Shown piece by piece: positions 1-37,127 of a stretch of DNA of 37,127 nt. The DNA is from Gammaproteobacteria bacterium TMED112 (GTDB lineage: Bacteria; Pseudomonadota; Gammaproteobacteria; Magnimaribacterales; TMED112): contig NHFN02000006.1 of NCBI GenBank assembly GCA_002170245.2, forward strand, positions 1 to 37,127. The letters run 5' to 3'. A model generated the notes under the pieces. That model was not told the origin of the DNA, ran no database searches, and worked only from the letters and a program-made list of their open reading frames with translations. The translations under genes and the position numbers were made by a program. Each line of letters begins with the position of its first letter. Positions within the stretch are counted from its first letter, which is position 1.

Positions 1-1
1 G

Positions 2-1501
2 CGTGAGATGGGCAGTGTTGATTTGCTCACCAAAACAGGAGAAATTGGCATTGCAAAAAGAATCGAAGCTGCAATGAAAGAAGTCCTTTCACTATGTGCG
101 GAATATCCGCTTTGCATAGAGTACGTTTTAGACTTTTTTCAAAGAATAAAGATTGGGGAGAAGAAAACCCAAGACCTTATATCTGGGTTCATGATTGAAG
201 AGCCAGAAGATGAAATAGTTGAACAAGAATTTGAGAGCGCAGAAGCAAATGAAAAAAATGATGAAAGTGAAGAAGAAGAGGAAGAAGCAAATGTAATTTC
301 TTTCGAAGAATGCGAAGCAAAAATTAAAATTATCAAAAGAGAATACAACAAATACTTAAAGTCACTAAGTAATGATAAATTAGACCCTAAAGGTCAAAAA
401 GCGCTAGATAAGTTGAAAGCAGAATTTCAGATAATAAAATTTAATTCAAAAGTTTTTGACACCTTAGTTCAAATTCCTACAGAGAAAAAAGCTCTTGTTG
501 GTGGTTTTGAAAGAGAATTAAAAAGATTGCTTGTGAAAGAAATAGGTGTTCCAAATAAAGAGGCAAGACAGCTTATAGATGAGAATCTTATTAATGTGAG
601 ACTCTTAACGAAACTTGCTAAAGATAAAAGATTTAAAAAGACATCTATCGATGAAGTGAAGCCTACATTCGTTAGAATCCAAAAAGATTTAATTAAGATT
701 GATGACAGCAACCTTATGCCTGTAACCCAAATTATTTCTTTAAATAAAAGAATAAATAAAGCTTATAGAGGTCTGTTAAGAGCTAAAAAAGAAATGATTG
801 AAGCAAATCTTCGTTTAGTAATTTCTATTGCAAAAAAATATACCAATAGAGGACTACAATTTTTGGACTTGATACAAGAAGGCAATATTGGTTTGATGAA
901 AGCAGTTGATAAATTTGAATATCGAAGAGGCTATAAGTTCTCAACTTATGCAACTTGGTGGATTAGGCAGGCTATAACTAGATCGATTGCTGACCAGGCA
1001 AGAACAATTAGAATTCCTGTGCACATGATCGAAACAATCAATAAGCTGAATAGGCTTTCAAGGCAAATGATGCAAGAAATTGGTAGAGAGCCAACACCTG
1101 AAGAGATGTCAAAGAGACTTGATATCCCAGAAGATAAAATGCGTAAGGTAATGAAAATAGCTAAAGAGCCAATTTCAATGGAAACACCAATTGGAGATGA
1201 TGAAGATTCAAACTTAGGCGATTTCTTGGAAGATTCTTCTATTAATTCTCCTATAGATGATGCTTCTATCAGGGGCCTAAAAGATGCCACAGATGAGATC
1301 CTTGCATCTTTGACTGCAAGAGAAGCAAAAGTTTTACGTATGAGATTTGGTATTGGTATGAATAATGACCACACTCTAGAAGAAGTAGGTAAACAGTTTG
1401 ATGTCACTAGAGAAAGAATCAGACAAATTGAAGCAAAAGCTTTAAGAAAGCTAAGACACCCAACTAGATCTGATGTGCTTAAGAGCTTTTTGCACGAATA
1501 A
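2..1501 (+). CDS. rpoD: RNA polymerase sigma factor RpoD (sigma-70), 5'-truncated by window edge
   Basis: Primary housekeeping sigma factor that directs RNA polymerase to -10/-35 promoters. The window opens inside the gene: the frame is open from base 2 and reads [10 protein letters not shown], the conserved end of region 1.2, so the ATG at base 8 is an internal Met. About 100 N-terminal residues (region 1.1 and part of 1.2) lie outside. Visible parts, counting from that Met: acidic non-conserved region (about 65-235, rich in Glu near 80-95), region 2 with [15 protein letters not shown] and the -10 recognition/melting segment [10 protein letters not shown] (about 265-340), region 3, and region 4.2 with the helix-turn-helix [17 protein letters not shown] before the C-terminus. 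Ends in TAA. The following tRNA starts 45 bases later. Identity is secure. Confidence 0.97.
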
Positions 1502-1546
1502 CGTCTTTTTTAAAATCAAAAAAAGTTATAGACTACATTTTCTGGC

Positions 1547-1623
1547 GGGCCTGTAGCTCAGTTGGTTAGAGCAGTGGACTCATAATCCATTGGTCGGAGG
1601 TTCGAGTCCTCCCGGGCCCACCA
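1547..1623 (+). tRNA. tRNA-Ile2 (anticodon CAT, lysidine-modified type)
   Basis: Complete cloverleaf of 77 bases with encoded CCA. The acceptor stem GGGCCTG pairs with CGGGCCC, the D stem is GCTC/GAGC, the anticodon stem GTGGA/TCCAT closes loop CTCATAA, and the T arm is GGAGG-TTCGAGT-CCTCC. The anticodon CAT is at 1581-1583. CAT can mean elongator Met, initiator Met or Ile2. The C4-G69 and C5-G68 acceptor pairs are the elements known to favour the lysidine synthase TilS, and the overall form resembles the Ile2 gene I recall next to rpoD in pseudomonads. I therefore call Ile2, with elongator Met as the alternative. It may be co-transcribed with rpoD. Confidence 0.9.
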
Positions 1624-1660
1624 TTTTTTAAAAGTATTGTTCTTAAGGATTATTCCATAG

Positions 1661-1685
1661 TCAGATGTGATCTGAGAATTTTCTC
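1661..1685 (+). promoter_or_regulatory. Two small overlapping hairpins in the leader upstream of the phosphate transporter
   Basis: In the 116-base gap between the tRNA and the transporter, TCAGAT-GTG-ATCTGA (1661-1675) forms a 6-bp stem. GAGAA-TT-TTCTC (1674-1685) forms a 5-bp stem that shares two bases with it, so the two could be alternatives. No T-tract follows, so this is not an intrinsic terminator. No Pho box was recognised. Function unknown; it could be chance in AT-rich DNA. Confidence 0.25.
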
Positions 1686-1739
1686 GTTCTGATGGAGTTC
1701 TAGTTCTTGTTCATATAGTATTAAGTTACCTAGAAGTTT

Positions 1740-3017
1740 ATGGAATTCATAATAGAAAATTTTTATCTTATTTTAGCTTCAAGCATTATTTTTGGCTTTT
1801 TTATGGCTTATGGAATTGGAGCTAACGATGTTGCAAATGCAATGGGAACATCTGTTGGAAGCAAAGCCTTAACCTTAACACAGGCCTTAGTTGTAGCAGC
1901 TATATTTGAGTTTCTTGGAGCCTATTTGGCAGGTGCATCTGTAACAGCGACTATTAGAGAAAATATTGTGGACCCGTCCCTTTACCAAGATGATCCTTCA
2001 GTTTTTGTAATTGGCATGATGTCCAGTTTATTAGCTGCAGGTGCTTGGCTATTGATTTCAACTGCTTTTGGATTGCCAGTATCGACTACTCATACAATTA
2101 TTGGAGCTATTGCTGGTTTTTCAATTTTTTATATTGGTTGGGCTTCAGTAAGTTGGGGCTATTTAATCGGAGTAACTTTTTCCTGGCTCATAACTCCAAT
2201 TATTGCAGCATTGCTTTCAGGATTATTATATTTTAGTGCCAAGCGTTTTGTTCTCAATGCAGAAAACCCTATTCAGGCTGGAAGGCAATATATACCTATT
2301 TACGCTGGAATGGTTGGATTTAGTATTGCAGCAATCACCTTAAATAAAGGGCTTAAGAATACAGATATACCAAATCTCATAACAGCATCAATTGGTGGTT
2401 ATGATCTTATCTTTACCATATTTGGGCTGGCTTTTGCTGTGGCGTTAATTTGTTATTTAATTTCAAGAATTCTGTTATCACATTATGTAAGTAAATCTGA
2501 TAATCCAAATATTGAAGGAAAATTTGCAGTATTAATGATATTTACAGCTTGCTCAATAGCCTTTGCTCATGGTTCTAATGATGTTGCAAATGCTGTAGGC
2601 CCAATGGCAGCAGTAATTTCAACAATAGAAAATCTTGGTGAAATTGATGATGTAACCAATATTCCAGAATGGATACTTCTTACTGGTGCGATTGGGATAG
2701 TAATAGGTATGCTTACATTAGGTTACAAAGTCATAAGGACTGTAGGTGAAAATATTACGAAACTAAAGCCAAGTAAAGGTTTTGCTGCTGAAATGTCCAC
2801 AGCAATAGTAGTAGTTGTTGGTAGTGTATCAGGTATACCTTTATCTACTACGCATACTCTAGTGGGCGCAGTGGTCGGAATAGGAATATTTAGTAGCAGC
2901 AAAGTGAACTATAAATCAATAACACAAATTGGAGTCTCTTGGTTAGTAACAATACCAGGAGGAGCTATTCTTTCAATAATGTTTTTTGTAGTATTAAGTA
3001 CCATATTTGGAATTTAA
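1740..3017 (+). CDS. PiT-family inorganic phosphate transporter
   Basis: Low-affinity, ion-coupled inorganic phosphate uptake across the inner membrane (PHO4/PiT family). The 425-residue protein shows the duplicated family signature: GANDVANAMG near residue 27 and GSNDVANAVG in the second half, each followed by an STTHT motif (GLPVSTTHTIIGA and GIPLSTTHTLVGA). About ten hydrophobic segments are visible. The ATG at 1740 follows a weak AGAAG ribosome site. PiT genes are often paired with a PhoU-like (DUF47) gene; none is here. Instead a five-gene string of signalling genes follows with only a 2-base gap to the next start, implying one transcript. Phosphate versus sulfate specificity cannot be settled from sequence, though phosphate is the usual substrate. 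Confidence 0.93.
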   Translation: MEFIIENFYLILASSIIFGFFMAYGIGANDVANAMGTSVGSKALTLTQALVVAAIFEFLGAYLAGASVTATIRENIVDPSLYQDDPSVFVIGMMSSLLAAGAWLLISTAFGLPVSTTHTIIGAIAGFSIFYIGWASVSWGYLIGVTFSWLITPIIAALLSGLLYFSAKRFVLNAENPIQAGRQYIPIYAGMVGFSIAAITLNKGLKNTDIPNLITASIGGYDLIFTIFGLAFAVALICYLISRILLSHYVSKSDNPNIEGKFAVLMIFTACSIAFAHGSNDVANAVGPMAAVISTIENLGEIDDVTNIPEWILLTGAIGIVIGMLTLGYKVIRTVGENITKLKPSKGFAAEMSTAIVVVVGSVSGIPLSTTHTLVGAVVGIGIFSSSKVNYKSITQIGVSWLVTIPGGAILSIMFFVVLSTIFGI

Positions 3018-3019
3018 TA

Positions 3020-3508
3020 ATGGATTTTAACTATTGGATAGAAATAGCAAATAAAGTTGTAAACATAATTACGGGACCAGCTGTCATATTTTCAGTATGG
3101 TTTCTTGTGGCACAAATTCAAACACAAATTAAGGTTGGTAAAGCAGCTTCAAGACAATCAATTGCAGAGGCACATCAAGAAGTGACTCTTGCAGGTTTAG
3201 ACCCTCTTTTGATGCGTGCGAAATTAAAACTTATTAAAAAAGAAAAACTTACAATTGATGAGGAAGTAGGTTTAAGAATACATATGACTGCAATTCTTAG
3301 AGCAAGAGAAAACCATTTTTATCAACATAAAATGGGCATGCTTGATGATGAAGAGTGGAAAACAATGAGAAAAGCTTTAGGTACACTTTTTATAAATAAC
3401 CAGCTTAACCTTGATATCTGGAACAAAAGCAAATCTACTTTTAACCCTGAGTTTGCAGAAATAGTCGATGAGGAAATTGAGATGAGGAAAGATACTTTTA
3501 AAAAATGA
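3020..3508 (+). CDS. Unknown single-TM, membrane-anchored protein
   Basis: 162 residues; I do not recognise a named family. The ATG at 3020 lies 2 bases after the transporter stop. The same frame stays open further upstream inside the transporter gene, but 3020 is preferred because the protein then begins with a normal short N-terminus and one hydrophobic segment (about residues 12-32, ITGPAVIFSVWFLVAQI). The rest is charged and mostly helical, probably cytoplasmic, with a pattern RARENHFYQHKMGMLDDEEW around residues 95-115. I have the impression of similar patterns in other marine bacterial hypothetical proteins. Its last 4 bases overlap the start of the EAL gene (ATGA), so it is translationally coupled to the c-di-GMP genes. 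Role unknown; a membrane partner of transporter or signalling proteins is only a guess. Confidence 0.8.
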   Translation: MDFNYWIEIANKVVNIITGPAVIFSVWFLVAQIQTQIKVGKAASRQSIAEAHQEVTLAGLDPLLMRAKLKLIKKEKLTIDEEVGLRIHMTAILRARENHFYQHKMGMLDDEEWKTMRKALGTLFINNQLNLDIWNKSKSTFNPEFAEIVDEEIEMRKDTFKK

Positions 3509-4593
3509 GTGATAAAGACCAATTAAAATTTATTTCTAAAGCTTTGCTTATGCATCAAAGACCTTTTTTAATAACAAAGCTTGACGGTGATGTCATGTGG
3601 ATAAATAACGCTGCTAAATATATGTTTTCTATGGAAGAAAAGGATAAGCTAGATATCCTTTTTGTTGAAAAAAAGGATCTTGATAAAGCGAAATTTGATT
3701 CTGATATTGCTGATTCTTTTGACGTTTTTTTGAAACTAAATCTTAGAGAGAAAAGTTTCTTTATGAGAGTCCTTTTGCATGTAATCCCCATGGAAAACGA
3801 AAACTATTTTCTCGTTGAATTTGTCTCAAACTCTAAAGAAAATCTTTACGCTTTAAAAACTGTAATTTCCTGTCTTGAGAACGATAGAATAGGAATGTTT
3901 TATCAAAAACAATACAAACTTACTGGTAAAAAAGAAATCACTGGCGTTGAGGCACTAATTAGGTTTTTTAGTGAGGATGGAAAAATAATACCAAACGACA
4001 AAATAATTCCATATATTGAAGGTGAAAGCATCTTTTCATTGGTAGTTACTTCCTCAATGAATCTTGTCAAAGAATTTTTTGATGCAAGAAAAGAAAAGGG
4101 GCTTGATGGTAAAACTTTATATTTTAATGTTTCTGCACACACAGTCTTACACAAAGACTTTCTACCAATATTTAAAGATTTTATTACTTCAACTGGTGTC
4201 CAAAAAGGTGACTTTGGGATAGAGGTTACCGAGACAGCTGAGCTAAATAATCTATCTTTAGCATCGCTTAGATTATCAAGCATTAAAAACCTAGGTGTAT
4301 CAATAGCCCTTGATGACTTTGGTGCTGGATATTCTGCATTAAGGTACTTAAAAGATTTACCAATTGACTTATTAAAGCTTGATAAGAGTTTTACAAATGA
4401 AATGGCTGAAACCCACAATCAAAGCCTTATTCAGATTGCCAAGCTTATGGCAGACTCTCTTTCAATGGAATTTATTTGTGAGGGACTTGAGGAAGAATGG
4501 CAAATAGAGAAGGCTATATCTTTAGGCTGTGAGAGAGGACAAGGTTATTTTCTTCATAAACCATGTAGTCTTGAAGATTTAACAAATGAATAA
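3505..4593 (+). CDS. EAL-domain cyclic-di-GMP phosphodiesterase with PAS-like N-terminus
   Basis: Predicted to hydrolyse c-di-GMP to pGpG. The 362-residue protein is cytoplasmic (no TM or signal). Residues about 10-110 have the size and strand/helix feel of a PAS-type sensor (weak call). Residues about 125-358 form the EAL domain. The catalytic set looks intact: E149-A150-L151, N208 in FNVS, E240, D270-D271 in DDFGAGYSALRYL, K291, E326 and Q346 in GQGYF. The usual YQPI entry motif reads YQKQ. It overlaps the upstream gene by 4 bases and the downstream GGDEF gene by 8 (ATGAATAA), so synthesis and breakdown enzymes for the same second messenger are coupled. Active enzyme is likely; activity is not proven by sequence. 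Confidence 0.92.
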   Translation: MSDKDQLKFISKALLMHQRPFLITKLDGDVMWINNAAKYMFSMEEKDKLDILFVEKKDLDKAKFDSDIADSFDVFLKLNLREKSFFMRVLLHVIPMENENYFLVEFVSNSKENLYALKTVISCLENDRIGMFYQKQYKLTGKKEITGVEALIRFFSEDGKIIPNDKIIPYIEGESIFSLVVTSSMNLVKEFFDARKEKGLDGKTLYFNVSAHTVLHKDFLPIFKDFITSTGVQKGDFGIEVTETAELNNLSLASLRLSSIKNLGVSIALDDFGAGYSALRYLKDLPIDLLKLDKSFTNEMAETHNQSLIQIAKLMADSLSMEFICEGLEEEWQIEKAISLGCERGQGYFLHKPCSLEDLTNE

Positions 4594-6028
4594 CAAAAAA
4601 GAAAAGATAGTACTTACTCAAATTAAACAAGATTTTACAACTCCTGTAGACGCTATTTCAGATTACATAAATTTAATTATCGATAGCTCAGATATATATG
4701 ATGAAGAAATTTCAAGTGAGTTTGAAAATATAAAAAAATCTGCAAAAACTTTGAGAATTAATTTTAATGAAGCTTTTTTAGAGTTTGCTGAGACCAAAAG
4801 AAAAACTATCAACAATGATGAAGAAGCTTCGATTTTAAGACACGATCTCAGGACTCCTCTCAATGGAATCATTGGATACAGTGAAATACTCATTGAGGAC
4901 TATGAGGATGATATTGACGAAAAGCATAATGAAGATTTATCACATATTATCGAACTAGCAAAAGAAATTGAAGCAGCAATTTCAAGATTTGTAGATTTCT
5001 TAAAAGAAGGTGCAAGCAGTCTTGAAAATGCAAATGATGGTAATGAAAGTGCTGACAATTTATTTAGCTCGCTTGGAAAAATTAAATATAAACTCGAAAT
5101 AATTGATGAAATAAAAAATGCGAAAATTCTTGTGGTTGATGACATCAAAACAAACTGTGATGTTCTTAAAAGAAGATTGGAAAGCAATGAATTTTATGTA
5201 GATATATCTATGTCTGGCAAAGAAGCTCTTGAGAAAATAAATCAACAAAAATATGATTTAATGCTTCTTGATGTACTAATGCCAGAAGTAAATGGTCTTG
5301 AAGTGCTTATTAAAGCCAGAGAGCAATATTCAGCTGATAAACTTCCCATAATTATGGTTTCCTCATTTGATGACGTAGAAAGTATATCAAAGTGCATTCA
5401 ACTCGGTGCATCTGACTATTTATCAAAGCCAGTAAACTCAACAATTCTTACACAAAAAGTTGCCTCAACGTTAGAGAGAAAAGCTCTTCGAGAAAGAGAG
5501 GAACAATTATTATCAGAACTGCATAGACAAGCAATTACAGATGAAATGACAGGTATTCCAAATAGAAGGTATGTTTTTGATATTTTGGAAAAAAGCTTTT
5601 CAGAAATTGAAAAAGAATCCAAAGAACATTTTGCAACAGCAATATTTGATATCGATCATTTCAAAAATGTAAATGATACATATGGACATGCAGCAGGTGA
5701 TGAAATTATTAGGAAAGTAAGCACGATTGCCACGTCTGTAATAAGTTCACCAGATATTTTTGGCCGAATTGGAGGAGAGGAATTTTTAGCAGTAATTTTT
5801 AATAACTCCAAAGAACATTTGCAACAAATATGCGAAAAAGTGAGATCAACTATTGAGAATAGTGAAACTTTATTTGATAATCAAAAAATACGAGTAACTA
5901 TCAGTGGTGGAGTTTGCTTTACTCATGAATCAACGAGCGTTTCAGACATGGTAAACAAAGCTGATGAGAGGCTCTATCTTGCTAAAAAAAATGGTAGAAA
6001 CAAATTTTATTTAAATGAGGGCGAATAA
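4586..6028 (+). CDS. DHp-like / REC / GGDEF protein (probable phosphorelay-controlled diguanylate cyclase)
   Basis: 480 residues, cytoplasmic. Order: a degenerate DHp-like segment (about 10-62, QDFTTPVDAISDY), a second DHp/HisKA-like segment with histidine H86 (RHDLRTPLNGIIGYSE, about 80-140), a REC domain (about 178-295; D185-D186, phospho-acceptor D229, K281), then GGDEF (about 315-478) with GGEEF at 396-400. No HATPase domain is present, so the histidine would have to be phosphorylated by another kinase or act as a phosphotransfer site. The inhibitory RxxD I-site position reads SSPD (387-390), so product inhibition may be absent. Predicted to make c-di-GMP. It overlaps the EAL gene by 8 bases and the next REC gene by 1. 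The domain order is unusual; the cyclase and REC calls are firm, the phosphorelay role is inference. Confidence 0.93.
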   Translation: MNNKKEKIVLTQIKQDFTTPVDAISDYINLIIDSSDIYDEEISSEFENIKKSAKTLRINFNEAFLEFAETKRKTINNDEEASILRHDLRTPLNGIIGYSEILIEDYEDDIDEKHNEDLSHIIELAKEIEAAISRFVDFLKEGASSLENANDGNESADNLFSSLGKIKYKLEIIDEIKNAKILVVDDIKTNCDVLKRRLESNEFYVDISMSGKEALEKINQQKYDLMLLDVLMPEVNGLEVLIKAREQYSADKLPIIMVSSFDDVESISKCIQLGASDYLSKPVNSTILTQKVASTLERKALREREEQLLSELHRQAITDEMTGIPNRRYVFDILEKSFSEIEKESKEHFATAIFDIDHFKNVNDTYGHAAGDEIIRKVSTIATSVISSPDIFGRIGGEEFLAVIFNNSKEHLQQICEKVRSTIENSETLFDNQKIRVTISGGVCFTHESTSVSDMVNKADERLYLAKKNGRNKFYLNEGE

Positions 6029-6387
6029 TGGCTTATATTCTGATTGTTGAAGACAATGAAATGAACAGAGATATGTTGGGAAGAAGATTAGAACGAAGAG
6101 GTTTTGAAATAGACTTTGCACTTGATGGACAAGAAGGTCTTGATAAGATGAGGGAAAGAAAACCAGATTTAGTTTTAATGGATATGGGCTTGCCCGTATT
6201 AGATGGTTGGCAGGCAACGACACAAGCAAAAGAAGATGCAGACTTGAAAGAAATTCCAATAATAGCACTTACAGCGCATGCTCTCGAAACTGATAGACAA
6301 AAAGCTCTCGCTGCGGGCGCTGATGATTTTGATACAAAACCTGTCGACATTAAAAGACTTCTAGAAAAAATAGGTAATTTTATTTAG
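6028..6387 (+). CDS. Single-domain response regulator (CheY/DivK-like REC)
   Basis: 119 residues that consist of one receiver domain and nothing else: acidic pair E8-D9, phospho-acceptor D52 in LVLMDMGLP, T82 and K104 in DTKPVD. Starts of this form (YILIVEDNEMNRDML) are typical of stand-alone REC proteins acting as phosphate shuttles or binding a partner protein. Its ATG shares one base with the preceding stop (TAATG). Its last 8 bases overlap, tail to tail, the end of the minus-strand hybrid kinase gene. Context suggests it relays phosphate between that kinase and the DHp/REC/GGDEF protein. That wiring is inferred from position only. Confidence 0.93.
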   Translation: MAYILIVEDNEMNRDMLGRRLERRGFEIDFALDGQEGLDKMRERKPDLVLMDMGLPVLDGWQATTQAKEDADLKEIPIIALTAHALETDRQKALAAGADDFDTKPVDIKRLLEKIGNFI

Positions 6388-9385
6388 AATCTTCTCTCTT
6401 TAGTATCTGGTTTACCTCTTCAACCAAGGTATCAACTTTGGACTCTTTTTTAACAATACCTTCTGTAAATCTGCCTAACATTTTTTCCTCAACGGCAGTA
6501 ATATCCTTTCCGGAAAAAACTACAATAGGAATTTTTATTCCATCTTCTTGTGTTTTTTCAATGAATTCAAAACCATCCATTCTCGGCATATCTAAATCTA
6601 AGACGATAAGATCTGGTTTTTCTTTCAATCTTTCTAAAGCATCTTCTCCATTTTTTGCATCAATTGACATATACCCTTCATTCTTAAGGATTTTATTTAA
6701 TAAATCTCTAGTGTTTTCATCATCATCGACTATTAGAACTTTTTGATTTTTTTCGGTTATGTACCTCTTTACAATATTAATAAAAAACGTTCTATCAATT
6801 GGTTTTTTCATGTAATCATCAGCTCCAAGTGAATTTGCCATACTCTCCTCATTCAAAACAGAAGTGATTACGACTGGAACACTCTTTAATTTTTTGTCTT
6901 TTTTAAGTTCTTTTAAAACAGACCAGCCATCTCGACCAGGCATAAGAACATCAAGCAATATTAATTTAGGTAAAAATTTTCTAGCTTGTTCAATTCCTTC
7001 ATCACCGTCAAAACAGCTGTAAATTGTGTGTCCCTCTTTTTTTATTGCTCTTTTAACTACGTCATGAGTAGTTTTATCATCATCAATTAGAAGAATATAA
7101 TCTTCATCTTTTTTAATTTCAGGATTTTCGAAATTTTCATCAGCTACAGTTTCTTCATCTTGAGAAATTCTTGGGACGAAGATACTAAAAGTACTCCCTT
7201 CTCCAACTTTACTTGTGACTTCAACTCCACCACCCATCATTTCTGCAAAATGTTTTGATATTGATAAACCTAACCCGGTACCTCCATATTTTGCGCTAGT
7301 AGATCTTTCAGCTTGAGTATAAGTATCGAAAAGTTTTCCAAGCTGCTCTTCTGACATACCGATACCTGTATCTTTAATGTCAAAGTTTACAAATTCTTTA
7401 CCATCTATTTCTTTTGAATTAATCAACAACGCAACTTGACCGTTTTCGGTAAACTTAAAGGCATTACTTAAAAAATTTACTACGCATTGTCTTAGTTTTG
7501 TCTCATCGCTGGTCATATCGCCACCAATAGTATTTTTAATAATAAATTCATTATTGTTCTTAGACGCAAGCGGGTTTGATACATCTTTAATTGTTTCTAT
7601 CATGGTATCTATATTGAATGGAGTGAAATACATATCCATCTTGCCTGCTTCAATCTTTGATAGATCTAATACATTATTGATTAAGGAAAGCAGGTGTTTG
7701 CTTGAATTAGTTATTCTCTTGAGATCAGGAATCATATCTTCATTACCAAGATCTTCACAATCTTCAAGAAGCATTTCACTATACCCTATGATAGCGTTCA
7801 GAGGTGTTCTAAGCTCGTGAGACATGTTTGCAAAAAATCTTGATTTTGCAGAACTAGCTTCCCTTGCTTCATCTCTAGCTGTAGCCATTTCTTTAGTTTT
7901 TAGATCAATAAGTGCGTTGACCTCATCTGACATTCTTGAAAATGCAAGTTCCATCATTTCAACTGATGCTTCTTCAGCATTTTCATCAGAAGTTTCATTT
8001 ACGAGGTTCTTCATATTCTGTACATCTTTTTGAATTAAAACTTTTGCATCTCCTTCAAGTTTTTCTGAGAGAACACTCATTTTCTTTATAATTACCTCGT
8101 CTCTTTGTTTTCTTCTTTCAGCTCTATCTTTTCGAACTGAATCCATCTCTAACAAATGATTTCTATATCGACCCAATGCATTAGATAGTTGACCCACTTC
8201 ATTTGTTTCCGAAGAAAGGAAACCTTTATTTGAAGGTAATTTTTTCTTAGTATCGCCTTTTGTTAATGCCTCTAACACTTCTATTGCTTGAGCTATTCTA
8301 TTGAATGCGCCATCTTGCACCCACCATATTGCAAGCACAATTAGCAGGATTACTCCAAATGTGAAAATTATCGAATTTAGAGTTGAATCTCTTAATTCTT
8401 TTAAATCATTAGCAACATTTTTAATAACAAAGAAGAGCGCAAAATCTGGGTTAACTGTTGATGCAACTGGAACTGATGTCAGTGATAAACCAAGAGCTTC
8501 AAAATTTTTTGAATCCATATTTTCTAAACCATTCTTAAGAATGTCTTTTTTTATGTAATCAAAGCTAATATTTTTTATACCAAGTGAATCTTGAGAGAAT
8601 TCATCTGAAAAAACGGCATCAATAATTTTATTCTGGCTTACAATTCCGGTACGTACACCTAAATCACTTTCAAATATTGTCATTGACTGCCTTAAATCTC
8701 TGCCAAGAATAACAGTACCTAAAAGTTTATCCGTATTAAATCCAAACTCATTTTTTAAATAAACAGGAAAAGCTACTATTTGATGAAGGTTAATATTGCC
8801 TGACTTTTCTTCTGCATAAATAACTTCATTCGTAACGCTCATTCTGGTTTTAATTTTTTCTAAAAAAGTCTCAGTAGAATCATCTCTTAGGAAATTTAAT
8901 TTGTTACTTTCACCACAAACGTCAATAGAATTGCCAACGTCAGCCCAGTCGAAAGCATAGAGACAAGTTAGCTCTGAATTCTTCTCATTGAATAATTTAA
9001 TAAAGCTTATATTTCCTTCATCAATTTCATCTAAAAACATTTCATCAATAAGAATGAATAGGTCGCCATTTATTTCATTATCAAAGGCTTCTATAAGCGC
9101 ATTTGCATAATCAAAGCCATCGATACCTATTTCAGTAAATAAACTAATCTCAACATAAGGGTTCCAATATTGTTCACCTTTTTCACCATTTGGTCCCCAA
9201 GAATTCATATTCGAAAAACTATTATCAATGGATTGAACCCAAGCAGATTCAACAATGCTTGTATATTGGCTGTTTGATGATTTTTCTTGAATATTCTGAT
9301 TTTGAACATTCATAAAAAGAAGAATGCCCGCAATAATGATATTACCTATCAGACCAAATATAAGGATTTGGGTTCTTACAAGCAT
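6380..9385 (-). CDS. Membrane hybrid sensor histidine kinase with two C-terminal REC domains
   Basis: 1001 residues. TM1 (about 4-26) and TM2 (about 336-356) enclose a periplasmic sensor region of about 310 residues of unrecognised, possibly Cache-like type with two Cys near 141 and 157. Then come a HAMP-like linker (357-413), a coiled coil (about 415-515), HisKA with H523 in FFANMSHELRTPLN, HATPase with N641, DTGIGM (672-677) and GGTGLGL (701-707), REC1 (about 762-875, D812) and REC2 (about 882-996, D930). All catalytic residues are present. The gene follows the TonB-like gene by 12 bases on the minus strand and meets the plus-strand REC gene with an 8-base overlap of ends. Probable input kinase for the c-di-GMP block; the ligand is unknown. 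Confidence 0.95.
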   Translation of the reverse strand: MLVRTQILIFGLIGNIIIAGILLFMNVQNQNIQEKSSNSQYTSIVESAWVQSIDNSFSNMNSWGPNGEKGEQYWNPYVEISLFTEIGIDGFDYANALIEAFDNEINGDLFILIDEMFLDEIDEGNISFIKLFNEKNSELTCLYAFDWADVGNSIDVCGESNKLNFLRDDSTETFLEKIKTRMSVTNEVIYAEEKSGNINLHQIVAFPVYLKNEFGFNTDKLLGTVILGRDLRQSMTIFESDLGVRTGIVSQNKIIDAVFSDEFSQDSLGIKNISFDYIKKDILKNGLENMDSKNFEALGLSLTSVPVASTVNPDFALFFVIKNVANDLKELRDSTLNSIIFTFGVILLIVLAIWWVQDGAFNRIAQAIEVLEALTKGDTKKKLPSNKGFLSSETNEVGQLSNALGRYRNHLLEMDSVRKDRAERRKQRDEVIIKKMSVLSEKLEGDAKVLIQKDVQNMKNLVNETSDENAEEASVEMMELAFSRMSDEVNALIDLKTKEMATARDEAREASSAKSRFFANMSHELRTPLNAIIGYSEMLLEDCEDLGNEDMIPDLKRITNSSKHLLSLINNVLDLSKIEAGKMDMYFTPFNIDTMIETIKDVSNPLASKNNNEFIIKNTIGGDMTSDETKLRQCVVNFLSNAFKFTENGQVALLINSKEIDGKEFVNFDIKDTGIGMSEEQLGKLFDTYTQAERSTSAKYGGTGLGLSISKHFAEMMGGGVEVTSKVGEGSTFSIFVPRISQDEETVADENFENPEIKKDEDYILLIDDDKTTHDVVKRAIKKEGHTIYSCFDGDEGIEQARKFLPKLILLDVLMPGRDGWSVLKELKKDKKLKSVPVVITSVLNEESMANSLGADDYMKKPIDRTFFINIVKRYITEKNQKVLIVDDDENTRDLLNKILKNEGYMSIDAKNGEDALERLKEKPDLIVLDLDMPRMDGFEFIEKTQEDGIKIPIVVFSGKDITAVEEKMLGRFTEGIVKKESKVDTLVEEVNQILKREDSK

Positions 9386-9397
9386 TTTAAAAATTTA

Positions 9398-9766
9398 TTA
9401 GTCTGTTAACTTGAACGTAAAACGTGCAGTTACATCGTTAACAGTTACTGGAACTCCATTATAGACATATGGTTCATATGCCCATCTTCTTATAGTTCTC
9501 ATAACCGCTCTTTCGAAGTAACCAGGCTGATCGGTTTCTACTACATAAGGATCTACAACCTCACCTTCTGGGGATACATCAAATTCAATTACCACGAAAC
9601 CCTCAGTACCTCTTCTTAGAGCTGATCTTGGATAATCTGCAGCGGGAGAATAAATTCTTTCAACGGAAACTTCAACAGTTTCTCCGTTCACAGTAATATT
9701 TCCGTCATCACTTGCAGAAAAAATCAACTGAGAAATAAATATTAAAAATAATGAAAGTAATCTCAT
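9398..9766 (-). CDS. Periplasmic TonB C-terminal-domain protein
   Basis: 122 residues from the ATG at 9766. The frame continues to a TTG at 9784, but the ATG gives a clean signal peptide (MRLLSLFLIFISQLIFSAS). The mature part is essentially one TonB C-terminal fold: YPRSALRRGTEGFVVIEFDV, then VMRTIRRWAYEPYVYNG and a final strand ARFTFKL. There is no Pro-rich spanning segment and no N-terminal TM anchor of the classic TonB type, so it is probably a soluble periplasmic relative rather than a normal energy transducer. It precedes the hybrid kinase by 12 bases, suggesting one transcript. A role in signalling to the kinase's periplasmic domain is possible but unsupported beyond position. Confidence 0.88.
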   Translation of the reverse strand: MRLLSLFLIFISQLIFSASDDGNITVNGETVEVSVERIYSPAADYPRSALRRGTEGFVVIEFDVSPEGEVVDPYVVETDQPGYFERAVMRTIRRWAYEPYVYNGVPVTVNDVTARFTFKLTD

Positions 9767-9773
9767 ATTTTGA

Positions 9774-9779
9774 ATTATA
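9774..9779 (-). promoter_or_regulatory. Candidate -10 box for the TonB-like gene
   Basis: On the minus strand a perfect TATAAT lies 7 bases upstream of the chosen ATG (9766). No good -35 is seen at 16-18 bases. If used, transcription would start at about the A of the ATG, giving a leaderless or nearly leaderless mRNA. In AT-rich DNA a chance match is quite possible. Confidence 0.25.
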
Positions 9780-9815
9780 TACAAAAAAGGATTTATTTAA
9801 TACATGATTTATCCG

Positions 9816-9843
9816 AAAAAAAGGGGCTTATTTAAGCCCCTTT
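9816..9843 (-). terminator. Rho-independent terminator of katG
   Basis: AAAGGGGCTT (9820-9829) pairs perfectly with AAGCCCCTTT (9834-9843) around a 4-base loop. Read on the minus strand the stem is followed by a run of seven T (9822-9816). It lies 18 bases past the katG stop and before the TonB-like gene. It is the only textbook intrinsic terminator I found in the window. In the plus direction the T-run is only three long. Confidence 0.9.
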
Positions 9844-9861
9844 AATCAGAAATTATAGTTA

Positions 9862-12015
<2,154 letters not shown>

Positions 12016-12022
12016 TTACTTA

Positions 12023-12050
12023 ATTCTAGATACGATCAGCTAATTTTCAA
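12023..12050 (-). promoter_or_regulatory. Candidate sigma-70 promoter of katG
   Basis: Minus strand: TTGAAA (12050-12045), 16-base spacer, TAGAAT (12028-12023). The predicted start near 12016 leaves a leader of about 25 bases that contains the strong Shine-Dalgarno of katG. Both boxes match consensus at 4-5 of 6 positions. Confidence 0.5.
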
Positions 12051-12129
12051 TGATAACTACACGATTTTTCACATAATTGTTGCAAAAATTAAGTTTTAAT
12101 CCTGCATTAAATTGTGTAACTTTAGATAT

Positions 12130-12612
12130 GTGAAAATTGGAATCTATCCTGGCTCATTTGATCCATTTACTAATGGACATAACAATATCCTCAAAAAGTC
12201 ACTAAAAATTTTTGATAAGGTTGTAATTGCTGTAGTAAAGAACACCTCAAAAAATTATTTATTTTCGCTAGAAGATAGAGTTCAAATGGTAAGTGAATTA
12301 TTCGAAGGCCATGAAAATATAAGTTGTATGGGCCTTGATTCAAAACTTACAGTTGAACTAGCATCAGAATTAAAAGCACAAGCGATTATAAGGGGCCTCA
12401 GAGCAGTATCAGATTTTGAGTACGAATTTCAAATAGCAAGCATCAATAGATCACAAAATGCTGAAATAGAAAGTGTATTTTTTACGCCGGATGAAAAGTT
12501 AACTTTTATTTCTTCCAGTATGGTTAAGGAGCTAGCAAGTTATGGAGGAGATATCTCAAAATTCGTTCATGCCAACATTGAAAATGCACTAATGAATAAA
12601 TTCAAAAACTAA
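12130..12612 (+). CDS. coaD: Phosphopantetheine adenylyltransferase
   Basis: Fourth step of CoA synthesis: transfers AMP from ATP to 4'-phosphopantetheine, giving dephospho-CoA. I start it at the GTG at 12130, so the protein begins MKIGIYPGSFDPFTNGH as in known CoaD; a TTG at 12112 in frame would add six residues with no family support. It has 160 residues, the normal length. The nucleotidyltransferase motif is T14-N15-G16-H17, and the second motif ISSSMVKELA lies near residue 125. Its stop overlaps the convergent mutM stop by 4 bases. In many gammaproteobacteria coaD and mutM are neighbours, though usually not tail to tail. Confidence 0.96.
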   Translation: MKIGIYPGSFDPFTNGHNNILKKSLKIFDKVVIAVVKNTSKNYLFSLEDRVQMVSELFEGHENISCMGLDSKLTVELASELKAQAIIRGLRAVSDFEYEFQIASINRSQNAEIESVFFTPDEKLTFISSSMVKELASYGGDISKFVHANIENALMNKFKN

Positions 12613-13421
12613 CTTTGACTTTCTTTGCACAAATAAGTGCTTCTATTATTTTGTATAATTTTTGAGATATTAGATTTGCAGTTTTGGCACTTCTCTCCAT
12701 CTCTTCCATAAACTTTTAATTGAATCTTAAAATAACCTGGCTTTGACTCTGTATTAAAGTAATCATTTAACGTAGTTCCTCCAGCTTTTATTGCCATTTT
12801 AAGGATCTTTCTACTCTCTTTAAGAATATTTTTGCATTCATCGTAACTTATATTTTTTCCTAATCTGGTTGGAGAGATACTAGTAGCAAAAAGTATTTCA
12901 GAAGCATATATATTTCCAATACCAGAAATAATTTTATTATTGAGAAGGATAGACTTTATAGAAGCATTTGAATTTTTAATTCTGTCATAGAAATAATCTA
13001 CATTAGCCTCTTTTTCGAAGGGATCAGGGCCATTATTATCTAGTAAGAAAAAACTTTCCATTGTTTTATAAATTTGTATAAGACCAAATCTTCTAACATC
13101 GTTGTATATAAGTACATTTCCAGAACTTAAATAAAAAATGATGTGATCATGTTTTAGGTATTTAATTTTTTTAGAGACCCTCAGATTTCCCGTCATCCCT
13201 AGGTGAATGACTACAGAGTAACCATTAATGAAATCAACAATTATATATTTAGCTCTTCTTTTAATTTCCTTAATATCAATATTTATAATTTCCTTGGTTA
13301 AATTTTTATTTAAAGGAATACGTAATTTATTATTCCTAATTAAAATTTTTTTGATGAATTGTTCTTTTAAGTAGGGCTCAATACCTCTTTTCGTTGTTTC
13401 TACTTCAGGAAGTTCTGGCAC
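12609..13421 (-). CDS. mutM: Formamidopyrimidine-DNA glycosylase (Fpg/MutM) with an altered zinc finger
   Basis: Base-excision repair enzyme that removes 8-oxoguanine and formamidopyrimidines and nicks the strand. It has 270 residues and starts with GTG at 13421, giving MPELPEVETTKRG with the catalytic Pro2 and Glu3. RRAKYIIV holds the conserved Lys, GIGNIYASE the conserved Asn, and NRSTYLC the conserved Arg. The C-terminal zinc finger should be C-x2-C-x16-C-x2-C, but here reads CQNC...CKES: the fourth Cys is Ser (AGT, one base from TGT). Spacing is otherwise exact, so this looks like a substitution rather than a frameshift. It abuts the TolC-like gene with no spacer. Probably functional; zinc binding may be weaker. 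Confidence 0.96.
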   Translation of the reverse strand: MPELPEVETTKRGIEPYLKEQFIKKILIRNNKLRIPLNKNLTKEIINIDIKEIKRRAKYIIVDFINGYSVVIHLGMTGNLRVSKKIKYLKHDHIIFYLSSGNVLIYNDVRRFGLIQIYKTMESFFLLDNNGPDPFEKEANVDYFYDRIKNSNASIKSILLNNKIISGIGNIYASEILFATSISPTRLGKNISYDECKNILKESRKILKMAIKAGGTTLNDYFNTESKPGYFKIQLKVYGRDGEKCQNCKSNISKIIQNNRSTYLCKESQS

Positions 13422-14747
13422 TTACTTAAACTGCTTATTGAGTTCAACAACATCTGTAGGAACTAAATTCCCCATAGCTTGCTTATATTGCAGAGATGTA
13501 ACGATAAAACTATAAGTTGCTTGCGAAAGATTATTTATGGATTCTGAGTAATTTTTTTCAGCTTGTAATAAATCTATTAGATTTCTGGAATTAAGTTCAT
13601 ATCCGAGTTTTGTTGCTTCAAGCGCATCTCTTGAACTTTCTACCGCTGATTTCAAAGACGATATATTTAACTCTGAGGTTCTTAATGCAGTATGTAGTGT
13701 TCTAATTTGTTGAACTATTCCTCTTTCAATAAGTATGAGCTGCTCTTCTGATTTAACTTCTTGGAGAAGTGCTTGTCTTCTTTGTGAATTATTAAGACCT
13801 GAAGTAAATAGAGGCATAGAGAATTGAATTGAATAAATTCTATTTTCAGTTTCTTCAGGTATTGTAAAAGGCAGATCTATGCTTGAATTCACACCATCAA
13901 ATGATCTTTGCTTTGATGTTCTTCTGTTAGCATTTGCATTCAAATCTATTTTAGGTAAATAGTCTGATGATTTTGACTTAGTATTTGCATCAGCTGCCTC
14001 AAGTCTATTTTTTGCCTCAATGATTAAGTAGTTCTTTGCAAGACCTTTAGAAACTTCATCATTGACATCAGTTATTGGAGCTTTGTATTCAAGTGATGTG
14101 TTCAAAGGAGTAATTAATTTTACTTGTCGCCCAACAATAGAATTAAGTTCTTCAAAGCTAATATCGACATTACCTTCAGCTTGAACCCTGTCAGATTCTG
14201 CCCGATTCAATGCTGCTTTAGCCTCTGCTAATTCAATTCTAGATACAGAGCCTGTGTTGAATCGTTCTGATACTGAATCGTATTGATTCTTAAGTGCTTT
14301 TTCAGTTGCAATCTTAGCCTCAAGGTTAGCTTTAGCCGATAATACTTTAAAATAAGCTCTTGTTACTTTAATGATTAATTCTTGCTGTTGATAAGCAAAT
14401 TGTGCTTCAGCGGCTTCTAAATTTTCTTTAGCTTGTTTATTTAAAAACCACTTATCAAGCCTAAAAAGAGGCTGACTTAAATTTAATCCAAATGAGAAGG
14501 TGTTGTAGTCATTTTGTAAAACTCTATCTTGATAATATTCATTCCAATTTGTGCCTCCGGTAACCCTCATCTGAGGTAGAAGTCCAGATCTTGATTGATT
14601 TAAAAATTCCTTTGAAATAGCTAGATCAGCCTTCCTAGAATTAAACTCTGGATCTTTATCGAGTGCTTCATTGTATATAGAAAGCAAATCATTTGAAAAT
14701 ACTTCAAATGAGAGACTAATAAGGACGAGTTTTAATAAATTTTTCAT
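13422..14747 (-). CDS. tolC: TolC-family outer-membrane efflux channel
   Basis: Outer-membrane exit duct for type I secretion and drug efflux. 441 residues with an N-terminal signal peptide (MKNLLKLVLISLSFEVFS, cut before NDLL). It has two OEP repeats of long helices with typical phrases: LSIYNEALDKDPEF near the start, SQPLFRLDKW, RAYFKVLSAKANLEAKIATE, and in the second repeat EATKLGYELNSRNLIDLLQAEKNY. Length and layout fit TolC rather than the lipid-modified OprM group, since there is no lipobox Cys. No pump or membrane-fusion genes are adjacent, so it is probably a shared channel. The mutM start codon follows its stop directly. Confidence 0.93.
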   Translation of the reverse strand: MKNLLKLVLISLSFEVFSNDLLSIYNEALDKDPEFNSRKADLAISKEFLNQSRSGLLPQMRVTGGTNWNEYYQDRVLQNDYNTFSFGLNLSQPLFRLDKWFLNKQAKENLEAAEAQFAYQQQELIIKVTRAYFKVLSAKANLEAKIATEKALKNQYDSVSERFNTGSVSRIELAEAKAALNRAESDRVQAEGNVDISFEELNSIVGRQVKLITPLNTSLEYKAPITDVNDEVSKGLAKNYLIIEAKNRLEAADANTKSKSSDYLPKIDLNANANRRTSKQRSFDGVNSSIDLPFTIPEETENRIYSIQFSMPLFTSGLNNSQRRQALLQEVKSEEQLILIERGIVQQIRTLHTALRTSELNISSLKSAVESSRDALEATKLGYELNSRNLIDLLQAEKNYSESINNLSQATYSFIVTSLQYKQAMGNLVPTDVVELNKQFK

Positions 14748-14855
14748 TATTATAATTAGACAGTATTCTGCAATATTAGTGCAATTTAAACAACGAAAAT
14801 CTTTTTTTACGCTATTTTGATATTAAATATTATTTTGCAAATGATTAAAAAGAAA

Positions 14856-15302
14856 ATGACAAAAGACAGCTTGTCTTTAACTTTAACTCCAAACAATTCT
14901 TCAACGTATTATCAAAACTTAATTTTCTTTGGTTTTTTATCTGTCTTGTGCCTTACGTTTGCTATAGGTTTTTTTGTTTTGGGTGCAACAATGATTCTTC
15001 CTTTTGCAGGGTTAGAAATAATAATTCTTTTTATTATTTTGAAACTTAATAGAGACTGGCTTAACCAATCAGAAAAGATTTATCTTGATAAGCTTTATGT
15101 AAAATTTAAGAAAGGTAAAAATGATTTAACTTTCGACAGGTTTTTGAGTAAGTTTTCTGTAGTTGACCACAAAACAAAAAAGAAAATATTTATCACAACT
15201 AATAAGAAAAAAATTGAAATTGGTGCTTTTCTAAATGAGGAAGAGATTGAGGAATTAATAGTTTTGCTTAAAAATAAAGTACACGATTTAAATTTTATTT
15301 AA
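14856..15302 (+). CDS. DUF2244-type integral membrane protein
   Basis: 148 residues from the ATG at 14856, which gives the family-like opening MTKDSLSLTLTPNNSST. An ATG at 14841 and a TTG at 14817 are in frame and cannot be excluded. Two hydrophobic segments (about 20-45 and 46-64) carry the motif GATMILPFAGLEIII, characteristic of DUF2244. The remainder is a basic cytoplasmic tail. In other proteobacteria this family often sits near cytochrome c oxidase genes; here it stands alone between a divergent tolC and a convergent phosphofructokinase, whose last 15 bases it overlaps. Function unknown. Confidence 0.85.
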   Translation: MTKDSLSLTLTPNNSSTYYQNLIFFGFLSVLCLTFAIGFFVLGATMILPFAGLEIIILFIILKLNRDWLNQSEKIYLDKLYVKFKKGKNDLTFDRFLSKFSVVDHKTKKKIFITTNKKKIEIGAFLNEEEIEELIVLLKNKVHDLNFI

Positions 15303-16511
15303 GTGGAGGTCTATTCCTTCGTAAACAGGAACACCATCACTAAATTTTGGGAAGCTTTCTCCCTGAATTAGAGGTTGCAAGTAATCAATGCCGGCTTTGG
15401 TAATTCTAAAACCATCTTCTGAAATAAAATTTTTAGGTAAAGTTTTTTCTTCATTGGCAATTTCATTGAGGTTTCCTTCGGATATTTCCCATTTATATGG
15501 AGAGTCACTTATCCTTTTAATAATTGGCATGACACCAGACTTTCCTTCAGTTGCAAGTTTTACTGCTGCCTTACCGACCGCCACGGCTTGATCAATATCT
15601 GTCAAAGACGAAATATGTCTTGCGCTTCTTTGCAGATAATCCGCTACTGACCAATGGTTTTTCAAACCCAACTTAACCGTTATGAGCGATGCAATTTTTG
15701 GAGCAAGACCACCAAGTTGATTATGGCCAAATGAGTCTTTTTCTGTGGAAGATGCATAAAGTTCCCCATTGTTATTTTTAAGTCCCTCAGAAGCAACAAC
15801 GACTGAGTAGCCATATCTACTTACATCGTGTTCTATACCAGTTAAAAATTTTTCCTCATCAAAATTTACTTCTGGGAGTAAGATTTTATGTACAAAAGTT
15901 TCTTTAGGGCTGTTTGCCAACTCACCAGCTGCTGCAATCCAACCAGCATGTCTTCCCATTACCTCTAAAACAAAAACTTTAGTCGAGGTCTTGCACATTG
16001 ATTTGATATCTAATGAGGCTTCTTTGGCTGAGATCGCTACATACTTAGCAACCGAGCCGAAACCAGGACAGTTATCAGTGACAGCTAAATCATTATCTAT
16101 AGTTTTTGGTACAGCAATTGCTTTTAAGTCATACCCAAATTTTTTAGCAGCCTTTGCTACCTTAAGGCAAGTATCAGCTGAATCATTGCCACCATTGTAA
16201 AAAAAGTATCCTATGTCTAATTTTTCTAGTTGGCCAAATAATTTTTTATAAAAAACTTTATCTTCAAGGCTCGGAAGCTTATATCTACATGAACCAAAAA
16301 TTCCGCCTGGCATATCTAAAAGATTTTCAAGCGGTTTTTTTGTTTTATTGAGATCATATAACTCACCCTCTAACAATCCAACTATGCCATTTTTAGATGC
16401 GTAAATATTTGAACTAGAAAAATCTTTTTTAAATTTTGATATTACTCCATAGGCAGAACAATTAATGACAGAAGTGACACCTCCAGATTGTGCATAGAAT
16501 GCATTTTTCAT
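15288..16511 (-). CDS. 6-phosphofructokinase, probably pyrophosphate-dependent
   Basis: Phosphorylates fructose 6-phosphate, probably reversibly with PPi instead of ATP. I start it at the ATG at 16511 (MKNAFYAQSGGVTS, 407 residues); another ATG at 16532 would add seven residues. The donor-site motif reads GGNDS (107-111), where ATP enzymes have GGDGS. PKTIDND (135-141) has Lys where ATP enzymes have Gly, a mark of PPi enzymes. MGRHAGW (185-191) is also present. The divergent spacer to mpl is only 38 bases, and the 3' end overlaps the DUF2244 gene by 15 bases. PPi use would make the step reversible, suiting gluconeogenesis. The donor assignment comes from motifs only. Confidence 0.92.
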   Translation of the reverse strand: MKNAFYAQSGGVTSVINCSAYGVISKFKKDFSSSNIYASKNGIVGLLEGELYDLNKTKKPLENLLDMPGGIFGSCRYKLPSLEDKVFYKKLFGQLEKLDIGYFFYNGGNDSADTCLKVAKAAKKFGYDLKAIAVPKTIDNDLAVTDNCPGFGSVAKYVAISAKEASLDIKSMCKTSTKVFVLEVMGRHAGWIAAAGELANSPKETFVHKILLPEVNFDEEKFLTGIEHDVSRYGYSVVVASEGLKNNNGELYASSTEKDSFGHNQLGGLAPKIASLITVKLGLKNHWSVADYLQRSARHISSLTDIDQAVAVGKAAVKLATEGKSGVMPIIKRISDSPYKWEISEGNLNEIANEEKTLPKNFISEDGFRITKAGIDYLQPLIQGESFPKFSDGVPVYEGIDLHLNKI

Positions 16512-16549
16512 CACAGTTATCTTATACTCCATTTAATATAACTAAAAGC

Positions 16550-17779
16550 ATGAAAATTTATTTTCTTGGAATTTCCGGCACATTCATGGGTAACCTTGCT
16601 CAGATAGCTAAAGCCATGGGACATGAAGTAATTGGTTGCGATTGTAGAGTATATCCTCCAATGTCAGATGAACTAAACTCAAGTGGTATTCGTTTCTTTG
16701 AAGGTTACGAAGAAAAAAACATTGTTGATGCCGATATTTATGTTATTGGTAACGCTATTTCAAAGGAAAATAGACTTCTGAAAGAAATTTTAAGACTTGA
16801 AAAAAAAGTTATTTCAGGCCCCGCATGGTTATACGAAAATATACTAGTTGATAAAAAAGTAATTGCAGTGTCTGGTACACACGGCAAAACAACCGTAACT
16901 TCAATGATTGCTCATGCAATGATAAATAGTAATTATGACCCTAATTATCTAATAGCTGGAATTCCAAATAAATTAAAGAAATCATGGAACATAAGCAGTG
17001 ATGAGGTATTCATTATTGAAGCAGATGAATACGATACTTGCTATTTTGATAAGCGCCCAAAATTCTTTCATTATCGCCCTAGCACTTTACTAATCAATAA
17101 TATTGAATTTGATCATGCAGATATATATGAAAACGTTGAAATGATTGAAAATAATTTTTTAAAATTGATAAATACAATGCCAAAAAATTCAAAAGTGTTA
17201 ATAAATGAGAATAAAGTTAGCAATTCATTTAAAGATAGCTTAAATAGAGAATACTTTGATGCAACAATAGAACTCCTTTCTTTGGATACTAAAAATATAC
17301 ATGAAGAGAATAAGCTTTTAGCTGCTCATGCTATTGAAGACATACTCCCAAAAGATACTGTGCTTAAAGTTTTAGATGGATACATAGGGGTTAAAAGAAG
17401 ATTTGAAACCATTTTTGAAGATAAAAATTTTGAATTAATTGACGATTTTGCTCATCATCCTACGGCAATAGAAGAAACCATTAAAATGGTTAGAGAAAAA
17501 ACCGAAAACCTAATACTGATAGTTGAATTTGGCTCAAATTCTATGAAAAAAGGCATTCATGATAAAAGTTTATTAAATATTTTTAGGAATCAAGATACGT
17601 ATATGATTAATGCTTCTGCTGAGCAAGGCAAAATTTTCTTGGGACAAGCAAAAGAGCTAACGAATAATGATATTGCTGAAATCTGCGCATTAGATATAAA
17701 AAAGAAGACTATTTTAATGTGTGGTAATAGAGATTTCCAAGGTTTTCAAAAGCTTATTCTCGATAAGCTAATTAAATGA
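16550..17779 (+). CDS. mpl: UDP-MurNAc:L-Ala-gamma-D-Glu-meso-DAP ligase (murein recycling)
   Basis: Attaches recycled murein tripeptide to UDP-MurNAc, feeding cell-wall turnover products back into synthesis. I start it at the ATG at 16550, giving MKIYFLGISGTFMGNLA, the typical Mpl opening. The open frame extends upstream to 16490, but that part overlaps the divergent gene and has no family match. 409 residues, shorter than E. coli Mpl (about 457). Mur-ligase P-loop G109-T-H-G-K113-T-T, then EADEYDTCYFDKRPKF and FDHADIYEN, and DDFAHHPTAIEETI in the C-terminal domain. It leads the operon of wall genes, 15 bases ahead of rsfS. Confidence 0.95.
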   Translation: MKIYFLGISGTFMGNLAQIAKAMGHEVIGCDCRVYPPMSDELNSSGIRFFEGYEEKNIVDADIYVIGNAISKENRLLKEILRLEKKVISGPAWLYENILVDKKVIAVSGTHGKTTVTSMIAHAMINSNYDPNYLIAGIPNKLKKSWNISSDEVFIIEADEYDTCYFDKRPKFFHYRPSTLLINNIEFDHADIYENVEMIENNFLKLINTMPKNSKVLINENKVSNSFKDSLNREYFDATIELLSLDTKNIHEENKLLAAHAIEDILPKDTVLKVLDGYIGVKRRFETIFEDKNFELIDDFAHHPTAIEETIKMVREKTENLILIVEFGSNSMKKGIHDKSLLNIFRNQDTYMINASAEQGKIFLGQAKELTNNDIAEICALDIKKKTILMCGNRDFQGFQKLILDKLIK

Positions 17780-17794
17780 TTATAATTTCTATAG

Positions 17795-18139
17795 ATGCCA
17801 CCTAAACTTAAATCTTCAAAAGAAATTGTAAAAAACTGTAAAAGTTCTTTAAATGAATTAAAAGCTATAAATGTATGCTCATTTGACGTCGAAGAAATCT
17901 CATCATTCACCTCGTTTATCATGATTGCTTCAGGAACTTCTAGCCGACACATACAGTCAATTGCAGAAAAAGTTATTGAAAATTTGAAAAATAAAAAAAT
18001 TGAAATTTTAGGAACAGAAGGCATAGAAGCAAAAGATTGGATTCTTATCGATGCAGGCGAAGTTATTATTAACATTATGTCTGAGGATTCAAGGGAACAT
18101 TACGATCTTGAATCACTATGGGATAGAAAGACAAAATGA
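17795..18139 (+). CDS. rsfS: Ribosome silencing factor RsfS (Iojap family)
   Basis: Binds ribosomal protein uL14 and blocks subunit joining when nutrients are scarce. 114 residues, normal length. Family phrases: SSRHIQSIAEKVIENL, GTEGIEAKDWILIDAGEVIINIM and the end REHYDLESLWD. In relatives the gene usually follows nadD; here mpl is in that place. It overlaps rlmH by 4 bases (ATGA). Confidence 0.96.
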   Translation: MPPKLKSSKEIVKNCKSSLNELKAINVCSFDVEEISSFTSFIMIASGTSSRHIQSIAEKVIENLKNKKIEILGTEGIEAKDWILIDAGEVIINIMSEDSREHYDLESLWDRKTK

Positions 18140-18588
18140 GAGTTTCTTTATTTTATGTACAACAAAATAGAACAAAAAATGCAGATGCATTTGAAGAGCA
18201 TTATCTAAAAAAAATAAAAAAAAATATGAGTCTTCAAATTATTGGCATTGCAAATAAAAAAAAATTCACCTCTCAAAAACAACAGATTAAGTACGAAGGA
18301 GATCTTATAAGAAAAAAAATTGGAAATGAAAAATATATTTGCTTCGATAAGTGTGGAGTAAAAGTATGTTCAAAAAGTTTTGCGAATATGATTTACAAAT
18401 CAAATGAAAAAGTAAATTTAGTAGTTGGTGGTGCATTTGGTTTGTCAGATGATGTTGCAGAAAATGCATCAAAAACAATCTCGTTTTCAGATATGGAATT
18501 TTCCCACGAAGTTTTTCGAGTAATGCTTTTAGAGCAAGTTTATAGGGCAAATTGTATATTTAATAATCACCCATACCATCAAAGTTGA
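18136..18588 (+). CDS. rlmH: 23S rRNA pseudouridine-1915 N3-methyltransferase RlmH
   Basis: SPOUT-class enzyme that methylates pseudouridine 1915 in helix 69 of 23S rRNA using SAM. 150 residues, against about 155 in E. coli. The knotted SAM-binding part shows VVGGAFGLSDDV and the invariant C-terminus YRANCIFNNHPYHQS. The first half is Lys-rich and divergent. Its substrate pseudouridine is made by RluD, which is encoded at the other end of this window. It overlaps rsfS by 4 bases and the next gene by 4, the latter through a TTG start. Confidence 0.96.
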   Translation: MRVSLFYVQQNRTKNADAFEEHYLKKIKKNMSLQIIGIANKKKFTSQKQQIKYEGDLIRKKIGNEKYICFDKCGVKVCSKSFANMIYKSNEKVNLVVGGAFGLSDDVAENASKTISFSDMEFSHEVFRVMLLEQVYRANCIFNNHPYHQS

Positions 18589-20372
18589 AAGATAATAAAA
18601 TACAAATTTACAAAACAAGAACAAACATCTTATTAAGTGTTTTTATTTTTATTCTTATATTAGTTATAGCTAGATTTTTTTATTTACAAATTATCCAAGG
18701 CAATGAACTAAAAGAATTGAGAGAAAAAAATATAAATGCTTTTGAATATATTTATCCAAAAAGAGGCCGAATACTCTCAAAAGATGGAATCGTATTAGCA
18801 GAAGATAGGAAAGTATTTTCTTTAGCAATAGACATTGAGCAAAAACCTAGTGAGCAATCCATAAATAAACTAGCAGACTTATTTTACGAAAAGATAAATG
18901 TCGAAAACTTAAGAATAAAGGTTGAAAACTCTATTAGGTTTAGAAAATCTGAGATAGTTATTGAAAAACTTACACAAGAAGACCTTGCAAAATATTTGGT
19001 TGGGGGTTCAGATATTACAGGATTCTCTGTAATCGAAGGCTATGAAAGACAATATAATCCACACCCATCAATTTTTCATGTTCTTGGCCACATGGGTTTT
19101 ATCAATTCTAGTGACGTTAATTATTTTTCGCCAAGGATAAACGACTATAGTGCAAAACTATGGAGTAAGGTTGGTAAATCTGGCCTCGAAAGAGTGTATG
19201 AAGAAAAGTTGCAAGGACAGCATGGCAAAAGATTTTTTCAAAGAAATGCTAGAGGAGATAGAAGAGTTATTACAAGCACATCGCCGTTTAAGGAAGGTGA
19301 AGAACTTTCTATTTCTATAAATTTCAAAGCACAAAAACTGGCTTATGATCTAATGAATGAGAGAAAAGGGTCGATAGTAGTCATTGATTTGCTAGATTTC
19401 AGCATACCTGTTGCAATAAGCACACCATCTATAAGTGCAAACGACCTAAGAGATATTTCATCACTACAATATCAAGACTTATTAAATGATCCAGCAAGAC
19501 CATTATTTAATAGAGCCTTTATGGGCCTATATCCACCTGCATCAACTATTAAACCTCTTCTAACTATATTTGCTTTAAATAATAAATACACAAATTGGGA
19601 AGAGACAATTTTTGATGACGGCTTTTTTAGGTTTGAAGAGGAAGAAAGGGTATTTAATGCCTGGCGTGAAGGAGGCCATGGCGTTACTGATTTAGAAAAA
19701 GCATTGGTTGAAAGTTCAAACCCATTTTTCATGAATTTATCTATTAGATATGAAAAAGACATATTTGTAGAATTTTTAAAATCTTCTAGTTTTGGCTCAA
19801 AACTCTGTGAGGACTGTTATCCACATCAATTTAGTCCGTTAATCGACGATGATTGGAAGTATAAAAACTTTGGAAAAGAGCTTTATAAAGGCGATTTCAT
19901 AAATTTAGGAGTAGGACAAGGCTATATGCTTACAACTCCATTACACTTATCTTTAATCTCAGGAATTTTAGCTAAAAGAGGAGAGTATGAATTGCCTTAT
20001 TTAGTTGCAAAAAAACAAAATAAATTATCCATAAGTGAGGATTTAACTATAGAAGATTGGAACAAACTTCATTCATCTTTAATTGATGTAATTTATTCAC
20101 CTAATGGTACTGGCTATAGAATAAATGCAGGTGAACTTAAACTTGCTGGAAAGAGTGGAACTGCTCAGGTAGTAGATATTAATTCAAGGGAAGAATATGA
20201 CGAAGTAAGAACAAATCCATTACTTCGAGATCATGCAATTTTTATTGGTTTTGCCCCATATGATAATCCTAGATACTCGATTGCTGTGATAGTGGAAAAT
20301 GGCGAAAGTGGTGGAAGAGTTGCGGGGCCTATTGCTAAAGAAGTTTTGGAGGGATTATTGAATGATTCTTAA
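18585..20372 (+). CDS. mrdA: Penicillin-binding protein 2 (elongasome transpeptidase)
   Basis: Cross-links peptidoglycan during cell elongation, paired with RodA. 595 residues. The start is TTG at 18585, overlapping the rlmH stop by 4 bases; no ATG fits. One TM anchor (about 13-36), then the periplasmic dimerisation domain (YPKRGRILSKDGIVLAEDR) and the transpeptidase domain. Active-site motifs: S320-T-I-K323 in PPASTIKP, SSNPFF for SxN, and KSGTAQ for the KTG box. Length matches the family, somewhat short of the 633 in E. coli. It overlaps rodA by 11 bases. Confidence 0.97.
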   Translation: MKDNKIQIYKTRTNILLSVFIFILILVIARFFYLQIIQGNELKELREKNINAFEYIYPKRGRILSKDGIVLAEDRKVFSLAIDIEQKPSEQSINKLADLFYEKINVENLRIKVENSIRFRKSEIVIEKLTQEDLAKYLVGGSDITGFSVIEGYERQYNPHPSIFHVLGHMGFINSSDVNYFSPRINDYSAKLWSKVGKSGLERVYEEKLQGQHGKRFFQRNARGDRRVITSTSPFKEGEELSISINFKAQKLAYDLMNERKGSIVVIDLLDFSIPVAISTPSISANDLRDISSLQYQDLLNDPARPLFNRAFMGLYPPASTIKPLLTIFALNNKYTNWEETIFDDGFFRFEEEERVFNAWREGGHGVTDLEKALVESSNPFFMNLSIRYEKDIFVEFLKSSSFGSKLCEDCYPHQFSPLIDDDWKYKNFGKELYKGDFINLGVGQGYMLTTPLHLSLISGILAKRGEYELPYLVAKKQNKLSISEDLTIEDWNKLHSSLIDVIYSPNGTGYRINAGELKLAGKSGTAQVVDINSREEYDEVRTNPLLRDHAIFIGFAPYDNPRYSIAVIVENGESGGRVAGPIAKEVLEGLLNDS

Positions 20373-21438
20373 TTTTAGAAATTCAATTATTTTTCTGTCA
20401 TTAATAACAATAATCACAATGGGTTCTTTGACAATTTATTCTGTAACTTCTATTGATATAAATAGTTTTCTTCGTTTTTTACTAGTAAATATTTTTGCAA
20501 TTCTCTTAGTAGTTCTTCTGTTCAATCAGATTAATTTAAATAGAATATTTTCTTTTGGTTGGCTCCTTTTCCTACTTAATATACTTTTAGTTTTAAGTGT
20601 AGAGATCTTTGGTAATGAAATTAATGGTTCCAAGCGATGGTTGGATTTTGGTTTTTTAAGCTTACAGCCTTCAGAGTTCATGAAGATTACTTACGCACTT
20701 TTTGTGACTCAGTATTTAAGGTTCTATGGTTTTAAGTTTTCAAAATTTAGAACTATATTTTTGCTATCAGTCTTATTTATTTCAGCTCTTCCAATAATTG
20801 CTCAGCCTGATTTAGGAACAGGGCTAGTTTACGTATTTCTTGGATTAATGTTTCTGTTTATATGTGGAATGCACAGGTATTATTTCATAGCAATGGGAAT
20901 TTTTGGCATTCTGCTTTCTCCTTTAATCTATTCATTAGGTTTAACTAGTTATCAAAAAGGAAGAATTATAAGTTGGTTTTCTTCAGACCAAACATTAACA
21001 GAGAAATGGAATATACTCCAATCAGAAATAAGTATTGGTTCAGGGGGCCTTGTAGGAGAGGGTTTTCTAAACAGTAAACAAAATGAATTTAATTTTCTAC
21101 CTGAGGCAGACACTGATTTTATTTTTTCAATTTTTGCAGAACAATTCGGTTTTATTGGTGTATTTTCAATTCTCATAATGCTTGGTTGTTTTATAGTTAT
21201 GACAGTATTATTGACGATGACCGAAAGGCGATTAACGAGCGATTTATCTCCTTATTATATTGGAACATATTGTACTTTTGTCATAGGTTTTAGTTTTTTA
21301 TTAAATATATTAATGGTGAGTGGAATGATTCCGGTTGTGGGGTTGCCATTACCTTTTTTTACTAAAGGTGGTTCATCTTTATTATGTTTTTCTATAATGC
21401 TAGGATTAATTTTTACTTCCAGAGGATTTCTTAAGTAA
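20362..21438 (+). CDS. rodA: RodA peptidoglycan glycosyltransferase (SEDS family)
   Basis: Inner-membrane polymerase that makes glycan strands for lateral wall growth together with PBP2. 358 residues with about ten hydrophobic segments. SEDS signatures: NGSKRWLDFGFLSLQPSEFMK, AQPDLGTGLVY, LPEADTDFIFSIFAEQFG and GLPLPFFTKGGSSLL. The ATG lies inside the end of mrdA (11-base overlap) and its stop shares a base with the mltB start (TAATG). This supports tightly balanced expression of the three wall proteins. Confidence 0.97.
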   Translation: MILNFRNSIIFLSLITIITMGSLTIYSVTSIDINSFLRFLLVNIFAILLVVLLFNQINLNRIFSFGWLLFLLNILLVLSVEIFGNEINGSKRWLDFGFLSLQPSEFMKITYALFVTQYLRFYGFKFSKFRTIFLLSVLFISALPIIAQPDLGTGLVYVFLGLMFLFICGMHRYYFIAMGIFGILLSPLIYSLGLTSYQKGRIISWFSSDQTLTEKWNILQSEISIGSGGLVGEGFLNSKQNEFNFLPEADTDFIFSIFAEQFGFIGVFSILIMLGCFIVMTVLLTMTERRLTSDLSPYYIGTYCTFVIGFSFLLNILMVSGMIPVVGLPLPFFTKGGSSLLCFSIMLGLIFTSRGFLK

Positions 21439-22421
21439 TGCGAATATTAATAATATTTTTAATTATTTCTTTAGCTCATGCTGATATTTTAGACCGAGAG
21501 GATGTTCAAGATTTTATTAATATCGCTGTTGATAGTTCAGAGCTCACAAAAGAAGAAATTGAGAAATATCTCATTAAAGCAGTTGCCTCTGAAAAAGCTA
21601 TAACAGCAAGACAAAACCAGCCTGAAGTTAAAGCCACTTGGAGTAGATATCGAAATAGATATGTCACATTTTCAAGAATTAATAATGGTGCAAGATTCGT
21701 TAAAGAAAATTATGAGATATTAGAATCTGTCGAAAAAGATTTTGGTGTTTCAAAATTCTATGTTGCATCAATAATTGGTTGTGAAACTAATTACGGAAGC
21801 TTTCTAGGAACTTACAACCCGTTAGATACAATTTTCACAAGAGCTTTTGAGCCGAAAAATTCATTCTGGCAAAAAGAATTGATTCAATTACTTATTTTGT
21901 CTAAAAAATATAATTTTGATCCAAAGGCAATTAAAAGTTCATGGTCTGGTGCTTTAGGTCTTGGACAATTTATTCCTTCAAGCTATAACTATTATGGCGT
22001 TGATTATGATAATGATGGCATGGTAGACATGTATAACTCAAAAAAAGATGGAATTGCAAGTGTTGCTAACTACCTAAAAGAGAATGGTTGGAAGACAGGA
22101 AGTAATGCTGTTATTGAAGTTAATGTTGGTAAGAAATATGAAAAACTACAGGATGATGACATCACTGAATTAACATTTCCTTTTAACCTGAATAATTTTA
22201 GAACTAAAATCACCGTAGCTGAATTACTTGAGGAAGGTTTTGAATTTGATGATAAATTTAATGAAAAAATTTCACCTTTACTGGTCTATGAACAAGGAAA
22301 AACAAAATTATATTTAGGATTTGATAACTTTAGAGTAATTACTAAGTATAATCGAAGTAGTAAGTATGCATTGGCAGTCCACCAACTTGCACTGGAAATT
22401 TCAAAGAAATTTGATGATTAA
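21438..22421 (+). CDS. mltB: Membrane-bound lytic murein transglycosylase B family
   Basis: Periplasmic muramidase that cuts glycan strands, leaving 1,6-anhydro ends; its products feed the recycling route that includes mpl. 327 residues. The short signal peptide (MRILIIFLIISLAHA) has no lipobox Cys, so unlike E. coli MltB it is probably soluble. The catalytic Glu is E116 in IIGCETNYGSFLGTY. Other family marks: SWSGALGLGQFIPSSY, YDNDGMVDM and ASVANYLKENGW. It shares one base with rodA and 8 with dacA. In pseudomonads rlpA lies between mltB and the D,D-carboxypeptidase gene; it is missing here. Confidence 0.94.
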   Translation: MRILIIFLIISLAHADILDREDVQDFINIAVDSSELTKEEIEKYLIKAVASEKAITARQNQPEVKATWSRYRNRYVTFSRINNGARFVKENYEILESVEKDFGVSKFYVASIIGCETNYGSFLGTYNPLDTIFTRAFEPKNSFWQKELIQLLILSKKYNFDPKAIKSSWSGALGLGQFIPSSYNYYGVDYDNDGMVDMYNSKKDGIASVANYLKENGWKTGSNAVIEVNVGKKYEKLQDDDITELTFPFNLNNFRTKITVAELLEEGFEFDDKFNEKISPLLVYEQGKTKLYLGFDNFRVITKYNRSSKYALAVHQLALEISKKFDD

Positions 22422-23547
22422 AATAAATTTATATTTACTTTTAGTACTTGGATTTATGGTTTCAGCAACCATACCTAACCCACCGGATTTAGGAGTGGGC
22501 AGCTACATATTGTACGAACCTAATACAAAAAAAGTTTTAGTAAGTTTTAATGATGATGAACCAGTCCAACCAGCCAGCCTGACAAAATTAATGACTAGTT
22601 ATGTGGTTGCTGACTACATTAAAGAAGATTTCATTAATTTAACTGATACGCCAAAAATATCCGTTAAGGCTTGGAAAACTGAAGGTTCAAGAATGTTCAT
22701 CCGCGAAGGAACAAAGGTGCCTGTTTCAGAATTAATTAAGGGGATGATTATACAATCAGGAAATGATGCAAGTGTCGCCCTTGCAGAACATGTAGCAGGC
22801 AGTGAAGATAACTTTGCATATTTAATGAATGATTATGCATCTCAACTTGGCATGAATAACTCTTCGTTTAATAATGCATCTGGTCTTCCTGATCCTTTGA
22901 ATGTTACTTCAGCTTACGATTTAGCTGTTCTCACAAGCGCACTAATTAAAAATTTTCCAGAACACTACAAATTGTATTCAGAAAAATCATATACATATGC
23001 AGGTATTAAACAACCTAATAGAAATAGACTCTTATGGAGAAGTGATATTTTTGATGGAGCAAAAACAGGCTATCATTCTCAAGCTGGATACTGTCTTATT
23101 GGTTCTGCTAAAAGAGGTGAAATGAGGTTGGTAGCAGTTGTGCTCGGTAGCGAAGATGACAAAAGATTTAATGATGTTTCAGCATTAATGGATTATGGAT
23201 TTCGACATTTCACAACAGAAAAATTATTTTCAAAGCTTGAAACTTATAAAGAACTAAAGGTTATTGCTGGTGTTGAAGAAAGTGTTTCTGTTGGCTTAAC
23301 AGAAGATATAATACTAACTTTGCAAAAAAATAAAAGAGATGACCTTAGTTTTGAGTTATCACTGAATACCCAAGTTCTAGCTCCAATAAATGCTATGGAT
23401 AAAGCAGGCACTTTAAAAGTCATTGATGATCAAAATAACGTTATTGCTGAATCTAATTTAGTTTATTTATATTCTGTTGAAGAATTAGGATTTTTTCAGA
23501 GGTTGTTTGCAATTCTATGGAATTGGCTTAAATCATTATTTAATTAA
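22414..23547 (+). CDS. dacA: D-alanyl-D-alanine carboxypeptidase (PBP5 type)
   Basis: Trims the terminal D-Ala from wall pentapeptides in the periplasm. I start it at the ATG at 22414 (MIKINLYLLLVLGFMVSA, a signal peptide). The frame continues upstream within mltB but encodes nothing signal-like. 377 residues. Motifs: S55-L-T-K58, SGNDASV and AKTGYH. The C-terminus (ELGFFQRLFAILWNWLKSLFN, last 21 or so residues) forms an amphipathic membrane anchor as in PBP5. It overlaps mltB by 8 bases and the convergent holA stop by 4. Confidence 0.97.
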   Translation: MIKINLYLLLVLGFMVSATIPNPPDLGVGSYILYEPNTKKVLVSFNDDEPVQPASLTKLMTSYVVADYIKEDFINLTDTPKISVKAWKTEGSRMFIREGTKVPVSELIKGMIIQSGNDASVALAEHVAGSEDNFAYLMNDYASQLGMNNSSFNNASGLPDPLNVTSAYDLAVLTSALIKNFPEHYKLYSEKSYTYAGIKQPNRNRLLWRSDIFDGAKTGYHSQAGYCLIGSAKRGEMRLVAVVLGSEDDKRFNDVSALMDYGFRHFTTEKLFSKLETYKELKVIAGVEESVSVGLTEDIILTLQKNKRDDLSFELSLNTQVLAPINAMDKAGTLKVIDDQNNVIAESNLVYLYSVEELGFFQRLFAILWNWLKSLFN

Positions 23548-24509
23548 GCCGACAGGTTTAACACAACATCTTTTATATCATTCCACGGATCTCCATTTAA
23601 GACTCCCTTGAATTTTTTATCAATGATATTTACTTCATCAATCAGCTTATTTATGGTTTTTGGAGAGATCCTTGTAGAAATTTTTTGGTACCACTGAATT
23701 TGATTTTCCCAAATTCCAAGAGATCTTATATTTTTCCCCTCTGAAACGTATTTTATTGCATTTATATCGCGAGTTAATATCCATATAAGTAATGCTACAG
23801 AATTTCTATCATTTACCCTCATTGATTCAATTACAGATAAAGCTAATTTTGTATCCCTATTACTTATGTATTCAATCAACTTATAATTATTTTTATCTCC
23901 CTTATTAGAAAATACTTTCATTGCTGTTTCTTCATTATCAATTTCTAGAATTTTTAGTATTTCCAAATCATTTAATAAAGCTGAGAATTTCCCTTCATAC
24001 ATTTCAATAAATATCTGAATATTCTTTATTTTATTAAGATAGCTGGGAAGGCTAGTTTCTAAAAAATCTTTAATTTCTGATTCATAAGGCGGAGAACAAT
24101 CAATAAATATCGCGTTCCCTTTAAAATTTTGTATTAATTCTTTTTCAATAGTTTTTTTTGTAAGACTCAAAATTTCAATTATTAGAATATTTTCAGTTTC
24201 ATATTCAATAATTTTTTGAAATTTTTGCAATAGATCCTTATTTAACCTGTTTTTATTTAAAGATATGAAAACAGCCTTTTTTTCATTAAATAAACTGTTT
24301 GTCATGAGCGATTGATCCAATAAAGATTCAAAATTATCATCATCTAAGTCTAAATATATCTTTTCTAATAATTGTAAGTCTTGATCTTTTAAGCAGTGAT
24401 GTTTTGATTTAAAGCAGAGAGCATGTTCATCACCAAATAAAAAAAATTTAACTGATTCATGTTTAGGTCTAGCTAAGAATTTAATAGCCTTTATAGGTTT
24501 ATTCAACAT
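23544..24509 (-). CDS. holA: DNA polymerase III delta subunit
   Basis: Clamp-loader subunit that opens the beta clamp. 321 residues, divergent and Lys/Asn-rich. The call rests on size, on segments typical of HolA (AIKFFLF-like start region KFFLFGDEHAL, SLFNEKKAVFI, ALSVIESM, LLIWILTRDI and the end DPWNDIKDVVL), and on position directly after leuS-lptE, as in E. coli. The next gene there, nadD, is absent; the reading frame ends against dacA with a 4-base overlap of stops. It overlaps lptE by 11 bases. Confidence 0.9.
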   Translation of the reverse strand: MLNKPIKAIKFLARPKHESVKFFLFGDEHALCFKSKHHCLKDQDLQLLEKIYLDLDDDNFESLLDQSLMTNSLFNEKKAVFISLNKNRLNKDLLQKFQKIIEYETENILIIEILSLTKKTIEKELIQNFKGNAIFIDCSPPYESEIKDFLETSLPSYLNKIKNIQIFIEMYEGKFSALLNDLEILKILEIDNEETAMKVFSNKGDKNNYKLIEYISNRDTKLALSVIESMRVNDRNSVALLIWILTRDINAIKYVSEGKNIRSLGIWENQIQWYQKISTRISPKTINKLIDEVNIIDKKFKGVLNGDPWNDIKDVVLNLSA

Positions 24510-24894
24510 AGTTACGCATCGACTTACAAATATCAGAAATTAGTAAATTTTTGATTTCTTTTTTTTCTGAATCTGCCATATTGCTTGAAATATAGTTTGT
24601 TGTGTTAAAGCGCATTGAATCGAATTCTATATCGTCAGAATTTTGAGTATTCATTGTTAGGCTCAGAAAATATCTAGTATTGAATTCAAGGCCTAGGCTA
24701 TTTATATTCTCTGCTGAATAATTAAATTCAAGATTGTTAAGCTTAAATTTTTTATTAGTATTGCTTAAGCATTTATTAAATTGAAATCTATCTGAATTCG
24801 AGAAAGAATCATCAAAATATAGATTGTCTGTATCAATGCCAGTAATCGAACAAGAGCTTAAAATGATTAAAATTAAAAGATTACGAGTGAACAA
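24499..24894 (-). CDS. lptE: Probable LPS-assembly lipoprotein LptE, short and divergent
   Basis: LptE plugs the LptD barrel and helps place LPS in the outer leaflet. Only 131 residues, against about 190 in E. coli. The start is TTG at 24894; there is no ATG, and the TTG gives a good lipoprotein signal, [15 protein letters not shown], with lipid-accepting C15. The mature part shows little recognisable similarity by eye. The name rests on the lipobox, the length class and the conserved slot between leuS and holA. It overlaps leuS by 14 bases and holA by 11. An unrelated small lipoprotein is possible but less likely. Confidence 0.75.
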
Positions 24895-27262
24895 AATTAA
24901 TTAGCCTATTTTTTATAAATATGACTTTAATTATATCTTTGTTTTCGAGATGTCTTGAAACATTTTCATGCTCTTTAGCTATTTCCTTAATATCTCCTTC
25001 AGACTCATTACTATCAATAAGAATGTTTGCCCTTACTTTCCCATTCACTTGAACTAAATATTTAATTTCCGTTTCATTTTTATGGAAAAAAATTGTTTCA
25101 GGCCAGCGAGCATCTTGAATATCTTTATTTAGAATACTCTTGTATAAATTTTCACTTATATGTGGTGCTATTGGAGATAATGCTAATAGCAAAAAATCAT
25201 AGCAAGTATATAAATCATTTTTATCGCACAATACTTTTTTATGATTGAATCTCTTATTAATGTTATTGAGTATTTCCATACAAGATGAAACCACAGTATT
25301 AAGGTTTAGCCTTTTTTCATAATCATCATTTATTTTTATAAATAAATCTTTACATTCATCATTTAGTTTTTTTTCTGAAGCATAGAATGCATCATCTTCT
25401 AAGGAATTAATTTTGACTGATAAAGCCCACAATCTTTTTAAGAATCTATGGCACCCTTCAAGACCATTATCAGACCATTCAAGAGACTGTTCAGGCGGGC
25501 TTGCAAAGATCATAAATGTTCTAATCGAATCAGCACCATAGTTTTCAATATATTCTTTGGGATCTACTGTATTTCCTTTAGATTTTGACATTTTGGCACC
25601 ATCTTTAAGGACCATGCCCTGTGTTAAAAGTTTCTTAAATGGCTCATCACCCTTCACCATACCCATGTCTCGTAGAACTTTATAAAAAAACCTTGAATAT
25701 AATAGATGCAAAATTGCATGTTCAACTCCACCTACATAAAGATCTACAGGAAGCCAGTAATCAGTATTTTTATCAAATATTTCTTTTTTGTTTTGTGCTG
25801 ATGTATATCTAGCAAAGTACCATGAAGATTCCATGAATGTATCAAAGGTATCTGTTTCCCGCTCATAGCCATTAGATTTATATCGAAAATCTTTGTTTTG
25901 ATGGAGCGGTTTGGTGGAACCATCTTTACTAACAGGAAGGATAACGGGTAATTGCTTTGCTACATAAGTTTCTCCGTCTTTATACTCCATTGGAATAGGG
26001 CAGCCCCAATATCTCTGCCTACTTATGCCCCAATCCCTTAATCTGTACTGAAAAAGTATTTCACCTTTTTTTAATTCAATTAATTTCTCAGAGATTTTTT
26101 CAAAGGCATCCTGTGAAGCAAGCCCATTAAAATCTTCTGAATTACAAACAAAACCAGTTCCAGAGAAGGGTAGCTTTTCTTTTGTTTCTATTACTTGTGA
26201 AATTGGAATATGATATTTTTGAGCAAAATCATAATCTCTTTCATCGTGTGCAGGAACACCCATAATAGCTCCAGTACCATAATCCATGAGAACATAGTTT
26301 ATTATCCAAAGTGAGATTAAGTCTTTAGTCAAAGGGTGAATAATATTCACTTTGGTTTTATAACCAAGCTTTTCAGCTTTTGCTTGATCAGCTTCAGCTG
26401 AAGAAACTTTTTTAACACTTTTTAAAAATTCCTTTATGCCGATGTCATTTTTACTAAGTTCAGCTACAAAAGGATGATTTGGAGATATTCCAAAAAATGT
26501 TACTCCAAATAAAGTATCAGGCCTTGTTGTAAAAGCTTTTAGGAGACCACCTTGATCTGTTTCAAAAGAAATTTCTGTACCTCTAGATTTACCAATCCAA
26601 TTTTTTTGCATATTTTTTACATTTTCTGGCCAGTCAATCTTCTCAAGCCCTTCTTCAAGTTCATCGGCATAGTCAGTAATTTTTAAAAACCAAGTTTCAA
26701 TTTCTTTTAATTCAACTACTGCTCCTGTTCTCCAACCCTTGCCATCAATTACTTGTTCATTAGCTAGAACTGTCATATCAATAGGATCCCAATTCACTAA
26801 TGATTTTTTTCTATATGCAAGACCCTTTTTATAAAACTTAAGAAATAACTCTTGTTCAAATTTGTAATAAGATTCATTAGAAGTATTTATTTCTTTGGTC
26901 CAGTCATAAGCAAAACCTAATGAATTTAATTGTTCTTTCATATGATTTATATTTTGCTCAGTCCATTCTTGAGGGTGAACTTTTTTATCAATAGCAGCAT
27001 TCTCTGCAGGTAATCCAAATGCATCCCAACCCATAGGCTGTAGAACATTAAATCCTTTTAATCTTTTATATCTTGATATGGCATCTCCTATTGAATAATT
27101 TCGTACATGGCCCATGTGAAGGTTGCCTGAAGGGTATGGCAACATAGATAAACAATAATATTTTGGCTTGGTTGTATCTATATTTGCTTCATATGATTTT
27201 TTCTGAGCCCAAAGATTTTGTATTTCTTTTTCAATTTCTATGTAATCGTAGAACTCTTTCAT
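24881..27262 (-). CDS. leuS: Leucyl-tRNA synthetase
   Basis: Charges tRNA-Leu with leucine. 793 residues, against 860 in E. coli. Class I motifs: HMGH (49-52) in [20 protein letters not shown], and KMSKS near residue 555 in [14 protein letters not shown]. The CP1 editing domain is present ([12 protein letters not shown] and [14 protein letters not shown]). The anticodon-binding and C-terminal domains end with [11 protein letters not shown]. The ATG at 27262 overlaps the accC stop by 4 bases (ATGA), so leuS is the fourth gene of the aroQ-accB-accC run. Confidence 0.98.
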
Positions 27263-28602
27263 TTAATCAGCTCTTCTTCAAGATATTTAATGTAGTAATC
27301 AATATTTTGAAATCCCTTGTCTTCAAGAATTTTAAGATGTAACGCCTGATTGGTTTCTATACCCTCAATCACTAATTCAGTTAACGCCATTCTCATTTTG
27401 TTAATTGTATTTTTTCTATCGCCATCTTTTACAATGACTTCTGCAATTAAAGAATCATAATTAGATGGCACTTCATACCCACTATATATCTGGGACTCAA
27501 ATCTAACATGATAGCCACCAGGCCTATGAACTCTAGTAATTTTACCAGGAGAAGGAATAAATGTTTCTGCACTCTCAGCATTAATTCTACATTGCATTGC
27601 ATGACCATTAATTTTTAAGTTTTCTTGATCTAGATTAAATTCATCTTCAAGAGCTAGTAAGAGTTGAGCTTGAACTAAGTCAACTCCCGTTATCATTTCA
27701 GTTACAGTATGTTCTACTTGTATTCTTGTATTCATTTCAATAAAGAAAAATTCATTATCTTCATAAAGAAATTCAAGAGTTCCTGCTCCTTTATATTTAA
27801 GTTCAGAGCAAGCTTTAACACAGATGTTTTGTATTTCAGTTAATTTCTCATTATTTAAATTTTTTGCTGGCGCCTCTTCAACAATTTTTTGATATTTGCG
27901 TTGTAGAGAACAGTCTCTTGAGTACAAGTGAACTACTTTCCCCTTACCATCTCCAAATATTTGTATCTCTATATGTCGTGGTTTTTTAAGATACTTCTCA
28001 ACAAATACCTCATTGTTTCCAAAGGCTAATCCAGCTTCATTTTGAGCATCAATTATTGAATTCCAAAGTTCTTGCTTCTCGTATACCACCCGCATTCCTT
28101 TTCCTCCACCACCTGCAGAAGCTTTTACAATCACAGGATATCCAATTTTATCAACTGTATCTTCAACTTGAGTTTGTGATTGCATATTGCCCGAATATCC
28201 AGGTACAGTTGGTACGCCAAGCGACTCTATAAGTTCTTTCGCTTTAACTTTATCACCCATTATTTCTATAACTTTTGGATCAGGTCCAACAAACTCAAAT
28301 CCACTTTCTTTGCATTTTTCAGCGAAAGAGGCGTTTTCAGCTAAAAAGCCAAATCCAGGATAAATTGCATCAGCTTCAACTAATTCTGCAGCAGAAATAA
28401 TGGCTGCTTCGTTCAAATAGCTATCCCTCGCCATTGCCGGACCTATACAAATTGCTTCGTCTGATAATTTTAAATGTTTTTGATCTTTGTCAACGGTTGA
28501 ATAGACAGATGCAACTTGGTATCCAAGTTCTTTTGCAGCTCTTAAGGCTCTAATTGCAATAACACCCCTGTTTGCAATTAGTATTTTTCTAGGATTTTTC
28601 AA
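27259..28602 (-). CDS. accC: Acetyl-CoA carboxylase, biotin carboxylase subunit
   Basis: ATP- and bicarbonate-dependent carboxylation of the biotin on AccB, the first step of fatty acid synthesis. 447 residues, normal. The start is TTG at 28602; the protein must begin near [14 protein letters not shown] and no ATG is available. Motifs: glycine-rich ATP loop [47 protein letters not shown] and MQCRINAE. It overlaps accB by 14 bases and leuS by 4. Confidence 0.98.
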
Positions 28603-29035
28603 TTGATATTAACTCTTGACCAAACTCTATTGGTTCACCGTCACCAATGTTTATTGATATTACTTTTCCATCATATTCTGATTTTACTTGATTCATCATT
28701 TTCATAGCTTCAATAATACATACCGTGTCACCTTTTTTTATCATTTGTCCCACTTCTATAAAAGGCTCTTTATCTGGTGCTGGTTTTCTATAGAAAGTTC
28801 CTACCATCGGAGAAACTATTTTTTCATAACCTTCAGAATCCATAGTTTCATGAATACGATCACTATCATGCTTTGGTGCACTCGCTGTGTTAGGAACAGA
28901 AGGGCTAGCTGTATTAATAATACTTTCTTTTTTTCTGTTTATTCTCACACTTTCTTCACCCTCTTTGACTTCTATTTCATTCAAATCAGATTCTTGAAGC
29001 ATTTCTATTAATTTTTTAATTTTTCTAAGATCCAT
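28589..29035 (-). CDS. accB: Biotin carboxyl carrier protein of acetyl-CoA carboxylase
   Basis: Carries the carboxylated biotin between AccC and the carboxyltransferase. 148 residues. An N-terminal helical part (about 1-35), a Ser/Pro/Ala linker (about 40-65), then the biotinyl domain with K112 in IIEAMKMMNQVKSEYDG and the BCCP-specific thumb VGTFYRKPAPDKEPFIEVG. It overlaps aroQ by 11 bases and accC by 14. AccA and AccD are not in the window. Confidence 0.98.
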   Translation of the reverse strand: MDLRKIKKLIEMLQESDLNEIEVKEGEESVRINRKKESIINTASPSVPNTASAPKHDSDRIHETMDSEGYEKIVSPMVGTFYRKPAPDKEPFIEVGQMIKKGDTVCIIEAMKMMNQVKSEYDGKVISINIGDGEPIEFGQELISIEKS

Positions 29036-29459
29036 TCTTACCCCTCATAATTTTTGTTAATGCAAACTCATAACCATCAAAACCAAAACCAACAATACTA
29101 CCCTTAGCAATATCACTAAAAAAGGAAGTATGTCTAAATTCTTCTCTTGCGAAAACATTCGAAATATGAATTTCATAAAAAGGGAAGCCGACAGAAAGTA
29201 TCGCATCTCTTATAGAGATATTTGTATGGGTGTGAGCCCCAAAATTAAATATGCCAAAATCATACTTTTCGTCCTTGTGCGTATGTATCTTGTTAATAAT
29301 CTCTTCTTCAGAATTACTTTGAAAGAATTCAAGATTTGCCTCGAAGTTTAAGGCATTTAATTTATTTTCTAAGTCTAATAAAGACTCAGTACCATAAACA
29401 TCTACCTCTCTTTTACCAAGCATATTTAGGTTTACACCGTTTATAATTAAAATTTTCAT
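29025..29459 (-). CDS. aroQ: 3-dehydroquinate dehydratase, type II
   Basis: Converts 3-dehydroquinate to 3-dehydroshikimate in aromatic amino acid synthesis. 144 residues. INGVNLNMLGKREVDVYG gives the catalytic Arg17/Tyr22 loop, H99 lies in EIHISN, and REEFRHTSFFSDIAKGSIVGFG closes the domain. The usual NPGAYTHTS loop reads NFGAHTHTN, with His77 at the common Tyr; N73 is retained. It is first in the aroQ-accB-accC-leuS-lptE-holA run. The aroQ-accB-accC order is common in gammaproteobacteria; leuS taking the next place is less usual. Confidence 0.97.
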   Translation of the reverse strand: MKILIINGVNLNMLGKREVDVYGTESLLDLENKLNALNFEANLEFFQSNSEEEIINKIHTHKDEKYDFGIFNFGAHTHTNISIRDAILSVGFPFYEIHISNVFAREEFRHTSFFSDIAKGSIVGFGFDGYEFALTKIMRGKNGS

Positions 29460-29466
29460 TTAAAGT

Positions 29467-29495
29467 ACTTTAAAAGAATTTAGCTACATTTTCAA
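29467..29495 (-). promoter_or_regulatory. Candidate promoter for the aroQ operon
   Basis: Minus strand: TTGAAA (29495-29490), 17-base spacer, TAAAGT (29472-29467). The -10 ends 7 bases before the ATG (29459), so the transcript would be leaderless or nearly so. Each box matches consensus at 4 or more of 6 positions. Confidence 0.3.
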
Positions 29496-29541
29496 TGATT
29501 TTAGATACATTTAAAGTGCATTAATATTTCATCTTTAACTA

Positions 29542-29610
29542 ATATTAGGGTTAAAAAATAAAAAAAATAATTGAAATTAGGCAACTAGGCTATAATAATT
29601 GCCCTAATAT
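29542..29610. repeat. 9-bp inverted repeat bracketing the hemB promoter region
   Basis: ATATTAGGG (29542-29550) is the exact reverse complement of CCCTAATAT (29602-29610), with 51 bases between. The second arm lies just before the hemB ATG and the interval contains the candidate hemB promoter. A smaller pair, GGCAA (29580-29584) and TTGCC (29599-29603), flanks the -10 box. These could be operator half-sites or an mRNA/DNA fold. No protein is recognised. Confidence 0.35.
29571..29596 (+). promoter_or_regulatory. Candidate promoter for hemB-trxA(-rho)
   Basis: TTGAAA (29571-29576) and a perfect TATAAT (29591-29596), separated by only 14 bases, which is short for sigma-70. The TATAAT alone may serve with a poorer -35. 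The start would fall near 29603, leaving a leader of about 12 bases before the hemB ATG. Confidence 0.35.
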
Positions 29611-29614
29611 AATT

Positions 29615-30610
29615 ATGTTAAACAATCTTTTTCCAAATGTCAGGCCAAGACGCCTACGTAAAAATAAAACTATCAGAGACTTAGTTTCTGAAACAAAATT
29701 ACTTAAATCAAAATTAATTCAACCTCTTTTTGTATCTGAGTCTATTTCTGAGAAACAGCCTTTGGAGTCTATGCAGGGTCAATTTTTATTTTCAAAAAAT
29801 GCATTGTTGGAGGAAATTGAATATCTACAGAAGATAGGAATCAATACTATAGCCTTATTTCCGAATGTTTCAGAAAGTCTGAAGGATGTGAATGGCACTA
29901 ATGCTATCGATGAGAAAAACTTCATATGCAAATTTGTATCGGAAATTAAGGAACACTTTCCTGAAGTGATCCTCATAACAGATGTTGCTTTGGATCCTTA
30001 TACTACAAGTGGCCATGATGGGATCATTAGAAATGATGTTGTCGATAATGATTTAACGCTTGAAGCTCTAAAAAAAATGTCTGTTAATTTAGCTGAAGCA
30101 GGATCAGACATTATTGCTCCTTCAGATATGATGGATGGCAGAATTGGAGCCATAAGAGAGTCATTAGAGCAATCCAACAATAAAGATACAATTATACTTA
30201 GCTACTCAGCTAAGTATTCTTCAAATTTTTACGGTCCTTTCAGAGATGCTGTTGGTTCTAAAAAAGTTGAAGGAATTTCAAAAGCCAGTTATCAGATGGA
30301 TAAAAGAAATATTGAGGAAGCTATTAAAGAAGCAGAGCTAGATTTACAAGAAGGCGCAGATATTTTAATGGTGAAACCAGGTATGCCATATTTAGATGTC
30401 ATCAATAAATTATCTACAAATGTAAGCGCTCCTGTATTTGCTTATCAGGTAAGCGGAGAATATGCAATGTTGCAGCAGGCTATTGACAAAAAAATATTTG
30501 AACATAATGTAGTCCCTGAGACTTTAATAAGTCTCTTCAGAGCAGGCTCATCTTCAGTGATTACTTATTACGCAAAATGGGTAGCAGAAAATTATGACAA
30601 CATCAGTTAA
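29615..30610 (+). CDS. hemB: Porphobilinogen synthase (delta-aminolevulinic acid dehydratase)
   Basis: Condenses two 5-aminolevulinates into porphobilinogen. 331 residues. The two active-site lysines are K200 in SYSAKYSSNFYGPFRDA and K254 in MVKPGMPYLDV. The metal-binding segment reads DVALDPYTTSGHDG: the three cysteines of zinc enzymes are replaced (Ala, Asp, Asp), as in the magnesium-dependent Pseudomonas type. It overlaps trxA by 17 bases. The next pathway genes, hemC and hemD, lie on the other strand just past rho, so three consecutive steps sit within about 4.2 kb. Confidence 0.98.
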   Translation: MLNNLFPNVRPRRLRKNKTIRDLVSETKLLKSKLIQPLFVSESISEKQPLESMQGQFLFSKNALLEEIEYLQKIGINTIALFPNVSESLKDVNGTNAIDEKNFICKFVSEIKEHFPEVILITDVALDPYTTSGHDGIIRNDVVDNDLTLEALKKMSVNLAEAGSDIIAPSDMMDGRIGAIRESLEQSNNKDTIILSYSAKYSSNFYGPFRDAVGSKKVEGISKASYQMDKRNIEEAIKEAELDLQEGADILMVKPGMPYLDVINKLSTNVSAPVFAYQVSGEYAMLQQAIDKKIFEHNVVPETLISLFRAGSSSVITYYAKWVAENYDNIS

Positions 30611-30911
30611 CAACGAAACATTTGCAAACGAAGTTCTAGAGCAAAAAAAACTTGTTCTTGTTGATTTCTGGGCTGAATGGTGTGGGCCGTGTAAACAAAT
30701 TGCACCAACACTTGAAGAATTGGCTGAAAAATATTCTGAAAATCTTGCTGTTTGCAAAGTTGATGTAGACGCAAACAGAGAGTTAGCTCTGCAATATAAT
30801 GTAAGGAGTATTCCTTCATTGATGATTTTTAAGAATGGGGAAATGGTTGACAGTCTGATTGGTGCTGTTAGTCTTGAGGAGCTTGAGGATTTAGTTACAA
30901 GAAACTTCTAA
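30594..30911 (+). CDS. trxA: Thioredoxin
   Basis: Cytoplasmic dithiol reductant. 105 residues. The active site is C30-G-P-C33 in FWAEWCGPCKQIAP, with the cis-Pro in RSIPSLMIF and the Asp near residue 24 in VDFWA. The ATG at 30594 lies inside the end of hemB (17-base overlap); no later ATG precedes the fold. Upstream of rho as in E. coli. Confidence 0.97.
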   Translation: MTTSVNNETFANEVLEQKKLVLVDFWAEWCGPCKQIAPTLEELAEKYSENLAVCKVDVDANRELALQYNVRSIPSLMIFKNGEMVDSLIGAVSLEELEDLVTRNF

Positions 30912-30984
30912 AATCTAAATAAATACATTAACATTAGAACTCGGATCATTCATTCCCACTAAAAATCTTAACTTAAACAAACTT

Positions 30985-32253
30985 ATGAACGCATTAGAAC
31001 TAAAACAAAAAACAACTAAAGAGCTTCTGAAAATTGCAGAGGAACATGGATTAAAACATGTCTCAAGACAAAAAAAAGCAGATATTATCTTTAATATTCT
31101 TAAAACAATTTCCAAGGGTGGAAAAGAATTGCTCGGAGGTGGAATTTTAGAAACATTACCTGATGGTTTTGGTTTTCTAAGATCTCCTTGGGGCTCTTAC
31201 CTAGCTGGACCAGATGATGTGTACGTATCACCCAGTCAAATAAGGAAATTCAATTTGAGAACTGGTGATTTTGTAGTTGGAAATATCAGACCACCTAGAG
31301 AGCAAGAAAGGTATTTTGCTTTGGTGCAAGTTGAATCTATAAATGATAACGAACCTTCAAAGACCCAAGAGAAGATTGCTTTCGAAAATTTAACTCCACT
31401 TTTTCCTGATAATAGGTTCAGACTAGAAACTGGTTCTGGTAGTTCAGAGGATATTTCACCAAGGATAATTGATCTAGTTGCTCCAATTGGCAAAGGTCAA
31501 AGAGGCCTTATTGTTTCACCACCAAAAGCAGGAAAAACCTTGCTACTCCAAAATCTTGCGCAATCTATTACTAAAAATAATCCTGATACTCACGTGATTG
31601 TTTTGCTAATAGATGAGAGGCCTGAGGAAGTTACAGACATGCAAAGAACAGTTGATGCTGAGGTTGTTGCTAGCACATTTGATGAGTCACCACAAAGACA
31701 TGTTCAAGTTGCAGACTTAGTAATTGAAAAAGCTAAAAGATTAGTTGAACACAAAAAAGATGTTGTAATTTTACTAGATTCGATTACTCGTTTGGGCAGA
31801 GCTTACAATACAGTCCAGCCAGCAAGTGGAAAGATTTTATCTGGAGGTGTTGATTCAAATGCCCTCGAAAGACCTAAAAGGTTTTACGGCGCAGCAAGAA
31901 ATATTGAAGAAGGTGGAAGTTTAACTATCCTTGCAACTGCACTTGTTGAAACAGGCTCTAAGATGGATGATGTTATTTACGAAGAATTTAAAGGAACAGG
32001 CAATATGGAAGTTCACCTTGAAAGGAAAATTGCTGAAAGAAGGGTATTTCCTGCAATAAATATCCTTAGATCTGGAACAAGAAGAGAAGATCTGCTTGTT
32101 GATAAGGATGAATTAAATAGAGTCCACATGCTCAGAAAAGTTCTAAGTGAGCAAGAAGAAGTTGCAGCCACAGAGTTCCTTATTTCAAAATTGAAAAATA
32201 CAAAGACTAACGAAGAATTTTTTGCTTCAATGACAAAATCTAAGACTAAGTAA
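30985..32253 (+). CDS. rho: Transcription termination factor Rho
   Basis: Hexameric RNA-dependent ATPase that ends transcription at sites without intrinsic terminators. 422 residues. N-terminal helical domain, then the cold-shock-like RNA-binding fold ([27 protein letters not shown]). The Walker A is SPPKAGKT with K181 and K184 as in E. coli numbering, then [27 protein letters not shown] and the Q/R-loop segments [20 protein letters not shown]. The 73-base gap after trxA shows no clear Shine-Dalgarno or terminator. Its last 8 bases overlap the convergent hemD. Its job may matter especially here because intrinsic terminators are almost absent. Confidence 0.98.
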
Positions 32254-32893
32254 GTTTTATTTCATTAATCAGATTATTAGAAAAATAATTTATGACGGCG
32301 GATTCTTGTTTATACTTTTCAATAACATCTTGAACCCTATTGGAAACTGCTAAAAACTTTGAAGTTTCATTACCGCTGTAAATATGTTCAAAATATATTT
32401 CTACAGATAAGGAACTTGAAAATATAACAAAACCTGCTCCAGAAAATCGTTTTTTTATATCCGTGTAATTCGTAAATTTTTGTCGATTGTATGTATTAAG
32501 TTCATCTGTCTTCAGTGATGCGGAATTCAGATATTTTGAAATACTCGATAAGCCACCCTCTCCCTTGATGACCAATGTTCTCCCAGATAATTCAGTTTTA
32601 TTTAATAAATTAATTACACCCTCAGAACTGTATTCTTTGTCAGGAGTTTCGGCAACATAACCATATTTCTTAAGTTGCTTACTTGTGCCAGGGCCCATTG
32701 AAATAATTCTCCTTTCTTCTAGTAAATTAATTTTTTCGAAATTTAACACTGCTGAAGGGCTTTGAAAAATAATATTGCGGTAGTTATTAAGATTTATTAT
32801 TTGTTTAACTTTACATATTTTATAAAGAGGAATATTAACTATTTCATGATATTTATGAACTGCTGGAAAAGGCTTTGTGTCAATAATCTTCAT
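32246..32893 (-). CDS. hemD: Uroporphyrinogen-III synthase, divergent
   Basis: Closes and inverts ring D of the linear tetrapyrrole made by HemC. 215 residues. HemD proteins are poorly conserved; the call comes from size, the directly upstream hemC (14-base overlap), and segments such as [39 protein letters not shown] and [15 protein letters not shown] that follow the two-domain HemD pattern. The hemX and hemY genes that often follow are absent; the gene ends against rho with an 8-base overlap. Confidence 0.88.
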
Positions 32894-33758
32894 TTAATAT
32901 CTTGAGGGCACCTTTTTCAAAAATATTCATTACAAGAATTTTGATTGATTCATCTATATTATTTAAATCTGAAATAAGCTTTTCAGAAATAATCATATCC
33001 TCTCCATAAATCTCTACGTCAGTTTCACATATACCATCATTGATTCTTGATTTAATTGAGAGAGCAGAGTTACATGTTGCGTTTAAATTTCTGACAATTT
33101 TTCGTTCAATTTCAATCATCCTTAATAGACCATTATTTCTAATTTGATCTAATAAAGTTTGAGTTTTAGTATCATTCGATCTGCATTGTACTGCGATTAT
33201 GCCTTGTCCAATCGCTGGCAGAAAATTTAAATCAATGTAATTTTCGTTAAGGTTTAGTCTTTCTAATCCGGCTCTAGCTAGAATTATTGCGTCATATCTA
33301 TTTTCATGTAGCTTAATTAATCTTGTATCTATATTTCCTCTGATCTCTGAACAATTATTGTTCTTTAAAAAATGCTTGCACTGCCTTTTTCTTCTAAGGC
33401 TTGAAGTTCCAATTTTAACATTCGTTAAATTATCTAAATTAATTTTATCCTTATAAACCAAAACATCTGATCTAGATGGATGTTCTATTGCAGCATATAT
33501 TTCTAGTCCTTTTGTGTCATGACAAGACATATCCTTTAGAGAATGTATGGCTATATCAGCTTCGTTATTTAATAGACTTGATTCAAGATCTTCTACAAAA
33601 TGCGCTTTGTCGAATAGATTCTCTCCTTTTTTACTTTTCTTATCACCTTCTGTTATTTGTTTTTTAATTTCAAAATTTATTTCTTGATTTTTATAGTGCT
33701 CAGTGAATATATCTACTTGTTTTAAAGCTAATTTAGATGATCTTGTTGCTATTCTCAC
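32880..33758 (-). CDS. hemC: Porphobilinogen deaminase (hydroxymethylbilane synthase)
   Basis: Joins four porphobilinogens into hydroxymethylbilane on a covalent dipyrromethane cofactor. 292 residues, GTG start at 33758 overlapping the rsmD stop by 4 bases. MRIATRSSKLALKQ is the standard opening, the catalytic Asp is D76 in IHSLKDMS, SSLRRKRQ and RGNIDTRL bind the substrate chain, and the cofactor Cys is C229. Two usually rigid motifs are changed: GGCxVPIG reads ATCNSALS, and GKGLFVKELE reads DKAHFVEDLE. The protein should still be active because the key residues remain. Confidence 0.96.
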   Translation of the reverse strand: MRIATRSSKLALKQVDIFTEHYKNQEINFEIKKQITEGDKKSKKGENLFDKAHFVEDLESSLLNNEADIAIHSLKDMSCHDTKGLEIYAAIEHPSRSDVLVYKDKINLDNLTNVKIGTSSLRRKRQCKHFLKNNNCSEIRGNIDTRLIKLHENRYDAIILARAGLERLNLNENYIDLNFLPAIGQGIIAVQCRSNDTKTQTLLDQIRNNGLLRMIEIERKIVRNLNATCNSALSIKSRINDGICETDVEIYGEDMIISEKLISDLNNIDESIKILVMNIFEKGALKILNEDY

Positions 33759-34306
33759 TCTATAACCTCAAAAAGTCTTCCAAATGAGTTACCGGATGAA
33801 GACTCATTTAGTAATTTTAGATTCTTATCATAATCTGAAAAATTAAAATTAGATTCCTCAATATAGATAAGAGTTCCAGTCTTAGAAAAATCAGAAATAA
33901 TTTTAGGTAAAAGTAAATTTGTATAATTTTTATTGTACGGAGGATCCAAAAAAATTAGATCGAATACAGTTTCTTTGGTTCTTCTTAAGTAATTTTCTGC
34001 ACTTTGTTTATAAAGCTTAACCTTATCTAAAATACTGAGATTGTCACAGTTTTTGTATAAGGTGTTATAGAGCTCTTGGTTTTGTTCAACAAACACTACT
34101 TCTTTTGCTCCATTGGAAAATGCCTCAATGCCTAGAGAGCCTGAACCAGCAAATAGGTCAAGGCAAATCAAATCTTCTTTTAAAGGGCGTAACCATGAGA
34201 ATATTTGCTCTCTTACTCGTGACGGTGTTGGTTTTAAATTCCTATTCCTTTTGGTTTTAATATTTCTACCACCTAAGTCTCCTGAGATAATTTTAATACT
34301 AGACAT
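33755..34306 (-). CDS. rsmD: 16S rRNA guanine-966 N2-methyltransferase RsmD
   Basis: Methylates G966 of 16S rRNA using SAM. I choose the ATG at 34306 (183 residues, MSSIKIISGDLGGRNIKT, the family opening). The frame runs further upstream to 34384, but that part overlaps the preceding gene and matches nothing. TPSRVREQIFSWL, SAM loop LDLFAGSGSLGIEAFS and catalytic LDPPY are present. It overlaps the small upstream gene by 8 bases and hemC by 4. Confidence 0.95.
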   Translation of the reverse strand: MSSIKIISGDLGGRNIKTKRNRNLKPTPSRVREQIFSWLRPLKEDLICLDLFAGSGSLGIEAFSNGAKEVVFVEQNQELYNTLYKNCDNLSILDKVKLYKQSAENYLRRTKETVFDLIFLDPPYNKNYTNLLLPKIISDFSKTGTLIYIEESNFNFSDYDKNLKLLNESSSGNSFGRLFEVIE

Positions 34307-34523
34307 TATTCTTACACTCAGGCTTGTTACATATATTCCTGCCTTTAATAGATTTAATATTGTCCTCAGAAAAAAATATTTCACAGTTCTCGCATTTAAT
34401 CATGTTTTTAGTGTTTGAACTTCTTTTCACATTTTGTAATAAATTTATAACAAGTTTTTTGATTAGGAAACGTAAAGTGAAGTATGCAATTGGAGCAAGT
34501 ACTCCAAAGACAATAAAATTCAT
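34299..34523 (-). CDS. Small TM protein with Cys-motif tail (PP0621-like)
   Basis: 74 residues. A TM segment (about 3-25) is followed by a basic linker and a tail with C-E-N-C (C44, C47) and C-N-K-P-E-C (C65, C70), which could bind a metal ion. The layout recalls small PP0621-type proteins of pseudomonads, a match from memory. It is wedged between bamD (one base away) and rsmD (8-base overlap), so it is clearly expressed with them. Function unknown. Confidence 0.8.
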   Translation of the reverse strand: MNFIVFGVLAPIAYFTLRFLIKKLVINLLQNVKRSSNTKNMIKCENCEIFFSEDNIKSIKGRNICNKPECKNNV

Positions 34524-34524
34524 T

Positions 34525-35244
34525 CTAGTTTAGAGTCTCAACGCTTGAGACTTTTTCAGCGTATTCTTCGTAGCCTAGTTCGATAAATGATTTTTTCATG
34601 ATGTCCAAAGCTCTTTGTTTTTCAGTAGAGTTAGGAATATTTTTTAGAACATAATTAGCTCTATTTAAGGCTGCTAAATAAGCACCTCTCTTTAAGTAAT
34701 ACTCTGCTCCATCAAGTTCACTACTTGCTATTAAATTTCTTAAGAAAATCAATCTTTCTCTTGCAGCATCAATATATTCACTTTCTGGATATCTAATCAA
34801 AAATTCTGTTAAATCAGCATACGATTGCATAGCTCCAGTTATATCTCTTTTAGCCAGACTCAAAGAAAATATATTTCCTAAAAGCCCTTCATCAGCGTAA
34901 TAACCAGTCATTCCTTTCATAAAATATGCGTAGTCGACATTGGTATTTCTAGGATAGAGTCTGATAAATTTTTCAGATGCGGCAAAGGCCTGATCGTAGT
35001 CACCACTCATATAGAAAGCATAAATTAAATCAGCCCTAGCTTGCTCAGCATAAACACCAAAAGGATAAAATCTTTCTATTCTTGCAAGAGATTCAACTGC
35101 ACCTAAGTAGTTTTGAGCATTTATTCTATCTTGTGCCATTCTATACAATTGAACTTCAGGCGGTTCAGCTTCTTCTTTTTCATTGCTAGCACAACCTATC
35201 AAAATGAGAATTGATAGAGATAGTAATAAAAACTTATTTTTCAT
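34525..35244 (-). CDS. bamD: Outer-membrane assembly lipoprotein BamD
   Basis: Essential lipoprotein of the BAM complex that inserts beta-barrels into the outer membrane. 239 residues. Signal MKNKFLLLSLSILILIGC with lipidated C18. Five TPR-like helix pairs follow: LYRMAQDRINAQNYLGAVE, RIERFYPFGVYAEQARADL, FIRLYPRNTNVDYAYFMKG, and later RYPESEYIDAARERL. Divergent from rluD with a 34-base spacer, an arrangement also seen in E. coli. Confidence 0.96.
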   Translation of the reverse strand: MKNKFLLLSLSILILIGCASNEKEEAEPPEVQLYRMAQDRINAQNYLGAVESLARIERFYPFGVYAEQARADLIYAFYMSGDYDQAFAASEKFIRLYPRNTNVDYAYFMKGMTGYYADEGLLGNIFSLSLAKRDITGAMQSYADLTEFLIRYPESEYIDAARERLIFLRNLIASSELDGAEYYLKRGAYLAALNRANYVLKNIPNSTEKQRALDIMKKSFIELGYEEYAEKVSSVETLN

Positions 35245-35278
35245 TAATATTATTTAATTGCATTAAACTTAAAAAACA

Positions 35279-36202
35279 ATGATATCAAAAAGATTTCAAA
35301 TTGACGAAGAGAATTCTAACAAGCGTATAGATATTTTCTTAGCCACCAATTTAGATACTATTTCAAGAGGAATAGTTCAACAATTAATTGCGGAAGGCAA
35401 AGTGACAGTTAACGGTAAACAAACAAAACGTAATTACTTACTTAAACTTACAGATATCATAGAAATCACATTTGAACTTCAAGCAAATGGTGAAGATGAA
35501 GCTCAGGATATTCCAATTGATATTACTTTTGAAAACGATGATTTCTTTGTAATAAATAAGAAATCAGGACTGACTGTTCATCCTGGTGCAGGCCAAAAAG
35601 ACCAAACGCTCATAAATGGCATTTTACATATTAGAGGAGAGCAGAGGGATATACCTCGATATGGGCTGGTCCATAGACTAGATAAAGATACAAGTGGGTT
35701 AATGGTTTTAGCTAAAAACTTAAAATCACATACAATTTTAACAGAACTGATTCAGGCTAAAAGTATTCAAAGAAAGTACTATGCCCTAGTGCATGGCCGA
35801 CCTATCTCCGGACAAAAAATAGATTTGCCTATTGGGCGCCATCTTAAAAATAGACTACTTTTTTGTGTGAAAGACGGAGGAAGGGATGCTATTACTCATT
35901 TTAAGATTAAGAAAAGATTTAAAAATTTCTCCTTGTTAGATGTTCAGCTTGAGACAGGTAGAACACATCAAATTAGAGTGCATCTCAAACATATTGGACA
36001 CCCTATTGCAGGAGATTTATCTTATAACAATATAACTAACTGGAAAGATGCTATTCCAAGAGAACTTAAAGTGATTAAAAATCTTCAAAGACAGGCTCTT
36101 CACTCTTACAGCCTTGAGTTCAAATTCTTGAACAAAGAATTTACCTTTGAATCAAAACTCCCCAACGATTTAGAACTAACACTTAAGGGTTTAGAAGAGT
36201 GA
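35279..36202 (+). CDS. rluD: 23S rRNA pseudouridine synthase RluD
   Basis: Makes pseudouridines 1911, 1915 and 1917 in helix 69 of 23S rRNA. 307 residues. An S4 RNA-binding domain (about 12-75, KRIDIFLATNLDTISRGIVQQLI) and a synthase domain with catalytic D135 in HRLDKDTSGLMVLAKN. Later RTHQIRVHLKHIGHPIAGD is diagnostic of the RluA/RluD group. The bamD-divergent, pgeF-following context picks RluD over RluC. Stop and next start overlap (GTGA). Confidence 0.96.
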   Translation: MISKRFQIDEENSNKRIDIFLATNLDTISRGIVQQLIAEGKVTVNGKQTKRNYLLKLTDIIEITFELQANGEDEAQDIPIDITFENDDFFVINKKSGLTVHPGAGQKDQTLINGILHIRGEQRDIPRYGLVHRLDKDTSGLMVLAKNLKSHTILTELIQAKSIQRKYYALVHGRPISGQKIDLPIGRHLKNRLLFCVKDGGRDAITHFKIKKRFKNFSLLDVQLETGRTHQIRVHLKHIGHPIAGDLSYNNITNWKDAIPRELKVIKNLQRQALHSYSLEFKFLNKEFTFESKLPNDLELTLKGLEE

Positions 36203-36882
36203 ATATCATTGAGATAGATAAATACAGATTTTTAGAAGTTTCAAATAACCCAAATATCATCATTTCTTTAAAAGGGGAAAAGAATTTTTGTGAGTTAGGT
36301 GAAAGTGATAAATTAAATTTTATGAAATCTAATTTTAAATTAAATTCATACTCAGAGTTTAATCAAGTACATAGTATTTTGATAAATGGACAAGATACTT
36401 CAGAGAATAATAAGTTTGATGGATTCATAACAAAAGAAAAAAATCATGCATTTGCAATAAAAACAGCAGATTGTATTCCATTAATAATGTGGGATGAGAC
36501 TAAAGAATTTCTGTGTGGATTGCATTGCGGTTGGAAGGGATTGCACCAAGACATAATTGGAAAAATATTAGAAGAGAATAAATATCAAAGTCTTACGAAA
36601 GCTTACATTGGTCCACATATTTGCAAAGACCATTTTGAAGTAAAACAAGACTTAATTGATAGATTTATACAAGTCGATATTGATATTGAAGGTTATCTTA
36701 GTACTAAGGAAAATAAAATTTTTATGAATTTACGTCAATTATGTGTTGATGAGTTGCATGAGTATGGTATTGAAATTCATACTAAATTTTCACCTTGTTC
36801 CTACACAGAAAATGATCTTTTTTTCTCATGGAGAAGGGATCCTGGAAACCCTTTTCGAAACTTGACTATAGCTTGGCTATAA
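36199..36882 (+). CDS. pgeF: Purine nucleoside phosphorylase-like / peptidoglycan editing factor PgeF (YfiH family)
   Basis: Multicopper-oxidase-like fold of the laccase-domain (YfiH) family. In E. coli the protein prevents wrong amino acids entering peptidoglycan precursors; relatives act as purine nucleoside phosphorylases. 227 residues, GTG start overlapping the rluD stop by 4 bases. The zinc site shows NQVHS, TADCIPL and LHCGWKG, followed by AYIGPHI and a C-terminal FSWRRDPGNPFRNLTIAWL-type end. Conserved context rluD-pgeF. Confidence 0.94.
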   Translation: MNIIEIDKYRFLEVSNNPNIIISLKGEKNFCELGESDKLNFMKSNFKLNSYSEFNQVHSILINGQDTSENNKFDGFITKEKNHAFAIKTADCIPLIMWDETKEFLCGLHCGWKGLHQDIIGKILEENKYQSLTKAYIGPHICKDHFEVKQDLIDRFIQVDIDIEGYLSTKENKIFMNLRQLCVDELHEYGIEIHTKFSPCSYTENDLFFSWRRDPGNPFRNLTIAWL

Positions 36883-36940
36883 TTAAAAAAAATATATCAA
36901 AAAAATCCTTTCCTTTTTCTTTGAAATCTCTATAATTTGT
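36883..36940 (+). promoter_or_regulatory. Candidate rrn promoter with A/T-rich UP element
   Basis: A perfect TATAAT is at 36931-36936. The best -35 at 16-17 bases is poor (near CTTTCCT, 36908-36914), but the stretch 36883-36907 is almost all A/T with A-runs, as in the UP elements that make ribosomal promoters strong. The start would be near 36943. TTGAAA at 36921 is only 4 bases from the -10 and cannot be its -35. Confidence 0.5.
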
Positions 36941-37056
36941 CATTCCCCTCAAAGAAGGGGTCGATCTAATTGAGAACAATTTAGTCACTCGTGTGAGTGC
37001 CCAAAAAATTTCACTTTATGTGAAAAAAAATTTCCATCTTTTGATGGATAACAGTT
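36941..37056 (+). promoter_or_regulatory. 16S rRNA leader with boxA-like site and four hairpins
   Basis: Four short stems in a row: CCCCT/AGGGG (36945-36960), CACTC/GAGTG (36986-36999), TTTCAC/GTGAAA (37009-37025) and TCCATC/GATGGA (37033-37048). Between the first two, GAACAATTTA (36974-36983) matches the end of the E. coli rrn boxA antitermination site, and CGTGTGAGTGC after it resembles boxC. This suggests Nus-dependent antitermination and processing signals. The upstream half of boxA (TGCTCTTT) is not conserved. Confidence 0.45.
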
Positions 37057-37127
37057 TATTTGAAGAGTTTGATCATGGCTCAGATTGAACGCTGGCGGCA
37101 AGCCTCATACATGCAAGTCGAACGAGA
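37057..37127 (+). rRNA. rrs: 16S ribosomal RNA, 5' end only
   Basis: TTGAAGAGTTTGATCATGGC followed by CTCAGATTGAACGCTGGCGG is the universal 5' end of bacterial 16S rRNA, continuing with the CATGCAAGTCGAACG segment. Alignment to the E. coli mature end places the start near 37057, with about 3 bases of uncertainty. The gene runs off the window. The segment before CATGCAAG reads CAAGCCTCATA; E. coli has CAGGCCTAACA. Confidence 0.95.

Follow-up and report, generated by a model that had tools for sequence, protein, structure and literature searches.

A tandem DHp module with a degenerate first copy in a SAR86 REC-GGDEF protein, a probable built-in histidine phosphotransferase

A 480 amino acid REC-GGDEF protein of a SAR86 ocean bacterium begins with two DHp-like helical hairpins in a single chain, the first of which has glutamine in place of the phospho-histidine. 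The N-terminal 145 residues probably act as an asymmetric one-chain DHp bundle, a built-in histidine phosphotransferase which would relay phosphate from the neighbouring kinase and receiver proteins via His86 to Asp229 of the same protein. Whether the module represents a new class of phosphotransfer domain we regard as evenly balanced; such a class would be a single-chain asymmetric DHp pseudo-dimer, found across Proteobacteria, which forms a cis His-to-Asp relay with the REC domain of a second-messenger enzyme, is stacked two or three times in some lineages and has become a phosphate-free regulator in one.

Gene, domains and neighbouring genes

The window, meaning the whole stretch of 37,127 nucleotides that was analyzed (contig NHFN02000006.1, positions 1 to 37,127), comes from Gammaproteobacteria bacterium TMED112, a member of SAR86 whose nearest named relatives are SAR86 cluster records. 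The gene of interest lies on the plus strand at 4586..6028, and its reading frame together with a Pfam scan confirmed the gene, the DHp-DHp-REC-GGDEF domain order and the residue numbers Q15, H86 and D229 given in the first-pass annotation. Copy 1 is a degenerate DHp hairpin of residues 2-69 (4589..4792, plus strand; helices 2-34 and 40-69), delimited by an AlphaFold2 model, its motif and hhalign, in which Gln15 (codon 4628-4630) occupies the phospho-His site. Copy 2, a DHp hairpin of residues 78-141 (4817..5008, plus strand) assigned by Pfam HisKA and the invariant H86, carries that histidine (codon 4841-4843) within the motif RH(D/N)LRTPLN. A flexible linker of residues 142-179 (5009..5122, plus strand), of which 147-171 have a pLDDT <50 in AlphaFold2, leads from the bundle to the REC domain, residues 180-292 (5123..5461, plus strand; Pfam Response_reg 2e-26, matched over 181-292), where Asp229 (codon 5270-5272) is the invariant phospho-acceptor. 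The full-length AlphaFold2 model contains a long REC alpha5/linker helix of 33 residues (285-317; 5438..5536, plus strand), and this modelled helix is as expected of the dimerisation coiled coil of a diguanylate cyclase.

The GGDEF domain, residues 316-473 (5531..6004, plus strand; Pfam GGDEF 2.1e-39), has an intact GGEEF at 396-400 and, as read from the sequence (SSPDIFGRIGGEEF), is without an RxxD inhibitory site. At the position of that site (residues 385-401, window 5738-5790) the protein has SSPD, and in orthologues the Asp position is mostly N. The protein has both the REC phospho-Asp and the GG(D/E)EF motif by which a REC-GGDEF diguanylate cyclase is recognized. Pfam scanning found no HATPase_c domain in the 480-residue chain, which excludes it from the histidine kinases, and no match to Hpt (PF01627).

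Immediately upstream, and overlapping the start of the gene, is a gene for an EAL-domain protein (3505..4593, plus strand; Pfam EAL 3.4e-43) which is likely a c-di-GMP phosphodiesterase; with the RxxD product-inhibition site missing, feedback may rest with this neighbour. Downstream lie a stand-alone single-domain REC protein of 119 amino acids (6028..6387, plus strand; Pfam Response_reg 2e-27) and a convergent gene for a hybrid histidine kinase of 1001 amino acids with the Pfam order HisKA-HATPase-REC-REC (6380..9385, minus strand). The last two genes overlap tail-to-tail by 8 bases (window 6380-6387).

Relationship of the two copies and predicted fold

A tandem DHp-like repeat without an ATPase domain had been proposed from an ungapped alignment of residues 15-33 with residues 86-104. 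As a comparison within a single sequence this alignment is at chance level (6/19 identities) and was rejected as proof of a repeat; the best ungapped pair of 19-mers within residues 1-145 has 7 identities, with p=0.44 against shuffles. The register itself was upheld by hhalign, which aligned copy-1 and copy-2 profiles built from SAR86 sequences only with Q15 opposite H86 (P=3.3e-5; score 28.7, while 100 column-shuffled controls reached 17.0 at most). When the profiles were widened with 42 relatives from outside SAR86 the alignment reached P=1.5e-20 with a probability of 99.3%, and a score of 90.6 where the null controls did not exceed 15.9, which bore out the proposed repeat. Judged from these profiles, copies 1 and 2 are homologous at the level of the family.

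Searches with Pfam HisKA (PF00512) gave different outcomes for the two halves. Copy 2 was matched over residues 79-140 (E=6.5e-13; 49.0 bits, the cut-off being 26.9), while the first 76 residues of the window protein gave no match and HisKA was not among the families most matched by copy 1 across 30 SAR86 copies. In a relative at locus L253, copy 1 has Q at the His site and passes the HisKA cut-off (E=2.4e-6, 27.9 bits against 26.9), and copy 1 of L247 (1.5e-5) and of L272 (1.4e-5) falls just below it. When 369 gammaproteobacterial genomes were searched with the copy-1 profile, its own orthologues were recovered together with weaker matches in other proteins; Pfam scanning of ten of the latter identified nine HisKA-HATPase kinases and, as the tenth, a tandem-HisKA-REC-cyclase protein (L170). 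Weak, scattered Pfam hits of copy 1 to helical families unrelated to HisKA (best DUF5344, 2.3e-5, in 13/30 members) were treated as coiled-coil noise.

AlphaFold2, run on residues 1-178 with 30 sequences, returned four helices at 2-34, 40-69, 78-105 and 112-141 (pLDDT 83-98 in most blocks, pTM 0.73), and the full-length model contained the same four helices plus REC. Residues 1-145 are thus predicted with high confidence to form a four-helix bundle within one chain, as the first-pass annotation had anticipated. That annotation was to be abandoned if no bundle was predicted or if the HisKA profile failed for both halves; a bundle is predicted, and the profile fails for copy 1 only. Residues 1-145 align structurally to monomeric four-helix bundles with Z up to 14, and to single-chain ROP with Z 12.4 (2.2 A over 114 residues), alignments which show shape and not kinship, the fold being too common. 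Foldseek/VIA-align searches with the bundle model found only generic four-helix bundles, none at E<=0.001, and no DHp, Spo0B or ChpT chains; the latter are expected to be missing because their bundles consist of two chains, and their absence proves nothing.

Conservation and distribution

In all 43 SAR86 orthologues that were aligned, Gln15, His86 and Asp229 are unchanged; the replacement of the copy-1 histidine by glutamine, first noticed in one sequence, extends to every one of these. The copy-1 motif QIKQ(D/E)F..P..AI..Y is invariant or nearly so, with an invariant core of Q12, I13, K14, Q15, F17, P20, A23 and Y27, and in copy 2 the invariant positions are L84, R85, H86, L88, R89, T90, P91, L92 and N93. 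Among 42 relatives outside SAR86 the copy-2 His is kept in 41 and the REC Asp in 41, and the copy-1 His site is occupied by Q in 15, H in 9, Y in 6, E in 3 and other residues in the remainder. Selection, to judge from these alignments, maintains a single His and a single Asp in each unit. Most members have H(D/N)LRTP in the module, compared to HELRTP in the partner kinases.

The protein is present in 79/203 genomes of the order. With a threshold of E<=1e-5, matches to the N-terminal part of the protein were confined to these 79 of the 203, the second match being the neighbouring kinase, and SAR86 genomes without the protein are also without a matching kinase. The two come and go together, a pattern that physical linkage alone would favour. 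At all 20 SAR86 loci that were read the order is EAL, module-GGDEF and single-domain REC, with the hybrid kinase convergent. No other GGDEF protein occurs in the 21 family genomes: 10 of the 21, among them the four with a completeness of 90% or more, have exactly one GGDEF protein, at this locus. In the family, whose genomes are ~1 Mb in size, the module would consequently gate all c-di-GMP made. Neither an Hpt domain nor a PilZ domain was found in the 21 family genomes in searches for which control genomes were positive.

Outside SAR86 the DHp-DHp-REC module is also found in distantly related alpha- and gammaproteobacteria, again next to homologous REC and kinase genes, and in further relatives from other proteobacteria. 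Alphaproteobacterial relatives include plasmids of Sinorhizobium, Rhizobium and Phyllobacterium; the S. meliloti pSymB protein U8C39_13985 has the same module and is annotated only as a cyclase. In one gammaproteobacterial family 34/43 genomes gave a match, some of these not covering the bundle. The outputs of the relatives are class III cyclases and, once, a SpoIIE phosphatase; in this last case (L192:1474-3177) the copy-1 His is retained. A single-domain REC is found near the module at most of the non-SAR86 loci and a homologous hybrid kinase at many, and the two partner kinases that were scanned both have the HisKA-HATPase-REC-REC order. Fusion of the unit to REC-GGDEF had been put forward as new. 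The module is in fact common to REC-cyclase proteins across Proteobacteria, and it is the REC-GGDEF fusion that seems to be confined to SAR86, no tandem module with GGDEF having been found outside SAR86 among the best 80 relatives, within the limits of a pattern-based scan.

Four relatives have stacked DHp-pair units before one REC-cyclase (L255:8713-10920, L256:810-2978, L270:1498-4233 and L271:466-3072), two with two tandem units and two with three. The gammaproteobacterial locus L186 encodes a kinase, a REC protein and a HisKA-HisKA-REC-class III cyclase protein. In this last protein (L186:7019-8650) both DHp His sites are lost (S, F), as is the REC Asp (S), while kinase, single-domain REC and cyclase are retained; from its sequence it is a possible phosphate-free version. 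A periplasmic-binding-protein-like gene (L186:2422-3660) precedes the kinase in this cluster, and its product may be the sensor subunit of the kinase.

Candidate relay, alternative explanations and known systems

The computations show the duplication, the predicted fold, the conserved residues and partners and the lack of ATPase and Hpt domains, while the phosphorylation of His86, the identity of the donor receiver, the direction of flow and the chemistry belong to the scheme that we infer from them. A HisKA hairpin was duplicated without its ATPase domain, which would have given a pseudo-DHp (Gln15) and a competent DHp (His86). The neighbouring hybrid kinase would phosphorylate a receiver, either its own REC domains, the 119 amino acid single-domain REC, or both, from which the phosphate would move to His86 and then to Asp229 of the REC domain in the same protein. 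Phosphorylation of REC would rearrange the long helix and so bring the two GGDEF domains of the dimer into contact for the synthesis of c-di-GMP, and with the kinase off the bundle could drain Asp229 by reverse flow. The pseudo-copy would complete the bundle with no need for a second chain, leaving dimerisation of the protein to REC/alpha5. Since no Hpt domain was found in the SAR86 family, a kinase ending in REC-REC needs another histidine carrier, and the module most likely serves as a phosphotransferase like Spo0B, ChpT or PhyT that is joined to the protein it acts on. Both the absence of Hpt and the kinase and single-domain REC neighbours favour this role, and the invariant His86 with the lost copy-1 His fits one phospho-His per intramolecular DHp bundle. 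Counting against the relay, the kinase could phosphorylate both RECs directly and leave the bundle as a dock or a phosphatase, and the copy-1 His is also retained in 9/42 relatives. A comparison of the kinase with helix 1 of the module gave no covariation signal (identity of 0.57 for cognate against 0.56 for noncognate pairs).

The main rival, which we consider unlikely, is that the bundle is a docking sensor of the DivL kind which binds the phosphorylated single-domain REC, or the kinase REC, on its DHp surface and carries no phosphate, binding alone altering REC-GGDEF activity. The DHp of DivL has a Tyr where the His would be; it binds DivK~P, and its signalling involves no phosphotransfer (PMC4211667). 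Next to the module a single-domain REC is strongly conserved, and the His-less copy 1 is conserved over its docking helix. This explanation is strengthened by the L186 protein, which is without any phospho-residue, yet kinase, REC and bundle are retained, indicating that the bundle can persist without phosphotransfer. However, docking alone has no need of His86 and its flanking RH(D/N)LRTP, which are invariant in SAR86 (the His being kept in nearly all other relatives as well), and DivL itself lost its His. Asp229 is kept here as strictly as His86.

HisKA domains have an established phosphatase motif of the HDxxT type, and a built-in phosphatase, in which the DHp bundle dephosphorylates Asp229 or the single-domain REC by means of the Thr at His+4 and so sets the off-rate of the cyclase, appears improbable as an account of the module. 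T or N is present at His+4 in all SAR86 members and in 41/42 non-SAR86 relatives, and such an activity was suggested for archaeal HisKA-without-HATPase proteins (PMC5847659). The classical HisKA phosphatase reaction does not strictly depend on the His, which is nevertheless invariant here, and where such a reaction is efficient the ATPase domain usually takes part as well; a phosphatase activity may coexist with the main one as a secondary function. It is very improbable that the module is a mere structural bundle, left over from a hybrid kinase that degenerated and retained for spacing or dimerisation, as the loss of the copy-1 His and of the ATPase domain might indicate. The strong purifying selection on both H-boxes (Q12, I13, K14, Q15, F17 and P20; R85, H86, L88, R89, T90 and P91), the spread over distant Proteobacteria with different outputs and the presence of two or three stacked units in certain relatives all argue against it.

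The phosphotransferase reading may be compared with several described systems. The Spo0F-Spo0B-Spo0A phosphorelay of Bacillus is a well-established case. Like Spo0B, the module is predicted to be a DHp four-helix bundle with a phospho-His and no kinase activity, preceded in the relay by a single-domain REC and followed by an output regulator. Spo0B itself forms homodimers, which have two His, and it includes a C-terminal domain, whereas the module has two hairpins in one chain, one of them His-less, no C-terminal domain, and is fused to the target REC. ChpT of Caulobacter is similar in being a class I DHp bundle which passes on the phosphate of a hybrid kinase, a function that the module would share, and it was found weakly, in register, when the copy-1 profile was compared with the PDB (E=0.15). 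ChpT forms homodimers and contains a degenerate Bergerat domain (PMC3433190), while in the module a REC domain follows the bundle and Pfam gave no match to a degenerate Bergerat domain. In the PhyT-SdrG-PhyR relay of Sphingomonas phosphate passes from kinase to single-domain REC, His carrier and output REC (PMC5898713); the module and its neighbours have the same list of parts as Spo0F/Spo0B/Spo0A and SdrG/PhyT/PhyR (PMC5898713). PhyT is a separate membrane protein, whereas here carrier and target are one chain, the domains of which were found without a predicted membrane part. With DivL the module shares a His-less HisKA that is the partner of a single-domain REC, but DivL retains an ATPase-like domain and is without a REC or a cyclase domain, and the second copy of the module keeps its His.

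The core of REC, long helix and GGDEF is that of cyclases of the PleD/DgcR/WspR type, to which the tandem DHp is added at the N terminus. DgcR is switched by a coiled coil which the alpha5/linker helix (285-317) resembles (PMC8041772). The protein scored below the NCBIfam cut-offs for PleD (232.6 against 474) and DgcR (176.4 against 500), and among the best NCBIfam models listed none covers the N-terminal region. HisKA-without-HATPase proteins and DHp-fold phosphotransferases are already known; no description of a tandem or pseudo-DHp module was found in open-access full texts, and within that scope the single-chain tandem DHp, with its first copy usually degenerate and fused to REC and an enzyme, is apparently new. 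The relay, if correct, would show the conversion of a kinase DHp homodimer into a one-chain phosphotransferase wired straight to its target, and the module would stand in for Hpt domains where genomes yielded none. It would also be a natural system in which to study the contribution made by one half of a DHp dimer when that half has no histidine. The rhizobial REC-adenylate/guanylate cyclases have the same DHp-DHp-REC module with a single-domain REC and a hybrid kinase adjoining. These cyclases (e.g. U8C39_13985) have Q in copy 1 and H in copy 2 as in SAR86, with a class III cyclase as output instead, and on their plasmids the module, unnamed to date, is genetically testable.
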